The notes under the pieces: model-generated | The model's input: only the letters and a program-made list of their open reading frames with translations | The model's database searches: none | What the model was told of the DNA's origin: nothing | Position numbers and translations under genes: made by a program | In this document: positions 1 through 64,000 of the stretch, piece after piece | How the letters are laid out: every line of letters begins with the position of its first letter | How positions within the stretch are numbered: position 1 is the first letter of the stretch | NCBI RefSeq assembly: GCF_013389665.1 | Contig: NZ_CP058316.1 | Coordinates: 2,294,001 to 2,358,000 of the forward strand | DNA: 64,000 bases | Direction: 5' to 3' | Source of the DNA: Microbacterium oleivorans | Lineage (GTDB): Bacteria > Actinomycetota > Actinomycetes > Actinomycetales > Microbacteriaceae

Positions 1-410
1 GTGGGGGTGACGCGCTCGGCGAGCGTGGCCGCGGTGCCCACGGGCACCGTCGACTTGCCGGCGACGATGTCGCCCTCCGACAGGTGCGGGATGAGCGCGT
101 CGACGGCGGCGTTGACGTAGGTCATGTCGGCGGCGTAGCCGTCCTTCTGCTGCGGGGTGCCCACACCGATGAAGTGGACTGCCGCGCCGGCGGCATCCGC
201 CATGTCGGTCGAGAACCGCAGGCGGCCCGACGCGAGCCCCTCGCTCAGGATCTCCTGCAGGCCGGGCTCGAAGAAGGGCGCCTCACCGCTCGAGAGCGAC
301 GCGATCTTGCGCTCGTCGACGTCGATTCCGACGACCTCGTGCCCGATGGATGCCATCGCCGCGGCGTGGACCGCTCCGAGGTAACCGCAACCGATAACCG
401 ACAGACGCAT
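1..410 (-). CDS. UDP-glucose/GDP-mannose 6-dehydrogenase, N-terminal part (cut by window edge)
   Basis: The visible 136 codons are the N-terminal Rossmann domain of an NAD-dependent nucleotide-sugar dehydrogenase, which oxidises UDP-glucose to UDP-glucuronate (or GDP-mannose to GDP-mannuronate). The protein starts MRLSVIGCGYLG with a GxGxxG-type loop, then GIDVDERKI, the acidic residue that reads the NAD ribose, and FIGVGTPQ and KSTVPVGT, both typical of the family. The start at 410 has a GAGAGAG ribosome-binding site. The substrate-binding and C-terminal domains lie outside the window. UDP-glucose is the commoner substrate in these bacteria, so that is the preferred reading. It could feed uronic acid to the EPS made 17 kb away, but no operon link is visible. 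Confidence 0.88.
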   Translation of the reverse strand, partial: MRLSVIGCGYLGAVHAAAMASIGHEVVGIDVDERKIASLSSGEAPFFEPGLQEILSEGLASGRLRFSTDMADAAGAAVHFIGVGTPQQKDGYAADMTYVNAAVDALIPHLSEGDIVAGKSTVPVGTAATLAERVTP

Positions 411-565
411 GGTGCTCTCTCTCCGCGGACCCGAACGGACCGCCACACCTTCATATCAAGAACCTGTGTCGGACGTGTAAACGGCGCCGCGCGCGGACGC
501 GGCGGTTGTGTCGTGCGATTGCGGCATCCGGCCCCGGGTCGACGGCGCGCGCGTAGCCTCGGAGC

Positions 566-2047
566 ATGCTGTCGCTCTCGCACGATTTCGCCGACGCGGT
601 GCCGGCGCTGGCGACGCCGTGGGCCGCCGCGCCCGCTCCGCAGGCGCGGCTGCTGGTGCTGAACGAGGAGCTCGCGACGAGCCTCGGCCTGGACCCCTCG
701 TTCCTGCGGAGTCCCGCGGGCGTGCAGACCCTCGTCGGCGCCGCCGTGCCGGAGGGCGCCGTCCCGGTCGCCCAGGCGTACGCCGGGCATCAGTTCGGCG
801 GGTTCTCGCCGCGGCTGGGCGATGGCCGGGCGCTGCTGCTCGGCGAGCTGCGTGCTCCCGACGGCGCGCTGCGCGACCTGCACCTGAAGGGGTCGGGTGC
901 GACGCCGTACGCGCGTGCCGGCGACGGTCTCGCCGCGGTGGGCCCGATGCTGCGCGAATACGTGATGAGCGAGGCGATGCACGCGCTCGGCATTCCGACG
1001 ACGCGGTCGCTGGCGGTGGTCGCCACGGGGCGCGAGGTGCAGCGCGAAGTCGCGCTCGCCGGCGCGGTGCTCGTGCGCACGGCATCGAGTCATCTGCGGG
1101 TCGGGAGCGTCGAGTACGCCCGCGGCACGGGTGACATCGCGGTCCTGCGGGACGTCGTGGACTACGCGATCGCTCGGCATCACCCCGAGGTTTCCGGCGA
1201 CGACGTGCCCGCGCTCGGGCTCTTCCGCGCGGTCGTCGCCGCGCAGGCCGACCTGGTGGCGAAGTGGATGCTCGTCGGCTTCATCCACGGGGTCATGAAC
1301 ACCGACAACATGACGCTCTCGGGCGAGACGATCGACTACGGTCCGTGTGCGTTCCTCGACGCGTACGACCCGGCGACGGCGTTCAGCTCGATCGACACCG
1401 CGGGTCGCTATGCGTACGGCAATCAGCCGTACATCGCCGAGTGGAACCTCGCGCGGCTCGCCGAGGCCATGCTGCCGCTGTTCGACGACGACCTCGAGCG
1501 CGCCGTCGCGATGGCGCAGGAGGCGTTGGCGCGGTTCCGCCCGCTGTTCGCCGCGGCGCGGTCGGCGGGGATGCGGCGCAAGCTCGGCTTCGCCGATGCC
1601 GATGCCGATGCCGATGCCGATGCCGAGACGGTTGGCGTCGCGGACGATGAGGTCGAGGCGCTCGCCGGGGAGCTCCACGAGATGCTCGAGCGTGCGCGTG
1701 CCGATTACACCTCTTCTTTCCGGGCGCTGTCGGATGCCGCTCGCGGCGACGCGACGACGCTCTCGCGGGCGCTCGGCGGCGACGCCGCTCTCGGCGTGTG
1801 GCTCGAGCGGTGGCGCGCTCACGCTCCGGATCCCGTCGTGATGGATGCCGCCAACCCGATCTACATCCCGCGGAACCACCTCGTCGAAGAGGCGCTCGCC
1901 GCCGCCTCGGCCGGCGACCTCGAGCCGCTCGGGTGGCTGACGACCGTGCTCTCGACACCGTTCACCGAGCGCTCGGGCGCAGAGCGCTACGCCGAGCCCG
2001 CGGGCGCGGACTTCGTCGCCGGTTTCCGGACGTTCTGCGGGACCTGA
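566..2047 (+). CDS. selO: Protein adenylyltransferase SelO (YdiU/UPF0061)
   Basis: A pseudokinase-fold enzyme that transfers AMP from ATP to Ser, Thr or Tyr of target proteins; bacterial members are linked to redox stress. The 493 residues show the family blocks in order: [45 protein letters not shown] and [14 protein letters not shown], followed by the late motif [16 protein letters not shown] Cys sits third from the C-terminus (FCGT), where vertebrate SelO carries selenocysteine. A -10 hexamer TAGCCT at 554-559 lies 6 nt before the ATG, so the mRNA is probably leaderless and this start is well supported. Five perfect GATGCC repeats put a (Asp-Ala)5 stretch in a surface linker near residue 345. 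Stands alone on the plus strand. Confidence 0.93.
1595..1624 (+). repeat. Hexanucleotide repeat (GATGCC)x5 inside selO
   Basis: Five perfect head-to-tail GATGCC units encode (Asp-Ala)5. The unit length is a multiple of three, so slippage would change linker length without shifting frame. Confidence 0.9.
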
Positions 2048-2125
2048 GCGCAGCGCGCCGACCCCTGCTTCGCGAGCGGCCTGCGACAATCTCGGCAGGA
2101 TGGATGCCGCAGGGCGAGGGGGAGC

Positions 2126-3127
2126 ATGGAACAGCTCGATGTCGTGGATCGGCGGCTGCTGCACGCGCTCCAGATCGAACCACGTGCGACCTGGACCGAG
2201 CTCGCCCCGATCGTCGGGGTCGATGCGGCGACACTCGGGCGCCGGTGGGATCGCCTGCGCAGCGAGGGCGTGGCCTGGGTCACCGGGCATCCGACGCGCG
2301 GGATGGTCGCGCTCGTGGAGATCGAGTGCGTGCCGGCGTCGCTGGAAGCGGCGGCGGCGGAGCTCTCGGGAGACGCGCGCCTGTACGTCCTCGACGACAC
2401 GTCGGGTGCGCGCGACCTGCTCGCGACGATCCGGGGTGACGACCTGGGGTCGCTGGCAGAGCACATCGCCACCACGATGGCGCGCATCCCCGGTGTCCGC
2501 GCCGCGCGCACCCACATCGTCACCGATGTGCTGATCGACGGGGCTCGCTGGCGGCTGCGCGAACTCACCGACGAGGAGAGCGAGCGGGTGCCGCGGCCAC
2601 GACCGCCGCGATCCCGCGCACCGCGGGTGGTGGCTCCGGAGGTGCGGCGCGCGCTCGAGCAGGAGCTGTGGGTCGACGGGCGGCTTCCGGTGGCGACCGT
2701 CGCCCAGCGGCACGACCTGTCGCCGCAGCGGGTCGCCGACGGACTGGCGGCGATGCGCCGCGGGGGCGAGCTCGCCTTCCGCACCGACATCGCCCGCGAG
2801 GTGTCGGGGTGGCCGATCTACGCCTGGTACTTCGTCGAGGCACCCGCGAAGACGATCGAGGCTGCGCGGCAGGCGATCGCCGCCGTCCCGGAGGTGCGGC
2901 TGGCCGTCACCTCGTCGAGTCGGTACAACCTCATCCTCGCGGTGTGGCTGCGTCGTCTGGCGGATGTCAACCGCTTCGAGATCGCGCTCGAGGCCGCTCT
3001 CCCCGGAGCGCGCATCGCCGACCGAGCGGTGGTGCCCCGCATCCGCAAGCACATGAACCAGAGGATCGGACTGGACACCCGCTCGCACGGGCAGAGCGAT
3101 GCCGGCCCCTTCCCAGCCCCGTCGTGA
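2126..3127 (+). CDS. Lrp/AsnC-family transcriptional regulator with duplicated HTH
   Basis: A 333-residue regulator made of two Lrp-like halves. The first winged helix runs from LDVVDRRLLHALQI through VGVDAATLGRRWDRL; a second, divergent helix-turn-helix is near residues 180-220 (ATVAQRHDLSPQRVADGLAAM). Each is followed by a sandwich resembling the RAM ligand domain. Classical Lrp proteins are about 150 residues, so this is the doubled form common in actinobacteria. The start has a strong GAGGGGGAG ribosome-binding site. It lies directly upstream of, and co-directional with, an M20 peptidase, a DUF3100 membrane protein and L-serine dehydratase, and probably controls them in response to an amino acid or a conjugate. 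The ligand is not deducible. Confidence 0.85.
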   Translation: MEQLDVVDRRLLHALQIEPRATWTELAPIVGVDAATLGRRWDRLRSEGVAWVTGHPTRGMVALVEIECVPASLEAAAAELSGDARLYVLDDTSGARDLLATIRGDDLGSLAEHIATTMARIPGVRAARTHIVTDVLIDGARWRLRELTDEESERVPRPRPPRSRAPRVVAPEVRRALEQELWVDGRLPVATVAQRHDLSPQRVADGLAAMRRGGELAFRTDIAREVSGWPIYAWYFVEAPAKTIEAARQAIAAVPEVRLAVTSSSRYNLILAVWLRRLADVNRFEIALEAALPGARIADRAVVPRIRKHMNQRIGLDTRSHGQSDAGPFPAPS

Positions 3128-3160
3128 GGACGGTCGTCGTGGAATCCTGCATCAGGACCG

Positions 3161-3238
3161 CGCTTTAGCTGACTTTTCTGCAATTTAACAGTCCCGAATC
3201 ATTCGGAAGAGCATCATTCCCCTGTCGTCAGAACAGGA
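3161..3238 (+). promoter_or_regulatory. A+T-rich regulatory region ahead of the M20-DUF3100-sdaA operon
   Basis: Between the regulator and the peptidase gene lies an unusually A+T-rich stretch for this genome (around TTTTCTGCAATTTAACAG) with TTCGG/CCGAA half-sites near 3196-3209. Lrp proteins prefer A+T-rich DNA, so this is the likely operator and promoter. AGGAG at 3234-3238 is the ribosome-binding site of the next gene. Exact -10/-35 boxes are uncertain. Confidence 0.4.
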
Positions 3239-3245
3239 GAACCCG

Positions 3246-4475
3246 ATGCACCAGACCGTCGCCCCCGAGACGCTCGCCGCCCCCCGCGGCGCCGTCGCGG
3301 AACGCGTCGCCGCCAGCGCGGCCGAACTCGTCGCGTTGAGCCACGCGATCCATGCCGACCCCGAGCTCTCGTGGCAGGAGCATCGCGCCGCCGCGCGGAT
3401 CGCAGGTCTGCTCGAGGCTGCCGGTTTCGACGTCACCCTCGGCGCGTACGACACCCCCACCGCGGTCGAGGCGGTGATCGGCGACGGCGACCTCACCGTG
3501 GCGATCTGCGCCGAGTACGACGCGCTGCCGGGAGTCGGGCATGCGTGCGGGCACAACATGATCGCCGCCAGCGGAGTCGGGGCCGCGTTGGCCCTCGCGC
3601 CGGTGGCGAGCGAGCTCGGGCTGCGTGTCAAGCTGCTCGGAACCCCCGCCGAGGAACACGGCGGCGGCAAGGTCGAGATGCTGACGCGTGGGGCCTGGGA
3701 GGATGTCGACTTCTCGCTGATGGTCCACGGCGCCACCGGACCGGATCGGTCGGCAGCCGGGTTCCAGTCGACCGCGGTCGACCGGTTCGAGATCGAGTTC
3801 ACCGGAGTGACCGCGCACGCCGCCGGCGCGCCGCAGGCGGGCGTCAACGCGGGAGCCGCGGCGACCCTCGCGCTCACCGCCATCGGCCTGCTGCGCCAGC
3901 ACCTTCCGGTCGAGTGCAACCTCAACGCCTTCGTCTCGGACGGGGGTGAGGCCACGAATATCATCGCCGGACGAGCCGTCGTGCAGGTCGAGGTGCGTGC
4001 ATACGACCTCGACGTGTGGCGTCAGGTCAAGCGACGCGTGCTCTCGTGTTTCGACGGCGCCGCGATCGCGACGGGATGCAGCTGGGAGTCTCGACCCACC
4101 GAGCACCCATACGCGCCCCTGGCGCCCGACGTCGCGCTCGCCGCGGTGTGGGACCGGAACATGGCCGACGTCGGACGCGAGATCATCACCGGCGAGCTGA
4201 TGGGCGGCGGCTCGACCGACATGGGGAACGTGTCTCAGGTGGTGCCGTCGATCCACCCGATGATGTCGTTCCTCGGCGAGGACGCCGTGCCCCACAATCC
4301 GGCGTTCACGGCTGCGGCGGTGACGCCCGCGGCCGATCAGGCGGTGCTCGACGCCGCGACCGTGCTGGCGCTGACCGTGGTCGACGTCGCCACCGACCCG
4401 TCCCTGCGCGCAGACCTTCTCGACCGCACCGCACGCCGCCCCGCCGGGGCGACCCGAATCACGATCGAGGCGTGA
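3246..4475 (+). CDS. M20-family metallo-amidohydrolase/peptidase
   Basis: A zinc- or cobalt-type metalloenzyme that cleaves the amide bond of an N-acyl or peptidyl amino acid in the cytoplasm. The 409 residues carry the M20D metal and catalytic motifs: AEYDALPGVGHACGHN with the Cys and His ligands, the general-base pair in PAEEHGGGK, and VHGA. The lid/dimerisation domain follows (EFTGVTAHAAGAPQAGVNAG). An AGGAG box sits 7 nt before the ATG. The short gap to the DUF3100 gene, and the GTGA overlap between that gene and sdaA, suggest one operon in which this enzyme frees an amino acid, plausibly serine, from an imported conjugate. The substrate itself is inferred, not seen. Confidence 0.85.
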   Translation: MHQTVAPETLAAPRGAVAERVAASAAELVALSHAIHADPELSWQEHRAAARIAGLLEAAGFDVTLGAYDTPTAVEAVIGDGDLTVAICAEYDALPGVGHACGHNMIAASGVGAALALAPVASELGLRVKLLGTPAEEHGGGKVEMLTRGAWEDVDFSLMVHGATGPDRSAAGFQSTAVDRFEIEFTGVTAHAAGAPQAGVNAGAAATLALTAIGLLRQHLPVECNLNAFVSDGGEATNIIAGRAVVQVEVRAYDLDVWRQVKRRVLSCFDGAAIATGCSWESRPTEHPYAPLAPDVALAAVWDRNMADVGREIITGELMGGGSTDMGNVSQVVPSIHPMMSFLGEDAVPHNPAFTAAAVTPAADQAVLDAATVLALTVVDVATDPSLRADLLDRTARRPAGATRITIEA

Positions 4476-4517
4476 TCCGACATGATCCACCGGACGCCCT
4501 CCTCACCAGGAGACACC

Positions 4518-5906
4518 ATGACCACGAACCCCACCGCCGGAGCCGGCCCTGCCGAAACCACCGCCGCCATCACCGCCCGTCCGACGCCGGTCCGGCTCGC
4601 GCTGCGATCGCCCAGACTGTGGGTGTTGATCGGGCTGATCTGCGCGATCGCCGCCGGCGCGCAGGCGATCGGCCCGGTCGTCATCCCCCTCGGCATCGCG
4701 ACGGTGACGCTGCTGCCGATGATCTGGGGCATCCTGACGGGAGCACTCGTCTCGGGGCAGCGCATCAAGCCGTTGCCGATAGACCTGCAGCAGGCGGCGA
4801 CGGTGATCATGGGCGTCGCGGTGCTCTTCCTCTGTGCGCGCCTGTCGTTCACCATCGGCCCCAACCTGCCGGTGCTCTTCCAAGCCGGACCCGCGCTGCT
4901 GCTGCAGGAGGTCGGGCATCTCTTCGGTACGATCGCCCTCGCCCTGCCGCTCGCCGTGCTGCTGCGGATGGGGCCTGCTACGGTCGGCGCGACCTTCTCG
5001 ATCGACCGCGAGGGCTCGTTCGCGATGGTCAGCGAGCGCTACGGGTCCGACTCGCCGCAGTACCGCGGCGTGCTGTCGATGTACGTCTTCGGCACGGTGT
5101 TCGGCGCCGTCATCATCAGCATCGTCGCCTCGCTCGCGGCATCCCTCGGAATCTTCGACCCGCTCGCCCTCGCGATGGGCGCCGGTGTCGGCTCGGGTTC
5201 GATGATGGCCGCGGCCGCCTCGGTGATCGTGGCGCAGCATCCCGAGATGCAGGATCAGGTGCTCGCCCTCGCGGCCACCTCGAACCTCATCACGGGCATG
5301 CTCGGGCTCTACATCGGTGTGTGGGTGTCGCTGCCCTTGGCCGACCGCCTGTACAAGGTGTTGACGCGCAATCAGAGCGCCACGCTGCCCGGGCGCCGCG
5401 ACAAGAAGGGCACGATGAAGACCGAGGCGGTCGCCGCGGTGGCCGCCCAAGTGCTCGAGAAGCCGCAGGTACGTGTGCCGCTGTGGGTGAGCCTGTCGAT
5501 CATCGGTGCGGCCGGCCTGATCGTCTCGATGATCGCAGCGAAGACCTTCGCCTGGCAGATGATCGTCGTCTACGCGATCCTCGCCGCGCTCGTCGCCCTG
5601 GGCATGGGCGTCAGCCGGCTGACGCGCGGCAAGCTGCCCGCGATCATCACGGTCACGACGGTGGGCCTGCTGCTGACCTCGCCGATCTCTCCCGTCGGCT
5701 CGGCGCTCGTCGAGATGTCGGCCAGCGTCGACTTCCTCGCCCTGATCACGGTGATGCTGACCATCGCCGGGCTGAGTCTGGGCAAGGACCTGCCCATGCT
5801 GAGAAGCATCGGCTGGAAGATCATCCCCGTCGGCGCGGTCGCGATCACGGCATCGTTCCTGCTCTCGGCGGTCGTCGCGGAGTTCGCCCTCGGGTTCTGG
5901 GGGTGA
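4518..5906 (+). CDS. DUF3100-family integral membrane protein, putative transporter
   Basis: A 462-residue polytopic membrane protein with about ten to twelve hydrophobic helices and the DUF3100 hallmark around GSFAMVSERYGSDSPQYRG, GAGVGSGSMMAAA and GLSLGKDLPML. DUF3100 has no proven activity; the topology suggests a secondary transporter. An AGGAG at 4509-4513 supports the ATG at 4518 over an in-frame codon at 4482. The N-terminus is a polar Thr/Ala-rich tail of about 30 residues. The gene sits between an M20 amidohydrolase and L-serine dehydratase, and its last codons overlap the sdaA start, so a role in importing the peptidase substrate is a reasonable inference. Confidence 0.8.
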   Translation: MTTNPTAGAGPAETTAAITARPTPVRLALRSPRLWVLIGLICAIAAGAQAIGPVVIPLGIATVTLLPMIWGILTGALVSGQRIKPLPIDLQQAATVIMGVAVLFLCARLSFTIGPNLPVLFQAGPALLLQEVGHLFGTIALALPLAVLLRMGPATVGATFSIDREGSFAMVSERYGSDSPQYRGVLSMYVFGTVFGAVIISIVASLAASLGIFDPLALAMGAGVGSGSMMAAAASVIVAQHPEMQDQVLALAATSNLITGMLGLYIGVWVSLPLADRLYKVLTRNQSATLPGRRDKKGTMKTEAVAAVAAQVLEKPQVRVPLWVSLSIIGAAGLIVSMIAAKTFAWQMIVVYAILAALVALGMGVSRLTRGKLPAIITVTTVGLLLTSPISPVGSALVEMSASVDFLALITVMLTIAGLSLGKDLPMLRSIGWKIIPVGAVAITASFLLSAVVAEFALGFWG

Positions 5907-7291
5907 GCACGCTCACACCCCTCCGGGTCGAGCGCGGCGCATACGTGTCCGCGCTCGACCTGTTCTCGGTCGGGATCGGACCGTCGAGCTCCCACACCGT
6001 CGGCCCGATGCGTGCGGGGCTCCGGTTCCGCGGGATGCTGGCCGCCTCGGGGGAGCTCGCTCACGTCGACCGCTACGAGATCGTGTTGCACGGATCGCTC
6101 GCGGCGACCGGCGTCGGCCACGGCACCCCGGATGCGGCGATCGCCGGGTTGCGCGGACTCGATCCGCTGACCGTGGACCCCGGTGAGGTGCACGGGTCGT
6201 GGCAGTTGCTCGATGCGGGCGGTGAAGTGCGGGTGGATCGCGTCGCCGTTCGGCGGGGCGATGTGCAGTGGGAGCCGCGCGCTCGGGATCATGGGCATCC
6301 GAACGCCGTCACGTTCCGCGCCCTCGGCGGAGGGCGTGTGCTCGAGGAGCGGACCTATCTCTCGGTGGGCGGCGGGTTCATCCGTGACAAGGGTGAACCC
6401 GCGCGTGACTCAGCGCCGGTCGGGCCGCTGCCGCACCGCTTCTCCTCGATGAGCGAACTGCTGGAGCTCTGCCGCGCGGCAGGTGGTGATCATCCCGGCG
6501 AGATCGCCCGGATCGCGCGTGAGAACGAGCTCGCGCAGCGGACGGCGTCCGGCGTCGACGAGGGCCTCGATGCGGTGTGGCGCTCGATGGTCGAGTGCCT
6601 CGAGCGGGGGCTGTCGACGCACGGTGTGCTTCCGGGCCGCCTGGCGGTGCCGCGCCGTGCCGCGCGTGCCTGGGCAGCGTTGGTCGAACGGGGCGACGCG
6701 GTGGCGGCACCGGAGAGCCTGTCGGTCTACGCGATGGCGGTCAACGAGGAGAACGCCTCGGGAGGGCGGGTCGTGACGGCGCCGACCAACGGTGCCGCGG
6801 GCGTCATCCCCGCCGTGATGTACCACGCGCTCGGCGGGCGATCGGCCGCGCGCGCGGACGTCCACCGGTTCCTGCTCACGGCGACGACCGTCGGCTCGAT
6901 CATCAAGGCGAACGCGTCGATCTCCGGAGCCGAGGGCGGGTGCCAGGCCGAGGTCGGTTCGGCGTGCGCCATGGCAGCCGCGGGGCTGACCGCTGTGCGG
7001 GGAGGAACGCCGCTGCAGATCGAGAACGCCGCCGAGATCGCGATCGAGCACCACCTGGGGCTGACCTGCGACCCCGTCGGGGGGCTGGTGCAGATCCCCT
7101 GCATCGAACGGAACGCGGTCGCGGCCGCGACCGCGGTGACGGCCGCACGGCTCGCACTGCTGGGCGACGGCCGACATGTCGTGGGCCTCGACGTCGCGGT
7201 CGAGACGATGCGGCAGACCGGGCGTGACATGTCGCACCGGTACAAGGAGACCAGTGAGGGCGGGCTCGCCGTCAACGTCGTCGAGTGCTGA
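5903..7291 (+). CDS. sdaA: L-serine ammonia-lyase (L-serine dehydratase), iron-sulfur, single chain
   Basis: Converts L-serine to pyruvate and ammonia with a [4Fe-4S] cluster. The beta domain begins with [18 protein letters not shown]; the alpha domain holds cysteines in [22 protein letters not shown] and PCIERN that should ligate the cluster and its tail. At 462 residues it matches the single-chain type. The GTG at 5903 shares a GTGA overlap with the DUF3100 stop, indicating translational coupling; the long upstream extension in this frame is only open frame over the neighbouring genes. As last gene of the operon it gives the module a clear product, deaminated serine feeding central metabolism. 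Confidence 0.95.
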
Positions 7292-7320
7292 GAGGCGCTG
7301 CGCTCGCCCTGCGCAGCGCG

Positions 7321-7356
7321 CCGGGCGCCCGCCGGTGATGATCGACGGGCGCCCGG
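7321..7356. terminator. Bidirectional intrinsic-type terminator
   Basis: A perfect 11-bp stem, CCGGGCGCCCG (7321-7331) and CGGGCGCCCGG (7346-7356), with a 14-nt loop. It lies between the converging ends of sdaA and the surface protein. There is no U-tract, as is common in high-G+C actinobacteria. Confidence 0.75.
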
Positions 7357-7383
7357 GCGTCGTGCGCTATCCGTGTCGCATCG

Positions 7384-8925
7384 TCACTGCGGCGACGACT
7401 GCGCGGTGCGACGACGGTTCGTCACGACGGCGGCCGCACCGGCGAGCATCACGAGGATGCCGATGCCGAAGAGCCCCGTGACGTCGTCGCCGCCGGTCGC
7501 GGCCAGCGTGCGGCCGGATGTGTCGGACCCGGTCGAGACCAGCGCCGGAACGGCGACCGGAGCGGCGCGCAGGCTGAACGCGATCGGAGCCGACGGGTCG
7601 GAGAGGCCGGTCGTGCCCGCGGCGTCCGTCGCCTGCACGGCCACGACGGTGTAGTCCTCCGGGGCGAGGGCGATCGTGACGGACCAGGTTCCGTCGGCGG
7701 CGACCAGGATCGGATCCGCGGGGTCCGCCGGGGCGGGAGCGGGCTCGACCGCTGAGAGCGACATCTCGTCGGCGGCGGCGCTGTCTTCCAGAGCCTCCTG
7801 GGCGAGCGCGGTCGGCACGACGACGAGCCCGACGAAGGCGCCGGGTTCGCCGGTGCCGCGGAAGGTCACCTGGGCGCCGGTGACGACCTCGCCGGCCGCA
7901 GGGCTGGTGATGGTCGGGGCGGGCAGGGCCGCGGCCGACGGCAGCTGGAACGAGACCTCGACGGTCTCAGGGGTTCCGCCGTCGACGGCGAGGGCGACGG
8001 TCGCGGTCTGCGCGACCGGGGCGTCGTCGGCGTAGGTCGCCGTGACGAGCCAGATGCCCGCGACGACCGTGACCGGCTGCGTGCCCGGGAGGGGCTGCGC
8101 GTCGCTGCCCAGCACGGTGACAACGGCTCCCTCGTCGCCGGTCCCGGTGAAGACGACGGTGCGCGTGGGCAGCACCTCGCCGGGCATCGGTGTGAGCACC
8201 TCGAACGGCACCTCGGCGCCGGGGTCGGGGAGCGCGAACGTCACCGTCTGCACCTCGGGCTCGGCTCCGTCGGCCGTGAGGGTGATCGTGACGGTCTGCG
8301 CGTTGTCGGCGTCGTCCGGGAACACCGCGGTGGTCGTCCATGCGCCGCCGGTGACGGTGACGGGCAGGGTGCCGGGCAGGGGGTCGCCCTGATCATCGGA
8401 GAGGGTCACGGTCGCTCCGTCGGCGCCGGTTCCGGCGAAAAGCACGGTGCGCGTCAGGGTCGTGGCATCGGGCGCGGGGCTGAGGACCGTGAAGGGGATC
8501 GCCTCCTCGCCGGGCAGCGGCGCTTCGCCCGTTCCGGGCGCGACCTCCGTGCCGGGCGCGACCTCCTCGCCGGTGCCGGGTTCGGGGATGATCTCTTCGC
8601 CGGTGCCGGGCTCGGGCGCGACCTCCTCGCCGGTGCCGGGCTCGAGGGCAACCTCTTCGCCGGTGCCGGGACCGGGGACGACCTCGGGTGCGGCGGCATC
8701 CCCATCCTGCGCAGGCTCGGCTGACTCGCGGGACGGTGCGGGCTCGTCGGTGAGCCCGGCGCCGGCGGCATCCGCAGTGCGGGCATCGACGACGGCGACG
8801 TCATCGACGGCCGGCTGATCGGATGCTGCGGCGGGGCCGGCGGCGAAGCCGGCTGCGCCGAGGGCGACGACGAGGGCGACGGGGAAGGCGATCGCCTTCC
8901 GTCGCAGGGACGTGGGAACGGACAT
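7384..8925 (-). CDS. Secreted, sortase-anchored (LAATG) surface protein with Ig-like repeats
   Basis: A 513-residue cell-wall protein. It has a Sec signal peptide (positive start, hydrophobic stretch ending near AAAS), then a low-complexity Pro/Glu/Gly/Thr segment with about four PGTGEE repeats, then three or more bacterial Ig-like domains of roughly 90 residues (for example around LTRTVLFAGTGADGA and PTRTVVFTGTGDEGA). The C-terminus is a full sorting signal: LAATG, a hydrophobic helix and an Arg-rich tail (RRR). LAxTG is the class E sortase motif of actinobacteria. No sortase gene is in the window. The start at 8925 fits the signal peptide; the frame stays open to 9039, giving an implausible extension. 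Role is likely structural or adhesive. Confidence 0.82.
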   Translation of the reverse strand: MSVPTSLRRKAIAFPVALVVALGAAGFAAGPAAASDQPAVDDVAVVDARTADAAGAGLTDEPAPSRESAEPAQDGDAAAPEVVPGPGTGEEVALEPGTGEEVAPEPGTGEEIIPEPGTGEEVAPGTEVAPGTGEAPLPGEEAIPFTVLSPAPDATTLTRTVLFAGTGADGATVTLSDDQGDPLPGTLPVTVTGGAWTTTAVFPDDADNAQTVTITLTADGAEPEVQTVTFALPDPGAEVPFEVLTPMPGEVLPTRTVVFTGTGDEGAVVTVLGSDAQPLPGTQPVTVVAGIWLVTATYADDAPVAQTATVALAVDGGTPETVEVSFQLPSAAALPAPTITSPAAGEVVTGAQVTFRGTGEPGAFVGLVVVPTALAQEALEDSAAADEMSLSAVEPAPAPADPADPILVAADGTWSVTIALAPEDYTVVAVQATDAAGTTGLSDPSAPIAFSLRAAPVAVPALVSTGSDTSGRTLAATGGDDVTGLFGIGILVMLAGAAAVVTNRRRTAQSSPQ

Positions 8926-9345
8926 CGAGACCTCACGATCGTGTGGCGATACCCCGCGGCGTCGGCATCCGATCACCCCTGATCGACGCGATGGCGCGGG
9001 TGGGGCCGAGAACGCGCCTGCCCCCCAAGACATCGGCACGTTCCGCGAAACATAGCAGGGAGCGGCCGACGCTGACCAGGGGTTTTCTTCGACCCGCGCG
9101 GGGTGGATCGGTGTGCGTCGTCAGGCGGGCGATGCTGCCGGCCAGCCAGTGGCGGTCGCCGCGCACGGTGTTCACGAGGTCGTCATTCGGGAGGTCGTCG
9201 CCGTGCCTCCACTGTCACATCTCGGACTCGTGATCGCGGCCCTGCGCCGGGCCGGGATGCGCGAACACGGACGGATCGTGAATGCTCGGCGGCGTCGTAT
9301 CGGGCTCTCAGAAGGCTCATGATCCGGTCGCATACCGTGCTGGGC
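8926..9345. other. Intergenic region, divergent promoters
   Basis: No convincing gene in 420 nt. Reading leftwards, TATGTT near 9050 is a plausible -10 for the surface-protein gene, giving a leader of about 120 nt. On the plus strand TACCGT at 9333-9338 lies 7 nt before the next ATG and may be a leaderless promoter. Short open frames here lack ribosome-binding sites and family features. Confidence 0.4.
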
Positions 9346-10161
9346 ATGAGCAAGCTCAGTCGACTGATCGGGATGGCGTCGAAGGCGCTCGGCGACAAGG
9401 CTGCGCCGGGTTCGGGGGCAGGCGCCGGAGGTGCGAACGGCGGGGACTGGCGGTCGATCGTGCGCGGGGCCGCGGACGCCCTGACCGGCGACTCCCGAGC
9501 CGCCGCGCAGCCCGCGGCGCAGCGCGGTCCGATGGGTCTGACGCCGCCCTCCGCCGGCACGCTCACCGACGCGGATCGCAAGGCGATCGCGCGGTACGAC
9601 TACCTCGTGCAGACGGCGGATCCGGCTCAGCTCGAGCAGATCCATCGTGACGCGTTCGCGCGGCTGAGTGCGGCGCAGCGGGCCGAGGTGGAGGCTCGGC
9701 TGTCGGGCAGTCTGCCTCCTCACGAGCGGCCCGCGTCGTCGGAGCCGAGCGTGCTCGCGCGGGCTGCGACGCGTGCCGAGATGCTGAAGCCCGGCTCGCT
9801 GCGCGGGCTCTTCGCGCGCGTTCGAGGCGGGTCAGGTGGCGCCGGTGGCCGGCCTGCGGGTGCCGGGATGCTGGCGGGTGCCGGGGTGGCCGCAGCGGGC
9901 GGCCTGCTCGCCGCTGTCGCCGGCGGCGCGATCGTCAGTGCCGTCGCGGCGCCGATGCTCGAGCAGGCGGCAGGCCTCGTGGACTTCGACGCGATCGCGT
10001 CGGGCATCGACCCCGAGAGCCTCGTCTCCGGTATCGACGCAGAGGCGATCGCCGGCGGATTCGGAGAGCAGGTGTCGGGCCTCGGCGATCAGGCGTCGGG
10101 TTTCGGAGATCAGCTGTCGAACTTCGAGCTGCCGGATCTCGGTGACCTCTTCGGACGGTGA
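9346..10161 (+). CDS. Hypothetical protein with glycine/alanine hydrophobic segment
   Basis: Not assigned to a function. The 271 residues begin MSKLSRLIGMASKALG and continue with a polar Gly/Ala-rich stretch. A conserved-looking helical segment near residues 80-125 (DRKAIARYDYLVQTADP and HRDAFARLSAAQRAEVEARL) is followed by a hydrophobic Gly/Ala run near 165-210 that could be one or two membrane helices, and an acidic tail with repeated GFGEQ/GLGDQ/GFGDQ units. Similar actinobacterial proteins are sometimes labelled cation-transporting ATPase, but no P-type motif (DKTGT) is present, so that name is not supported. The ATG at 9346 is preferred over 9319 because of the upstream -10-like TACCGT. 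Confidence 0.6.
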   Translation: MSKLSRLIGMASKALGDKAAPGSGAGAGGANGGDWRSIVRGAADALTGDSRAAAQPAAQRGPMGLTPPSAGTLTDADRKAIARYDYLVQTADPAQLEQIHRDAFARLSAAQRAEVEARLSGSLPPHERPASSEPSVLARAATRAEMLKPGSLRGLFARVRGGSGGAGGRPAGAGMLAGAGVAAAGGLLAAVAGGAIVSAVAAPMLEQAAGLVDFDAIASGIDPESLVSGIDAEAIAGGFGEQVSGLGDQASGFGDQLSNFELPDLGDLFGR

Positions 10162-10171
10162 GCGGCTCGAC

Positions 10172-10729
10172 GTGCGTCCGCAGGGGCCGACGGGCGAGCG
10201 CGCCCTCGGAGCCGCCGTTCTCGCTGTGATCTCGGAGCTGGACCCGTACGGGCTCGAGCCCGGCGCGGCGGGCGGAGCGCCGGCTGACGAGTACTCGTTC
10301 GAGGCGGGCCCTATCGCGGGGATTCTCGTGCGAGAGGGGGCGGTGACGCCGCGTCAGCTCGATGCCATATGGCATCACTGGTTCGGTGAGTCGCTCACGG
10401 GTGCCGTCGGAAAGGATGCGGCGGCACGCACGGTCGCCCGCCTGAACTCTCTTGGCGCGGAACCCCCGTGGCCGGTGGATGGGCGGTCCTATGCTGGCCG
10501 CGTGTCAGAGCCCACGCAGGAACAGCTCGAGAAGTCCGACAAGGTCGAGAAGCGGACGATCGGCGATGAGATCCGCTACTACGTCAAAGACATCAAGGCT
10601 CACTGGCCCGTCGTGGTCGAGGAGCACCCGGACGCCGCGGGACATGAGGCGTGGTGGACGCCGGACGGGAGGTTCCACGCCACGCACACGCAGCTGCGCC
10701 GCGACGCCATGATCGGCGGCATCGTCTGA
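10172..10729 (+). CDS. Hypothetical protein, possibly with an internal leaderless start at 10502
   Basis: An open frame of 185 residues starting GTG 10 nt after the previous stop. The first 110 residues form an unassigned helical domain (ERALGAAVLAVISELDPYG, DAIWHHWFGESLTGAVG). The last 75 begin VSEPTQEQLEKSDK and hold a compact region with EIRYYVKDIKAHWPVVVEE and HEAWWTPDGRFHATH. A TATGCT hexamer at 10490-10495 lies exactly 6 nt before an in-frame GTG at 10502, the spacing of the leaderless genes in this window, so a separate 75-residue protein may be made from within the longer frame. No family recognised; no frameshift seen. Confidence 0.5.
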   Translation: MRPQGPTGERALGAAVLAVISELDPYGLEPGAAGGAPADEYSFEAGPIAGILVREGAVTPRQLDAIWHHWFGESLTGAVGKDAAARTVARLNSLGAEPPWPVDGRSYAGRVSEPTQEQLEKSDKVEKRTIGDEIRYYVKDIKAHWPVVVEEHPDAAGHEAWWTPDGRFHATHTQLRRDAMIGGIV

Positions 10730-10944
10730 TCACCCGACGCGGCGCACGCGTCTGGCGATCGGGGCGTCGCCTCGGCGGGCGCCCCGGGATGCGACGGCGG
10801 CGGTCCATCTTGCGCCGCCGCGTCCTGCGTTCGATGCGCGCCCCGATCCGTTCCGGCAGGATGACCGCGGAGCTGCGCCGGGGAGCGCGCTGAGGATACG
10901 AGTCGCCGACGGCGGTGCGCGCCGTCGCGCTGGGGGAGAAGAAC

Positions 10945-11661
10945 ATGACTGAGTCGAGCCTGCCCGCGGCCGGGTGGTATCCCGCCGCACACGCTGACGG
11001 CCAGCCGCGCTACTGGGACGGATCGGCGTGGACGGACGCAGACTCGGCGACCGTGCCGGTCGTCGTCCAGCGCGAGTCGTCGGGGTCCGACGCGGCGCCG
11101 TCCTTCCTCCAGCGGCCGATGATGCGCCGCACAGGGCTCATCGCGACGGCATCCGCGCTGGTGGTCGGTCTGCTGCTGGGCGGGGGTGTCGGCGGGTCGA
11201 GCGCGCAGTCGGAGGTCGCGGCACTCGAAGACCAGGTCGCCGCGCTCGAGATCGATCTCGCCGGTGCCGAGGGAGTCGCGTCTGAGAACGACGCTGCGCT
11301 CGCCGATGCCCGCGCGGATCTCGAGGACGCGCTCGCAGATCTCGCGACGGCTTCGGAGGCGCTCACGACGGCGACCACTCAGATGACCGAGATGGAGACG
11401 GCCGCGACCGCCTCGCAGTCCGAGCTCGACGCGCGTGCGGCGCGGATCGCCGATCTCGAGGGCCAGCTCTCGGTGCGTGCCGCTCCGGCACCGGCTCCCG
11501 CAGCTCCCGCTCCCGCGGCTCCCGCCCCGGCGGCTCCGGTGTCGGCGTGGTACGACAACTGCACCGCCGTCCGCAACGCGGGGGCGGCGCCGATCCGGGT
11601 CGGGGATCCCGGATACGCCAAGCACCTCGATCGTGACGGCGACGGCATCGGCTGCGAGTGA
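10945..11661 (+). CDS. DUF2510 membrane protein with coiled coil and C-terminal Excalibur domain
   Basis: A 238-residue, probably membrane-anchored protein. Order of parts: DUF2510 motif at the N-terminus (AGWYPAAHADGQPRYWDGSAW), one transmembrane helix near 60-80, an alanine/acidic heptad coiled coil from about 85 to 170, a Pro/Ala linker, and an Excalibur domain ending DRDGDGIGCE with a Dx[DN]xDG calcium loop and a Cys pair (NCT...GCE). The coiled coil and linker would place the calcium domain away from the membrane in the wall. A GGGGGAGAAGA ribosome-binding site supports the ATG at 10945. Function unknown; Excalibur domains occur on surface proteins and nucleases, but no nuclease domain is present. 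Confidence 0.8.
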   Translation: MTESSLPAAGWYPAAHADGQPRYWDGSAWTDADSATVPVVVQRESSGSDAAPSFLQRPMMRRTGLIATASALVVGLLLGGGVGGSSAQSEVAALEDQVAALEIDLAGAEGVASENDAALADARADLEDALADLATASEALTTATTQMTEMETAATASQSELDARAARIADLEGQLSVRAAPAPAPAAPAPAAPAPAAPVSAWYDNCTAVRNAGAAPIRVGDPGYAKHLDRDGDGIGCE

Positions 11662-11662
11662 A

Positions 11663-11926
11663 GCCTGCGGCTCGAGCGATGCCTGCGGCTCGAGCGATGC
11701 CAGCGGCTTGGAGCGATGCCCGCGGCTTGAAGTGACGCCACCGGCTTCGCGTGACGCAGCGCGGGCAGCCGGTGGAGCAACACTGCCAGCCGGCGGCGCA
11801 GGCCTGGAAGCCGGTGACGCAGCGCGGGCGGCCGGCGACGCGATACCTCCGGCCAGTGACGCAGCACGTCGCCAAGCCCAACGTCAACGGCAACGTCAAC
11901 GGCAACGTCAACGTCAACGGCAACGC
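11663..11926. repeat. Decaying tandem-repeat region between the Excalibur and HNH genes
   Basis: A gene-free stretch of several repeat families. Two 18-bp units built on GCCTGCGGCTCGAGCGAT are followed by diverging copies, then copies around GTGACGCAGCGCGGGC, and at 11880-11924 a run of AACGTC/AACGGC hexamers. No protein in either strand has support. It starts at the Excalibur stop and ends about 55 nt before the stop of the opposing HNH gene. Confidence 0.75.
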
Positions 11927-11979
11927 GCGGCGCACATGAGCGCGAGCGGCATCGCCCAGAGGTCAAGGTCAGCGTCGGG

Positions 11980-13344
11980 TCAGAACGGCGGAGCATCCGG
12001 CGGAGCGTCGGCGCGGGGTGGTGCGCCGCCGCTGCCCGGGGGTGGGGCGATCGCCGCGGTGAAACACACGGCGGGTATCGGGATGTCCTCGCGGTAGACC
12101 CGGCCGAGCGGTGAGGTCCACACGAGCACCCCGCCCCCGACCTGCCGGACCTCCCACTTCGTGAACTGCTTCATCGAATGGTGTCGCTGGCAGAGGTGGG
12201 CGAGGTTGAAGATATGGGTGTGGCCGCCCTTGGCGTAGTCGACGGTGTGGTCGATCTCGCAGCGGATCGCGGCCCGTCGGCAGCCGGGGAACCGGCAATG
12301 CTGGTCGCGCGCGGCGAGGAGTCGTCGCATCGCCGGCGCCGGTCGGTACGTGTCGACCTCGACCGGGGTGCGGGTGACGGGATCGATGAAGAGCCGGTCC
12401 CACGTCATGGTCTGCGCGGCGAGCCGGCGTACCGTGTCGGCGTCCACCAGCGTCGCTCCGACGGCCTCGGCAGGATGGTCGTCCGCGCCGGTGAGGGTGT
12501 CGGACGTGATCACGACCTGCACGCGAGCGCGGATCGCACCGAGCGGGCCGGCCTGATCGGTGCCGTGAGTCGGGTCGACGACCGGAGCGCCCCCGAGGAC
12601 GAGGTCTGCCAGGGCATCAGCGCGGAGCTGGTCCATGGTGCGAGTGTCGGGCTCGGGCTCGGCGGCATCCACTCGGGCGTCCTTCACCGACTGCCCCATC
12701 TGCGTCAGCCGGTCGAGCATTCCCGTCGCGATTACCGAGGGCAGGCTCGCGATCACCTCCGACATTCCGTCGGAGCCGTGAACCAGCCGGACGCCGCGGC
12801 ACGCCGCAGCCTCGCGGTGCCGCTCGCTGAACGACTGGGGATGAATCTGCTCAGCGAGCGCCTGCAGTGAGTTGCGCACCCGCGACGGGATATCGCGGGT
12901 GCAGACATCGATGGCGGCCCGCTCGAACTCCGGCCGCACGTCTTCGGGCACGATCGCGCCGACCTTCACGACCGCGTCGACGTGGCCTCGCTCGATACGG
13001 CGCTGCTCCCACGCCGCGAACACGAGCGGATAGCCGTCGACGATGGTCATGGCGTGGTCGATGTCGCCCTGCAGCCGCCGGTCGGTCAGTCGCGCCATGC
13101 CTGCGGCCTCAGCGGCGACGGAGCGCAGCTCCATATCGGAGGCCATGCCCCGGATGCCGGTGCTTCGTGCTTCTCGCAGTGCCGATCGGCCCAGCTCTGC
13201 AAGCGCTCGCACCGAGGCGATGTCGCTCGCGTGGGCGAGGTCGAGCGCGTGGGCGTAGCCCGCGAACGCCATGGCGTGCGGCGACGCGAACGGCGAGGGA
13301 TCGGGCTGCGCCATGTCTGCGCCCGTCTCGTCCGTCGATGCCAT
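11980..13344 (-). CDS. DUF222/HNH endonuclease-like protein (13E12 repeat family), copy 1
   Basis: A 454-residue member of the actinobacterial 13E12 family: an N-terminal helical DUF222 domain (SVRALAELGRSALREARSTG, RGMASDMELRSVAAEAAG) and a C-terminal HNH module with zinc-type Cys residues (CRFPGCRRAAIRCEIDHT, then GGHTHIFNLAHLCQRHHS). The H-N-H residues needed for metal-dependent DNA cleavage are intact. The start at 13344 is fixed by a conserved promoter (GATAAT 6 nt upstream, TGTCGGTG 8 nt further) also present before copy 2 at 60787. Family members are scattered in multiple copies and their role is unsettled; the promoter suggests induction by DNA damage. Confidence 0.9.
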   Translation of the reverse strand: MASTDETGADMAQPDPSPFASPHAMAFAGYAHALDLAHASDIASVRALAELGRSALREARSTGIRGMASDMELRSVAAEAAGMARLTDRRLQGDIDHAMTIVDGYPLVFAAWEQRRIERGHVDAVVKVGAIVPEDVRPEFERAAIDVCTRDIPSRVRNSLQALAEQIHPQSFSERHREAAACRGVRLVHGSDGMSEVIASLPSVIATGMLDRLTQMGQSVKDARVDAAEPEPDTRTMDQLRADALADLVLGGAPVVDPTHGTDQAGPLGAIRARVQVVITSDTLTGADDHPAEAVGATLVDADTVRRLAAQTMTWDRLFIDPVTRTPVEVDTYRPAPAMRRLLAARDQHCRFPGCRRAAIRCEIDHTVDYAKGGHTHIFNLAHLCQRHHSMKQFTKWEVRQVGGGVLVWTSPLGRVYREDIPIPAVCFTAAIAPPPGSGGAPPRADAPPDAPPF

Positions 13345-13350
13345 GTTCCC

Positions 13351-13372
13351 ATTATCGCAGGCACCACCGACA
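13351..13372 (-). promoter_or_regulatory. RecA-NDp/PafBC-like DNA-damage promoter of HNH copy 1
   Basis: On the minus strand TGTCGGTG (13365-13372), 8 nt, then GATAAT (13351-13356), then 6 nt to the ATG. This matches the mycobacterial LexA-independent damage promoter consensus TTGTCRGTG-N8-TANNNT, except that the hexamer begins G. The same arrangement recurs before HNH copy 2. Confidence 0.7.
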
Positions 13373-13995
13373 TTCGTATCATACATGTGTTCTATTCTGC
13401 AAAGCTCACCGGAGCCCGTCGATGTGGAGGAAGCGCCGGGGTGCCGCCGCATCCGTCGCCTCCGCGACCCGGTCGCGTACGGGCGTTGTGTACCGATGGC
13501 GATGCTTCTCGACGTCGCGTCCCCATCGATCTCATCGCCGACATCGATGGGGATCGATTGCGCGGACCGCCAGGACGGGCTTCTGATCCGCTCGGCACCG
13601 CGCGCCTCCGACCGGGTGCTGTACGCCGCGACCGCGACCGCGACCGATTCTGGGGCGGTGGAGCTCTACGGGTGCTCAGCGCCGTGTCGAGGCGTTCAGA
13701 CCTCCGGCCAAGAGACCGACGAGTCGAACAGGCTCATCAGTCCGGTCGACCGGCAGCGATCAGTGCCAGCCTTACGAGCTGCGCACGGCGCCGACGGTGA
13801 ACGGGCGATCCTGACGATCGAGGACCATCACAGCGCGCGAGGCGTGATCGTACGGGCGCAGCCGGGGCGTGTCCCTTGTGGAGCCGTGCGCGCACGGCTC
13901 GGGGTCGTCATGCGTGCGCAGCGACACAGGGACTCTGCTGCGCAGACGCTACCCCGCGCGAACAGCATGCGCGCCGCGCGGCCTACGCTCGTCAG
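13373..13995. other. Gene-poor region of about 620 nt
   Basis: Frames stay open for long distances on the plus strand here, but their translations are Arg-rich with scattered Cys, have no ribosome-binding site and no family look. They read as G+C-driven open frame. Short repeats (ACCGCG, ATCGAT) occur. A decayed gene is possible but cannot be demonstrated. TACGCT at 13984-13989 is the -10 of the next gene. Confidence 0.4.
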
Positions 13996-14304
13996 ATGAG
14001 TCCGTTTCTCCCTGGTGCGCGTGGAACCCAGCCCTGCCCGAACTGCGGCGCTCAGGTCACCCAGTCCGACCGGTATCCCGAATACCTGTGTCACGAATGC
14101 GAGGCTCGCGCCGTCGACGCGGACGGCGCACGGGTGGCTGGATCTAACGCGTCGTTCGGTGGCGGGTTCATGTTGCACTGGCCGGACGGCGAGCACGAAC
14201 CGATGCCCTGCATCTCGGCGCGGGTGTGGGTCGATGGGCGGGAATGGGTCTATTCCGAGGCGCGATTCGGCGGAGTGCTCATCACGCCGGCTCGAGAGGG
14301 CTGA
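13996..14304 (+). CDS. Small zinc-ribbon hypothetical protein
   Basis: A 102-residue protein with an N-terminal four-Cys zinc ribbon: CPNCG near residue 14 and CHEC near residue 32, separated by a short beta segment. The rest is predicted beta-rich and contains HWPDGEHEPMPC and VWVDGREWVYSEARFGG. No specific function can be named; such ribbons bind nucleic acid or stabilise small folds. A TACGCT hexamer exactly 6 nt before the ATG indicates a leaderless mRNA and fixes the start. It faces the aldo/keto reductase gene. Confidence 0.7.
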   Translation: MSPFLPGARGTQPCPNCGAQVTQSDRYPEYLCHECEARAVDADGARVAGSNASFGGGFMLHWPDGEHEPMPCISARVWVDGREWVYSEARFGGVLITPAREG

Positions 14305-14397
14305 CCCAGCAGATTCGCATCCGCCACGCCGCCTCCGCAGCACCGCATCCGCAGCACCGCACACGCAGCGCCGCATCCCTCACGCGCTCCGATCGGC

Positions 14398-15333
14398 TCA
14401 GGGAACCTTGTGCCCTGCCGTCTGCAGGAGCGCGTACCACTCGGCACGCGTCAGCGGGATGTCGCTGCCCGCGGCGGCATCCGCGACGCGCCCCGGGTTG
14501 GTGGTTCCGAGGACGACCTGAATCCCAGCGGGATGCCGTGTGATCCAGGCCGTGGCGATCGCGGTGGCCGTGACGCCGTACTTCGCCGCCAGCTCATCGA
14601 GCTTCGCATTGAGCTCGGGGTAGTCCGCGGCGCCGAAGATGACGCCGTCGAAGAACCCCTTCTGGAAGGGCGACCACGCCTGCAGCGTCATGCCGTTGAT
14701 GCGCGAGTAGTCGACAAGGCCGCCGCCGTCGCGGGTGATCGAGTCGTCTTCGCCGGCCATGTTCGCCGCGAGGCCCTGGGCGACGAGTGTCGAGTGGGTG
14801 ATCGACAGCTGCACCTGATTCGCCACGAGCGGCTGCGTCACCGCGGTCTTGAGCAGGTCGATCTGCCGCGGTGTGTGGTTCGAGACGCCGAAGGCCCGGA
14901 CCTTGCCGGACGACTCGAGGTGGTCGAACGCCCGCGCGACCTCCTCGGGCTCGACGAGAGCGTCGGGGCGGTGCAGCAGCAGCACGTCGATGCGGTCGGT
15001 GCCGAGCGCCTCGAGCGATGCCTCGACGGAGGTGACGATGTGGTCGTACGAGTGGTCGAAGTGCCACTCCTCGGGAACGATCCCGGTCTTCGTCTGCAAC
15101 GTGATCTGATCACGCTCGGACGGGCTGAGCTTCAGCGCCTCGGCGAAACGGCGCTCGCAGCCGTGTCGGGTCGAGCCGTAGATGTCGGCGTGGTCGAAGA
15201 AGTCGACGCCGACCTCGCGCGACCGGTCGTAGAGGGTGCGGATCTGCTCGTCGGCGAGGTCTTCGATCCGCATCATCCCTGCGACGACGTTGGGAACGCG
15301 GACGGTGCTTCGACCGAGGGGGACGGTGCGCAT
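14398..15333 (-). CDS. Aldo/keto reductase family oxidoreductase
   Basis: An NADPH-dependent reductase with the (beta/alpha)8 barrel, 311 residues. The catalytic tetrad is visible: Asp and Tyr in DHADIYG, Lys in QTKTGI and His in LLLHRPD. The cofactor end shows VVLGTTNPGRV. It resembles the YdhF-type subgroup that reduces small carbonyl compounds; the physiological substrate is not evident. The start at 15333 has a TGGAGA ribosome-binding site; an upstream GTG at 15351 is less likely. Downstream at 14305-14397 are short CCGCAGCACCGCAT-like repeats and no clear terminator. Confidence 0.9.
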   Translation of the reverse strand: MRTVPLGRSTVRVPNVVAGMMRIEDLADEQIRTLYDRSREVGVDFFDHADIYGSTRHGCERRFAEALKLSPSERDQITLQTKTGIVPEEWHFDHSYDHIVTSVEASLEALGTDRIDVLLLHRPDALVEPEEVARAFDHLESSGKVRAFGVSNHTPRQIDLLKTAVTQPLVANQVQLSITHSTLVAQGLAANMAGEDDSITRDGGGLVDYSRINGMTLQAWSPFQKGFFDGVIFGAADYPELNAKLDELAAKYGVTATAIATAWITRHPAGIQVVLGTTNPGRVADAAAGSDIPLTRAEWYALLQTAGHKVP

Positions 15334-15401
15334 GATTCTCCAGTGATTCACGAGACGACGGATAGGGATGCGGCAACGGTGCTGCAGCCCGCGGGACGAG
15401 G

Positions 15402-15674
15402 CTACGCGGTGGTGATCGTCACGGCGACGGTGTCGCCGATGTCTTTGCCGAGGGCTTTGCGCACCTTGGCGTTGAGCGAGACCATGTGGCCGCCGGTTCC
15501 GGTGACCATGGCGCCGACGTTCTCCAGCACGACCTCGTCGATGGTGGCGTTCATGCGAACGGTCTTGCGGGTGCCGAAGAACTCCGCGGAGCCCGGGATC
15601 TCGACGCAGCTCCAGGTCTCGCCCTTGACCTCGACGCCGATCGTCGCCTGGAACCGCAGTTGCTCAGCGCTCAT
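15402..15674 (-). CDS. DUF1905 domain protein
   Basis: A 90-residue small beta-barrel protein of the DUF1905 family (starts MSAEQLRFQATIGVEVKG; conserved GTRKTVRMNATIDE and VRKALGKDIGDTVAVTI). The family has no proven biochemical role and is often fused to YdeI-like domains; here it stands alone. TAGCCT at 15681-15686 on the minus strand lies 6 nt before the ATG at 15674, so the mRNA is probably leaderless, which favours this ATG over the GTG two codons upstream. Divergent from the catalase gene. Confidence 0.85.
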   Translation of the reverse strand: MSAEQLRFQATIGVEVKGETWSCVEIPGSAEFFGTRKTVRMNATIDEVVLENVGAMVTGTGGHMVSLNAKVRKALGKDIGDTVAVTITTA

Positions 15675-15900
15675 GGCCACAGGCTATGCGCTCGACGGTG
15701 CTGTCGTGCTGCGGCCGCCGGAATGCGCCGGGATCCATGTTCGAGATGCGAGGCACGCTGCGGGCATTCGCGGGCGGGATACCTGGACGCGGCGCGACCG
15801 TACGCTTCAAACGGATGACCGGGCAACCCCCTCTGCGACGCGGTGCACGCGGTGTTCGACTGCACGTCCGCGCGAAGGTATCGCGCCATCGGAGGTAGAG

Positions 15901-16854
15901 ATGTTCTTCCACGTGCAGAAACTCATCAACGACATCGAGCAGGACGAGCCGGATCCCGCCGCCGCGAACGCGCTGCAGGAAGGGCTGGGCGGCCAGTTCG
16001 GCGAGATGCGCACCATGATGCAGTACCTCTTCCAGGCCATGAACTTCCGCGGGGCCGACGCGAAGCCGTACCGCGACCTCATCCAGGGCATCGGCACCGA
16101 GGAGATCAGCCACGTCGAGCTGATCGGCACCACGATCTCGCGCCTGCTCGACGGATCGCCGCGCTACCAGGGCAAGCCGACCGACCCCCTCGACACCCCG
16201 GGCGCCGACGGTGCCACGCCGCTGAACATCGCGCTCGACACCAGCAACATCCACCACTACCTCGTGGGCGCGCAGGGTGCGCTGCCGGTCGATGCCGCGG
16301 GCAACCCGTGGAGCGGTAGCTACGTGTACAACTCGGGCAACCTCGTGCTCGACCTGCTCTACAACCTCATGCTCGAATCGACCGGCCGTCTGCAGAAGTG
16401 CCGCATCTACGAGATGACGGACAACAAGACCGCCCGTTCGACCATCGCCTACCTGATCGTGCGCGACCAGGCGCACGAGAACGGCTACGCGAAGGCACTC
16501 GAGACGCTCGGCATCGACTGGAAGAAGACGCTGCCCATTCCGAAGACGAACGCGGAGCGGTTCCCCGAGGTGAAGAAGCTCGTCGACCTGGGGCTGCAGA
16601 GCAAGCAGTACACGTTCGACCTCGAGGATGCCTCGGAAGCAGGCAAGGTGTTCCGCGGGGCGTCGCCGTCGAACGACGGCACCAACCTGCAGGCGAACGA
16701 GCAGGCCCCCCAGGGGGTTCCGTCGGTGATCGCGCCGGAGCGTTTCGAAGAGTTCTCACCGGGACTCGACCCCGAGCTCTTGAAGCTCATCCAGACGACC
16801 GCCGAGATGGAGCTCGACGAGATCACCTCGTTCTACGGCCCGACCGCGAAGTAG
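15901..16854 (+). CDS. Manganese catalase
   Basis: A dimanganese catalase that disproportionates hydrogen peroxide in the cytoplasm, 317 residues, within the family's range. The four-helix ferritin-like core is recognisable: QEGLGGQFGEMRTMMQYLFQ carries a metal-binding Glu, GTEEISHVELI the Glu-x-x-His pair, and LMLESTGRLQKCRIYEM with RDQAHENGYAKAL the second pair. The C-terminal tail with PERFEEFSPGLDPE resembles the lid seen in lactobacillus-type enzymes. A strong GGAGG box 5-6 nt before the ATG fixes the start. No peroxide regulator is adjacent. Confidence 0.94.
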   Translation: MFFHVQKLINDIEQDEPDPAAANALQEGLGGQFGEMRTMMQYLFQAMNFRGADAKPYRDLIQGIGTEEISHVELIGTTISRLLDGSPRYQGKPTDPLDTPGADGATPLNIALDTSNIHHYLVGAQGALPVDAAGNPWSGSYVYNSGNLVLDLLYNLMLESTGRLQKCRIYEMTDNKTARSTIAYLIVRDQAHENGYAKALETLGIDWKKTLPIPKTNAERFPEVKKLVDLGLQSKQYTFDLEDASEAGKVFRGASPSNDGTNLQANEQAPQGVPSVIAPERFEEFSPGLDPELLKLIQTTAEMELDEITSFYGPTAK

Positions 16855-17227
16855 CGGGAACGCTGTCGCGAGTTGCATCGGTCCTGCGGCGATGAGAGTT
16901 ACGAAGTACTCGCTTGCCGGCTCAGGGGCGAATAGTCGGATGACCTGGTTCACGGTGCGCCAGCGGGCCAGGCGGCGCTGGTCTCGTGCCCGGTGCAGAC
17001 GGCGCATCGACACGGGCAGTCGACTGGTACAACACGCGCGGCATGAGGCGATGAAGAGTCGGTTCCATAGCGGTCGCGGCCCCGCTGCAAACGGGCGGGA
17101 ATCGCCCGACAAGCCGTGATCGTGGCGAATGGTAAAGTCAGGCGAGGCCGTGAGGCGCAGGTGTAGCGATGTCTCTTGTGCCTGGGCAGACCATCGCAAC
17201 CCGCGCACGAGTCCGGAGTGGAGAGAC
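16855..17227. other. Gap at the left edge of the EPS locus
   Basis: No gene supported. Base composition falls from here rightwards. TAAAGT at 17132-17137 is a possible -10 for the EPS operon. The translations on either strand are Arg-rich and look non-coding; a remnant of an older gene cannot be excluded. Confidence 0.4.
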
Positions 17228-18592
17228 TTGGTAGTCGTTGTTGGACTGACGTTGCTCCTCATCGTGGGGCCGGTCGTGGCGATCGCGATTGAGCGGCGCT
17301 TCGGGTTCGCGGCTGTCGCGCTTCTCATTGTCCTCGTTGGTGCCGCGATTTTTCCTCGCTCTCTCATCACGCTGGTTGCAGTACCTGAAGCCACTCCGTA
17401 CGACATAGCGCCGGCGTCGTTGGCTCTCCAGACCCAAATCGTCGCTTTTGTTCTGGCAGCTGTCGTCATACTTATCGGTCGAGGGCGGTTGAAGTTCGCG
17501 GGTGCGCTAGTCGTCTTCGCCATTCTCCTGACGGGGGCAATGTTCACGAGCTGGGGTGGAGGAACCATCCCGCAGTGGTCTGGGTACTTCGTCCTCATGG
17601 GAGCAGTGCTTGCCTACGGGGTCGGCTCGGCAATCGGTCGCGAAGTCTTCTCGAGCAGCGATCTCGCGAGGTTCTTCCTACTCGTGATCCTCGCGGTTCT
17701 GCTGTTGCAGTTCGCTGTAGCCTTGCTCCAACTGCTCGGCGTCTCGCTTCCGACAGGGTTGGTGAACTCGGATCGCACGCTCGAGCAGACGGTTGGTCGA
17801 GTATCAGGAACCATCGGGCATCCGGCCAACCTCTCGAAGGTAACCTTCGTCCTGATGCTGCTCTCCTTGCCCTTCACAGCCGCTGGAGACAGGAAGATCA
17901 GGCGTCTTGCTTTCGTGTGCGTGGCGCTGGCAGCCCTGCTCGGTGGTCTGACGGTCAGCAGAGCGAACCTAGTCGCGATGTTCGTTCTGCTTACTGCGTG
18001 GATTCTCACCTTCCCCGGTCGCGCGCGAGTCGGTACTCGCGCTGTCGGGGCTATCGGGTTGGTCGGAGCGACTGCAGTGTTCGCTCCGTTGGTGCTCGAC
18101 CGGTTCGAAGACGACGCGGAGGGTGGATTACGTCCTTTGCTTCTGGACGCCGCGCTACGCCACCTCAGTAACGACGTCTGGATCGGAACCGGCCCCAACG
18201 CATATGTCGCTGTAGTCGGTCAATCCGACGCGGCGACAGCGTCTGGCTACCCCGTCCATAACGGTTTCCTTCTTCTCACAGCCGAGCTTGGCTGGCTTCT
18301 TGCGGCCTTGTTCTTCGTCCCGCTCGCTGTTCTGGTCGGGTGGGGCTTCCGCCGGCTGAGGCGTTCGAGCGAGTTCCTCCATGTTCCCCGGGTGATCGTT
18401 TACGCCACCCCTGGGGTAGCCGTCATCTTCCTCACCGGGTGGGGAATGATCTCGGTGCTGATCATCGGGCTGTGGATGTTCGCGCTCGGTTTCCTCGGCG
18501 CGGCCCGTGGCGGCGTATCGCTTACCTCGGTCGGCGACAGTGAATTGCGCCACAACACCAGCCGCAGTTACGAAACGGATTCGGCGCGATGA
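17228..18592 (+). CDS. O-antigen ligase/Wzy-type polysaccharide polymerase
   Basis: A polytopic membrane protein with about eleven helices and a large outside loop near residues 330-380 holding GPNAYVAVVGQS and the His in YPVHNGFLLLTAELG, the usual signature of the O-antigen ligase (Wzy_C) fold. It would polymerise, or transfer to an acceptor, the lipid-linked repeat units outside the membrane. Start uncertain: a TTG at 17228 has GGAG 9 nt upstream and begins right before the first helix; an ATG at 17129 would add 33 polar residues that look non-coding. First gene of the plus-strand EPS operon. G+C is lower than in the flanks. Confidence 0.82.
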   Translation: MVVVVGLTLLLIVGPVVAIAIERRFGFAAVALLIVLVGAAIFPRSLITLVAVPEATPYDIAPASLALQTQIVAFVLAAVVILIGRGRLKFAGALVVFAILLTGAMFTSWGGGTIPQWSGYFVLMGAVLAYGVGSAIGREVFSSSDLARFFLLVILAVLLLQFAVALLQLLGVSLPTGLVNSDRTLEQTVGRVSGTIGHPANLSKVTFVLMLLSLPFTAAGDRKIRRLAFVCVALAALLGGLTVSRANLVAMFVLLTAWILTFPGRARVGTRAVGAIGLVGATAVFAPLVLDRFEDDAEGGLRPLLLDAALRHLSNDVWIGTGPNAYVAVVGQSDAATASGYPVHNGFLLLTAELGWLLAALFFVPLAVLVGWGFRRLRRSSEFLHVPRVIVYATPGVAVIFLTGWGMISVLIIGLWMFALGFLGAARGGVSLTSVGDSELRHNTSRSYETDSAR

Positions 18593-18637
18593 TGCGCGAT
18601 GAGGCAGCCCCTGCCATGACGACTGCGGCAATGCTCA

Positions 18638-20086
18638 ATGATGTCTGAAGGTGGACGAGCAGCCCGTGGTGCCCGCGTCACGCTCGGCGGCCAAGCGCTT
18701 AAGTTTGCGCTGCAACTGACATCCACCGTAGTCCTGGCGCGGCTTCTCGTCCCTGAGGATTTCGGATTGTTCGCGATGGTTATTGCGGTCACCGGGTTCG
18801 CAGCGCTACTGGGCGACTTCGGTCTATCCAATGCGGCTGTTCAAGCGGAGAACATCACGGATCAGCAACGTTCGAATCTCTTTTGGATCAGCACCGGGGT
18901 GGGCGCCCTCCTGTACGCACTTCTCTTCACCGTCGCCCCCTTGATCCAGGACTTCTACCGCGCAGACGGGCTGGCCGTTGTTGTGCAGGTCATGTCCGTC
19001 GGATTCCTTCTGTCAGCGATCGCCTCGCAATTCACCGCACACCTAACGCGCAACCTGAGCTTTGGTCGCCTCGCCATCATCGATGTGAGTTCTCAGGCGG
19101 CGGGTCTCGCGTTCGCATTGTCCCTCGCCATCAATGGGGCCGGATACTGGGCACTAGTCGGACAACAGCTTGCCTCAGCCGGTGTCCTTCTCGTCTTGAC
19201 CGCTCTACTATCCGGATGGGTGCCTCGCTGGCCAGCGCCCGCGCCTATGCGGAGTCTGCTCACCTTTGCAGCAAACTCTCTCGGTGTACAGGCGTTGTCA
19301 TACGTGAGCGGCAACGCAGACTCAGTCGCGCTCGGCCGAACATCGGGTCCCGAAGCGCTGGGCCTGTACGATCGCGCGTATCAGCTGTTCAAGATCCCGG
19401 TGCAGCAAATAGCCGCGCCTCTAACCCGTGTTGCCCTCCCGATCTTGTCGCGCCAACAGTCCAATAGGCCCCAGATGAGTCGTTATGTCCTGAGTGCGCA
19501 ACTCGGGATGTCGTATGTGCTCGGCGCTGCGTTCTGCCTCGGAGCCGCGCTCGCCAGCCCGGTGATCGAGCTCGCGCTAGGGCCACAGTGGTCAGACGCC
19601 GCACCCCTTTTCGCAATTCTCGCCTTTGGTGGGGTCTTTCAAGTGATGGGATACGTCTACTACTGGTCGTTTCTCGCATGCGGTCTCACCGCCTTGCAAC
19701 TGCGATTCTCCCTGGTCACTCGCGCGCTGATGGTCGGCCTCATCATCATTGGCGCGTTCTTCGGTCCGACCGGGGTCGCGCTTGCTGTCGCAGTTGGTCT
19801 GGCTTTGAACTGGGTGGTGCTGTCCGCGTTCCCGATGCGCCGCACCGGGTTGGACGTCGGAGCCATCGCCCGTACCGGAGGTCGCGGCATTGCTGTGAAT
19901 GTGGTGATGGCGGCAGCCGTCTGGGGTGTCGACAACCAGCTGCTGCGCGATCTCACTCCGCTCGCCCGTCTCGGAATAGGCGTTTCGGCAGGGCTGGCGG
20001 TTTACGCGCTGCTTGCAGCTACTGCCCCGCCAGTGCGACGCGACCTCGCAACAATTTTCCGCATGGCCAAGAGGAGCTTTCGTTGA
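18638..20086 (+). CDS. Oligosaccharide flippase (Wzx/PST type)
   Basis: A 482-residue MOP-superfamily flippase with twelve to fourteen helices. The N-terminal family motif GARVTLGGQALKFALQL and the segment VLARLLVPEDFGLFAMVIA are typical of the Wzx/WzxC group that moves undecaprenyl-linked repeat units across the membrane. Polar pieces such as DSVALGRTSGPEALGLYDRAY also match the family. Tandem ATGs occur at 18638 and 18641. The next gene's TTG overlaps the stop, so translation is coupled. Works between the glycosyltransferases inside and the ligase/polymerase outside. Confidence 0.9.
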   Translation: MMSEGGRAARGARVTLGGQALKFALQLTSTVVLARLLVPEDFGLFAMVIAVTGFAALLGDFGLSNAAVQAENITDQQRSNLFWISTGVGALLYALLFTVAPLIQDFYRADGLAVVVQVMSVGFLLSAIASQFTAHLTRNLSFGRLAIIDVSSQAAGLAFALSLAINGAGYWALVGQQLASAGVLLVLTALLSGWVPRWPAPAPMRSLLTFAANSLGVQALSYVSGNADSVALGRTSGPEALGLYDRAYQLFKIPVQQIAAPLTRVALPILSRQQSNRPQMSRYVLSAQLGMSYVLGAAFCLGAALASPVIELALGPQWSDAAPLFAILAFGGVFQVMGYVYYWSFLACGLTALQLRFSLVTRALMVGLIIIGAFFGPTGVALAVAVGLALNWVVLSAFPMRRTGLDVGAIARTGGRGIAVNVVMAAAVWGVDNQLLRDLTPLARLGIGVSAGLAVYALLAATAPPVRRDLATIFRMAKRSFR

Positions 20087-20925
20087 CCGCAAGAGTTGAA
20101 TCATTCGCTTGGAACCCGCGTCGTTCGCTCAAGGTTCCTATCGCGCGCCGCCTCGCGATGGGCCCCCGCACCAACAACTTTGGTGATCTCGTGGGACCGC
20201 TCGTGGTTGATCTCATGCGTGCCCGATATTCCTTGACTGACAGAGCAGTGTCAGGAGCGGCCGTGCGCCTTTTCTCGGTGGGATCGGTACTCCACTTCGC
20301 GCGGGACGGAGATCTAGTTTGGGGCAGTGGAGTCAACGGCAAGATCAACGCCGATCGTCACCGCTGGGGGGCGCTTGATGTCCGTGCTGTACGCGGTCCC
20401 CTCAGCCGTCGTTGGATTAGCGACTTCAATGGGCAGGACGTACCCGAGGTCTACGGCGACCCGGCATTGCTTCTTTTTGAATTAGGGTATGAGCGCCCAG
20501 ATCGGGTCATCAAGCGCGAAGTCACGTTCATCCCAAACCTGAACGACTCGCAACGACCGCTGGGCAGCTCGGCCACGGTCTCCCCTCGCTCCGCAATAGC
20601 GAGAATCTTGACTGCAATCGCCCAGAGTGAGAACGTCGTCACTTCGTCGCTGCACGCGCTCGTGTTCGCCGAGTTACTTCGCGTTCCGGTCGCGCTTATT
20701 AAGCCCCCGTCGGAGAGTCCCTTCAAATATCAGGATTATGCTCGCGGCACCGGGCGTGATGAGCTTCCGATGTTCGATGATTATCGATCTGCCATGGCCC
20801 ATGCGTCATCGTCGACGTATCGAGATGAAGATGCTCTTGCGGCATGGTCTAGTCATGAGCTGCTTCGTGCGTTCCCCGCTGACGTCTTTGTCCCTGCAGA
20901 CGCGCGGGATGCAGGGCGGGCTTGA
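20083..20925 (+). CDS. Polysaccharide pyruvyl transferase family protein
   Basis: Transfers pyruvate from phosphoenolpyruvate to a sugar of the repeat unit as a ketal, giving the EPS negative charge. The 280-residue protein shows the family pattern: NNFGDLVGPLV near the start, VWGSGVNG, VRGPLSRRW, YGDPALLL, and SSLHALVFAELLRVP in the C-terminal half, the conserved histidine block of GumL/CsaB-like enzymes. The TTG start at 20083 overlaps the flippase stop and has GAGGAG 6 nt upstream. The stop overlaps the next ATG. Acceptor sugar unknown. Confidence 0.85.
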   Translation: MTARVESFAWNPRRSLKVPIARRLAMGPRTNNFGDLVGPLVVDLMRARYSLTDRAVSGAAVRLFSVGSVLHFARDGDLVWGSGVNGKINADRHRWGALDVRAVRGPLSRRWISDFNGQDVPEVYGDPALLLFELGYERPDRVIKREVTFIPNLNDSQRPLGSSATVSPRSAIARILTAIAQSENVVTSSLHALVFAELLRVPVALIKPPSESPFKYQDYARGTGRDELPMFDDYRSAMAHASSSTYRDEDALAAWSSHELLRAFPADVFVPADARDAGRA

Positions 20926-21944
20926 TGCGTGTTCTACACACTGTCTATCCGCCCACAGACCGAGGCAACCCGTTCGCGTCCCTCCTAATCGAGGCGCTAC
21001 CAGCCGATGTCGAGTCCAGCTACTTCTCTTGGCGTTCAGCATTCATCCGGCACTGGGACGTCGTGCACTTCCAGTGGCCGGAAAAGTACTTCTCGGCGAG
21101 CAACCGCATCGCTTCCTTTGCTAAGCGGGTCAGATTCCGCATTTGGATGAGGTTGCTGCGTGCGCGCGGCACTGCGGTGGTGCTTACCATTCACAACCTA
21201 GCCTCCCACGAGAGTCATGGCGCGGCAGCGAATCGCGAACTCTCGCGATTGGAAAGACTTGTCGACAGGTTCGTGGTCTTGAATCCGGCCGTCGCGATCA
21301 CGAATTTGCCTGCGGTCGCGGACGTGATTCCGCACGGGAACTACCGTTCGCTAGTGCCTGACCGAGGTCTGCCCGACGCGGAGAGCAAGCGCCTCCTCTA
21401 CTTCGGCTTTATTCGGGCATACAAGAACGTGCCGCTACTTGTGTCGAGTTTTGCTGCTGCTTCGCTGCCGAACGAAGGCTATGAGCTCCGGGTAGTGGGG
21501 AAACCTTATGACGCCCTGACTGCTGACGCAGTTCGATCGGCCGTTGCAGATTCTCCCTCCCGCAATATTTCCGCACGGTTGGCCGCGTTGCGCGACGCTG
21601 AGCTCATCGATGAGATTTCTCGCGCATCGGTCATAATTCTGCCGTACGCTGATCTCTATAATTCGGGCGCTCTCATTATGTCCTTGACAATCGGGCGCCC
21701 CGTGATAGTTCCCCGCACGCCCGCCACCGAATATTATGCCGAGCAGTTCGGACCCGATTGGGTTTACCTTTTCGATCTTCCGCTTTCGCCTGAGCGGCTT
21801 GCTGATGTGGTGAAGGCGGCGGCAGCGGAGTCAGAGCGAGCAGCGCGTCCTGATCTGAGCGCTTTGGACTGGGAAGTTATCGCAGCAGAGTACGCCTCGA
21901 CCTATCGGGCGGCTATCGCTGATCGTGCCATGTCAGCCGGTTGA
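20925..21944 (+). CDS. Glycosyltransferase, GT-B fold
   Basis: A 339-residue cytosolic or membrane-associated transferase. The N-terminal half has HTVYPPTDRGNPFA, VVHFQWPEKYFSASN and VVLTIHNLASHE; the donor half has LYFGFIRAYKN and ILPYADLYNSGALIMSLTIGRPVI, where the acidic-Ser-Gly/Ala block corresponds to the nucleotide-sugar site. It resembles the GumK-like or GT4-like families that add glucuronate or mannose. The ATG overlaps the previous stop. Its last 12 nt overlap, on the opposite strand, the end of the giant lyase gene. Confidence 0.85.
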   Translation: MRVLHTVYPPTDRGNPFASLLIEALPADVESSYFSWRSAFIRHWDVVHFQWPEKYFSASNRIASFAKRVRFRIWMRLLRARGTAVVLTIHNLASHESHGAAANRELSRLERLVDRFVVLNPAVAITNLPAVADVIPHGNYRSLVPDRGLPDAESKRLLYFGFIRAYKNVPLLVSSFAAASLPNEGYELRVVGKPYDALTADAVRSAVADSPSRNISARLAALRDAELIDEISRASVIILPYADLYNSGALIMSLTIGRPVIVPRTPATEYYAEQFGPDWVYLFDLPLSPERLADVVKAAAAESERAARPDLSALDWEVIAAEYASTYRAAIADRAMSAG

Positions 21945-24900
21945 TGTCGCGTCAGACATAACGACGATCTCGCGCAAGGTCGTCTGCCGATGGCCTTGTG
22001 GATCTCCGTGAACCATCATTCGTATGAGGCTAACCGCGGCGGGGCGGGGGAGATATATGGTTTGCCATCCGGACGCCCCACGGTAGTCACCGTCATGAAG
22101 CTTCGTCCACTGTTTGCCGTCCGCCGAGCCTAAAAGCTCGTACTTGACGTATCTGGAATTGTTCGCAGTCCACAGGAGGCGGACGGATCCCACGGAGCTG
22201 GGTTGCGTTAGGCGCCAGGTAATGCTCTGATCCCCGTCCGCGGCCCAACCAGTGTTCTCGTTCCCGTCGACGGTGGAAGCCGCTGTGCCGCGCGACGTGG
22301 CTGTAGCCGCCGTCGACGCGATCCCGATCCCTGTGACGGCGCGTTGGATCACGAGCTTCGGGGCAAGCGCCTCCCCTGCTTCGCGGGAGTCGAATCGTGC
22401 GAGGAGTGACTCAGGAGTGCGGGGTACTGATCCGCCAAGCCCAATCGCAACCGTGCCCATCCCAGCAGCGGAGAGTTGGCGGAGATAACCTGTCAGATCG
22501 ATCTCCCTTGCTCCGGACTCACGAGTGATTTTGAATGACGTAAGCAGCTTCCCGAGGCCCGGACGATTCGTGTAGGTAGTCGCCGTCTCGTTCCAATCGT
22601 CCGTCACCTCGTAAACATGGACGACAGCCTCGGGGATACTGGGGTCGTCGATGAGGGCACCGTTCAGGGAAAGCGTCGCGGAGGTTATAGAGAGGGGGTC
22701 AATGCCACTCAGGTTGAATGAGAGGAAAGCGTGGCGAACGCGAGTGCCATCCGCGGGGGATCCGGGTGACTGTGCTTTCACGTCGAGGCGCGCGCGGGAC
22801 CCGAAGACGGTGTTGGCTGAGGCTCCTCCTTCCACGAAGGTATCGGCGCTTGGAGCGACGGTCACCAAGTCGCTTCGCGACACCAAAATCATGTTGGTGA
22901 ATGTTCGTGAAAGAGTTCCCTGTGAGATGGTCGTTGTCACTGTGGCTGTGCCAGCTGCTTGGGCCAAGACCCGTCCTGATGCGTTGACGCTAACAATCTC
23001 TGGCTTGTCTGAACGGTGCGTCACGGCCACGTTTTGAACCGGAGTCCCAAGAAGGTCCGTGATCCTTGTTGTGATAGAACCTGCTTGGTGCACAGAAAGT
23101 TTTGGTGGTGCGGCCACCGTCGCATCGGCAAATAGCGGAGTCGGCACCTCGGCGGGAGCTGCGCCTGGCGAAAGAAGATCCACCTCGCGAAGTGTGGCTT
23201 GCCAGGTTGGCACGGCGGAGATCAACTCCAGGCGCACGTGGCGGGCGTTGTAGGCATATCTGAGTTGGTAGTCCGCAGAGCCGGCGGCGCCGGAGTAGGT
23301 GAAAGAGCCTGCGTCGTTCCAGGTGTTCCCGTCGAGGGAAGTTCGCACTCGAAACGTCACTTTACGACTCGAGTCGGGACTCCAATCCGTCCTGATCGTT
23401 CGGATCAGCGTCGATTGCGGAAGCGTCCAAGTCGCAGATGCGCCTCCTCTTGCTGCCCAGCCGCTCGATATCGAGTTGTCGTAGGTTGCGGCGGACGTCC
23501 CGCGCAATGTACCGGAGGCCGTAGACTTTTCAATTGCTTGCGAAACTGGGCTAAGCCGGACCTCAATGCGGGGCGGGTCCAACGACTCGCTGCTACCAAA
23601 GCGCGCCATGAGCGTAGGATCGGCCGGGACGTTTCCGCCCAGCGCTAGATCGAAGTCGCGTAGGGTCTCGTGCGAGAGCTCGCGGAGGACCGCTGTGAGG
23701 TCCAGGCGGGACTCACCTCGTTGACGGGTTGTCACCATGCTTCCGATCGGGGCGCCCAGCGACGGCCGATTTTGATACGTTGCGTTCTTGTCCGTCCACA
23801 TTCCGTCGACCTGATAGGCATCGACGCGGACCGCGTCTCCGCTGGCGTTGTCGGCGATGGATCCCGTTAGCACGAGGACGGCACTCGCGATTCTCTCCGG
23901 ATCGATACCGGAAAGATCGAAGGCAATGAGACTAGTTCGAACACGCGTTCCGTCGGGCGGAGTAGCGGGCGATGCCGCTTTCACGTCAAGGCGATCCGCC
24001 CTTCCGAAGTTGCGGTCGGAGCTCGCGCCTCCTTCCACGAACGTGTCCTTCGTCGCTCTAATAGAGAGCGAGTGTGATGGACGCACCGCGACTTCCGCAC
24101 GTTGCGACGGGTACTCCCAGTCGCCGACCCTTGCGTAGACGCCGACTGGGGCAGTGCCGGGTGCGACTCCGATGGCTGCCCGGGCCTCTGTTGCGACTAC
24201 TGTACGATCACCCGACACAGCTTCGAAACTCGCGCCAGCCGCGCCTCCGGTGGCAGTCGCGTTTAGCGGGATCCATTCCTCTGTTGCGATCGATGTCGGC
24301 AATGGCGCTACAGTGACGCCCCACGCTCCCGGCGCCAGGTTTGGCGGGACAGGGCTCTCGCGGAATCCGGAGACTTCTACTTCTCGAATAGTCGACGTCC
24401 GATCTCCCCCCGGGTCCCCGAGCACCTCGATTCTGATCTTGGACGTGCTCTGGGGTGTTGCGAACGTATTCGTCGACCATCCCGAAACGGACCGGTGACT
24501 CCCAGAAGCAGCGGTACTCCAGGTGGTGCCGCTAAGCACGAGAATTCGGTAGTCGATTCGTCGAGTTGAGTTAGCGGTCCAGAGAATGTCCAAGCGATGA
24601 AGTTCGACGCTACCCCGTAGCGTCAGATCGATGTGCTGGGCGCCCGTGGCGGCCCAGCCGGTTGACTCGTTGCCGTCGAAGACCGCACCCACGCTACCCC
24701 GCGTTGTTGCAGTTGCAGAGGCTGCCGTGATTGTCGTTCGTTCAGGAAGTATTGATAGAAGCACCCCCGAGTCCCCGTTAGGTGAGCCGCCGACTAGATA
24801 AGAGCCGGGGGTACCTGGTACCGCCGCGACCGCGACGGCGTTCCCACGAGCATCGCGAGCGCCGACGATCGGTTGGGGGAGGGCGGGGTCTCGATAGTGG

Positions 24901-26906
24901 GTATAGGAGCGACGTTCCGGACTGAAGTCCTCCACCTGGGCGCCGTCAACAGTCAGGCGCGATAGTCCGGTCGACTGCGTCGGCAGTGAGCCCCACGCCT
25001 CGAGGGCGCGAACTTCACCAACGCGAGAGCCGGGGTCCGCGGTGGGTGGGAGTAGCGTCATCGTCACCGTAATCGACTGGCGCGAGCCGCCAGGAACGTC
25101 CGCGACGAGCTTGGTGATTGCGGTGTTCGCGTCTTGAGTCGGTGAGGGGGAGATTGGAGACGGCACTGCGGGCGTTGCACGGAATCGCACGCTGTCCGCG
25201 GCGGAGAGCTCGACGAGCAGACGCTGTCCATCTTTGTACAACAGGGCAGATCGACCCGACTGAGTAATCTCTACGCCCGCGGACGTGTGGAGGCTCCACC
25301 GAGCCGTCGCACCGCTGGCAACTGCAACCTCATCTTGCAGCACGACCTGACGTATCGACGAAAGTACTCGAATACCGCGTAGCCAGGTTCCAACGGGCGC
25401 GCCACGGGACGCGCTCACGTCCGCAACGGCGTAAGCACCGAACCGCCCCGACCCCGATGAGACCAGGGTGCCCCCGGGAGCATCACGGTAGTCGTTCATC
25501 GAGTCGCGATCGAGTGTGAGTGTGTTGTGCCCTTCGATCCGGTTGCGGTAGTAGCTCCACCTGGAAGACACGGGAGCTCCGTTGGCAAGCGCTGTGTAGC
25601 TCGTTCGATCTAGTCCAAGCTGTTCGGCCCAGGTGATGCCACCAACCGCAATCATGACATCCCCGGCATCGGACTGTCGGTGCCCAACTGTCGGGTCGCC
25701 ACCGTATCGCAGTGCTGCGAATGTGGCACCCGCGTCGACGGAGTCGCCGCGCACCGTGGCGATCCCGGCGTCACCGTATACCGCGACGCGCGGACGCGAC
25801 TGATCCGGCGCCGTTATTGGTGCCACCGTCGGGTCTCGCCAGACGAGGCGCTGGGCCGCCCGCCGGCTGGTGTCCATTCCCGCGGAAACCGCTTCCAACT
25901 CACGATCCCCGGTCAGTCGGGCGAGACCCGAAAACCCCATGGCGGGATAAACGACGGCGTCACTGCTCGCATACGTGAAGTAGTCTCCGGAAGGCGTCAT
26001 GAGGTCGCGGACGAATGCGCCGCTCCTCGTCAAGCCTCCGATGTCTACGAGCCCGTGAGTGGAGCCCGTCGAGGACGAGAGAGCATTCAGAAAGAGTGTC
26101 GAGTAGTCAGTTGCGTACTCCCAGTACATCGGGCCTTCTGCGTAGCTGCCATCGGCCAGGTAGCCCCTCAAGCCGTTCTTTATGGAGTCCATGGCGAAGT
26201 CGAGCACGCGTCGAGCATCGCCGCTCGTATCCTCGGTTATGATCGCGAGGCTGGCGAGGCCGAGGCCGCTGTTGACGACGACATTGCGGTTGTGGCTCGC
26301 AGTGACCCACGACTCGGGATCGCCCGGGGGCGCCGAATAGAGCGGCAGGGCGGGGCGCAGCGCCTTGTCAAGAATAGCGTTTCGCAACGTCGCTCGGCGG
26401 GATTCGCTCCAGTAGCTATAACCCCAGTCGTAGGAAACTGCGAAAGCGTTGGCGATCTCCGCAGTATCCAAGAACATCCCTGGATTCCAGTTTGGAAACC
26501 GCGCGGCTGACTCGAGATTACTCCACAGCCGCTCCATGTACTTCTTATCGCCTGTCAGTCGCCACGCCAGCGAGAGCGAGTAAGCGCGATCCACCAACGC
26601 CTTCGCTGTCGTGGTCATCCGCGTCGAATCTTGAAAGTCGTACCCGACGACCGGCTGTGTCAGTTGGTAGTCAGCAGAGCTCAAGACCTGCTTCATCAGT
26701 CGCGCCGTCACTGAGTCAGTCGATGAGTTTGCCTTGATATCGGCAAAGGCGCTCTCATCGGTCACAAGCAGTCGTGGGTGGCTCGCCCGAACGTCGACGG
26801 ACGTTCGGGCCGCGGCGTCGGCAGGCTCAGGCGTGACTACTCCTGTTCCAACGACGAGGGTCGCAACGGCGACGAGGACCATGAGCATGTTTCGCCAATA
26901 GTTCAT
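21933..26906 (-). CDS. Giant secreted modular polysaccharide lyase, heparinase II/III-like
   Basis: A 1,657-residue secreted enzyme. After a Sec signal peptide (residues 1-32) comes an (alpha/alpha) toroid (about 40-420; SHPRLLVTDESAFADIK, NRNVVVNSGLGLASLA, YAEGPMYWEYATDYS), then a heparinase II/III-like beta sandwich (about 420-690; RQSDAGDVMIAVGG, RIEGHNTLTLDRDSMN). Accessory domains follow: F5/8 (discoidin) domains near 740-860, 1135-1265 and 1525-1650, each with GWAA/GDP motifs; two CBM96/DNRLRE-like domains near 965-1130 and 1355-1520, each starting DTFVEGGAS; and one Big-2 domain near 1280-1350. Lyases of this class cut uronic-acid polymers by beta-elimination. Placed between the two EPS operons it may trim or release the EPS, or help digest another polymer. 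Substrate unknown. Confidence 0.82.
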   Translation of the reverse strand: MNYWRNMLMVLVAVATLVVGTGVVTPEPADAAARTSVDVRASHPRLLVTDESAFADIKANSSTDSVTARLMKQVLSSADYQLTQPVVGYDFQDSTRMTTTAKALVDRAYSLSLAWRLTGDKKYMERLWSNLESAARFPNWNPGMFLDTAEIANAFAVSYDWGYSYWSESRRATLRNAILDKALRPALPLYSAPPGDPESWVTASHNRNVVVNSGLGLASLAIITEDTSGDARRVLDFAMDSIKNGLRGYLADGSYAEGPMYWEYATDYSTLFLNALSSSTGSTHGLVDIGGLTRSGAFVRDLMTPSGDYFTYASSDAVVYPAMGFSGLARLTGDRELEAVSAGMDTSRRAAQRLVWRDPTVAPITAPDQSRPRVAVYGDAGIATVRGDSVDAGATFAALRYGGDPTVGHRQSDAGDVMIAVGGITWAEQLGLDRTSYTALANGAPVSSRWSYYRNRIEGHNTLTLDRDSMNDYRDAPGGTLVSSGSGRFGAYAVADVSASRGAPVGTWLRGIRVLSSIRQVVLQDEVAVASGATARWSLHTSAGVEITQSGRSALLYKDGQRLLVELSAADSVRFRATPAVPSPISPSPTQDANTAITKLVADVPGGSRQSITVTMTLLPPTADPGSRVGEVRALEAWGSLPTQSTGLSRLTVDGAQVEDFSPERRSYTHYRDPALPQPIVGARDARGNAVAVAAVPGTPGSYLVGGSPNGDSGVLLSILPERTTITAASATATTRGSVGAVFDGNESTGWAATGAQHIDLTLRGSVELHRLDILWTANSTRRIDYRILVLSGTTWSTAASGSHRSVSGWSTNTFATPQSTSKIRIEVLGDPGGDRTSTIREVEVSGFRESPVPPNLAPGAWGVTVAPLPTSIATEEWIPLNATATGGAAGASFEAVSGDRTVVATEARAAIGVAPGTAPVGVYARVGDWEYPSQRAEVAVRPSHSLSIRATKDTFVEGGASSDRNFGRADRLDVKAASPATPPDGTRVRTSLIAFDLSGIDPERIASAVLVLTGSIADNASGDAVRVDAYQVDGMWTDKNATYQNRPSLGAPIGSMVTTRQRGESRLDLTAVLRELSHETLRDFDLALGGNVPADPTLMARFGSSESLDPPRIEVRLSPVSQAIEKSTASGTLRGTSAATYDNSISSGWAARGGASATWTLPQSTLIRTIRTDWSPDSSRKVTFRVRTSLDGNTWNDAGSFTYSGAAGSADYQLRYAYNARHVRLELISAVPTWQATLREVDLLSPGAAPAEVPTPLFADATVAAPPKLSVHQAGSITTRITDLLGTPVQNVAVTHRSDKPEIVSVNASGRVLAQAAGTATVTTTISQGTLSRTFTNMILVSRSDLVTVAPSADTFVEGGASANTVFGSRARLDVKAQSPGSPADGTRVRHAFLSFNLSGIDPLSITSATLSLNGALIDDPSIPEAVVHVYEVTDDWNETATTYTNRPGLGKLLTSFKITRESGAREIDLTGYLRQLSAAGMGTVAIGLGGSVPRTPESLLARFDSREAGEALAPKLVIQRAVTGIGIASTAATATSRGTAASTVDGNENTGWAADGDQSITWRLTQPSSVGSVRLLWTANNSRYVKYELLGSADGKQWTKLHDGDYRGASGWQTIYLPRPAAVSLIRMMVHGDPQGHRQTTLREIVVMSDATSTG

Positions 26907-27285
26907 GGACTACGAGTCCAACCAGTTCATGCCTGCTCCGATGGGGTGGGGGAATGGGGTCGACGCCAGGAGATGGTTGCCAGGTTACGCGAATGTCGGC
27001 GTGTTCCCAGTATGAAGTGGGTGTTCGTGCGATAGGCGGATCGCGACGCCGACGATCTGAGTGTCGTCCAGGTCCGACGTGGTTGCGGCAGCGTGACAGT
27101 TCAGCTCAAAGTCGAGAATCAGGCACATGTGGTCCAATCCAGACCGGCCGCGACGCGTAGCAGTCTCTGCGCGTGTGAGGCGCGCGGCGAACTGGTGAAC
27201 ATCCGACAGGGACGCGCTTGTTCGGACGACGATGCAGCATGGTCGTGTTTGGTCCACATCCGAACTGGCGCCAGGGTGGTGCTGC
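26907..27285. other. Intergenic gap of about 380 nt
   Basis: Holds the upstream region of the lyase gene (minus strand). GGACT/AGTCC at 26907-26922 form a short inverted repeat right before its ATG and could affect initiation. No gene or clear terminator for the upstream glycosyltransferase operon was recognised. Confidence 0.35.
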
Positions 27286-28338
27286 CTACGCCCGACCGAA
27301 GCTGACCTCAGCTGCGGTCAATGCGGCGGCGGCAACGTACTCGGCTGATGCCTCTACGGTGAGCGTGAGGCTATTCTGCCGTGCGTGCGCCGCCGCGGCA
27401 TCATGGAGCTCCTGATCCGAAGCTACCCTCTCCATCACGGCGCGCCAGCGCGTCGGATCTGGCGAATCGATGATCATCACGCGTGCAAGCTCGGCGTCGG
27501 TATACAGCATTTCCGCGCAACCGAAGGCGGATGAGATGATCGGGGGAATGCCGAGCATCGCCGCCTCAACAGCGCTGCGGCCGAATGCCTCGCGTGATGA
27601 TGTGCCGACGTATGCCCGTGCGTTGGCCCAGAGCTCACCGGCAGCGGCCCAGCCAGGCACCGAGACGTTCGAGGGGGCATAGTCACGGATCCGGTCGGCC
27701 ATTGGTCCTGCGCCGTACATGATGCCTGACAAACTAGAGTCTCTCAGCGCATCAGCGAAAAGTAGAGGGTTCTTGTCGGCCGAGTAGCGCGCGGCCCATA
27801 CGAACGTGTTGCGCGGGTGGTCGCCGCTCGGAGCCGAAGGCCGCGCAATGCCCGGCGGTACCAACCGTTTGACCGCTGAGCCGGTCTCGCGAGCGAGCAT
27901 CGGGGTTGTCGCCCAGACGTCGCGCGCGCGACGGAGCGCCGTGAGTTCGAGAATTTTCCAGACGGCCGACTTCAGCGAGTTCGCCTCGCCCCGCGCGGGC
28001 CAGGGAAGTCCGCGTAGGTAGGCGACCCAGGCCTTTGTGGAGATGCTGAGTGCCATGTCGGTTTGCGGCACCAGGCTGACGACAAGCTCCGCGTCGCGCA
28101 CCTGGGGCAGCGACATCAGTCGCCGGGATAGGCCCACCACGCCGCCCACACCGCCCGGCTCCGCGGTGAACTCGAAGATGCCGGCCTCGTCGCGGGGCTC
28201 GCTCCCCGCTTTCGAGGACACTCCCAAAACTGCGTGCCAATCGTTTCCGGCTGCACGTCCAGCCCGCACGAGCTCGCTGGCCGAGTTGTACACGCCGCTA
28301 CGCGCGATGAGTGGGGCCGCGACAAAACAGATTCTCAC
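27286..28338 (-). CDS. Glycosyltransferase family 4
   Basis: A 350-residue GT-B enzyme. The C-terminal donor domain shows VWAARYSADKNPLLFADAL, MYGAGPMADRIRDYAP, VPGWAAAGELWANARAYVGTS and the EX7E-type segment SREAFGRSAVEAAMLGIPPI, where the Glu residues hold the nucleotide-sugar. It probably adds one sugar to the lipid-linked unit on the inner face of the membrane. The GTG start overlaps the stop of the preceding gene (GTGA). Last gene of the minus-strand EPS operon. Donor sugar cannot be read from sequence; GDP-D-rhamnose made by gmd/rmd is a candidate. Confidence 0.85.
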   Translation of the reverse strand: MRICFVAAPLIARSGVYNSASELVRAGRAAGNDWHAVLGVSSKAGSEPRDEAGIFEFTAEPGGVGGVVGLSRRLMSLPQVRDAELVVSLVPQTDMALSISTKAWVAYLRGLPWPARGEANSLKSAVWKILELTALRRARDVWATTPMLARETGSAVKRLVPPGIARPSAPSGDHPRNTFVWAARYSADKNPLLFADALRDSSLSGIMYGAGPMADRIRDYAPSNVSVPGWAAAGELWANARAYVGTSSREAFGRSAVEAAMLGIPPIISSAFGCAEMLYTDAELARVMIIDSPDPTRWRAVMERVASDQELHDAAAAHARQNSLTLTVEASAEYVAAAALTAAEVSFGRA

Positions 28339-29498
28339 GCGTGCTCCCTGGCGATTCGCGAAACGATTCCGTGGATCTCCGCGCCGACGTCGGTATCTGC
28401 GAGTAGACGGGGAGTGGAGGCGGCGGCTCGGGCCAGCCGCAATCGCAGGGTCTCGTCGTCAACAAGCCTCCGCAGCGCAGCGGCGAGCGAGTCGTCATCT
28501 CGAGCGGTGAAGGTCAGACCGTTGACATCATGCGTAACCCATTCGGCCGGGCCGCCCTCGTCGGCTACTACGGTCGGTTTGCCTGCAGCGAGGTACTGAA
28601 GGACGTTCTGCCCGAGCGGCTCGGGTCGGGTCGAGCTCTGGACGCAGATATCGAGCGAGTCGATTGCACCCGCAACATCCGAAGTATGCCCCGCCAACTC
28701 GACGCGTTCACCGACCCCGCGCCGCAAGGCCAGGGCGCGAAGCTCGTCGGGAAACTCGTCATGCCCGAAGGCCGCTCCACCGAAAAGGACGAGACGTTCG
28801 TTGCCCTCGGAAAAGGCTTTGGTGAACGCCTCGATGAGCAATTCCTGTCCCTTCCAAGGGTCGAGGCGAGCCACCATGCCGATTCGGGTCGCCGTGGTGG
28901 CGACGGTCACCTGCGACGCCTCACGTATCGTGAGCCCAGCGGGGCTCGGGATCACCGATTGCAGGCAGCTCGCGCGAACGTACGGGGCGACCAACGCAAG
29001 AGATGCGCGGGAATTGGCGATGACGGCGGTGGCGCGGGGCAGCACGATCCGACGCATGAGAGTGGTCGCAGCGGATCCGATCGCGGCGGCTTCGATGAGG
29101 TCGCGTACGTGAATTGCGTAGGGCTTACGCAACAAAGCGCAGGCGAGCGCTACGTAAACGCTTGCCCGTGTCGTATTCGCGACCACTACGTCCGCCTGTC
29201 TAACTGCGGCCGTCGTCACGAGACCGAGCGCTGAGCGAGCGATGCGCCACGCTAGCGCGACCTCGGCGAGACGGCCCCCGCGGCTGGTCTTACGGGCACT
29301 GTGCTGGGGGCCGCTGCGAATGACCTCGACACCTTCAGCGTGCGAGGTGAAGGCGTCCTTTCGGCCATCGAGCGCGCGCGGCACGACGAGACTCGCACGC
29401 CAGTCCTGTCGCGTCTGAAGAAGGCGCTCGAGTGCCATTTCAGCACCGCCTCGCTCGCTCGAATGATCGACAAAGACGACCTTTACGCTGTCGCTCAT
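28335..29498 (-). CDS. Glycosyltransferase family 4
   Basis: A 387-residue GT4 enzyme. It starts VKVVFVDHSSERGGAEMALERL after a short leader, the Gly-Gly-Ala loop that opens the acceptor half. The donor half has IGMVARLDPWKGQELLIEAF, LVLFGGAAFGHDEFPDEL, VELAGHTSDVAGAIDSLDICVQSS and the EX7E block RPEPLGQNVLQYLAAGKPTV. ATGA overlap with the gene before and GTGA with the gene after show a tight operon. Likely one of three sequential sugar additions to the EPS repeat. Confidence 0.87.
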   Translation of the reverse strand: MSDSVKVVFVDHSSERGGAEMALERLLQTRQDWRASLVVPRALDGRKDAFTSHAEGVEVIRSGPQHSARKTSRGGRLAEVALAWRIARSALGLVTTAAVRQADVVVANTTRASVYVALACALLRKPYAIHVRDLIEAAAIGSAATTLMRRIVLPRATAVIANSRASLALVAPYVRASCLQSVIPSPAGLTIREASQVTVATTATRIGMVARLDPWKGQELLIEAFTKAFSEGNERLVLFGGAAFGHDEFPDELRALALRRGVGERVELAGHTSDVAGAIDSLDICVQSSTRPEPLGQNVLQYLAAGKPTVVADEGGPAEWVTHDVNGLTFTARDDDSLAAALRRLVDDETLRLRLARAAASTPRLLADTDVGAEIHGIVSRIAREHA

Positions 29499-30631
29499 GA
29501 CGTCGTTGCTGGCATTTCGATCGATTCGATCTCCTGCCTCAAACGTCGCGCGAAGTGCTCCTCGGAGAAAAGCTCAGTGTGCTTGCGGATCAACTCGGAG
29601 TCCCACTCGATCCGGCGACTCTCCTCGACGGCTGCGGCAATCGCCTTTGGTTCGGGAGCATCAAAGTAGACCCCGGTCTCGCCCTCCCTAATGGTGTCGA
29701 GGAAGCCACCCCAGCGCAGCACAATCGAGTGCTTGCCGTACGCCGCCGCCTCGATCGGGGTGAGGCCGAAGTCCTCAAAGCTCGCCGATACCACTGCTTC
29801 CGAACGCTGGTATAGCCAGCGCATCTGGCCATCGGTGAGGTCCTTGAGCATGAGCACATTCGGTCCCGCGAGGGAGGCTAGGCGCTTCTCCTCAGGGCCG
29901 GCACCGACGACGACCAACGGGTAGCCGAGATCGTTAAACGCCTCGATGACCGCGTCGACATTCTTATAGGGCAGGAGTCGCGAGATACACAGGTAGAATC
30001 CGCCGGGATTGCCTATCGGGGCGAGATCGACCGGCTCCTGCGGCAGCGCGATGTCAATCGAGTGGGGCGCAGGAAGCACCTCAGCGTCGATGCCATAGGC
30101 ATCGCGGATGCGCTGCTTCACGACCGTCGAGATCGCGAAGTACTTGGTTGCCGTAGCTGCCCGCTTTCGATCCCATCGTTTCAAGAACGGTGACATGAGG
30201 TTCAGTGCAATTCGTTGTGCGGTCAGCTTTGTGGAGCCGAGATAAGCGTCGCGCTGGTAGAGCCACCGGGCAGGGGAGTAGCAGTAGACGATCTTGCTTC
30301 CGGTAGTGCGGAAGCCGTGCGCCCAGCCGCTGGTACTGACAATGGTGTGCTTCGCAGGCACGCGGACGCTGTGGGCTGCGCCGGCGAGAAAGGGGAGCGC
30401 GAGCCGATGTGATCGTCGGAACAGCCGCACCCGATTCAGTGCCGAGGGTATGACCTCGACGTCTGCAAACTCGGGATAGGTGAGTTCAGGCTCGAACAGA
30501 GTGGTGTACACCGGCGCATCGGGAAAGGCGCGATGCAGCGCGAGGACCACTTTCTCGGCTCCTCCGCGCTGCGTGATGTAATCGTGCGCGATCGTGACGC
30601 GCGGGTGGGTCTCATCCGTGGGCGTGGACAT
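29495..30631 (-). CDS. Glycosyltransferase family 4 (WbaZ/mannosyl- or rhamnosyltransferase-like)
   Basis: A 378-residue GT4 enzyme beginning RVTIAHDYITQRGGAEKVVLAL. It carries GWAHGFRTTGSKIVYCYSPARWLY, typical of the WbaZ/WcaI-like mannosyltransferases, and a donor half with ISRLLPYKNVDAVIEAFND, VVGAGPEEKRLASLAGPNV and the EX7E segment SFEDFGLTPIEAAAYGKHSI. The conserved family use of GDP-mannose-derived donors fits the gmd and rmd genes directly upstream. The start overlaps the end of rmd by 20 nt and its stop overlaps the next ATG. Confidence 0.87.
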   Translation of the reverse strand: MSTPTDETHPRVTIAHDYITQRGGAEKVVLALHRAFPDAPVYTTLFEPELTYPEFADVEVIPSALNRVRLFRRSHRLALPFLAGAAHSVRVPAKHTIVSTSGWAHGFRTTGSKIVYCYSPARWLYQRDAYLGSTKLTAQRIALNLMSPFLKRWDRKRAATATKYFAISTVVKQRIRDAYGIDAEVLPAPHSIDIALPQEPVDLAPIGNPGGFYLCISRLLPYKNVDAVIEAFNDLGYPLVVVGAGPEEKRLASLAGPNVLMLKDLTDGQMRWLYQRSEAVVSASFEDFGLTPIEAAAYGKHSIVLRWGGFLDTIREGETGVYFDAPEPKAIAAAVEESRRIEWDSELIRKHTELFSEEHFARRLRQEIESIEMPATTS

Positions 30632-31568
30632 TAGTCTTCTTCACCGCTTCGTTGTCGCTGAGGAAATCAGCGATGGATCGTTGCCAAGGGACGGTTGGGG
30701 ACCAGCCGAACTCGGATCGTAGTCTGCTGGAGTCCCCAGTGATTCTCATCGGATCTGTCGGGCGCAGCTTTGAAGGGTCGATTCGCACTTCAGGCGTCGG
30801 TCGACCGAGAATCTCGCAGATGGTCGCGAGCACGTCGAAGCCGCTGTGAGCGACGCCCGAAGCCACGTTGTACGTCTGATGGCGATGAGAGGCGGCCTCG
30901 GCCAGCGTGAGGTACGCGCGCGCGACATCTCGCACATCTGTGAAATCGCGTGCTGCATGCAGATTCGCCGCGTTCAATACGGCGCCCAACGGTAGATCGT
31001 TCACTGCGGCGGTGAGATCGGGGACGAGGAAGCCGCTGCTCTGTCCGGGGCCGATGTGGTTGAACGGGCGCGCGACGATCGTGTCGAGCCCTCGCTTCGC
31101 GTAGTACGCCGCTTGATTCTCGACCAGCATCTTGGCGACGGCGTAGGGCGACGTCGCAGTCAGAGGAGAGTCTTCGCTCAACGCGTCACCCGTGTCGGCC
31201 GGAGGCGCGTATACCGATCCCGAACTCACGACGATTACCCGAGGCCGTTTGTCCTGATGAAGGAGCGTCTCGCACATGTTGGTCATGATGCTGCTGTTGA
31301 CGGAGATGTATCGCTGCGGCCTGTCGAACGATAGGCCGACGGCAGCGAGACCGGCCAGGTGCACGACGGCATCTGGTCCCTCTGGCAGACGCCATTCCTC
31401 ATTCAGGTCGCGCGAGAAGTACTCGTCGCAATAGGGGGCAAGTCTCTCGTGAGGGCGGGACTCTCGCCCGGCCGCCCATACCGAGATACCCTCCTCCGCG
31501 GCCATTGCCGCTACATGGGCACCGACAAACCCGTTACCGCCCGTGATCAGCAGGGTCCTCAGAGTCAC
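30612..31568 (-). CDS. rmd: GDP-4-dehydro-6-deoxy-D-mannose reductase (GDP-D-rhamnose synthase)
   Basis: A short-chain dehydrogenase of the extended type, 318 residues. It has the NAD(P) loop TGGNGFVGAHV, the Ser in VVSSGSVYAPP, and the catalytic SPYAVAKMLVE (Tyr-x3-Lys). ARPFNHIGPGQSSGFLVPDL matches the Rmd/GDP-rhamnose branch. It reduces the 4-keto intermediate made by Gmd to GDP-D-rhamnose. The neighbouring gmd gene overlaps its start by 4 nt. A GDP-L-fucose synthase is the alternative, but that enzyme is an epimerase-reductase with different motifs. Confidence is good for the family and moderate for the exact product. Confidence 0.82.
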   Translation of the reverse strand: MTLRTLLITGGNGFVGAHVAAMAAEEGISVWAAGRESRPHERLAPYCDEYFSRDLNEEWRLPEGPDAVVHLAGLAAVGLSFDRPQRYISVNSSIMTNMCETLLHQDKRPRVIVVSSGSVYAPPADTGDALSEDSPLTATSPYAVAKMLVENQAAYYAKRGLDTIVARPFNHIGPGQSSGFLVPDLTAAVNDLPLGAVLNAANLHAARDFTDVRDVARAYLTLAEAASHRHQTYNVASGVAHSGFDVLATICEILGRPTPEVRIDPSKLRPTDPMRITGDSSRLRSEFGWSPTVPWQRSIADFLSDNEAVKKTNVHAHG

Positions 31569-32572
31569 GAGACTGTTGCCACCAACTGCGCCTGCGTCGC
31601 GAGATCATGCTTGACCATCAGCTTCACCAAGCCTGGGAAGTCGACTTCGCGGCGCCAGCCGAGCACATCCTGTGCGAGCGTAGGGTCGCCGAGCAAGATG
31701 TCGACCTCTGCGGGACGCATGAAGGCCGGATTCTGAGTGACATAAGGGCGCCAGTCGTCGATGCCGATCTCTGCGAACGCGAGCGTCAGGAATTCCTCGA
31801 TCGAATGAGTCTCGCCTGAGGCCAGCACAAAGTCCTCGGGCTGCCCGTGCTGCAGCATCCGCCACATGCCATCGACGTAGTCGCCCGCGTAGCCCCAATC
31901 CCGCTTGGGCCAGAGGTCGCCCAACTCAATGTGAGTCTGGAGTCCGAGTTTGATACGGGCCACAGCATGAGTGATCTTCCGCGTAACGAACTCGACCCCG
32001 CGCCGTTCACCCTCGTGGTTGAACAGGATGCCGCACGCGACGAACATGTCGTAACTCTCGCGGTAGTTCTTCGCGATCCAATGGCCGTACAGCTTCGCTA
32101 CACCGTAGGGGCTACGCGGGTGGAAGAGCGACTGCTCGTTGTAACCAGCGCCCGGGCGGTTGTAGTCGAGGCCGCCAAACATCTCCGACGTGGATGCCTG
32201 GTAGACACGGGTGTGTTGTGTGCGGTTCGTGATGCGCACCGCCTCCAGGACGTTCAGAACGCCCTTCGCGGTGACGTCTGCAGTAAGCGTCGGGTTCTTG
32301 AACGAGTAGCCGACGTGACTGACGGCAGCCAGATTATAGAGTTCGTGCGGGTCGGCCGTCTCCACAGCGCGCACGAGCGATGTCGGGTCTGTGAGATCGC
32401 CCTCGATGAGGGTGACGTACGGGAACTCTGCCTCGACCGCCGTGCGACGCGGGTTGTTCTGGCCGCGAATCAGGCCGAAGACCTCATAGCCCTTCTGGTG
32501 CAACAACTCGGCAATGTGGCCACCGTCCTGGCCGGTGATACCGGTGACGAGCGCGCGGCGCTTCTCAGACAA
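31565..32572 (-). CDS. gmd: GDP-mannose 4,6-dehydratase
   Basis: Converts GDP-D-mannose to GDP-4-keto-6-deoxy-D-mannose. The protein shows ALVTGITGQDGGHIAELL, GLIRGQNNPRR, LYNLAAVSHVGYSF, the catalytic STSEMFGG and SPYGVAKLYGHWIAKNYRE, plus FNHEGERRGVEFVTRKI, all diagnostic for Gmd. The TTG start at 32572 is chosen because AAGGAG lies 5 nt upstream; a TTG further up at 32608 has no such site. 335 residues, close to the usual 340-370. A GGATGCCGC oligomer at 32026-32034 is the only copy noticed in the EPS island. Confidence 0.94.
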   Translation of the reverse strand: MSEKRRALVTGITGQDGGHIAELLHQKGYEVFGLIRGQNNPRRTAVEAEFPYVTLIEGDLTDPTSLVRAVETADPHELYNLAAVSHVGYSFKNPTLTADVTAKGVLNVLEAVRITNRTQHTRVYQASTSEMFGGLDYNRPGAGYNEQSLFHPRSPYGVAKLYGHWIAKNYRESYDMFVACGILFNHEGERRGVEFVTRKITHAVARIKLGLQTHIELGDLWPKRDWGYAGDYVDGMWRMLQHGQPEDFVLASGETHSIEEFLTLAFAEIGIDDWRPYVTQNPAFMRPAEVDILLGDPTLAQDVLGWRREVDFPGLVKLMVKHDLATQAQLVATVS

Positions 32573-32604
32573 ATCGTTCTCCTTGAGTCGGCTGGAAGGG
32601 AAGG

Positions 32605-34164
32605 TCAAAATGCGGTCGCGCCGGGGGCGACCGCAGCTCGGGCAGTCTTCGCGAGGATCACGATGTCACCGAGGAGACTCCAGTTCTCTACATACGAGAG
32701 ATCCAGTCGAACAGAATCCTCCCACGAGAGAGCAGACCGCCCACTCACCTGCCAGAGTCCAGTGATGCCCGGTTTCGCGAGGAACCGGCGATGTACATGA
32801 TCGGCATACTGCTCGACTTCGCTGGGCAGCGGCGGGCGTGGGCCGACGAGCGACATGGACCCACCGATCACATTGAACAGTTGGGGCAACTCGTCGAGGC
32901 TGAACTTGCGCATGAAGCGCCCGACAGGTGTGACTCGAGGATCGTTCTTCATCTTGAAGAGCACTTCGTTACCGGCGTCGCGCTGCTCTGCAAGAAGGTC
33001 GGGGAGGATTTCCTCCGCGTTCTCGACCATGGATCGGAACTTGAGCATGGTGAACTCGCGGCCGCGCAATCCGACTCGCTTCTGACGGAAGAGCACGGGA
33101 CCGCTCGAGCTCAGGCGAACCGTGACGGCCAGTGCAGCGAGTATTGGGCTGATGACGATCACCCCGAGGACGCTCGCTACGAGGTCGACCATCCGCTTAA
33201 CGAGACGCTGTCCGCCGCTGAAACGCGGTGTCTCGACGTGGATGAGCGGAAGTCCCGCAACCGGCCGGGTGTGCAGCCGCGGGCCAGCGATATCAATGAT
33301 GCTCGGCGCAAGCACCAGGTGCTGGCGGCCGGATTCGAGCTGCCACGAGATCTGCTTGACCTTCGATGCCGGCAGGTCGTCGGTGCTGGTCACCGCTACG
33401 GTGTCTGCCCCCGTCACCAAGAGAGCCCTGTCGATGGTGTTGACGTTGCCCATAATCGGAATCGCGGTCCCCGGGATTACGTCTGCGATGCGCCCCGTCG
33501 GTACGCAGGCGCCAACGACCGAGTACCCGGCTTGAGGCGTGCGAGTCAGTTCAGCCGCGATGTGTGAGACCGATTGCTCCGACCCGACCAGAAGCACCCG
33601 TGCCGAGTATTCGCCGCGCCGGCGCTTGCGAATGAGCCACTGTCGCCACATCCATCGCTCGATGACGAGCGCGACAACCCCGGCGGGCAGGCTGATCAGA
33701 AGGAATCCCCGTGCGACGTCGACTTGAAGCAAGAAGGCGAAGATGGCGATGAATCCGAACAGGCGGAAGCTCGCATCCACGACCCGCTTGTATTCGTCCA
33801 TACCGGTGCCGACGACGCGATGGCTCCGCGAATCGATGAGATGGAGCACCATCATCCAGGCGAGCACAAGAGCCGTGGAGAAATACCAGTAAGAAAGCTC
33901 CGTCACCCGGTAGTCGGCGCGGATCGCGACTTCGACATTCCCGGTTCCGAACCAGATGACCTGTGCGCCGAAAACAACGCCGACAAGAACGACGAAGTCC
34001 GTGATGCGCAGTCGACGAGCGTATGCGGGGCGCCAGTCACGCGGGGTCGGCATAGTGGGGATGGGAGAGGTGGAAGGCCGTTGCGGACCTGCGTCCGTCT
34101 GGCTCGCTGAGGATGCGACCGACGAATCGGTCGACAATAGTGCGAACCCTGCCTCTGACGTCAC
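32605..34164 (-). CDS. Polyprenyl-phosphate sugar-1-phosphate transferase (EPS-initiating, WbaP/CpsE type)
   Basis: Starts repeat-unit assembly by moving a sugar-1-phosphate to undecaprenyl phosphate. The 519 residues comprise four N-terminal helices, a Rossmann-like CoA-binding-type domain (ARVLLVGSEQSVSHIA), a fifth helix (LVKRMVDLVASVLGVIVISPI), and the conserved C-terminal bacterial sugar transferase: VLFRQKRVGLRGREFTMLKF, RFMRKFSLDELPQLFNVI, SLVGPRPPLPSE, KPGITGLWQVSGRS. The GTG at 34164 has GAGGGG 6 nt upstream and is preferred to the ATG at 34053, which lacks a site. First gene of the minus-strand EPS operon; divergent from the DUF4012 gene. Confidence 0.92.
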   Translation of the reverse strand: MTSEAGFALLSTDSSVASSASQTDAGPQRPSTSPIPTMPTPRDWRPAYARRLRITDFVVLVGVVFGAQVIWFGTGNVEVAIRADYRVTELSYWYFSTALVLAWMMVLHLIDSRSHRVVGTGMDEYKRVVDASFRLFGFIAIFAFLLQVDVARGFLLISLPAGVVALVIERWMWRQWLIRKRRRGEYSARVLLVGSEQSVSHIAAELTRTPQAGYSVVGACVPTGRIADVIPGTAIPIMGNVNTIDRALLVTGADTVAVTSTDDLPASKVKQISWQLESGRQHLVLAPSIIDIAGPRLHTRPVAGLPLIHVETPRFSGGQRLVKRMVDLVASVLGVIVISPILAALAVTVRLSSSGPVLFRQKRVGLRGREFTMLKFRSMVENAEEILPDLLAEQRDAGNEVLFKMKNDPRVTPVGRFMRKFSLDELPQLFNVIGGSMSLVGPRPPLPSEVEQYADHVHRRFLAKPGITGLWQVSGRSALSWEDSVRLDLSYVENWSLLGDIVILAKTARAAVAPGATAF

Positions 34165-34311
34165 ACCGCACCCCTCGTTCGGTACATCGCAGATACTCAG
34201 GCTACCTTCAGCGTGTGTCCAGTGTGTAAACGGCCGAAGCAATCCGCCACGTGAGCTGACGCGTCGCGAGCGCACCGCAAGCATGCAGAGTGCGCGACCT
34301 AGGATGTGCTG

Positions 34312-36141
34312 GTGCCCGAAGAGACTCGTCGATCCCGTAAACCGAAGCGACCGCTTCTCCGGAGTTTCCGGTTCTGGGTGCCTGTCGGCATCCTCGTCCT
34401 GATCGTCGCCGTCGGCGTCACCGGGGCTCTCATGGCGAAAGCCATCGCGGACCGTGCATTCGCTGCTCGCGACTCCCTGCAGACCGCCATCCCTCTCGCG
34501 TCGACGGCGAAGGAGCAGGTGCTCGCGAGCGATACCGCGGCGGCGCAAGCCACCGTCGCTCAGCTGCGGACCCTCACCGGTGAAGCAAAGGAGCAGGCCG
34601 ACGGAGGATTGTGGCGGTTCGGGGAAGCTGTACCGGTCGTCGGCGCCAATCTGACGGCCGTGCGTGAAATCGCTGAAACGATCGACACGCTGGTTGTCGA
34701 GGCGCTCGAACCCGCGGCCGGGCTGAGTCTGTCGAGCCTTGCCCCCGTCGACGGTCGTATCGACGTCGCACAGCTCGATGTGGCGTCGGACATCCTCGAT
34801 CAGGCCGCGATCGCTCTGAGCGAGGCACGCGCGACGGTCGACGGTATCGACAGATCGGCACTGATCGATCAGGTGTCGTCCGGCGTCGCGCAGCTGGATG
34901 ACGCGTTGGCCGAGATCGAACCGGTGGTCGAGCCCGCGCAGAAGACGCTGGCGATCCTCCCGGGTATTCTGGGCGCCGAGGGAGCGCGTAACTATCTCGT
35001 GCTGGTTCAGAACAACGCCGAGTCGCGAGGCACGGGCGGAAACCCCGCATCGCTCGTCATGATCACGGCAGACAATGGCGCGATCTCGATCACGCAGCAA
35101 GCCTCGAGCACCGACTTCAACAACGGCCGGCCGAACCCGATCGTCGAACTCGACCCCGCTGTCCTCGCCCTCTACGGCGACAAGGTCGGGCGCTACATGC
35201 AGGATGTCACCACGACGCCGGACTTCCCCGACTCCGCCCGCATCATGGGCGCCTTCTGGGCCGAGGAGTTCGGTACGCCCATCGACGGCACGCTGTCGAT
35301 CGACCCTGTCGCGCTGAGCTACATCATGAATGCGACCGGCCCCGTGACCTTGCCAACGGGCGAGGTGTTGGACGCGAGCAACGTCGTTTCGACGTTGCTC
35401 AGCGACGTCTATTACCGCTTCAACAGCGGTGTCGGCGTGATCGACAACCCGCGCCAGGACGCGTTCTTCGCTGTAGCGGCGGCGGCCGTCTTTGATTCCA
35501 TCACCTCGGTGTCCAACCCGCGTGCCCTTGTCGATCAGGTCGCGCGCGCTGCCGAAGAGGGGCGCATCCTTTACGTGCCGACCTCTCCGGCGGAGGCGGA
35601 GATCATCTCGGGCAGCCGTATGACGGGCGCGCTGCCCGGGGACAACTCGCAGATGACGATGGTGGGCTCGTACGTGAATGACATCACCGAGGGCAAGTTG
35701 GACTATTACATGGACACGGCCGTGACGGTGTCGTCCGACGTGTGCAACGTCGCCGCTGGTGCCGCTCCAACTTTCACGGTGAACTCGTCGCTGACTTCGA
35801 CTCTGCAGCCGGATGAGGTTGCTGATCTGCCACGTTACGTCTCGACGGCCCGCTTCTTTCCCAAGGGCGTCATCAGCACCGATCTCGTGCTCTACGGCCC
35901 GGTCGGCTCGACTTTCGCTTCAGCGACAGTCGACGGGAACGCCGTGGAAGCGACCCCGGTCGAACACCTCGGCCGCCCTGCGGTGAAGGTCAACGTCGTG
36001 AATGATCCGGCCTCCTCGCACACCGTCAGCGCGACGTTCACCGGCGTCGCAGACGCCGAGTACGGCCCGCTCGAGGCGTGGTACACCCCGATGGTGCGCG
36101 AGACTCCCGTGACGATCGATGCCCCGGGCTGCGCAGGCTGA
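34312..36141 (+). CDS. DUF4012 domain membrane-anchored protein
   Basis: A 609-residue protein with a basic N-terminus, one membrane helix (WVPVGILVLIVAVGVTGALM), an alanine-rich helical stalk to about residue 200, and the DUF4012 domain (YLVLVQNNAESRGTGGNPAS, GAFWAEEFGTPIDGTLSIDP, FFAVAAAAVFDSI, YVNDITEGKLDYYMDT). DUF4012 proteins are regular partners of Gram-positive EPS loci and related LCP-like proteins, but their activity is unproven. TAGGAT at 34300-34305 lies 6 nt before the GTG at 34312, supporting a leaderless start rather than the GTG at 34306. Its G+C is higher than the EPS genes on both sides. Confidence 0.85.
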   Translation: MPEETRRSRKPKRPLLRSFRFWVPVGILVLIVAVGVTGALMAKAIADRAFAARDSLQTAIPLASTAKEQVLASDTAAAQATVAQLRTLTGEAKEQADGGLWRFGEAVPVVGANLTAVREIAETIDTLVVEALEPAAGLSLSSLAPVDGRIDVAQLDVASDILDQAAIALSEARATVDGIDRSALIDQVSSGVAQLDDALAEIEPVVEPAQKTLAILPGILGAEGARNYLVLVQNNAESRGTGGNPASLVMITADNGAISITQQASSTDFNNGRPNPIVELDPAVLALYGDKVGRYMQDVTTTPDFPDSARIMGAFWAEEFGTPIDGTLSIDPVALSYIMNATGPVTLPTGEVLDASNVVSTLLSDVYYRFNSGVGVIDNPRQDAFFAVAAAAVFDSITSVSNPRALVDQVARAAEEGRILYVPTSPAEAEIISGSRMTGALPGDNSQMTMVGSYVNDITEGKLDYYMDTAVTVSSDVCNVAAGAAPTFTVNSSLTSTLQPDEVADLPRYVSTARFFPKGVISTDLVLYGPVGSTFASATVDGNAVEATPVEHLGRPAVKVNVVNDPASSHTVSATFTGVADAEYGPLEAWYTPMVRETPVTIDAPGCAG

Positions 36142-36179
36142 CGAGTTCGCTGCGACTTAGCAAGCCGAACGGTAGCGGT

Positions 36180-38459
36180 ATGCGAACGAGCGAGGACGAA
36201 GGGGTGCGGCTGTCGCGTCGCGCATTTGTCCGGGGTGCCGTGGCGTTGGGTGCTGTGGCGGCCATACCGGCGCTCGCCCCGTCATCTCCCCTCCGCGAGT
36301 CATCGGCGCTGCCGTTGGTAGTCCCTTTTCCTTCCCCAGATCGTTTGCTGTTCGGTGAGAATGAGCAAGTCTTTGCCCAGTACCTCATGAGCGTCGTTCC
36401 CATGTCGAACGACATCATCGACTATGGGGATGACTTCGGATTCATGGGCGGAGGATGGTGGCGCCCGGAGGGGACCCATGACCCCCGCAATTCACGGATG
36501 ATGGAACATGTGTCAACCTTGTCGTGGTTCTACGCCAACGAAAGGTCTTGGAACAGGCGCGGATTCGAATTGTACCGTGACCCGGCATTGCTGGCTCGAC
36601 TGGAAGCGTCGGTTCGTTATTACACTGAAATGCAATTTGAGGATGGGACCTACCCGGAATACGGGGGTGAGTCTTCGTTAGCTGCGACAGCCTTCGGCCT
36701 CGTGGCGCAGTCGGACACGTACGAAATGCTTCGCACATCGGGAGCCGCTCGCGTTAGCTGTTCGCGGCTTGAGCGAAGCATCAAGCGCGCAGCCGTTTGG
36801 TTTATGAACACGGACGCGGCGCACTGGCAACCGCCAATAGGATACTTCAATCAGGTCGCTGCCGGGCTAGTTGGCGCACAGCGTGCACTGCAGGTGCTGG
36901 ATTTCATGCCGATAGATCAGGCGATGATCAGCGAACGGATATCTTTCCTTTGCGATCACGGTGTCGCGGACGCGGGATTCCCCCACGAGCCGTTCGGGGT
37001 CGATTATGGATACAATTTCACGGTGGCGATGCCCGACCTGGCGTGGCTGTACCTCCAAACCCGGCACCCTGCGCTAGTTTCACTGGTTAAGAATTACACT
37101 GAGTTCATGCGCTACGCGGTCATTCCGGAGCCTCGGGGGGCGGAGCTGTCGCACGTTCCTGCTCTGCATAATCGGAATACCGTGAGCGGCCTGAGGCGCC
37201 CCGCAGATGATCTGGGCGACCGAGCCGCGCTGGCCAAGGTGTTCTTGACGGAAGTGCCTGACCTCGCGTTGTTTCTACCGACGCGCGAAGAAAAGAATGC
37301 CGCACGTGACGCCTTTCGCTCGGCAGCTGGGCCCATTCAGCCGCTCGCGAAGCCTCACACCTCGCCACGCACTTGGATGTATGGTTCGATCGCGCCGAAG
37401 GGACCTTACGCCTCGCATCGAAAGGCAGTCGAAGCCGCGCTCCCGCTGCTCACCAATCAGCGCTTCACCCGGCTGGAACAGGGTTCGGAGGGTGATTCCT
37501 ACCTTTTCGTCCGGCGGCCCGCCTACTACATGGTCGGAGTCTTCGGGCATCGTCCTCCAGGTCTCTCCACTCGGCAACTGGGCACGCTATGGAGCCCGGC
37601 TATTGGAACTGTCCTTACGAGCACGAACGATCCTGGTCTTGCCGAGGGCTGGGACACCCTCGGGCCGGAGAGGGCTTTCTCAACACGAAGATCGAGTTCC
37701 CGCAGCCTTTACTTCGACGGCCGTACTTCGCATGCCCGCGGCATTGACTCTGCCGACGTCTCTCGAGTGGGCGGGCTCTTTATGCACCGTACCGTGTCGG
37801 ACGCAGCGGGTTATGCGACCGCGTGGCGTCACTGGGATCGAGGACTCGGATTCACATTTTTCACCGACCGGGTGGGCGAGTGTACGCACTCACTTCCTTT
37901 GCTGCTGAAGGAGGGCGACACCGTCACATTCTCGGACGGGTCGGTTTTCGATGAAGGCGCTACCAGCGGCGTGGCGCTAGCGCGCAGCCTTGTGTTGGAG
38001 CGCGATGGGCACCGCGTGCTGTTCGCTTACGGAAACGAATCTCTTCCGACACGCATCGAACGAAGCCCGGCAAGAATCGCCGGTGGGAGCATCCATCGTG
38101 TCTCGATTATTTTCGAGAGGCAGCTTGATATTCAGATCATCTTCCTAGGCCGCCGCGACGAATCAGGGGTGACAGCCGAGGCGCATGCGAGCAATGCGGG
38201 CGAGGTGTCGGTGCGGGTGGTTCTCGACGAGCGGGTGGTCGACGCGTCGACCCGGGTGCGCGTCATCGGGACCGGTGTCACTTCTGACATCAGGGTGGGT
38301 GATAGCGGCTCAGGCTTCGGCATCGTTGAACGCACGTTCGCCCCGCCGGAAGTCCCCCAGACCATCAGCGTCGAGGTCTACCGGGGTGATGGGCGTCGCG
38401 TGTCGCGGTTCAGCGCATCGGTGGGGAGGACACTTGAAGCGCCGGGATCGCCGCCATGA
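36180..38459 (+). CDS. Tat-exported protein of unknown function, large
   Basis: A 759-residue exported protein. The N-terminus is a twin-arginine signal (SRRAFVRG followed by a hydrophobic Ala-rich stretch to about residue 40). The body is helix-rich to about residue 350, with Trp/Tyr-rich pieces such as FGFMGGGWWRPEGTHDPRNS, YYTEMQFEDGTYPEYGGES and DYGYNFTVAMPDLAWLYLQ. The C-terminal half is beta-rich (RVGGLFMHRTVSDAAGYATA, GDTVTFSDGSVFDEGA). A toroid followed by a beta sandwich is the plan of polysaccharide lyases of the heparinase/PL8 kind, so a carbohydrate-active role is suggested, but no catalytic motif could be identified. G+C is clearly lower than in its neighbours. Start uncertain: the ATG at 36180 has no strong site; GTG at 36204 is the alternative. 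Confidence 0.6.
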   Translation: MRTSEDEGVRLSRRAFVRGAVALGAVAAIPALAPSSPLRESSALPLVVPFPSPDRLLFGENEQVFAQYLMSVVPMSNDIIDYGDDFGFMGGGWWRPEGTHDPRNSRMMEHVSTLSWFYANERSWNRRGFELYRDPALLARLEASVRYYTEMQFEDGTYPEYGGESSLAATAFGLVAQSDTYEMLRTSGAARVSCSRLERSIKRAAVWFMNTDAAHWQPPIGYFNQVAAGLVGAQRALQVLDFMPIDQAMISERISFLCDHGVADAGFPHEPFGVDYGYNFTVAMPDLAWLYLQTRHPALVSLVKNYTEFMRYAVIPEPRGAELSHVPALHNRNTVSGLRRPADDLGDRAALAKVFLTEVPDLALFLPTREEKNAARDAFRSAAGPIQPLAKPHTSPRTWMYGSIAPKGPYASHRKAVEAALPLLTNQRFTRLEQGSEGDSYLFVRRPAYYMVGVFGHRPPGLSTRQLGTLWSPAIGTVLTSTNDPGLAEGWDTLGPERAFSTRRSSSRSLYFDGRTSHARGIDSADVSRVGGLFMHRTVSDAAGYATAWRHWDRGLGFTFFTDRVGECTHSLPLLLKEGDTVTFSDGSVFDEGATSGVALARSLVLERDGHRVLFAYGNESLPTRIERSPARIAGGSIHRVSIIFERQLDIQIIFLGRRDESGVTAEAHASNAGEVSVRVVLDERVVDASTRVRVIGTGVTSDIRVGDSGSGFGIVERTFAPPEVPQTISVEVYRGDGRRVSRFSASVGRTLEAPGSPP

Positions 38460-38506
38460 ACGTTTGGCGCGGCGACACTGATTCCTGATCCCGTCGACTT
38501 CGATCT

Positions 38507-38956
38507 CTAAGCGGGGGACGCCGGCCCGGCGCGGAACACGAGCCCGTGGTAGAAGCCGAACCGTGCGAGCACCACGATCACGATGCTGACGAGGTTCACG
38601 ACGTTGACCGCGAAAGGACCCGCGGGGCGGCCCAGCAGACTGGAGGCGGCTTCGACGCCACCCCACACGATCAGGGCGCCCAGGACGGTGCAGACCGCGT
38701 TCACGATCACGAACAGCGTGATCTCCACCCACCGCCGTCTGCGCGCGCGATCTTTGAACGTCCACTGCCGGTTGCCGAAGTAGGCGTTCACGAGGGCTAC
38801 GAGAGACGCCACGATCTTGGCGGCGACAGCGTCCCAGCCGAACGCCAGCAGCAGGATGTTGAACGTGACGATCTCGATCAGCGTGCTGATCCCACCGACG
38901 GTGAGGAAGCGGGCACTCAGGGCGGCAGCGCGCTTCACGCGGGGGGTCAGGGACAT
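38507..38956 (-). CDS. GtrA-family membrane protein
   Basis: A 149-residue protein with four membrane helices and the GtrA signature: FLTVGGISTLIEIVTFNILL, AKIVASLVALVNAYFGNRQWTF, and a last helix ending RFGFYHGLVF. GtrA proteins are thought to flip polyprenyl-linked sugars or support glycosyltransferases acting outside the membrane. It is divergent from a GT2 enzyme of the polyprenyl-phosphate-sugar type, the usual GtrA partner, and a GT39-like transferase follows that gene. A TAGCCT -10-like hexamer lies 9 nt before the ATG. Confidence 0.88.
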   Translation of the reverse strand: MSLTPRVKRAAALSARFLTVGGISTLIEIVTFNILLLAFGWDAVAAKIVASLVALVNAYFGNRQWTFKDRARRRRWVEITLFVIVNAVCTVLGALIVWGGVEAASSLLGRPAGPFAVNVVNLVSIVIVVLARFGFYHGLVFRAGPASPA

Positions 38957-39019
38957 GGCTCGACTAGGCTACATGCGTTGTCCGCGCCCGGGACATCACC
39001 GGTAAGCACGGGGAGCCAC

Positions 39020-39811
39020 GTGAGTTTCGAGCACATCGCCATCGTCATGCCCGCCTACAACGAAGCCGACGGCATCGCCGGCTTTCTGCAGGAGATCGTC
39101 GAGCACGTCACCCCGCTGTGCACCAGGGTCGACATCATCGTGGCGGACGACCGATCGACGGATGCGACCGCCGCGGTGGTCGCGCAGCTCGGGATCGACG
39201 GCGTCGAGGTGCAGACGCAGGCCGCGAACCGCGGTCACGGCCCCACCGCTCTCGCGGCGTACCGGGCCGGGCTCGCGACCGGCGCGTCGCTGATCGTCCA
39301 CGTCGACGGGGACGGGCAGTTCGCCGGAGCGGACATCGCGCGCATCGTCGCCGTGTCGCGCGAACAGCGCGCCGAGGTCGTGCATGGTGTGCGACGCGGC
39401 CGAGAGGACCCGTGGTACCGCCGTGTGCTGAGCGCGGGGCTGCGGCTGCTCGTGCGCCCCTTCGCGGGGCGCGGCATCCCCGACATCAACACTCCGCTGC
39501 GCGCCTACCAGCCGGCGGCGCTGGAGACCCTGGTCGACGCCGTCGGGCCCGATGCGCTCGTGCCGCACGTGCACTTCTCGCTCGCTGAGGCCCGCAGCCG
39601 GATGCGCGTCCGCTACATCGCCGTGCGCAGCCTCCCGCGCCGCGGAGCCGAGAGCACCGGCACGATGTGGGGGGCCACCGGACAGCCGGTGCTGCCGCCC
39701 CGACGCTTGCGTACGTTCGCCCGCGACGCGCTCGTCGAGCTGTGGCGCCTGTCGCTGCGCCCATCGGCACCGATGCGCGCGATGAGCGAACCGGTGCGAC
39801 GGGGAGCCTGA
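39020..39811 (+). CDS. Glycosyltransferase family 2, polyprenyl-phosphate sugar synthase-like
   Basis: A 263-residue GT-A enzyme. It opens with IAIVMPAYNEADGIAGFL; the metal and nucleotide site is VDIIVADDRSTDATAAVV and the DXD-like VDGDGQF. The acceptor-side motif is QAANRGHGPTALAAYRAGL and the second acidic block is INTPLRAYQP. Such enzymes make dolichol- or undecaprenyl-phosphate-linked single sugars for GT39/ArnT-like transferases, and that pairing is present here with GtrA. The GTG at 39020 has GGGGAG 5 nt upstream. The stop is 2 nt before the next ATG. Confidence 0.87.
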   Translation: MSFEHIAIVMPAYNEADGIAGFLQEIVEHVTPLCTRVDIIVADDRSTDATAAVVAQLGIDGVEVQTQAANRGHGPTALAAYRAGLATGASLIVHVDGDGQFAGADIARIVAVSREQRAEVVHGVRRGREDPWYRRVLSAGLRLLVRPFAGRGIPDINTPLRAYQPAALETLVDAVGPDALVPHVHFSLAEARSRMRVRYIAVRSLPRRGAESTGTMWGATGQPVLPPRRLRTFARDALVELWRLSLRPSAPMRAMSEPVRRGA

Positions 39812-39813
39812 GG

Positions 39814-41283
39814 ATGACGCGTCCGGTGCGGTCCGTCGCGTTCTGGATCATCGCTGTCGCGCTCGTGGTCGCGCACGGCATCGTGCTGTGGCAGAGCGTC
39901 GCGGCGACGCGGGTGTGGGAGGACGAAGCGTTCAACCTCACCGTTCCGGTGAACCTGCTCAGCGGCCTCGGGTACACCAGCGACGGCACGCTGTCGGGCA
40001 GTGAGCTCGTGCCGTTCGATGCCCGGATCTCGACCGGCCCCGTCGTTCTGCTTCCGATCGCGGCGGTCCTCGCGACGGGAGTCGACCTCGTCGTCGGTGC
40101 TCGACTGGTGCCCGCCGCCTTCTTCATCGCGCTCCTCGCGGCGCTCGCTATGCTCGGTCACCGTATCGGCGGGCGGTGGGCCGCACTGGTCGCGCTGGCC
40201 GTTCCGCTGGCGTTCACCGCCGCTGCATTGCCGTCGCCCATCCAAGGCCCCGCGGACGTGCTCGGTGAGGTGCCCGCTGCAGCGCTCCTCGCCTGGGGGC
40301 TCGTGGCGCTCCGGAAGCGGCCCTGGCTGGCGGGCCTGCTCGTCGGGCTGGCGCTCCAGGCCAAGTACATCTCGCTCCTCGCGCTGCCGGCCTTCGTCGT
40401 CGCCGTGCTGGTGCTGCAGTACCGCGAGACGTGGCTCCGACGTCTGCGCGCGCTGATCGTTCCCGCGCTGTTCGTTGCCGTCCCGACGGTGGTCATCGAG
40501 ATCTACGCCCTCATCTCCCTCGGACCGGCCGCATTCGTCGACCACTTGCGGGCCACCCGGGACTTCATCCGCAGCGGCGGGCAGGTGGCGCACACCACCC
40601 TGCCCGAGAAGCTGACCACCCTGGCCGCGTCGTGGCACCTGCCGGCCGGTGTGGTCATCGCGGCCGTCATCGTCGCGATCGCGGTGCTCGTCGCCGGGCT
40701 GCTGCTGCGATTCCCGCCGCGCCGCACCGACCGGTTCTGGGCATCGGTCGTCGGCGACCCGCGGGCGCATCTCGCGGTCGCCGCCGTCCTCGGATTCGGG
40801 GCCTTCGTCGGCTGGTGGTCGACGGCGGGACACCTGCCGCTGTGGGTGCGGCATCCCGCGCCGGGGATTCTCGCGTTCGCTCCCGTGCTCGTCGCGTGCC
40901 TCGTTCCCGCACTCCGGCAGCTGTGGCGTTCGGGCGTGCCCGCGCGCGCGGCATCCGCGGTCGTCTCGGCTGCGCTGGTCGCGTGCCTGGCGGTGCCAGC
41001 GGTGAGTGCCGTCATCACGGCCCTCAGCCGCGACGGCGCGGAGCTCGCTCAGCAGCGCGCTCAGGCAGCGGCGGTCGCGTCACTCGACGCCGACTGGGTC
41101 GCGACGCACTGGGGCGGTCTCGTGGCCGTGGTGGTGATGTCGGGCTCGCACGTCGGGCTGCTCGACGCCCCTCCCGAGAACATCGCGGGGTACCCGCGGC
41201 TCGAGCCCGGGGGAGCGGAGCTTTGCGGCACCGCTGCGCCGCTCGCCGAGGCGCCCGGCATCGTTGTCTGCCCCGGAAGCTGA
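39814..41283 (+). CDS. Membrane glycosyltransferase, GT39/ArnT-like (GT-C fold)
   Basis: A 489-residue membrane enzyme with about eleven helices. The first outside loop holds RVWEDEAFNLTVP, where the acidic Glu-Asp-Glu group is the catalytic/metal site expected of GT-C enzymes, followed by YTSDGTLSGSE and DARISTGPVVLLP. It should take a sugar from a polyprenyl-phosphate donor, made by the gene upstream, and add it to a wall glycan or EPS outside the cell. AGGATG spacing and the near-overlap with the GT2 gene show a two-gene operon. A hairpin terminator follows. Confidence 0.8.
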   Translation: MTRPVRSVAFWIIAVALVVAHGIVLWQSVAATRVWEDEAFNLTVPVNLLSGLGYTSDGTLSGSELVPFDARISTGPVVLLPIAAVLATGVDLVVGARLVPAAFFIALLAALAMLGHRIGGRWAALVALAVPLAFTAAALPSPIQGPADVLGEVPAAALLAWGLVALRKRPWLAGLLVGLALQAKYISLLALPAFVVAVLVLQYRETWLRRLRALIVPALFVAVPTVVIEIYALISLGPAAFVDHLRATRDFIRSGGQVAHTTLPEKLTTLAASWHLPAGVVIAAVIVAIAVLVAGLLLRFPPRRTDRFWASVVGDPRAHLAVAAVLGFGAFVGWWSTAGHLPLWVRHPAPGILAFAPVLVACLVPALRQLWRSGVPARAASAVVSAALVACLAVPAVSAVITALSRDGAELAQQRAQAAAVASLDADWVATHWGGLVAVVVMSGSHVGLLDAPPENIAGYPRLEPGGAELCGTAAPLAEAPGIVVCPGS

Positions 41284-41311
41284 CCGGGGCAGACACCGCC
41301 GGGAACGACGA

Positions 41312-41341
41312 AGCCCGCGCCGCCGTGAGGCGACGCGGGCT
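41312..41341. terminator. Terminator between converging GT39 and BY-kinase genes
   Basis: Stem AGCCCGCG (41312-41319) pairs with CGCGGGCT (41334-41341) across a 14-nt loop. It lies in the short gap between two converging genes and can serve both strands. Confidence 0.7.
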
Positions 41342-41363
41342 CGATCGTTGATAGCGGCCGTTG

Positions 41364-42824
41364 CTAGCTGCGGCGGGCTCCGGTGGTCTCACCGCGACCG
41401 GCGCGGCGCTTCTCCTTCGCCTCGGCGCGGCTCAGCTGAACCGGCGCCTGATCGACGACGTGGGTGGAACCGTACGTGTACGCGCCGTAGCCGTAGCTGT
41501 CGGGGCCCTTGGTGGGGAGCATGGTCACGACGACACCGAGCAGCGTGCCGCCGGCGGTGTCGAGGGTGCGGAAGGCGCCCTGAAGCTCCTGCTTCTTCGT
41601 GCGGCCCGAGGCGGCGACCATGATCACGCCGCGTGTCTTCTTGCTCAGGACGGCGGCGTCGGTGACGAGCAGCAACGGCGGAGCGTCGACGAGGACGTAG
41701 TCGAAGTGCTCGGTGAGCGAAGCGAGCACGTTGTCCATCGAGGTCGAGCCGAGGAGCTCGCTCGGGTTCGGCGGCACGGGGCCGCTGGGCAGCACGAAGA
41801 GCTGGTTCGCGCCCCACTTCTGCAGTGCGTCGACCAGCGGAACTCGGCCGATGATGACGTCGGTGAGACCCACGCCGCCCTCGATGCCCATGTAGTCGGC
41901 CACGCGCGGCAGGCGCAGGTCGCCGTCGACGAGAGCGACGCGGGCGCCGGTCTCGGCCAACGCGATCGCGAGGTTGGCCGTCGTGGTCGACTTGCCCTCG
42001 CCCGGTCCCGCGCTCGAGACGACGAAGCTCCGCGGGCCGTCTTCGACGTTGAGGAACTGCAGGTTCGTACGCAGCGTGCGGAACGACTCGGCCCGAGGGC
42101 TCCGCGGATCGGCGTGCACGATGAGCGGACGCTTCGACGCCTCGCTGTCGAACGCGATACCGCCGAGCATGGGCTTGTCGGTGAGCTGCTCCAGGTCGTG
42201 CAGCGTGTGGATACGGGTGTCGAGCACCGATCGCAGGACGGCGAAGCCGACCCCGAGGGCCAGCCCCAGGAGGGCGCCGATCGCGATGTAGAGGGGAATG
42301 TTGGGGCTCGAAGGCGACTCGGGGGCCGTCGCGAGCTGGGTGACCGTCACCTGAACGGGGCTGACGCCCTGGCCGTCGGCCGGTCGCTCGATGGTGTTCT
42401 GGACGGCGGTCGTGAAGCTCTCTGCCGTCGCGTTGGCGATGCGGGCAGCCAGCTCGGGATCGGTGTCGGTGACGCCGATGTTGATGAGGACCGTGTTGAC
42501 CGGCGTCGTCGCCGTGATGCGGGACGCGAGCTGCGCAGACGACTGCTCGAGCCCGAGCTCGTCGATGACCGGATCGAGAACGAGCGAGGTGGGGATGACG
42601 TCGACGTAGCTCGTCACCATCTGCCGAGCGAATGTCGTTCCCTGAACGAGCTCGCCGGTCGCGGCCCCCTCGGTGCGGACGGAGACGTAGAGGCTCGTCG
42701 ATGCTTCGTAGCGCGGCGTCTGCAGCAGGGCATAAGCGGCACCGGCGCCGGTACCCACGATCAGCAGAGCGAGCAGGAGGATCCAGTTCCTGTGCAGGAT
42801 GCGCAGGTAATCGCGGAGTTCCAC
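41364..42824 (-). CDS. Wzz-domain/BY-kinase fusion (EPS tyrosine kinase), copy A
   Basis: A 486-residue bacterial tyrosine autokinase fused to a chain-length regulator. The N-terminal Wzz domain lies between two membrane helices (about 14-34 and 176-196). The cytosolic kinase has Walker A at 271-280 (SAGPGEGKST), Walker A' VALVDGDL near 297 and Walker B VLVDAPP near 377. The C-terminus carries a tyrosine cluster (YGYGAYTYGSTH), the autophosphorylation sites, then a basic tail. Its phosphorylation cycle controls EPS polymerisation and export. GTG at 42824 has GGGGGA 8 nt upstream. A paralogue lies directly upstream and the matching phosphatase at 45710. Confidence 0.92.
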   Translation of the reverse strand: MELRDYLRILHRNWILLLALLIVGTGAGAAYALLQTPRYEASTSLYVSVRTEGAATGELVQGTTFARQMVTSYVDVIPTSLVLDPVIDELGLEQSSAQLASRITATTPVNTVLINIGVTDTDPELAARIANATAESFTTAVQNTIERPADGQGVSPVQVTVTQLATAPESPSSPNIPLYIAIGALLGLALGVGFAVLRSVLDTRIHTLHDLEQLTDKPMLGGIAFDSEASKRPLIVHADPRSPRAESFRTLRTNLQFLNVEDGPRSFVVSSAGPGEGKSTTTANLAIALAETGARVALVDGDLRLPRVADYMGIEGGVGLTDVIIGRVPLVDALQKWGANQLFVLPSGPVPPNPSELLGSTSMDNVLASLTEHFDYVLVDAPPLLLVTDAAVLSKKTRGVIMVAASGRTKKQELQGAFRTLDTAGGTLLGVVVTMLPTKGPDSYGYGAYTYGSTHVVDQAPVQLSRAEAKEKRRAGRGETTGARRS

Positions 42825-42916
42825 GTGGTAATTCCCCCTATAGGTGTCCGGGTCGACGGCTCTGTCATTGTTCCACACGGCTTAGGGTGGCCTCGCCACG
42901 CGCCGATTATCGCTGG

Positions 42917-44287
42917 TCAGTCGCTTTTCGACACGTATGCGTAAACGCCGTACGACGTCTTATCCGCGCCGGCGGTGGGGAGCATCGTCACGACGCTGCC
43001 GGCGATGCGCGACCCCGCCGTCTCGATGTTCGTGACGGCCGAGGCGAGCCGCGTGCGTGTCGTGCCGCCCGCGGCGGCGACCAGGATGACACCGTCGACG
43101 GCGCGGCCGACCACGGCGGCGTCGGTCACGGCGAGCACCGGAGGAGCATCGATGATCACGACGTCGAAGGCGATACGCAGCTCATCGAGCAAGTTCGTCA
43201 TCGAAGTCGAACCAAGCAGTTCCGCGGGGTTCGGCGGCACCGCGCCCGACGGCAGGATGAAGAGCGTCCCCTGCCCCCACCGCTGCAGAACATCGAGCAG
43301 GCTCGCGCGTCCGACGAGCACGTCGGAGAGGCCGACGCCACCCTCGATGCCGAAGTACTCGGCGGTCTTCGGACGCCGAAGATCGGCGTCGACGAGAACG
43401 ACCTTCGCGCCGGTCTCAGCGAACGCGAGAGCGAGGTTCGCCGCGGTCGTGGACTTGCCCTCCGACGGGTTGGCGCTCGTGACGACGAAAGCGAGCGGAC
43501 CGCCACTCGTTGTGAGGAACTGAACATTCGTGCGGAGCGCGCGGAACGCCTCGGCCCGGGGGTCTCGCGCGGACGCCGCGACGATGAGGGGGCGCTTCTT
43601 GGATTCGGGGTCGAGCGCGATGCCACCGAGGAGGGGCGCGGGCACGATCTTCTCGACGTCCTCGACGGTGCGGATGCGGGTGTCGGCGAGGGCTCGCACG
43701 ATCGCGATGGCGACGCCGATCGCGAGGCCGACGAGACCACCGAGAGCGAGCGACAGGCGCAGGTTCGGCGCGGCCGGGTCGACGGGAACCTGAGCGGGCT
43801 GCACCGTCTCGACGCGCACCGGGCTCGGACGCTCCGCGGTGGAGCGTTCCAGCTGCTCGGCCACGACGGTCGTGAAGCTGTCTGCGATGGCATTCGCGAT
43901 GCGCGCGGCGCCCTCGGGGCCGGGGTCGGAGACCGTGATCGAGATGACCACCGTGTTCTGGCCGGCCGAGACGGAGACGCGGTCAGCCAGCTCATCGGCG
44001 GTCTCATCGAGCCCGAGCTCATCGATCACCGGGTCGAGCACGAGCGCGGTCGGGATCACGTTGACGTAGCTCTGCACGGCCTGGCGGGCGAAGTCGGTTC
44101 CCTGGCGCAGTTCGTTGTTCGTTGCGCCGCCGGCGGACTGCGTCGCGACGAAGAGCTGCGTCGAGGCGTCGTAACGCGGCGGCGTGACCAACGCCGACGC
44201 CGCGCCGGCAGCGAGGCCGATCAGCGTGGTCGCGATGATCAGCACGATGTTGCGGCGCAGGATGCGGATGTAGTCGCGGAGTTCCAC
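42917..44287 (-). CDS. Wzz-domain/BY-kinase fusion (EPS tyrosine kinase), copy B
   Basis: Paralogue of the next gene downstream, 456 residues, same plan: helix, Wzz loop with FARQAVQSYVNVIPTALVLDPVIDELGL, second helix, then a kinase with Walker A SANPSEGKST, Walker A' VVLVDADLRRPK and Walker B VVIIDAPP. The tail is short, YGVYAYVSKSD, with three tyrosines and no basic extension. The GTG at 44287 has AGGAGA just upstream. Two kinases in tandem suggest division of labour or hetero-oligomers in regulating the same EPS machinery. Divergent from the repeat-tailed membrane protein at 44396. Confidence 0.91.
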   Translation of the reverse strand: MELRDYIRILRRNIVLIIATTLIGLAAGAASALVTPPRYDASTQLFVATQSAGGATNNELRQGTDFARQAVQSYVNVIPTALVLDPVIDELGLDETADELADRVSVSAGQNTVVISITVSDPGPEGAARIANAIADSFTTVVAEQLERSTAERPSPVRVETVQPAQVPVDPAAPNLRLSLALGGLVGLAIGVAIAIVRALADTRIRTVEDVEKIVPAPLLGGIALDPESKKRPLIVAASARDPRAEAFRALRTNVQFLTTSGGPLAFVVTSANPSEGKSTTAANLALAFAETGAKVVLVDADLRRPKTAEYFGIEGGVGLSDVLVGRASLLDVLQRWGQGTLFILPSGAVPPNPAELLGSTSMTNLLDELRIAFDVVIIDAPPVLAVTDAAVVGRAVDGVILVAAAGGTTRTRLASAVTNIETAGSRIAGSVVTMLPTAGADKTSYGVYAYVSKSD

Positions 44288-44395
44288 GGTTCTCCTGTCG
44301 TCGGTGTCGCCGGGTATCCTTTCACGAGACCAGCCGCTCCACCGACACCCGCGCGCCTTCCCGAGCGCCAGAGTCCGAGTCCGAGGCCCCTCTTC

Positions 44396-45658
44396 ATGAA
44401 CTCTCTCGCCGATCTCTTCACCGACGATCGCCGCTCGAGCGACGACTCTGCGCGGGTCATGGATGCGGTCGTCGACGACCGCCGCCTCGCTGCGCTCGTC
44501 GGCCCTCCGCTCGTGCAGCAGACGGCGCCGAGGCGCGTCGACGAGGCCGCTCGTCTGACCGCTCTCGTAGACGAGGCGGCACGATCGGCCTCGCCGGTTC
44601 AGATCGCGGGTGCCGGCGGCGCCCCGAAGATGCCGAAGCGCGGCCACAAACGCACCGACTGGCTCAACGTCTCGTTCGCGGTGCTGGCGGTCGCCGTGGT
44701 CGCGGTCGTCGGCGTGTTCGGCGGCATCCAGCTCGCCAACGCCAGCCCCGCGGCATCCGCGCTGCGTGCCCTGTCGGTCGACGAGGCGTCGCTCGCCAAC
44801 GGTGAGCAGGCGATCCAGTCGGGCGCTTCCCGGATCGACACCCTCGTCACCGAGGCGCGCACCGAAGCCGACTCCGTCGAGCCGGCTCTCACCGCGATCG
44901 AGGGCTACGTCGACGAGCCCGCGCGCGGCGCGGCGGTACAGGCAGTAGCCGACCTGCGAGCCGGCCTCGACGCGGTCGAGCCGCCGGCGATGCCCGAGCC
45001 GTACGCGCGCCCCGCCGGTCTGAACACCGACGATCTGGCCGAGGTCGGCGCGCAGATCGACGTCGTGCGCGAGCGCTCGGACGCGATCACCGGCTTGACC
45101 GAAGAGGTGCGCACGGTGCGGGGGCAGGTCGTCGCACTGCGCGATGCCTTCGTCGCGTCGATGGCTGCACTCGGCGCCACCTTCCCGACCGCGGCCGAGG
45201 CCGAGATCGAGGAATACGGCCAGGCCGACCAGTCATTCATCGACGCGGTCAGCGCCGCAGCTGCAGCCGTTCCCGCAGCCCAGGCGGCCGGTGGGCTCGG
45301 CGTCGCCGAGATGACCGCCTACCCCGCGCTGGTCGACGCCCTGCGCCTCGACCACGAGCGCGCGATCGCCGAGATCCTCGCCGAGCGCGAGGCGGAGCGC
45401 GAGAACGCCAACAACAACAGTGGCGGAGGGTTCACGAACCCCGGCACCGGCGGTGGCGGGAACACCGGTGGCGGCACCGGCGGTGACACGGACCCAGGCA
45501 CGGATCCGGGCACGGACCCTGGCACGGACCCGGGCACGGACCCTGGCACGGACCCGGGCACGGGCCCGGGCACGGGCCCGGGTACGGACCCAGGTACGGA
45601 CCCAGGCACGGAGCCGGGAACGGGCGGCGGCGAGACGCCGACGCCCGGGGAGGGCTGA
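44396..45658 (+). CDS. Membrane-anchored hypothetical protein with coiled-coil domain and Gly-Thr-Asp-Pro repeat tail
   Basis: A 420-residue protein: about 80 cytosolic residues, one membrane helix (LNVSFAVLAVAVVAVVGVFG), an outer helical/coiled-coil domain rich in Ala, Glu and Val to about residue 345, a charged helix (EILAEREAERENANNN), and a C-terminal disordered tail of Gly-rich and GTDP repeats. No family recognised. The tail could span or contact the wall. It is divergent from the BY-kinases and faces the phosphatase, so a link to EPS export or attachment is plausible but unproven. The shared divergent region holds a weak damage-promoter-like motif at 44298-44320. Confidence 0.65.
   Translation: MNSLADLFTDDRRSSDDSARVMDAVVDDRRLAALVGPPLVQQTAPRRVDEAARLTALVDEAARSASPVQIAGAGGAPKMPKRGHKRTDWLNVSFAVLAVAVVAVVGVFGGIQLANASPAASALRALSVDEASLANGEQAIQSGASRIDTLVTEARTEADSVEPALTAIEGYVDEPARGAAVQAVADLRAGLDAVEPPAMPEPYARPAGLNTDDLAEVGAQIDVVRERSDAITGLTEEVRTVRGQVVALRDAFVASMAALGATFPTAAEAEIEEYGQADQSFIDAVSAAAAAVPAAQAAGGLGVAEMTAYPALVDALRLDHERAIAEILAEREAERENANNNSGGGFTNPGTGGGGNTGGGTGGDTDPGTDPGTDPGTDPGTDPGTDPGTGPGTGPGTDPGTDPGTEPGTGGGETPTPGEG
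45490..45620 (+). repeat. 12-bp tandem repeat encoding Gly-Thr-Asp/Gly/Glu-Pro
   Basis: About ten imperfect copies of a 12-bp unit like GGCACGGACCCG near the 3' end of the preceding gene, with Asp, Gly or Glu at the third codon. Unit length keeps the frame; copy number probably varies between strains. Confidence 0.85.
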
Positions 45659-45702
45659 CCGCCTCCGCGGCCCCGACAGGGCGGGACCCCGACGGGCCGC
45701 GG

Positions 45703-45720
45703 CCCCGGCTCAGGCCGGGG
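45703..45720. terminator. Short terminator hairpin between converging genes
   Basis: CCCCGGC (45703-45709) pairs with GCCGGGG (45714-45720) around a 4-nt loop that contains part of the stop codon of the phosphatase gene (TGA on the minus strand, 45710-45712). Confidence 0.55.
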
Positions 45721-46309
45721 CGACCGCCAGGCGGACGACGCGGACGACCTCGTCGACGGCGGGAACGAGCTGCGAGCCCGAGAGCTGGTAGGTGTTCCAC
45801 GACCGGCGGTAGGGGTCGATCACGTCGTCGTCGTCGGGCGACTCGGGCGGAAGCGCCATGCCGCGGTGCGAGGCGACGGCGGCGACGACGGCCCGGAGGC
45901 GAGCCGAGGGGTCGGTGCCCGCGGCATCCGCTGCCGAGCGCAGCTCGTCGTCGGTGGCGTCGGAGGCGAGACGGGCGAACTCCCGCACCGTGAACGCTGC
46001 GCGCAGCCGGCTGGGTGCCAGCTCGACGATGCTGCGACGGTGCTCGCGCGCCATGGCGAGGATGAGGTCGGGAGACGACAGCCGAGCCGGCGAGATGAGC
46101 TGGGAGCGGTGCGCGCTCGACATGTCGGCGCTCACGCCGTTCTCGGCCGCCAGGCGCTGCGCGTCGTCGGGCATCGGCGCCCCGCCCATGTCGTACGTGC
46201 CGCCGCTCGTCACGGTGCCCGGCAGATCGGCCAGGCGCGTGCGGAGCAGCTGCTCGGCGAGGGGTGAGCGGCACACGTTTCCGGTGCAGACGGTCATGAT
46301 CTCGAACAT
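45710..46309 (-). CDS. Low-molecular-weight protein tyrosine phosphatase (Wzb-like)
   Basis: A 199-residue phosphatase. The P-loop CTGNVCRS starts at Cys8 with Arg14, giving the CX5R nucleophile site; the general-acid Asp is in DPYRRSW near residue 165. It removes phosphate from the tyrosine cluster of BY-kinases and so should counter the two kinases 1-4 kb away. A helical insert between P-loop and acid loop makes it longer than the usual 140-160 residues. Ribosome-binding site GGAAAGAG precedes the ATG at 46309. Diverges from the GntR gene. Confidence 0.9.
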   Translation of the reverse strand: MFEIMTVCTGNVCRSPLAEQLLRTRLADLPGTVTSGGTYDMGGAPMPDDAQRLAAENGVSADMSSAHRSQLISPARLSSPDLILAMAREHRRSIVELAPSRLRAAFTVREFARLASDATDDELRSAADAAGTDPSARLRAVVAAVASHRGMALPPESPDDDDVIDPYRRSWNTYQLSGSQLVPAVDEVVRVVRLAVAPA

Positions 46310-46425
46310 CGGGAGCTCTTTCCGTCGGGGGTGAACGACCCCGTCAGCCTAGCCGCCGCGCCGTGAGCGACCGCTGTGCGCAGGCGGCGCGGGCACCGAG
46401 CGGCGGGGGATGGAATGATCGGAGA

Positions 46426-47172
46426 GTGACGGCGCCCAAGTATCGCGAACTCGCTGACATGATCCTCAGCGAGATCGCCGGCGCCCCGGTCGGCACCCCG
46501 ACCCTCAGCGAGCGGCAGCTGGCCGACCAGACCGGTGTCTCGCGCATGACGGCCCGCAGGGCCATCGACGAGCTCGTACGGCAGGGGCTCCTCACCCGCG
46601 AGGTCGGTCGAGGCACCTTCGTCGCCCGCCGCGTGGTGACGGTGCCGCTGCAGCTCACCAGCTTCACCGAGGACATGCGCGCCCGGGGATACGAGCCGTC
46701 GAGCCGGGTCCTGGGCTTCGAGACCGCCCCGGCCGGCGACCAGGCCGCCGCGGTGTTCGGCATCGAGCCCGCCGACAGCATGATCGTGCTCTCGCGGCTG
46801 CGCCTGGCCGACGGTATCCCGATGGCCATCGAGCGCAGCCACCTCCGGGCCGCGGCCTTTCCGGGACTGGATTCCTACGACTTCTCGCACGACTCGCTCT
46901 ACAGCGTGCTGACCGAACGCTACGGCGTGCTCTTCGACGCCGGCGAGCAGGTGATCCGCGCGGGCATCGTGCACGACGAGGATGCCGCGACGCTCGGGGT
47001 TCCGACGGGGGCGCCGGTGCTCGAGCTCATCCGCACCTCGGAGTCGCACGGCCGGGTCGTCGAATGGACCACCTCGACGTACCCGGCCGCGCGCCTGGAG
47101 CTCTCGGCCCGGATCGCGCCGGCTACAGCTCCGGGATCCGAGCCGCGAAGCGCTCTACGAGTGCGGCGTTGA
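46426..47172 (+). CDS. GntR-family transcriptional regulator, HutC subfamily
   Basis: A 248-residue repressor-type regulator. The N-terminal winged helix is PTLSERQLADQTGVSRMTARRAIDELVRQGLLTREVGRG-like (residues 25-62); the C-terminal UTRA effector domain includes SFTEDMRARGYEPSSRVL, RLRLADGIPMAIERSHL and WTTSTYPAARLELSARI. UTRA regulators usually sense phosphorylated sugars. Its gene faces the SIS-PTS operon and the two ends overlap by 50 nt on opposite strands. A HutC-like operator lies over the PTS promoter at 49695, so control of that operon in response to the imported sugar phosphate is the natural reading. GTG at 46426 follows GGAGA closely. Confidence 0.88.
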   Translation: MTAPKYRELADMILSEIAGAPVGTPTLSERQLADQTGVSRMTARRAIDELVRQGLLTREVGRGTFVARRVVTVPLQLTSFTEDMRARGYEPSSRVLGFETAPAGDQAAAVFGIEPADSMIVLSRLRLADGIPMAIERSHLRAAAFPGLDSYDFSHDSLYSVLTERYGVLFDAGEQVIRAGIVHDEDAATLGVPTGAPVLELIRTSESHGRVVEWTTSTYPAARLELSARIAPATAPGSEPRSALRVRR

Positions 47173-47815
47173 CGCCGTCGTTGCCGGCGACGTTCGCGCT
47201 GCGCCACCGCGGCGCCTCGGGCGCGAGGTCGAAGACCTGACGCAGCACCTGCGTCCACACCGCGTTGGTCGCGAGGCTCGATACCGGAGCGGTGACCGGA
47301 TTCTCGGCCGGCCAGGTGGCGTCACCCGGTGGCACCGTCGTGTCGATCACGATGTCGGCGACCTCGACGAGGCGCTCGCTCGCGCGTCGCGGCGCCGCTT
47401 CGCCCGCCCGCAGCGACGTGATCGCGACGACCGTGGCTCCGGCATCCCGGCCCGCAGCGGCGACCTCGACGGGGAACGGATTGGTGCCCGAGTTCGAGAA
47501 CACCACGACGGTGTCGTCGGCCCCGATGCCCGCGGCCGCGGCGGCCTCGGCCCCGAGCCCGACCTCGCGCTCGGCCGCGGTCGCCGCGAGCGCGCCGTGC
47601 AGCGGCAGCACCCGCGGGTGCCAGATCGGCCGGACGAAGGCCAGGCCGCCGGCGCGGAAGAAGGTCTCGAGGACGGCCGCGAGCGAGTGCCCGGCACCCG
47701 TGGGGCGAACGAGACCATCGGATGCCGCGGTGGCCGCGATCGCGCGTGCGGTGCGATCGATCGCGTCGGCGTTGCGGTCGAGGACGTCGTCGACGTACGC
47801 ACCGAGCCCCAGCAT
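47123..47815 (-). CDS. SIS-domain protein, putative sugar-phosphate isomerase or deaminase
   Basis: A 230-residue protein with one SIS (sugar isomerase) domain: RPTGAGHSLAAVLETFFRAGG near the N-terminus and VVVFSNSGTNPFPVEVA, whose Ser-Asn-Ser-Gly-Thr loop binds the sugar phosphate. No HTH is present, so it is an enzyme or binding protein rather than an RpiR regulator. The ATG at 47815 shares one base with the PTS stop (TGATG), so it is co-translated. It probably acts on the phosphosugar delivered by the PTS. Its last 50 nt overlap the end of the GntR gene in antisense. Confidence 0.85.
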   Translation of the reverse strand: MLGLGAYVDDVLDRNADAIDRTARAIAATAASDGLVRPTGAGHSLAAVLETFFRAGGLAFVRPIWHPRVLPLHGALAATAAEREVGLGAEAAAAAGIGADDTVVVFSNSGTNPFPVEVAAAGRDAGATVVAITSLRAGEAAPRRASERLVEVADIVIDTTVPPGDATWPAENPVTAPVSSLATNAVWTQVLRQVFDLAPEAPRWRSANVAGNDGVNAALVERFAARIPEL

Positions 47816-49653
47816 CACAGCCATCCCTTTTCGACGAGCGCCGCGCGAAGCTGCTCGCGCACGTGCGCGACATCCACGAACTGCATCACCTCGACGCGGA
47901 CCGGTGCGATGTCGGGGACCTCCGAGAGGTACGAGGGCTGACCGATGACGACATCGGAGTGCCGGCCGCGCGCCGAGCCGATGTCGGCGTTGTCGACCGT
48001 GGCCGTGACGCCCAACTGGTCGAGGGCGCGCTGCGCGGTGGTCCGCAGGATCAGGCTCGATCCCATGCCCGCGCCGCAGACCGCGAGCACGTTGAGCGTC
48101 GCCGGCCGGTCGGTCACCGCCGTGACAGGAGACGCGGTGGCAGCAGTGGTGGTCGTGGTGGTGGCGGTGGTGCCGGTGGCAGAGGTGGCCGTGCTGCCGG
48201 CCGGGGTGCTCGCATCGGGCGCGGGCCTGCCGGTGGCGGCATCCGATGCGGCAGTGCTGTCGACCCGCGGGGTGCGTCGCCCGACGAGCACGAGCACCAG
48301 TGCGGTCACGGCCACGACGACGGCGGCGATGATCCACAGGGCCGCCGTGCTGCCGAGGGGAGCGAGCAGGGTGCCGATGCCGACCAGAGCCCAGCCGACG
48401 ACGAACCAGTCGGAGTCGGCGAGCGTGGCCAGCTGCGGCGCGGTGTCGCCCCACACGCCCCAGCCGATCCACTGGCCCACGGCGAGGACGACGCCGTTGA
48501 GCACGCCGCCGAAGACGGCACCGCGCCAGCCGGCGACGGCGTTTCCGAACACGCCGCCCGCGCCGCCGCCGAAGAACAGCATGATCATCGGCGGCACGAG
48601 CACGAACCACCCCGCCCCGGCGAAGACGACCATGAGCACGAGGAAGGTCACCGTCGAGGCGAGGAAGCCGATCATGACCGCGGTGGGGGCCCGTGTGAAG
48701 GTCACCGGCAGGTCGAGGGCCGGCTTCGCGCCGGGGAGCACCCGCTCGGAGAGGCCCTTGAACGCGGGAACGATCTCGGAGAGGAACATGCGCACGCCGA
48801 AGAGCAGGATCGCGATGCCGGCGGCGAACCGCAGCGCCTGCAGCAGCGCCCACACCCAGGGAAGCACGGTGGCGTCGCCCATCTGCTCGCGCACCACGGC
48901 GCCGTCGGCGAAGAGGATCGCGATCAGCATGATCACGCCGATGACGAACGCGGTCGAGACGTTGATGTCCTTGAAGAACGACAGGGCGCGGGGGAGTTTG
49001 AGCTGCTCGGAGTCGTGCTTGCGCGGGTCGCCGAGCCGGAGCGCCTTGGCGCCGTACCCCGCGGCGATCGCGATGGTCGAGTCGGTGTGCGCGAGGCCCA
49101 CCTCGTCGTCGCCCATCACGCGGCGCATGAGCGGCGCCGTCCACAGCGGCTGGAGCACCCAGTAGCAGCCGATCAGCAGCGAGCCGACGCCCGCCAGCAC
49201 CCACCGGTTCACGTCGCCGAACGCCTCGACGAGGCTCGCGGCGATGACCACGCTCATCCAGTACATGAGGTGTCCGGTGAGGTAGACGAACCGCGCGGCG
49301 CGGAAGATGCGCACGAGCACGAGGTGCACGACGAACCCGCCCGCGATGATCAGCGGGACCACCGAGCCCTGACCCGCGGTGAACTCGCTCAGGGTGGTGT
49401 CGGCCGCCGGGGGCTCGAGCCCCATCGCGCTGGCGACGATCACCTGGAAGCTGGCGAGGCCGCCGGTGAAGATCTCGACGCCGATGTTGAGCACCACGAC
49501 GCCGATCGTCGCGCGCAGGCCCCCGGCGACGACCTGCTCGACGGGTTTGTGCTGCAGCGCCAGGCCGACGATCGCGATGATGCCGATGAGCACGGCGACC
49601 TGACTGAACAGGTTGTTGGTGATGACCTCGATGAGGTCTTCGAAAGATGACAT
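47815..49653 (-). CDS. Ascorbate/UlaA-type PTS transporter, IIC-IIB fusion
   Basis: A 612-residue permease of the L-ascorbate PTS family. Residues 1 to about 460 form the IIC domain with about eleven helices (LIEVITNNLFSQVAVLIG, RATIGVVVLNIGVEIFTGG, PRKHDSEQLKLPRALSFFKD, MIMLFFGGGAGGVFGN). A Ala/Thr-rich linker with a poly-Thr run leads to a C-terminal IIB domain with the phosphocysteine loop VCGAGMGSSLI and a tail ending QLRAALVEKGWL. It imports and phosphorylates a sugar acid or sugar; ascorbate is only the family prototype. No IIA domain is encoded in the window, so phosphate must come from a IIA elsewhere. The ATG at 49653 has GGAG 5 nt upstream. Expression is probably controlled through the operator at 49691-49720. 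Confidence 0.9.
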   Translation of the reverse strand: MSSFEDLIEVITNNLFSQVAVLIGIIAIVGLALQHKPVEQVVAGGLRATIGVVVLNIGVEIFTGGLASFQVIVASAMGLEPPAADTTLSEFTAGQGSVVPLIIAGGFVVHLVLVRIFRAARFVYLTGHLMYWMSVVIAASLVEAFGDVNRWVLAGVGSLLIGCYWVLQPLWTAPLMRRVMGDDEVGLAHTDSTIAIAAGYGAKALRLGDPRKHDSEQLKLPRALSFFKDINVSTAFVIGVIMLIAILFADGAVVREQMGDATVLPWVWALLQALRFAAGIAILLFGVRMFLSEIVPAFKGLSERVLPGAKPALDLPVTFTRAPTAVMIGFLASTVTFLVLMVVFAGAGWFVLVPPMIMLFFGGGAGGVFGNAVAGWRGAVFGGVLNGVVLAVGQWIGWGVWGDTAPQLATLADSDWFVVGWALVGIGTLLAPLGSTAALWIIAAVVVAVTALVLVLVGRRTPRVDSTAASDAATGRPAPDASTPAGSTATSATGTTATTTTTTAATASPVTAVTDRPATLNVLAVCGAGMGSSLILRTTAQRALDQLGVTATVDNADIGSARGRHSDVVIGQPSYLSEVPDIAPVRVEVMQFVDVAHVREQLRAALVEKGWL

Positions 49654-49690
49654 CGGGCTCCGGTCTCGGGAGGGGTGGGGTCGGGTACCG

Positions 49691-49720
49691 GCAATGGTAT
49701 AGCCCAATTGCTTCCATTGC
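49691..49720 (-). promoter_or_regulatory. Promoter and HutC-like operator of the PTS-SIS operon
   Basis: Two nested symmetries. TGGTATAGCCCA (49695-49706) matches the HutC/DasR-type operator TGGTCTAGACCA at 10 of 12 positions, and GCAATGG (49691-49697) with CCATTGC (49714-49720) form a 7-bp inverted repeat. On the minus strand TATACC (49695-49700) is a likely -10, so a bound regulator would block RNA polymerase. The start codon is 38 nt further. Confidence 0.6.
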
Positions 49721-49743
49721 GAGACATGATGCGTCGCTCGCCG

Positions 49744-49823
49744 GGGACTCGCGCCGTTCGCCTGGGACTCGCGCCGTTCGCCTGGGACTCGTGTCGCTCG
49801 CCTGGGACTCGCGCCGTTCGCCT
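49744..49823. repeat. Four tandem 20-bp repeats upstream of the PTS operon
   Basis: Units of GGGACTCGCGCCGTTCGCCT at 49744, 49764, 49784 and 49804. The third has three changes (GTGTCGCTC core); a partial copy precedes the first. There are no spacers, so it is not a CRISPR. The last unit runs into the 16-bp inverted repeat that follows. Confidence 0.92.
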
Positions 49824-49877
49824 GGCAGGTCGTGCCCCTTCCGCTCGCGGGAGGCGGCGGCACCTGCCAGGCGAACG
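49815..49877. terminator. Perfect 16-bp inverted repeat, possible terminator
   Basis: CGTTCGCCTGGCAGGT at 49815-49830 and its exact complement at 49862-49877, with a 31-nt loop. It lies just after the stop of the minus-strand gene ending at 49939, so it may end that transcript. The left arm overlaps the last 20-bp repeat unit. Confidence 0.6.
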
Positions 49878-49938
49878 ATCCGTCGCGTGGCGGGCCGCCC
49901 CGGCTAACGGGCGCCGGTGCTCGACGGGGATGGGTTGA

Positions 49939-50727
49939 TCACGCGCTCGCGCGGACGGTGATGTCACCGCCGCGATAGGTGAGCTCGAGAAACGTGTCGG
50001 CGGGAAAGCGGGCCCGCGCGGCCTCCGGCGAGCTGTCGGTGACGGGTACGAGCGTCGTGACGCCGAGCTCGACCGACGCGCAGGTTCCCTCCCAGTAGCG
50101 CCCCGTCTGCGAGGCCACGAGGCACGATTCCGCGACGCCGTCGCGGTCGCGCGTGCAGGCCGACACCTCGATACCGAACAGGTCTTCGTAACGCACGAGC
50201 GGGCCGAACAGCTCCCCCGTCTCGTCCTGCGGTGCTGCCTCGGAGTCGGGGGAGAGGACCGCGACCTGACGTGGGTCGAAGCGGGCGATCGCCCACGTCG
50301 TCGCCGATGATGCGCCGGCGACCGCCGACAGGGCGACGACCGCGGCGGCCACCCGGAGCGTGCGCCGTGGGCGACGGCCACCATCGGCGACGCCCGCGTC
50401 CTCGGCGCCGGTCTCCGCATCGTCTCCGTCGTCGTCCCCGTCGTCGGCACCGTCGTCCGCGTCGATCCAGACGTCGTCTTCCTCGGCCCCGGACGAGGCG
50501 GCGTCACTGCGGCGCCCGGCTCCGGCCGCAGGGGACTCGAAGGCCGGCGGCTCGGGCGTCTCGGGCGTCTCGGGTGCTTCGCGCGTTCGGCCCGCTCGGC
50601 TGATGCGGCGCTGCTCCTGCAGCCGGCGCAAGCGGAGCATCGCCGCGGGGTCGGTCTCGATGTCCGCGTGCGGCCCGTAGGCCCGCTCCTCGAGTTCTGC
50701 CAGCTCTCGATCGCGACCATCAGACAC
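49939..50727 (-). CDS. Hypothetical membrane protein with acidic linker
   Basis: A 262-residue protein with a charged cytosolic N-terminus (RDRELAELEERAYGPHADIE, LRRLQEQRRISRAGR), a long disordered Pro/Glu and Asp-rich stretch (residues 50-115), one membrane helix (about 125-145, VAAAVVALSAVAGASSA) and an outer beta-rich domain of about 110 residues with two or more Cys (VSACTRDRDGVAESC, EGTCASVELG) that may form a disulfide. No family recognised. It stands alone and is divergent from the next gene. Confidence 0.65.
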   Translation of the reverse strand: MSDGRDRELAELEERAYGPHADIETDPAAMLRLRRLQEQRRISRAGRTREAPETPETPEPPAFESPAAGAGRRSDAASSGAEEDDVWIDADDGADDGDDDGDDAETGAEDAGVADGGRRPRRTLRVAAAVVALSAVAGASSATTWAIARFDPRQVAVLSPDSEAAPQDETGELFGPLVRYEDLFGIEVSACTRDRDGVAESCLVASQTGRYWEGTCASVELGVTTLVPVTDSSPEAARARFPADTFLELTYRGGDITVRASA

Positions 50728-50814
50728 CAGCGCATCGTGTCATATCGCCGCTGCGGGTGTCGCGTCGAGCCGGCGGGTGGCGTTCGGGCGGGCCGACGAG
50801 CGAGCATGGGGGGC

Positions 50815-51783
50815 ATGGAACGCGACGACGATTCCCCCCAGCTCGGACACGTCACCGTCGATCGGCGGGCGCTGGACGAACCCGGGATGCCGCTGCGCGA
50901 GCTCGCGGCATCGCTCGGTCTGACCGTCGACGAAGACGACGCGGCCGATGCTCCGGGCGACGGCTGGCGGATGCTGCGGCGCGACGGCGACGTCGTCATG
51001 CTGGGCACGCCCGCCGCATCCGCGGGCGACTGGCATCTCGCGCAGGCCGGGCTGTCGGAGCCGCAGCCGATGCTCTCGGTGCACGGCGACCCGCTGCGGC
51101 TGCGCCCGAGCCGCGCCGAGCGGCGGTGGGGACTCGAGCTGCGGTGGCCCCCGCTCATGACGGCCGACGACCGGGACGCAACGGATTTCGTCGTCGACAT
51201 CGTCAACGTCGGCGCCCGGCGGTGGGTGCCCGACGGTGACAGCTTCCTCGTGATGGGCGGCATCGTCACGTCGGATGAGCAGGAGTTCAGCTTCGCCTAC
51301 ATGGACTCGGGGATGCCGGCGGCGGTGCCGCTCGATCCCGGCGAGTATGCGCGGACCCGGGTGGGGCTGGGCGGGGACGTGTGGCGCGGCCTCGACCCGG
51401 GGTCGTACCGGCTGCGCGCCGTGCTGGTCGAGCTCGGCCTGCACGCCGAGCCCCTGACCATCACCGTCACCGCGGAGCAGATCGATCGGGCCCGCGCCTC
51501 GGCGCGGCGGCCCGCGCGCGTGCGCCGAGACGAGCGTCGCTGGCTGGAGCAGCAGATCGCGGAATGCCGGGCCGCGATCGCCGCGCGCGAGGTGCTGCCC
51601 TCCGTCGCGGAGATCGTGAGGAGCGAGCCGTCGTCGCAGGGCGCTGTCGATCGCATCGCCGAGCTGCTCTCGTGCGACCTCGACGCGGCGCGCGGGGTCT
51701 ATCAGCTGCCTCTCGGGATGATCGGGGCCGGTCAGCCGGAGGAGCGCCTCGCGTCGCTCATGCGGCGCCTCGCAGAACTGTGA
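50815..51783 (+). CDS. Hypothetical protein with beta-rich middle and GyrA-like helical tail
   Basis: A 322-residue protein without a recognised family. The N-terminal 60 residues include MPLRELAASLGLTVDED. The middle has a beta-sandwich look (GLELRWPPLM, DFVVDIVNVGARRWVP, FSFAYMDSGMPAAVPLDPGEY). The last 85 residues (RDERRWLEQQIAECRAAIAA and DRIAELLSCDLDAARGVYQL) resemble by eye the coiled-coil and small helical knob next to the gate domain of DNA gyrase A, where the pattern is LLGID...AILDMQL. That is weak similarity. ATG at 50815 or 50806; neither has a strong site. Confidence 0.6.
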   Translation: MERDDDSPQLGHVTVDRRALDEPGMPLRELAASLGLTVDEDDAADAPGDGWRMLRRDGDVVMLGTPAASAGDWHLAQAGLSEPQPMLSVHGDPLRLRPSRAERRWGLELRWPPLMTADDRDATDFVVDIVNVGARRWVPDGDSFLVMGGIVTSDEQEFSFAYMDSGMPAAVPLDPGEYARTRVGLGGDVWRGLDPGSYRLRAVLVELGLHAEPLTITVTAEQIDRARASARRPARVRRDERRWLEQQIAECRAAIAAREVLPSVAEIVRSEPSSQGAVDRIAELLSCDLDAARGVYQLPLGMIGAGQPEERLASLMRRLAEL

Positions 51784-51857
51784 CGGCGGCCGCCGCGCCG
51801 GCACGCGGCATCCCGTCTCTGCGCCTGACAGACTGAGCGCGACCAGGAGGACCGCGA

Positions 51858-53558
51858 ATGTCTGCAGACACCCTGCTCGATGAAGCGCGGGCGGCTTGGC
51901 GACGTCGCGAGACGGAGCCCGCGCTGCGCGCGGCGCTCGCCGCCCACCGAGCGAGCGACCCCCGGGGCCTTCCGCTCGCCTGCTCCATCGCGCTGCGGGG
52001 CTATCGGACAGAGCTGCTCGACGCCTCCTCCGACGAGATCACGGCACTGCCGGGCGGGATGCTGCGCGACGGCGTGCTCGCGATGCGGCGGGTCCGCGAC
52101 GGCGACCTCGACGCGGCCGTCGCGAGCATCGTCGCGATGGCGGAGGGCGCGCCGATCGACACCCTGCCCGATCCGCTGGAGGGGGAGGAGGGGATGCTGC
52201 TGCCGCTGCTGTGCGCGTACCTCGCCACGGGCGGCGTGGCGTCGGCCTCGTGGGCGCACGCCCGGCGGTGCATCGACGCGGCGCGGGCGGTGATGGCCGC
52301 GGCATCCGTCGAGGGGCGGCGACCGCGTGTGCCCGAGCACGTGCCGTTCGACCTGCTGGGGCTCGATGCGCTCGTCGAACTGCACGCCGGGTCGGGCACG
52401 AGGGCTCGGGATGCCCTCGTGGAGACGATCGCACCGTTGCGGGTGCGCAACAACCTGTCGTCGGAGCACGCGCTCGCGCTGGTCTGCCTCGGGAGCGTCG
52501 AGCACACGTCCGGCAGGCTCGGCGAGGCGGCGCTCAACCTCGCGCGGGGAGCCCGGCTGACCCCGTCCTGGCGCCCGGGCGTGCGAGTGCACGCCGAGGT
52601 CGAGCTCGCGTTCGTGCGCGTGCGCCAGGGAAGATGGAACGACGCCGCGGCTGTCGTGCGTTCGACCATCGCGCCCGTCGAGTCGGTCGAGCACGACTGG
52701 CTCGAGCCGCAGGCGCTCGCGATGCACGGCCTGCTGTCGGCGCTGCGCGGTGAGCTCGACGCGAGCCGTCCGGTGCTCGAGCATGCCGAAGAGCTCTGCC
52801 GGCAGACGCCCGTGCTCCTCGGCCGGACGGTGCTGACGCACGCGCGCATCCTGACCGCCATCACCCGCGCCGACTGGCCCGAGCTGCGCGCCGCGCTCGA
52901 CGACACCGCCGAGCCGGGGTACCGGCATCCCTATCGCCCCGAGGAGTGGCGAACGCTCACGCTCCTGGCCGCGTGGCACCTCGGGCGGATCGACGAGTTC
53001 CGCCGTGGCGTGGACGCCTGGGGCGAACAGCCCGGGGCGACCGAGACCGCCTATTACTGGGCTTTCGTCTCGATCCTCGCCGAGTACGACGAGCGCCTTG
53101 CCGAGGCCGCGGACGCCGTGCGGGAGTCGCTCGCCCGTCTCTCGCTCGACGACGACCCGCTCGGGCGCGTGTGGGTCCGGGTCGTCGCCGGCATCTACGT
53201 CAGTCGTTTCGGCTCGCGCGGCAGACCCGATCCGCTGCGGGCGCTCGACGTCTACGAGGGTGCCAGTGCCGAGCTGAAGGCCCTCGGCGCGGCCGGCCTC
53301 GCGGCGCGGTACGACGCCGTGGTGGCCGAGACGACGGCCGAGCTGCTGCGCGACAACGGCGGCGAGGACCCCGCGACCCGGCTGACCGATCAGCAGCGCA
53401 AGGTCGCCCGGGCGGTGGCCCAGGGCTACACGAGCGGCGAGATCGCCGGCATCCTGCATCTGTCGACGCGCACCGTCGACTATCACGTGGCGAACATCAT
53501 GCGCCGGCTCGGCGTCTCGAGTCGGCGCGAGATCGTGCGCGTTCTCGCGGGTCGCTAG
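51858..53558 (+). CDS. LuxR-family transcriptional regulator, large, without ATPase domain
   Basis: A 566-residue regulator. The C-terminal 65 residues are a LuxR/GerE helix-turn-helix: LTDQQRKVARAVAQGYTSGEIAGIL and STRTVDYHVANIMRRLGV. The first 490 residues are helical with TPR-like periodicity (for example LGSVEHTSGRLGEAALNLARG, AEVELAFVRVRQGRWNDAAAV), as in the sensor half of LAL/MalT regulators, but the Walker A P-loop of that class is absent. It therefore probably senses a protein partner or ligand through its helical repeats. AGGAGG lies 7 nt before the ATG. Targets unknown. Confidence 0.85.
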   Translation: MSADTLLDEARAAWRRRETEPALRAALAAHRASDPRGLPLACSIALRGYRTELLDASSDEITALPGGMLRDGVLAMRRVRDGDLDAAVASIVAMAEGAPIDTLPDPLEGEEGMLLPLLCAYLATGGVASASWAHARRCIDAARAVMAAASVEGRRPRVPEHVPFDLLGLDALVELHAGSGTRARDALVETIAPLRVRNNLSSEHALALVCLGSVEHTSGRLGEAALNLARGARLTPSWRPGVRVHAEVELAFVRVRQGRWNDAAAVVRSTIAPVESVEHDWLEPQALAMHGLLSALRGELDASRPVLEHAEELCRQTPVLLGRTVLTHARILTAITRADWPELRAALDDTAEPGYRHPYRPEEWRTLTLLAAWHLGRIDEFRRGVDAWGEQPGATETAYYWAFVSILAEYDERLAEAADAVRESLARLSLDDDPLGRVWVRVVAGIYVSRFGSRGRPDPLRALDVYEGASAELKALGAAGLAARYDAVVAETTAELLRDNGGEDPATRLTDQQRKVARAVAQGYTSGEIAGILHLSTRTVDYHVANIMRRLGVSSRREIVRVLAGR

Positions 53559-53581
53559 ACCGGACGGCAGGCTTGTCGGAC

Positions 53582-53601
53582 ATCTCTAGCTATATAGAGA
53601 T
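53582..53601. promoter_or_regulatory. Palindromic PadR operator
   Basis: ATCTCTAGCTATATAGAGAT, with perfect 7-bp arms (53582-53588, 53595-53601) and a 6-nt centre. It overlaps the -10 TAGGAT (53601-53606) of the padR gene by one base, so a bound dimer would block its own promoter. Confidence 0.75.
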
Positions 53602-53612
53602 AGGATGCCGGC

Positions 53613-54017
53613 ATGCAACCCCTGCGGCGGATCACGCCGGCCACCGTCGACGTGCTCCGCGTGCTGATCGGAGAACCCGGCCCGGTGTGGGGCCTCCTCG
53701 TGATCGGGCGGACGGATCGGCCCGCCGGCAGCGTCTATCCGATTCTCGAGCGACTCGAATCGCTCGACTGGGTGAGGTCCGAGTGGGAGACCGACGCCGC
53801 CCGCAGCGGGCCGCGGCGACGCTTCTACGCCCTGACGGACGAGGGCATCCCGGCCGCTCGAGCGGCGGTCGCCGCCTTCGAGCTGCGCGCGCAGCGTCGA
53901 GAGGCGGCCCGCTCCCGCGGTGCGGATGCCGGAGCCGGCGCGGCGGTCACGGGCGGCGCCACGGGAGTCGTGGCCACGGCCCTCGGGGCGCCGCGCCTGG
54001 ACGGGGTCCCGTCATGA
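53613..54017 (+). CDS. PadR-family transcriptional regulator
   Basis: A 134-residue regulator. The winged helix has TPATVDVLRVLIGEPGPVWGLL, RPAGSVYPILERLESLDWVRSEWE and RRRFYALTDEGIPAAR, the PadR wing signature. A short Ala/Gly-rich tail replaces the usual second dimerisation helix. TAGGAT 6 nt before the ATG shows a leaderless mRNA, and a 20-bp palindrome abuts it, so autoregulation is likely. Its stop overlaps the ATG of a membrane protein gene (ATGA), the standard PadR-effector pair. Confidence 0.9.
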   Translation: MQPLRRITPATVDVLRVLIGEPGPVWGLLVIGRTDRPAGSVYPILERLESLDWVRSEWETDAARSGPRRRFYALTDEGIPAARAAVAAFELRAQRREAARSRGADAGAGAAVTGGATGVVATALGAPRLDGVPS

Positions 54018-55138
54018 GCGTCGACCTGCTGCTCCGCGCGTTCGCGCGGACGATGCCCGCCGCTTCGCGGGACCGCTACCTCGAGCAGTGGCGAGCGGAT
54101 GCCGCCGGGGCAGAGGACGCGGGGCTCCGACGAGGGGACGTCGTCCGCGGCGCTCTGGCCGTGGTTGCGACGGCGGACCGGGATGCCCCGCGACTGACCG
54201 GCGAGCCGCGCGGCGCTGCCCCGCGGCGGCTGAGTCGCCGCGGGGTGTCGGTCGCGCTCGCCGCCGCGGTGCTCGCGGCGGCGCTGTGGGTGACCGGGGG
54301 ACGGGACCTCGATTCCGCGGTCCGTCTCGACCCGGGGTTCGCGGCCGGCATCGACGCCGCGCGCGTGGCGCTGGAGGCGCTCGCCGGGTGCGGGATCGCG
54401 CTCGCCGCCGCCTACGTGATCGGCGCCGCCGTGGTCTCGCGCCGCGCGATCGCGCGCATCGCATTCGGTTCGGCCGCGCTCGGACTGCTCATGCTGATGG
54501 TCGCGACGATCTGGTCGGATGCCGCCGCCGTCTCGCCCCTCGCCCTCGGACTGGCGGTGGGCGGGATCGCGGTGGGTCTGGCCGCCGCATGGCGGTCCAC
54601 GGCGCTCGCGCTGGTGCCGCGGTCGGCGCCGGTGCGTGAGCGCTGGCCGCTCGCCGTGCTCGGGGTGACCGCCGTCGCGTCGCTGATCGCGCTCGGCGCG
54701 GTCGACACCCTGGTGTGGAACCCTCGCGCGAAGGTGCCGGGCCTGACCATCGGCGAGATCTACGACGAGATGATCGCGGCCGACGGGTTCTCACCCGCCT
54801 TCGCCGCCGCTCACGTCGCGGCCTGGGCGGCGATCTGGCTGCTGGCCTCGCTCTTCGTGGCGGTGTTCGCGCTCTCACCGGCCGGTGCGTGGCTGACGCC
54901 GCGCCGCCTCGGCATCCTCTTCCTCACGATCGTCGGGGCGGCCCTGTTCTTCCGGCTGTTCGCGGGTTTCTCGATCGGGATGTCGTTGGCCGACACGTTC
55001 TGGACATCGGGGGCCGACGAGTCGCCGCTGTCATTGGTGTTCCAGCTGGTGGGGCCGTCGGCCGTCGCCGTCGCGGCGATCCTCTTCGGGTGGGCGCCGG
55101 CGGCCCGCGAGCAGGCGGAGCCGGTCCCGGCGACCTGA
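54014..55138 (+). CDS. Membrane protein paired with PadR
   Basis: A 374-residue integral membrane protein. A cytosolic N-terminus of about 75 residues (LLLRAFARTMPAASRDRYLEQWRADAAGA) is of the kind seen in PadR-linked permease-prefix proteins. Eight or so helices follow in pairs (VSVALAAAVLAAALWVTGG, ARVALEALAGCGIALAAAYVIG, ILFLTIVGAALFFRLFAGFS, LVGPSAVAVAAILFGW). No transport motif could be named. The ATG overlaps the padR stop, so the two are co-translated. Ends in a terminator shared with the marR gene. Confidence 0.72.
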   Translation: MSVDLLLRAFARTMPAASRDRYLEQWRADAAGAEDAGLRRGDVVRGALAVVATADRDAPRLTGEPRGAAPRRLSRRGVSVALAAAVLAAALWVTGGRDLDSAVRLDPGFAAGIDAARVALEALAGCGIALAAAYVIGAAVVSRRAIARIAFGSAALGLLMLMVATIWSDAAAVSPLALGLAVGGIAVGLAAAWRSTALALVPRSAPVRERWPLAVLGVTAVASLIALGAVDTLVWNPRAKVPGLTIGEIYDEMIAADGFSPAFAAAHVAAWAAIWLLASLFVAVFALSPAGAWLTPRRLGILFLTIVGAALFFRLFAGFSIGMSLADTFWTSGADESPLSLVFQLVGPSAVAVAAILFGWAPAAREQAEPVPAT

Positions 55139-55155
55139 CCGCGCTCGGGGTCAGG
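55134..55155. terminator. Bidirectional terminator containing both stop codons
   Basis: CCTGACC (55134-55140) and GGTCAGG (55149-55155) form a 7-bp stem with an 8-nt loop. The TGA of the plus-strand gene and the TGA of the minus-strand marR gene both lie inside the stem. Confidence 0.65.
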
Positions 55156-55606
55156 CGGCTTCGGCGGCGCGGCGCATCCGCGACAGGAAGTCCACGAGCA
55201 CCGACGCCGACCCGGCGGGCATGTCGGCGATGACGTCCTCGACGCGGTGCTGGACCTCCGAACCCGAGCGGCGCAGTCCCTCCATCGGCCGATCGCCGAG
55301 CGTCACGAAGACCTTGCGACGGTCGGAGGGATGCGGCTCGCGTCGCAGGTAGCCCGAGCGCTCGAGCCGGTCGAGCATCGCGGTGGTGCTGGCCGAGGAG
55401 ATGCCGAGCTCGCGGGTGATGTTCGACGGGGTGAGGGCGACCTCGCGGTCCTGCGCCTCGATGAGCTTCTCGAGCGCGAGCAGGTCGTTCTCGCACACGA
55501 GCATCGAGTCGCGCAGCCTCAGGCGGATCGCGCCCTCCGCGGCCTCGTAGGCCCACAGCGCATCGAGGACGGCCGACGCCGACGAGGTCTCACCCTGCAG
55601 TGTCAT
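55151..55606 (-). CDS. MarR-family transcriptional regulator
   Basis: A 151-residue regulator. The winged helix shows DLLALEKLIEAQDREVALTPSNITRELGIS, STTAMLDRLERSGYLRRE and the wing DRRKVFVTLGDR. The helical ends for dimerisation are present. GGGAGAG before the ATG at 55606 supports the start. It is divergent from the MerR gene across 228 nt. Ligand and targets are not evident; MarR proteins commonly respond to phenolic or oxidising compounds. Confidence 0.88.
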   Translation of the reverse strand: MTLQGETSSASAVLDALWAYEAAEGAIRLRLRDSMLVCENDLLALEKLIEAQDREVALTPSNITRELGISSASTTAMLDRLERSGYLRREPHPSDRRKVFVTLGDRPMEGLRRSGSEVQHRVEDVIADMPAGSASVLVDFLSRMRRAAEAA

Positions 55607-55834
55607 GCACTCTCCCGCGTTCGGTCGTCCGAGCCCCAGTCTTGCGGAGCGGTACCGCGAAGGGGAGCTCTTCCCGTGGGAGCGCTCACCTGGTATGGCG
55701 ACGGGCGCACCGGGTGCCCGCACGATGGCGCGGATAGGGTCGAGGGGCGCCCCGTTGCGCTGCGGTCGCCGGCGGGCGATCGGCATCCGAGGCTCTCCCG
55801 CGGTGCGCGGGAAGGAGTTCGATTCGAGGTAGTG

Positions 55835-56224
55835 ATGACCGACGCCACCATGCACATCGGCGAGCTCGCCGAGCGCACCGGGCTGTCTCTGCGCACGATC
55901 CGGCACTACGACGAGATCGGTCTGCTGAAGCCGTCCGGGCGGACCGAGGGCGGGTTCCGGTTGTACACGCAGCCGGATCTGGAGCGACTGCTGCTCATCC
56001 GTCGGATGAAGCCGCTGGGGTTCGCTCTCGAAGACATGGCGGAGCTGCTGCGCACCCTCGAGGCGCGAGCGGCCGCCGGGCCGGACGACCCGGGCGCGGA
56101 GGAGAAGCTGGCGGCCTATCTCGCCGACGCGCGAGAGCGGCGCGAGAGGCTGCGTTCGCAGCTCGCCATGGCCGATGAGTTCGTGGCGAGGCTCGAGGGG
56201 CTGTCGCCGCAGACGGAAGGCTGA
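55835..56224 (+). CDS. MerR-family transcriptional regulator
   Basis: A 129-residue regulator with a classical N-terminal MerR domain: MHIGELAERTGLSLRTIRHYDEIGLLKPSGR and GGFRLYTQPDLERLLLIRRMKPLGFAL, then a coiled-coil dimer helix (EEKLAAYLADARERRERLRSQ). The C-terminal part is short and has no Cys pair, so it is not a typical metal sensor despite lying next to the arsenic operon. ATG at 55835 follows GAGG. It ends about 75 nt before the arsenic promoter. Confidence 0.9.
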   Translation: MTDATMHIGELAERTGLSLRTIRHYDEIGLLKPSGRTEGGFRLYTQPDLERLLLIRRMKPLGFALEDMAELLRTLEARAAAGPDDPGAEEKLAAYLADARERRERLRSQLAMADEFVARLEGLSPQTEG

Positions 56225-56280
56225 CCGCCTCGAACGCTCGTCGCTGGTGCGCGAGGGGCCGGATGCGAGTTGCATAGACG

Positions 56281-56298
56281 TGCGTCAATATAGACGCA
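56281..56298. promoter_or_regulatory. Palindromic operator and promoter of the arsenic operon
   Basis: TGCGTCAATATAGACGCA is an interrupted palindrome with 6-bp arms. CAATAT (56286-56291) inside it can act as -10, 6 nt before the ATG of the leader ORF. It is the natural site for the ArsR part of the fusion protein, which would sit on the promoter until arsenite binds. Confidence 0.6.
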
Positions 56299-56342
56299 TG
56301 TCGATCCAACCCGACCCCCTGGCGTTGCCGGTGCTCTCGTGA
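56298..56342 (+). CDS. 14-codon leader ORF overlapping acr3
   Basis: ATG to TGA encoding MSIQPDPLALPVLS. Its stop overlaps the acr3 GTG (GTGA), so it could couple translation of acr3 on an otherwise leaderless mRNA. The peptide resembles the N-terminal start of actinobacterial ArsR proteins, so it may be the stub of a deleted arsR gene. Too short to judge by coding statistics. Confidence 0.4.
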   Translation: MSIQPDPLALPVLS

Positions 56343-57436
56343 CCAACGCGACACCCGCGGCCCGACGCCTGTCGACCCTCGACCGGTGGCTGCCCCTGTG
56401 GATCGGCGCGGCCATGGCCGGCGGCATCCTCCTCGGCCGATTCGTGCCCGGGCTGTCGGAACTGCTGGTGCGGCTCGAGGTGGGCGGCATCTCGCTCCCG
56501 ATCGCGCTCGGGCTCCTGGTGATGATGTACCCCGTGCTGGCGAAGGTCCGCTACGACCGGGTGGCCGCCGTCGCGGGGGACAAGAGGCTCCTCATCTCGT
56601 CGCTGGCTCTGAACTGGATCGCCGGCCCGGCACTGATGTTCGCGCTCGCGTGGGTCTTCCTGCCCGACCTGCCCGAGTACCGCACGGGGCTGATCATCGT
56701 CGGCCTCGCCCGCTGCATCGCCATGGTCGTGATCTGGAACGACCTCGCCTGCGGCGACCGCGAGGCCGCCGCCGTCCTCGTCGCCATCAACTCGGTGTTC
56801 CAGGTCGTCGCTTTCTCGATCCTCGGCTGGTTCTACCTCACCGTGCTGCCCGGGTGGCTCGGCCTCGACAGCCAGGGCCTCGACGTCTCCATCGGGCACA
56901 TCGCCCTCAACGTGCTCGTGTTCCTCGGCATCCCCCTCGCCGCAGGGTTCGCGTCCCGTTTCGTCGGGGAGCGCCGCCGGGGCCGCGCGTGGTACGAGGG
57001 GTCCTTCCTGCCGAGGGTGGCGCCGTGGGCGCTCTACGGCCTGCTCTTCACCATCGCGCTGCTGTTCGCCCTCCAGGGTGAACAGGTCACGTCGCGGCCG
57101 TTGGACGTCGTGCGGATCGCGCTTCCGCTGCTGGTGTACTTCGCCGTCATGTGGTTCGCGGGGCTCCTCACCGGCAGGGCACTCGGGCTCGGATACGCCC
57201 GATCGGCGACGCTCGCGTTCACCGCGGCGGGCAACAACTTCGAACTCGCCATCGCCGTCGCGATCGGCACGTTCGGTGCCGCATCCGGGCAGGCCCTCGC
57301 CGGCGTCGTCGGCCCCCTGATCGAGGTCCCCGTGCTCGTCGGCCTCGTGTACGTCTCGCTGTGGGCCGCGCGCGCCTGGTTCCGCACCGAGCCCGCCGCG
57401 ATCACCGAACCCGCCCTCGAAAGGACCCGACGATGA
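56339..57436 (+). CDS. acr3: Arsenite efflux permease, ACR3 family
   Basis: A 365-residue ten-helix permease that expels arsenite. Family marks: WLPLWIGAAMAGGILLGR near the start, NWIAGPALMFALAWVFLPD, the conserved GLARCIAMVVIWNDLACGD with the essential Cys, and TAAGNNFELAIAVAIGTFG, followed by EVPVLVGLVYVSLW. The GTG start lies in the overlap with the 14-codon ORF. The stop overlaps the next ATG (ATGA). First main gene of the arsenic operon. Confidence 0.94.
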   Translation: MTNATPAARRLSTLDRWLPLWIGAAMAGGILLGRFVPGLSELLVRLEVGGISLPIALGLLVMMYPVLAKVRYDRVAAVAGDKRLLISSLALNWIAGPALMFALAWVFLPDLPEYRTGLIIVGLARCIAMVVIWNDLACGDREAAAVLVAINSVFQVVAFSILGWFYLTVLPGWLGLDSQGLDVSIGHIALNVLVFLGIPLAAGFASRFVGERRRGRAWYEGSFLPRVAPWALYGLLFTIALLFALQGEQVTSRPLDVVRIALPLLVYFAVMWFAGLLTGRALGLGYARSATLAFTAAGNNFELAIAVAIGTFGAASGQALAGVVGPLIEVPVLVGLVYVSLWAARAWFRTEPAAITEPALERTRR

Positions 57437-58434
57437 GCGCACCCCTCGCACCCGCCGCCTGCGCACCGTCGGCCACCTACGCCATCGGCGACGAGGCCGC
57501 CGCCTCGATCGCCACCACGCTGAAAGCGCTCTCGGACCCGCTGCGACTGCGCATGCTTTCGGCCATCGCCACCGATGCACGCGGGGAGTCCTGCGTCTGC
57601 GACCTCGCGGAACTGGCCGACGTCTCGCAGCCCACCGTGTCGCACCACCTCAAGGTGCTCCGCGACACCGGCGTCGTCTCGTCCGAACGTCGCGGCACGT
57701 GGGTCTGGTATCGGATCTCGCCAGAGCTCCGTCCGGCGGTGACCACCCTGCTCGACTCGTTCGCTCCGGCGGCCGTCGCCCCGACCATCGGCGGGGGACA
57801 CGCCGGGCTCGAGAACGTCGACCACGCTCTCACCCGCCTGGCCGAAGCGCGGGGTCGCGCGTATCCGCACCTCGACGCGAGTCTCGTCGCCACGATCGTG
57901 CGCGAGTCGTACACCTCGCTGGCCAAGACCGCCCGGGTGAAAAACCACCTGCTGGCCCTCACCGACCGCTTCGCCCGCCAGCGACTCGCCGACATCACCC
58001 GTGACCGCACGCAGGGACGGCCGCAGGTCCTCTTCGTCTGCGTCGCGAACGCGGGGAGGTCGCAGCTCGCGGATGCGCTCGTGAACCAGCGTTCCGGCGG
58101 CACCGTCGTGGCGCGGTCGGCCGGGTCCACGCCTGCTGCGGAGATCCACCCCCATGTGCAGCCCCTCCTCGACGAGCTCATCACCGACACCGACGAGCCG
58201 AGGTTCCCGAAGCCCCTGACCGACGACGCCGTCCGCGCGGCCGATGTCGTCGTCACCCTGGGATGCGGCGACGTCTGCCCGATCATCCCGGGCGTCCGCT
58301 ACGAGGACTGGACCGTCGGTGACCCCGCCCTCGCCTCTGCGGAGGGCGTGGCCGCGATCCGCGACGACATCGCCCACCGCGTCGATGCCCTCCTCGCCAC
58401 CCTCACCGCCGAACACCGACCGGAGTCGTCATGA
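57433..58434 (+). CDS. ArsR repressor-arsenate reductase fusion
   Basis: A 333-residue fusion. Residues 1-115 are an ArsR/SmtB winged helix with the arsenite-binding motif SCVCDLAEL and the recognition helix SQPTVSHHLKVLRDTGV. Residues about 130-190 form a helical linker (IVRESYTSLAKTARVKNHLL), and the rest is a low-molecular-weight phosphatase-type arsenate reductase with VCVANAGRSQLADAL (CX5R loop) and VTLGCGDVCPIIPG, holding the resolving cysteines. One protein thus senses arsenite and makes it from arsenate. ATGA overlaps at both ends give strict operon coupling. Confidence 0.93.
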   Translation: MSAPLAPAACAPSATYAIGDEAAASIATTLKALSDPLRLRMLSAIATDARGESCVCDLAELADVSQPTVSHHLKVLRDTGVVSSERRGTWVWYRISPELRPAVTTLLDSFAPAAVAPTIGGGHAGLENVDHALTRLAEARGRAYPHLDASLVATIVRESYTSLAKTARVKNHLLALTDRFARQRLADITRDRTQGRPQVLFVCVANAGRSQLADALVNQRSGGTVVARSAGSTPAAEIHPHVQPLLDELITDTDEPRFPKPLTDDAVRAADVVVTLGCGDVCPIIPGVRYEDWTVGDPALASAEGVAAIRDDIAHRVDALLATLTAEHRPESS

Positions 58435-58832
58435 CCAGCACCCCGCCCTCCGTCCTCTTCGTCTGCGTCCACAACGCCGGGCGCTCGCAGATGGCTGCCG
58501 GGTTCCTCCGCCACATCGCGGGCGACCGCATCGAGGTCCGCTCCGCCGGGTCGATGCCCGCCGACCGGATCAATCCCGTCGCGGTCGCCGCGATGGCGGA
58601 ACTCGGCATCGACATCACCGCCGAGCAGCCGAAGATCCTCACCACCGAGGCGGTGCAGGCCTCCGACGTCGTCATCACCATGGGATGCGGCGACGCCTGC
58701 CCGTTCTTCCCCGGCAAGCGGTACGAGGACTGGAAGCTCGACGACCCCGCCGGGCAGGGGATCGATGCGGTCCGGCCGATCCGCGACGACATCCAGGAGC
58801 GGATCCGGCGGCTCGTCGGCGAACTCGTCTGA
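58431..58832 (+). CDS. arsC: Arsenate reductase ArsC, low-molecular-weight phosphatase type
   Basis: A 133-residue reductase of arsenate to arsenite. The P-loop is VCVHNAGRSQMAAGF (Cys-x5-Arg); redox cysteines lie in TMGCGDACPFFPGK. The end of the operon supplies a second, stand-alone copy of the activity already fused to ArsR. In actinobacteria such enzymes use mycothiol/mycoredoxin or thioredoxin; the sequence does not decide which. Confidence 0.94.
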   Translation: MTSTPPSVLFVCVHNAGRSQMAAGFLRHIAGDRIEVRSAGSMPADRINPVAVAAMAELGIDITAEQPKILTTEAVQASDVVITMGCGDACPFFPGKRYEDWKLDDPAGQGIDAVRPIRDDIQERIRRLVGELV

Positions 58833-58842
58833 CCGCGGGCAT

Positions 58843-58870
58843 CCCGACATCGCCGGCCGGGACAGTCGGG
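58843..58870. terminator. Possible weak terminator after the arsenic operon
   Basis: CCCGAC (58843-58848) and GTCGGG (58865-58870) can pair across 16 nt that include CCGGCCGG. The stem is short. Confidence 0.35.
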
Positions 58871-58881
58871 CGGGAGCGTGA

Positions 58882-58911
58882 TTCGACAGCAAACCTCACG
58901 TTACGTAAGAT
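58882..58911 (+). promoter_or_regulatory. Promoter of the SulP transporter gene
   Basis: TTCGAC (58882-58887), 18 nt, TAAGAT (58906-58911). The 8-bp palindrome TTACGTAA (58901-58908) overlaps the -10 and could be an operator. The start codon is 100 nt further, so this gene has a leader, unlike many others here. Confidence 0.45.
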
Positions 58912-59011
58912 TTGGACCCGGCGCCGTCCCGCGCCCTCTCCGCCCCGTCCGCGGTCCCATCGCCGGTAGCCCTGCGCCGTGCCGCCGCTCGCCACGCCAC
59001 CTGGAGGACTC

Positions 59012-60541
59012 GTGTCCGCTCTCACTCCCGCACGGGGCGGCGCGTCGCGCCACCGCATCGAGCCCACGGTGCTGCAGGCGCTGCGCAGCCCCCGACTCCT
59101 GACCCGCGAGGTGCTCGCCGGTCTCGTCGTGGCCATCGCGCTCATCCCCGAGGCGATCGCGTTCTCGATCATCGCCGGCGTCGATCCTCGACTCGGGCTG
59201 TTCTCGTCGTTCGTCATGGCCGTCGCGATCGCCTTCCTCGGCGGGCGGCCCGCCATGATCACCGCCGCGACCGGTGCGATCGCGCTCGTCATCGCCCCCG
59301 TCGCCCGCGAGCACGGCGTCGACTACCTGATCGCGACCGTCATCCTCGGCGGGCTCATCCAGATCGTCCTCGCCCTCCTCGGCGTCGCGAAGCTCATGCG
59401 CTTCATCCCACGCTCGGTGATGGTCGGGTTCGTCAACGCCCTCGCGATCCTCATCTTCCTGGCCCAGCTCCCGCAGCTGTTCGGAGCCGGTATCCCGTGG
59501 CTGGTCTGGCCGCTGGTCATCGCGGGACTGCTCATCCTGGTGCTGCTGCCGCGGGTGACCCGCGTCGTGCCCGCCCCGCTCGTCACGATCGTGCTGCTCA
59601 CCGGGGCCGTCGTCGCCTTCGGCTGGCAGGTTCCGACGGTCGGCGATCAGGGCGAGCTGCCCGACAGCCTGCCGGCGCTCCTCGTGCCGACCGTTCCGCT
59701 GACCCTCGAAACCCTGCAGATCATCGCTCCGTACGCGCTCGCGATGGCAGTCGTCGGCCTGCTCGAGTCGCTCATGACGGCCAAGCTCGTCGACGACATC
59801 ACCGACACGCACTCGCGCAAGACGCGCGAGGCCCTCGGCCAGGGCGCCGCCAACATCCTCTCCGGCGCGTTCGGCGGCATGGGCGGCTGCGCGATGATCG
59901 GTCAGACCATGATCAACGTGAAGGCGTCGGGGGCGCGCACGCGCATCTCGACCTTCCTCGCGGGGGTCTTCCTGCTCGTGCTCGTGCTCGCGCTCGGCGA
60001 CATCGTCGCGATCATCCCCATGGCCGCGCTGGTCGCGGTCATGATCATCGTCACGGTCGCGACGTTCGACTGGCACAGCATCCGTCCGCGAACCCTGCGC
60101 CGGATGCCGAAGAGCGAGACAGCCGTCATGCTCATCACCGTCGTCGCGACGGTGTGGACCCACAACCTCGCCATCGGCGTCATCCTCGGCGTCCTCGCCG
60201 CGATGGTGATGTTCGCCCGCCGCGTCGCCCACGTGGTGACCGTGACGAGAACGGTCGACACCGCGGCGACCGCGCCGACCGCGCACTACGTCGTCGACGG
60301 CGAGCTCTTCTTCGCGTCGAGCAACGACCTGACGACGCAGTTCTGGTATCTCGACGACCCCGACCGCGTCGTGATCGACATGAGCCGGTCCCATGTCTGG
60401 GACGCCTCGACCGTGGCCGCACTCGATGCGATCGTGAGCAAGTACGAGCGCCACGGGAAGACCGTCGCGATCGAGGGGCTGAACGCGACGGCGTCCGCCC
60501 TGCACGCGCGCCTCACCGGGAACGTCGTCGGCGGCCACTGA
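59012..60541 (+). CDS. SulP-family anion transporter with STAS domain
   Basis: A 509-residue transporter of inorganic anions such as sulfate, bicarbonate or a dicarboxylate. About twelve to fourteen helices include the SulP marks LAGLVVAIALIPEAIAFSIIAGVDP, GFVNALAILIFLAQLPQL, GLLESLMTAKLVDDITD and NILSGAFGGMGGCAMIGQT. A C-terminal STAS domain (about 420-505) contains RVVIDMSRSHVWDASTVAALDAI. GTG at 59012 has GGAGG 5 nt upstream and is preferred to the longer frame from 58979. It is in no operon; the substrate cannot be read from sequence. Confidence 0.92.
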   Translation: MSALTPARGGASRHRIEPTVLQALRSPRLLTREVLAGLVVAIALIPEAIAFSIIAGVDPRLGLFSSFVMAVAIAFLGGRPAMITAATGAIALVIAPVAREHGVDYLIATVILGGLIQIVLALLGVAKLMRFIPRSVMVGFVNALAILIFLAQLPQLFGAGIPWLVWPLVIAGLLILVLLPRVTRVVPAPLVTIVLLTGAVVAFGWQVPTVGDQGELPDSLPALLVPTVPLTLETLQIIAPYALAMAVVGLLESLMTAKLVDDITDTHSRKTREALGQGAANILSGAFGGMGGCAMIGQTMINVKASGARTRISTFLAGVFLLVLVLALGDIVAIIPMAALVAVMIIVTVATFDWHSIRPRTLRRMPKSETAVMLITVVATVWTHNLAIGVILGVLAAMVMFARRVAHVVTVTRTVDTAATAPTAHYVVDGELFFASSNDLTTQFWYLDDPDRVVIDMSRSHVWDASTVAALDAIVSKYERHGKTVAIEGLNATASALHARLTGNVVGGH

Positions 60542-60606
60542 GCGCGACTGTCGGGGCCGGCGTCGCGAGCGCAGCGCGGCGGGCGCGGCGAGGGCGCGGG
60601 TGGTGC

Positions 60607-60681
60607 GGGGCGGTGCGCGGGTGGCTCGGGGTGGCGGTGCGGGGTGGCTCGGGGCGGTGCGCGGGTGGCTCGGGGTGGCGG
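60607..60681. repeat. G-rich 31-bp direct repeat upstream of HNH copy 2
   Basis: Two identical 31-bp G-rich copies at 60607-60637 and 60651-60681, each starting GGGGCGGTGCGCGGG, separated by 13 nt of similar sequence. Multiple GGGG/GGG runs on the plus strand could form a G-quadruplex. No gene here. Confidence 0.85.
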
Positions 60682-60758
60682 GGCGGGGTGGTGCGCACGC
60701 TCCTCCCCATCGGTGCCTCGCGGTAGAGTTCGCAGTACGTAGATATGTTCTATTGGGG

Positions 60759-60780
60759 TGTCGGTGGGTTCTGCGAGAAT
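60759..60780 (+). promoter_or_regulatory. RecA-NDp/PafBC-like DNA-damage promoter of HNH copy 2
   Basis: TGTCGGTG (60759-60766), 8 nt, GAGAAT (60775-60780), then 6 nt to the ATG at 60787. Same spacing and elements as before HNH copy 1, with a shared GAAC just before the start codon. Confidence 0.7.
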
Positions 60781-60786
60781 AAGAAC

Positions 60787-62286
60787 ATGCAAGCGAACGG
60801 CGGCAGAGGCGACGAGGTGGCAGGCGGGGCGCCGCACGCGGCGGCGTTCGCGGAGTTCGCCCACGCGTTGATGCTGGCGCGTACCGCTGAGATCGCCTCG
60901 GTGCGTGCGCTGGCCCAGCTCGGCCGGTCCGCGCTGCGAGAAGCGCGTCGCGACGGCGTGCGGGGTATGGCCTCCGACATGGAGCTGCGGTCGGTCGCCG
61001 CGGAGGCGGCGGGGATGGCCCGGCGGGGTGACCGGCGGGTGCAGTGGGAGATCGACCACGCGATGACGGTGGTGGATGAGTACCCGGCGATGTTCGCGGC
61101 GTGGGAGCAGCGCCTCGTCACGCGCGAGCACGTCGATGTGGTGGTGAAGGTCGGGCGGGTGGTGCCGGAGGAGGTGCGGTCGGAGTTCGATCAGGCTGCG
61201 GTGGTCGTGTGCCAGCGGGACATCGCGACGCGGGTGGCCGGGGCGTTGCAGAACCTGGCGGAGCGGATGCACCCGCGGTCGTTCTCGGAGCGTCACCGGG
61301 AGGCCGCCGCCGGGCGGTGCGTGCGGTTGTCGCCGGGGGTGGATGGGATGGCGGATCTGTCGGCGACGGTGCCGATGGTGATCGCGGCGGGGATCTACGA
61401 CCGGTTGACGCAGATGGCGCAGTCGGTGAAGGACGCCCGGGCGGATGCCGTGGCGGTGGATGGCGCCGGCGCGGTGGACGGCGCGGGCGCTGGCGCGCAG
61501 GCGGGCGGTGCGGGCGCGGTGGGTGGCGCGGGCGTCAGCGATGGCGCCGCGTTCGGAGTGGATGCCGAACGAGATGCCGGTGCCGCTGCCCCTACCCCTG
61601 ACACCCGGACGATGGATCAGCTCCGCGCGGATGTTCTCTCGGACCTCGTCCTCGGTGGTGCACCCGTCATCGACCCGACCACCGGGGTGGACGGGCGTGG
61701 CGCCCTCGGGGCGATCCGCGCGAAAGTGCAGGTCGTGATCACCGCCGACACCCTCACCGGCAACGACGAACACCCCGCAGAAGCGATCGGCACCGGACTG
61801 GTCGACGCCGACACGGTCCGGGAACTCGCCGGACAGACGGCGACATGGGACCGGATGTTCATCGACCCGATCACCCGCACACCGGTCGAAACCGACGCCT
61901 ACCGGCCATTGCCCGCGATGCGGCGGCTGCTGCAGACCCGCGACCAGCACTGCCGGTTCCCCGGCTGCCGCAGAGCCGCGATCCGATGCGAGATCGACCA
62001 CACCATCGACCACGCCCTGGGCGGTCACACCCACATCTACAACCTCGCCCACCTCTGCCAACGACACCACTCCATGAAGCAATTCACCAGCTGGCGGGTG
62101 GAACAGGCCGGCGGCGGGGTGCTCGTGTGGACCTCACCCCACGGCAGGGTCTACCGAGAAGACATCCCCATCCCCGCGGTCTGCTTCACACCAGAACTTG
62201 CCACACCACCATCCGCACCAACCGGCCCGTCCGGCCCACCCGGCCGAGGCGCCGGCGCACCACCCGACGCGCGACCGCCCTTCTGA
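60787..62286 (+). CDS. DUF222/HNH endonuclease-like protein (13E12 family), copy 2
   Basis: A 499-residue paralogue of the gene at 11980-13344. The DUF222 half (SVRALAQLGRSALREARRDG, RGMASDMELRSVAAEAAG) and the HNH half (CRFPGCRRAAIRCEIDHT, GGHTHIYNLAHLCQRHHS) are nearly identical at the ends. It differs by a low-complexity Gly/Ala/Asp insert of about 45 residues near residue 220-265 (VDGAGAGAQAGGAGAVGGAG). H-N-H and Cys residues are intact. The start is fixed by the conserved leaderless damage-type promoter. Function unsettled for the family. Confidence 0.9.
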   Translation: MQANGGRGDEVAGGAPHAAAFAEFAHALMLARTAEIASVRALAQLGRSALREARRDGVRGMASDMELRSVAAEAAGMARRGDRRVQWEIDHAMTVVDEYPAMFAAWEQRLVTREHVDVVVKVGRVVPEEVRSEFDQAAVVVCQRDIATRVAGALQNLAERMHPRSFSERHREAAAGRCVRLSPGVDGMADLSATVPMVIAAGIYDRLTQMAQSVKDARADAVAVDGAGAVDGAGAGAQAGGAGAVGGAGVSDGAAFGVDAERDAGAAAPTPDTRTMDQLRADVLSDLVLGGAPVIDPTTGVDGRGALGAIRAKVQVVITADTLTGNDEHPAEAIGTGLVDADTVRELAGQTATWDRMFIDPITRTPVETDAYRPLPAMRRLLQTRDQHCRFPGCRRAAIRCEIDHTIDHALGGHTHIYNLAHLCQRHHSMKQFTSWRVEQAGGGVLVWTSPHGRVYREDIPIPAVCFTPELATPPSAPTGPSGPPGRGAGAPPDARPPF

Positions 62287-62534
62287 CGCGTTTCTTTCAG
62301 CGACATCGGGCTTCCGCGACGTGGTCCTCCGTGAAAGCGTCGCCATGCGCGACATCGGTCGTCCGCGACGCGATGCCATCCGCGACGGACGACGTTCTGC
62401 CTCGGTGCACTCGGTCCTGCGCCCCTCCCGGCCACGGCCGCGTCGCGCAGCAGCGGTCCGCGCTAATGCGTCGGATCGGGCTCGCCTTCGAGCGCAGCGC
62501 GGACACTGTCGGCGCTGCGGCTTAGGCTGACCCG
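62287..62534. other. Intergenic region
   Basis: No gene. The stretch repeats GCGACATCGG (near 62299 and 62348) and CCGCGACG several times. TAGGCT at 62523-62528 is the -10 of the next gene. Confidence 0.4.
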
Positions 62535-62831
62535 GTGGGCAGATTCTTCTACGACAACGCCGCGAACGCGGTAGAGATCGACGACCGTGCGCTGGCGCAC
62601 CTGCGTCTGGTCGTCATGACCAAACTCCGCCGCGGAGAACCGTTGATGTTCGAGACGAGCTCACCCCACGGCACGAGCCGTCGCGACTTCTGGCTGCACC
62701 CCACCATCTCGGTCCAGTTCCAGTTCGCCGGCAGCCGCCAGCCGCAGATCAACCCCCGCTGGGTCGACGCTCTGATGGAGTCGGCCAACAGCGCCGACGG
62801 GTTGCGGATGGTTCCCGAGCCGCAGGGCTGA
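62535..62831 (+). CDS. DUF7882-type small protein of Microbacteriaceae
   Basis: A 98-residue protein typical of Microbacteriaceae: MGRFFYDNAANAVEIDDRAL, HLRLVVMTKLRRGEPLMFE, RRDFWLHPTISVQFQFAG and NPRWVDALMESANSADGL. Homologues are often mislabelled as ATP-dependent DNA ligase, probably from a short shared segment; no ligase motif is present. TAGGCT lies exactly 6 nt before the GTG, so the mRNA is likely leaderless and this start is sound. Function unknown. Confidence 0.8.
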   Translation: MGRFFYDNAANAVEIDDRALAHLRLVVMTKLRRGEPLMFETSSPHGTSRRDFWLHPTISVQFQFAGSRQPQINPRWVDALMESANSADGLRMVPEPQG

Positions 62832-62952
62832 AACCACCCGGCCGCGTCCGGGCGGGCGCCGGGTCGACATGTCGCAGGTAGTTCGTGACCGTCGAGGAAA
62901 ACACTGCGAAAACCCAGGCGAACTGGTTCGATGTGTGACATCATTCCTGCTG

Positions 62953-63321
62953 ATGTCAGAAGATGCACCGCGTGTCCCGGTGAGGACCAAGACCCTCCTC
63001 GAGGAGTGGGTCGCCGAGTTCCTCGAGCAGGGGCAGGCGAAGGCCACGCGCGTGAAGGTCGCCATCCAGGACGGCTCCGACGGTCTCGACACGGGGCTGG
63101 TCATCATGCACCTGCAGAACGCGCCCGCCGACATCTACATGCAGCCACGCGGCATCGACGAACCGCAGTGGGAGGCGACTCTCACCGCTCGGAGCGACGA
63201 CCTCACCCTCACGCCCTACGAGATGGCCGGGCTCGCCGCGGAGGTCGCGCTCGCAGGAAACCTCTGCACCTTCCTGCAGTTCAAGTCCATCGAGTGGGAC
63301 CGCATGTCGGGCATGCGCTGA
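62953..63321 (+). CDS. Hypothetical protein
   Basis: A 122-residue acidic cytosolic protein, MSEDAPRVPVRTKTLLEEWV then EFLEQGQAKATRVKVAIQDG and PYEMAGLAAEVALAGNLCTF. Alternating helix and strand suggest a small alpha/beta fold. No family recognised. The frame is open upstream to 62869, but that extension is Arg/Cys-rich and unlikely; the ATG at 62953 follows the A+T-richer CATCATTCC stretch. Lies between the DUF7882 and lipoprotein genes on the same strand. Confidence 0.6.
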   Translation: MSEDAPRVPVRTKTLLEEWVAEFLEQGQAKATRVKVAIQDGSDGLDTGLVIMHLQNAPADIYMQPRGIDEPQWEATLTARSDDLTLTPYEMAGLAAEVALAGNLCTFLQFKSIEWDRMSGMR

Positions 63322-63404
63322 CGCGCACCCGACACCCTGCGCCCCACCCCCGCACCTGAGTGAGGGGTGTTGTCGCCTCGGCCCCGCTCGCCTAGCATCG
63401 CCCA

Positions 63405-63914
63405 ATGCGCAGAGCCCCGATCCCCATGGTCATCGCCGGCGTCGCGGCATCCCTCGGCATCCTCGCCGCGTGCACCCCGCAGGGTGACCTCGCGCCCGAG
63501 CAGCCCGCCCCCACCTCGGGCCCCGTCGCCACCCCGGCAGCGCCGTCCAGCGCGGCCGTGACACCCGATCCCTGGGCCGGATACTTCGACGAGGAGGCGC
63601 GAGCGAACCAGCGGGAGGTTCCCACGCAGTTCTGGGGCTCGTTCGGCGACGTCGGAGGGGTCGCCGTCAACCGCTCCGAAAATCAGACCCTCGAGCCGGG
63701 CGGCTATGCGGTGACCGTCCGGTGCGAAGGTCCGGACGGGCTCACCGTCACCGTGGAGACCTCGGCCGGTACGCGCCTGGGCGACCCCGTCGCCGTCGCC
63801 TGCCCCGCCGCCACGACGCTGCCCGTCGACCTCACCGAGCGCGGGCTGGTCGTGATGCTCGACAGCGGCGGGCAGGCCGGCGCGTACCTGATCGGCATCT
63901 CGCCGACCTCCTAG
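63405..63914 (+). CDS. Lipoprotein of unknown function
   Basis: A 169-residue exported lipoprotein. The signal peptide has a short positive start and hydrophobic core, and the lipobox ILAAC puts the lipidated Cys at residue 23. A Pro/Thr/Ala-rich linker (to about 55) leads to a small beta-rich domain with two Cys that may pair (VTVRCEGPDG and VAVACPAAT). TAGCAT at 63393-63398 lies 6 nt before the ATG, so the message is likely leaderless. No known family. Confidence 0.75.
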   Translation: MRRAPIPMVIAGVAASLGILAACTPQGDLAPEQPAPTSGPVATPAAPSSAAVTPDPWAGYFDEEARANQREVPTQFWGSFGDVGGVAVNRSENQTLEPGGYAVTVRCEGPDGLTVTVETSAGTRLGDPVAVACPAATTLPVDLTERGLVVMLDSGGQAGAYLIGISPTS

Positions 63915-64000
63915 ACCATGAGGGGCCCCGGGGCAACAGGTCTGTCCGATGCGGCGGTCCTGCCGAGAATGGTCGCCTGATCGCGAGTGTCCACCGTGGA
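63915..64000. other. Window end, no gene seen
   Basis: GGGGCCCCGGGGC near 63921 may form a short hairpin after the lipoprotein gene. The remaining bases are too few to assign. Confidence 0.3.

Follow-up and report, generated by a model that had tools for sequence, protein, structure and literature searches.

PafBC-type elements and SOS-box-like sites suggest DNA-damage control of DUF222-HNH genes in Microbacterium oleivorans and its relatives

In mycobacteria, PafBC activated by single-stranded DNA was described to insert between sigma domain 4 and the promoter, with the helix-turn-helix of PafB binding the -26 motif and PafC contacting sigma (PMC11804915). The consensus is given as TGTCGG-N10-TANNNT, with TGTCAG and TGTCAC as variants (PMC8151990). 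According to a review, RecA-NDp promoters extend to other actinobacteria (PMC8223512), whereas the PafBC motif of M. smegmatis was reportedly not recovered when motifs were searched for in Streptomyces venezuelae (PMC9380542). Another closely related system is the LexA SOS regulon, with the 13E12 / HNH genes of M. tuberculosis. A network study placed the HNH genes of the 13E12 family in the LexA regulon and guessed a role in mismatch repair (PMC4181829), five putative HNH endonucleases were found among the RecA-dependent genes after mitomycin C treatment (PMC8151990), and induction by moxifloxacin was observed by qRT-PCR for Rv3074, Rv3776 and Rv0336/Rv0515, HNH homology being noted for Rv3074 and Rv3776 (PMC7911356). 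The sites at which gene conversion occurs most often in M. tuberculosis include the REP13E12 loci (PMC13061034).

The REP13E12 / 13E12 repeat family resembles the genes studied here in its many dispersed DUF222-HNH copies per genome. The named M. tuberculosis REP13E12 / 13E12 genes presumably carry DUF222. Going by its description, P1 Ref, a RecA-dependent HNH nuclease, is similar as an HNH protein active upon DNA damage. Unlike Ref, which is phage-borne, DUF222-HNH is nearly absent from phage and plasmid collections, with matches in 5 of 50,697 phage and 2 of 72,556 plasmid records, none of which covers 80% of the query. These sequence counts would argue against a mobile-element explanation.

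The window, which is the whole stretch of 64 kb (64,000 nucleotides) of M. oleivorans DNA analysed here, possesses two DUF222-HNH genes. Their features are as follows.

60700..60709, plus strand: conserved CTCCTCCCCA box, read from the sequence; box found in 42 of 87 loci
60737..60752, plus strand: weak SOS-box-like site ACGTAGATATGTTCTA, 8/12 (scored by hand), where relatives have better ones; not significant alone
60759..60766, plus strand: -26-type element TGTCGGTG, PafBC / RecA-NDp-like, from sequence and genome-wide pattern counts
60767..60774, plus strand: N8 spacer with TGC as its last bases, resembling an extended -10
60775..60780, plus strand: -10-like hexamer GAGAAT
60787-60789, plus strand: ATG after N6
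60787..62286, plus strand: DUF222-HNH gene of 499 aa (homology, alignment), start codon at the predicted transcription start
62275-62283, plus strand: end of this gene encoding the C-terminal -PPF
13423..13432, minus strand: TTCCTCCACA box, CTCCTCCCCA-like
13379..13394, minus strand: SOS-box-like site TAGAACACATGTATGA, 9/12 (register scoring), weak; not significant alone
13365..13372, minus strand: -26-type element TGTCGGTG
13351..13356, minus strand: -10-like hexamer GATAAT, N8 after TGTCGGTG
13344-13342, minus strand: ATG after N6
11980..13344, minus strand: DUF222-HNH gene of 454 aa (PF02720, E 4e-16)
11983-11991, minus strand: end of this gene encoding the C-terminal -PPF

The minus-strand product matched Pfam DUF222 (PF02720) with 59.6 bits at a cut-off of 24.4. 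The plus-strand product gave no Pfam DUF222 match, yet it is 72% identical to the minus-strand product. The HNH domain scores of 17.9 and 15.2 bits are both under the Pfam cut-off of 21.4; the D-H, N and H-H positions of the HNH region are invariant across 21 aligned proteins. A search of the sequences of solved structures returned weak HNH matches only (ScoMcrA-like 5zmm, E 0.021). The N-terminal domain is predicted to adopt a fold resembling the DNA-binding domain of ParB/Noc/KorB, with weak support from Foldseek. At the C-terminus, both proteins possess a conserved -PPF end behind a variable linker, which resembles the tip of SSB, and the SSBs of the same genome end in -TPF. A -PF-type end was observed in 77 of 80 Microbacteriaceae loci (the best 80 of 170). 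None of 28 closed class-level proteins ends in -PF, a count which leaves out L182 and L188 as both run off the record end, and the SSB-like tail was rejected on this count as a class-wide trait of the family.

Both genes start behind the same arrangement, TGTCGGTG-N8-GA[GT]AAT-N6-ATG. An earlier note on this DNA had placed this shared motif at 60759 on the plus strand and at 13372-13342 on the minus strand, and it was located exactly there. With no mismatch allowed, TGTCRGTG-N8-GANAAT occurs only at these two sites within the 64 kb window; with up to two mismatches, six window sites were found against a mean of 1.45 and a largest count of 6 in shuffles. The motif also has a longer form, TTGTCRGTG, and the note had matched both promoters to TTGTCRGTG-N8-TANNNT. 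This likeness holds for TGTCRG, which is present in both genes, and for its spacing to the -10, which is that of the PafBC regulon. It does not hold for the hexamer, as both -10s begin with G and TGTCGGTG-N8-TANNNT has no match in the 64 kb window, nor for the base preceding TGTC, which is g or a where the quoted motif has T. The bases between motif and start, described in the note as poorly conserved, turned out to be constrained in the clade: the 6 bases between -10 and ATG are AAGAAC, AGGAAC or GGGAAC at 9 of the 10 class-A sites of the own genome (class A is defined below), and the TGC before the -10 is likewise constrained.

Compared with the mycobacterial RecA-NDp / PafBC promoters, TGTCRG thus lies at the same distance from the -10, and the window promoters differ in their GANAAT -10 and in their apparently leaderless layout, with 6 bases from -10 to ATG. 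If transcription starts at the ATG, TGTCGGTG would be situated at -28 to -21 and the -10 at -12 to -7, with no -35 at the usual distance, and the predicted layout is then that of PafBC promoter geometry on a leaderless mRNA.

Pfam DUF222 recovers 11 copies in the 3.35 Mb genome, the plus-strand window gene being among those missed, and tblastn with the protein of this gene revealed 17 DUF222-HNH paralogues. The earlier note had proposed to search the family across genome and genus, taking absence of the motif before other members as evidence against its idea. Such absence was not observed: TGTC-N12-NANNNT-N6-ATG precedes 16 of the 17 own paralogues, and the element was present in 83 of 91 Microbacteriaceae loci. 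In the whole genome this pattern has 37 matches, against 1 for the reversed pattern and 1 for the control 4-mer GTCT, which has the same composition and was placed in the same frame. The element-bearing genes were grouped in two classes. Class A comprises 10 genes including both window genes, mostly with TGTCGGTG and with G, A or C as the first base of the -10, while class B comprises 6 genes with TGTCGGAG or TGTCCGAG and CATNAT. The 17th paralogue (L235, 1856041, minus strand) has a decayed element CGTCGTAG (CGTC) with a spacer 3 bases shorter, as read by eye. In one paralogue (L236 / L008, 1540285), which has the element TGTCGCAA, the frame stops within the HNH region (392 aa), and tblastn gives a further piece with an internal TGA.

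Outside the DUF222 genes, the pattern occurs at 21 genome sites, of which 12 precede repair or replication genes and 9 do not. As assigned by Pfam, these leaderless TGTC sites lie ahead of genes for a DinB-type polymerase (L129), SRAP (L130), a DNA polymerase III delta-like protein (L131), a UvrD-type helicase (L132), RmuC (L134), an AlkZ-like glycosylase (L138), a methyladenine glycosylase (L144), Lhr helicase (L150), UvrB (L191) and, where the name adds interpretation to the Pfam match, RecF (L147), a RadA-like protein (L149) and RarA/MgsA (L192). Outside the repair regulon, such sites were found ahead of PhoU (L136), DUF427 (L137), a DksA/TraR zinc finger protein (L146), an esterase (L151), an M4 peptidase (L158) and a putative acetyltransferase-like ORF (L190), and ahead of three doubtful ORFs (L156 and two in L189). 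The six sites before PhoU to the acetyltransferase-like ORF possibly mark further regulon members or occur by chance. The dinB and lhr genes of the own genome depart from the TANNNT -10 in the same way as the window genes. The recA gene possesses TGTCGGAG-N8-TACCGT about 125 nt upstream of its start codon; its 3.8 kb locus contains two TGTC-N12-NANNNT matches, the second one inside the gene. PafB (WYL, WCX) and PafC (HTH_PafC, WYL, WCX) are encoded side by side, followed by TatC. As in mycobacteria, the element is therefore common to recA, uvrB, radA, lhr and other repair genes of a genome that encodes PafB and PafC; unlike there, the DUF222-HNH members use TGTCGGAG, TGTCGTAC and similar forms. 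PafC matched above the cut-off in 45 of 45 genomes tested, so a genome devoid of PafBC is not available as a negative test.

The Microbacteriaceae set was composed of Microbacterium and Schumannella loci (the best 80 of 170) along with 12 own copies; 91 loci were scored for the motif, L090 being left out as it begins at a contig end. The 83 loci with the element in frame include 71 with N6 and 12 with N7, whereas only 5 of 1820 shuffled regions had it. Among the eight misses, L060 has a spacer 1 base shorter, L080 has TTCAAT, L082 has an SOS-like site only, and L095, L104 and L116 are degenerate. L070 and L077 were counted as misses although the motif is visible, since the frame test failed on both. 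Column conservation was computed on 63 non-redundant loci (less than 70% alike). The columns conserved outside the pattern are A before TGTC (56 of 63), G after TGTC (49 and 53) and A or T. TG two bases ahead of the -10 is conserved in 49 and 53 of 63 loci at its two columns, and A within the -10 in 48. The -10 of the Microbacteriaceae clade is NANNAT rather than TANNNT.

An SOS-box-like site at a fixed place beside TGTC is often present in Microbacterium, a feature which the earlier note overlooked. When scored out of 12 letters against TCGAAC-N4-GTTCGA, a site 22 bases before TGTC reached at least 9/12 in 49 of 87 loci (shuffles 5.5%), with 29 of these 49 at exactly -22, and at least 10/12 was reached in 31 of 87 Microbacteriaceae and own loci (shuffles 0.7%). 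The window genes score 9 and 8, and a score of at least 8/12 is reached by about 27% of shuffles. Most of the own class-A sites are weak, at 7 to 9 of 12 (one reaches 11), and in class B a box TCGAACATGCATTCGA of 11/12 lies across the ATG in 6 of 6 genes. Upstream of the own lexA stands CCGAACGTATCTTCGA, close to AGAACGTATCTTCGATAT ahead of L072. The family thus resembles the LexA regulon of M. tuberculosis, where 13E12 / HNH genes are damage-induced, in having SOS boxes ahead of many DUF222-HNH genes (PMC7911356, PMC8151990, PMC4181829); unlike there, the class-A and class-B SOS sites of the own genome both adjoin a PafBC-like element.

Among 148 sampled genomes of the class, 111 possess DUF222. 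The class sample of 70 loci from 38 genomes consists of 30 loci taken one per genome and 40 chosen from the top of the match list, and it therefore favours strong Pfam matches. Strict TGTCRG-N10-TANNNT was present in 37 of 70 class loci (shuffles 0.07%, control stretches 0 of 70), an SOS box of at least 10/12 also in 37 of 70 (shuffles 2.5%, control stretches 2 of 70), and either of them in 60 of 70 (shuffles 2.6%, control stretches 2 of 70), the controls being 400 bases inside the same genes. By type, 23 loci showed the PafBC motif only, 23 the SOS box only, 14 both and 10 neither, and 30 of 38 class genomes had at least one scored locus with a motif. In 29 class loci the N-terminal part shares 12 to 21% identity with the window protein, so that the link to these promoters has survived longer than most of the protein sequence. 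Within the own order, a search of 59 genomes found DUF222 in 44, and 28 of 30 loci were scorable (L244 and L265 have too little upstream DNA). Eight of the 28 show the strict PafBC motif, 12 the SOS box and 16 either, the loose leaderless pattern adds 4 more, and none of the scored motifs was found at 8 of 28. The corresponding shuffles gave 0, 1.7, 1.7 and 0.4%, and in the control stretches both PafBC patterns were found in 0 of 28 and an SOS-like site in 4 of 28.

We consider it probable, at roughly 80%, that the window genes, together with most of the examined DUF222-HNH family, belong to the DNA-damage response, with PafBC acting at TGTCGGTG and LexA adding to or replacing it in many relatives. 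At the window genes, RNA polymerase carrying the housekeeping sigma would begin transcription at or beside the ATG from a weak GANAAT -10, giving a leaderless mRNA. PafBC, activated by single-stranded DNA, would recognise TGTCGGTG about 28 to 21 bases upstream and replace the missing -35 contact by sigma adaptation, as in mycobacteria. Many relatives have a putative LexA operator that flanks or spans the start and may add to control by PafBC or take its place. Control of the family by damage, through PafBC, LexA or both, is the most likely reading because the element, in a fixed geometry, stands before 16 of 17 paralogues and before repair genes of the same genome, and because PafBC motifs and SOS boxes recur across the class. 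That both regulators bind, where transcription starts, that damage induces the genes and that their products cut DNA are inferences. The earlier proposal of a PafBC damage response is thus favoured by the paralogues, the 12 repair or replication genes, the close form at recA, the pafB and pafC genes and the PafBC motif at 37 of 70 class loci, and it needs to be widened, as it left out LexA, whose boxes are equally common in the class (37 of 70).

The frequency of these boxes raises the question whether LexA alone controls the family, with the TGTC element a side effect of the promoter or due to some other factor. LexA control is published for M. tuberculosis (PMC4181829, PMC8151990, PMC7911356), 23 of the 37 class loci with an SOS box lack the PafBC motif, and the 31 of 87 Microbacteriaceae and own loci at 10/12 or more far exceed the shuffles. 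The converse 23 of 70 class loci, with a PafBC motif and no SOS box, the weak sites of the window genes (9/12 and 8/12) and the occurrence of TGTC at repair genes of the same genome make control by LexA alone unlikely. Recognition of TGTC by some other sigma factor or activator, for instance an ECF sigma with a TGTC -35, would suit the NANNAT -10 of the clade, but the spacing is the one described for the PafBC motif, TGTCGG-N10-TANNNT (PMC8151990), the canonical motif with TANNNT stands at the same position in other families of the class, and recA and repair genes share the element, so we regard this as very unlikely.

Damage control through PafBC and LexA was also weighed against a coding reading of the element and one by mere inheritance. 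Several own class-A genes are open upstream and their frame reads MFxxxVGGxCxNxNM, which would suit a true start further upstream and a conserved V-G-G peptide translated from the motif. Against this, an in-frame stop separates TGTC from the ATG in 19 of 87 loci, 12 of 87 have the 7-base spacer which changes the frame, and the same element precedes unrelated repair genes; on the stops and the two spacer lengths the coding explanation was rejected as highly improbable. Equally hard to believe is that the element was merely inherited with recent gene copies, free of selection. Identity among the own class-A proteins does reach 93% over parts, but when 9 of the own class-A copies are compared, the stretch from -48 to -24 ahead of TGTC averages 31% identity and the motif 77%, and the motifs recur at class-level relatives whose N-terminal parts share only 12 to 21%.

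A literature search, covering mostly papers open without subscription, found no report of DUF222/13E12 genes under PafBC, nor of a class-wide pattern. The promoter is of a known kind, and damage control of the family had already been recognised in one lineage; the breadth, the predicted double control and the exchange of regulators are new. DUF222-HNH (13E12) genes often number 10 or more copies per genome, and the damage link offers a first clue to what they do outside M. tuberculosis, naming the condition under which they should be studied. The family also offers a natural case of one response kept while its regulator was exchanged, and it extends predicted PafBC-type promoters well outside mycobacteria. 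More speculatively, and doubtful as a whole, DUF222-HNH proteins could be class-wide, multi-copy, damage-induced DNA-processing nucleases, in which the ParB/Noc-like domain places the protein on DNA, HNH cuts, and the -PF tail of Microbacteriaceae copies the SSB tip to draw repair partners; damage control would have persisted through switches of regulator from one to the other of LexA and PafBC, and the copies may recombine and undergo gene conversion as a result of the induced cutting. That a nuclease family switched on by damage would recombine among its own copies is an attractive possibility.

A further conserved feature was observed upstream of these promoters. Of 87 loci, 42 have a CTCCTCCCCA-like box at a distance of 58 to 60 bases upstream of TGTC (shuffles 0.4%), and it is often accompanied by CCACA just ahead of the SOS-like site.
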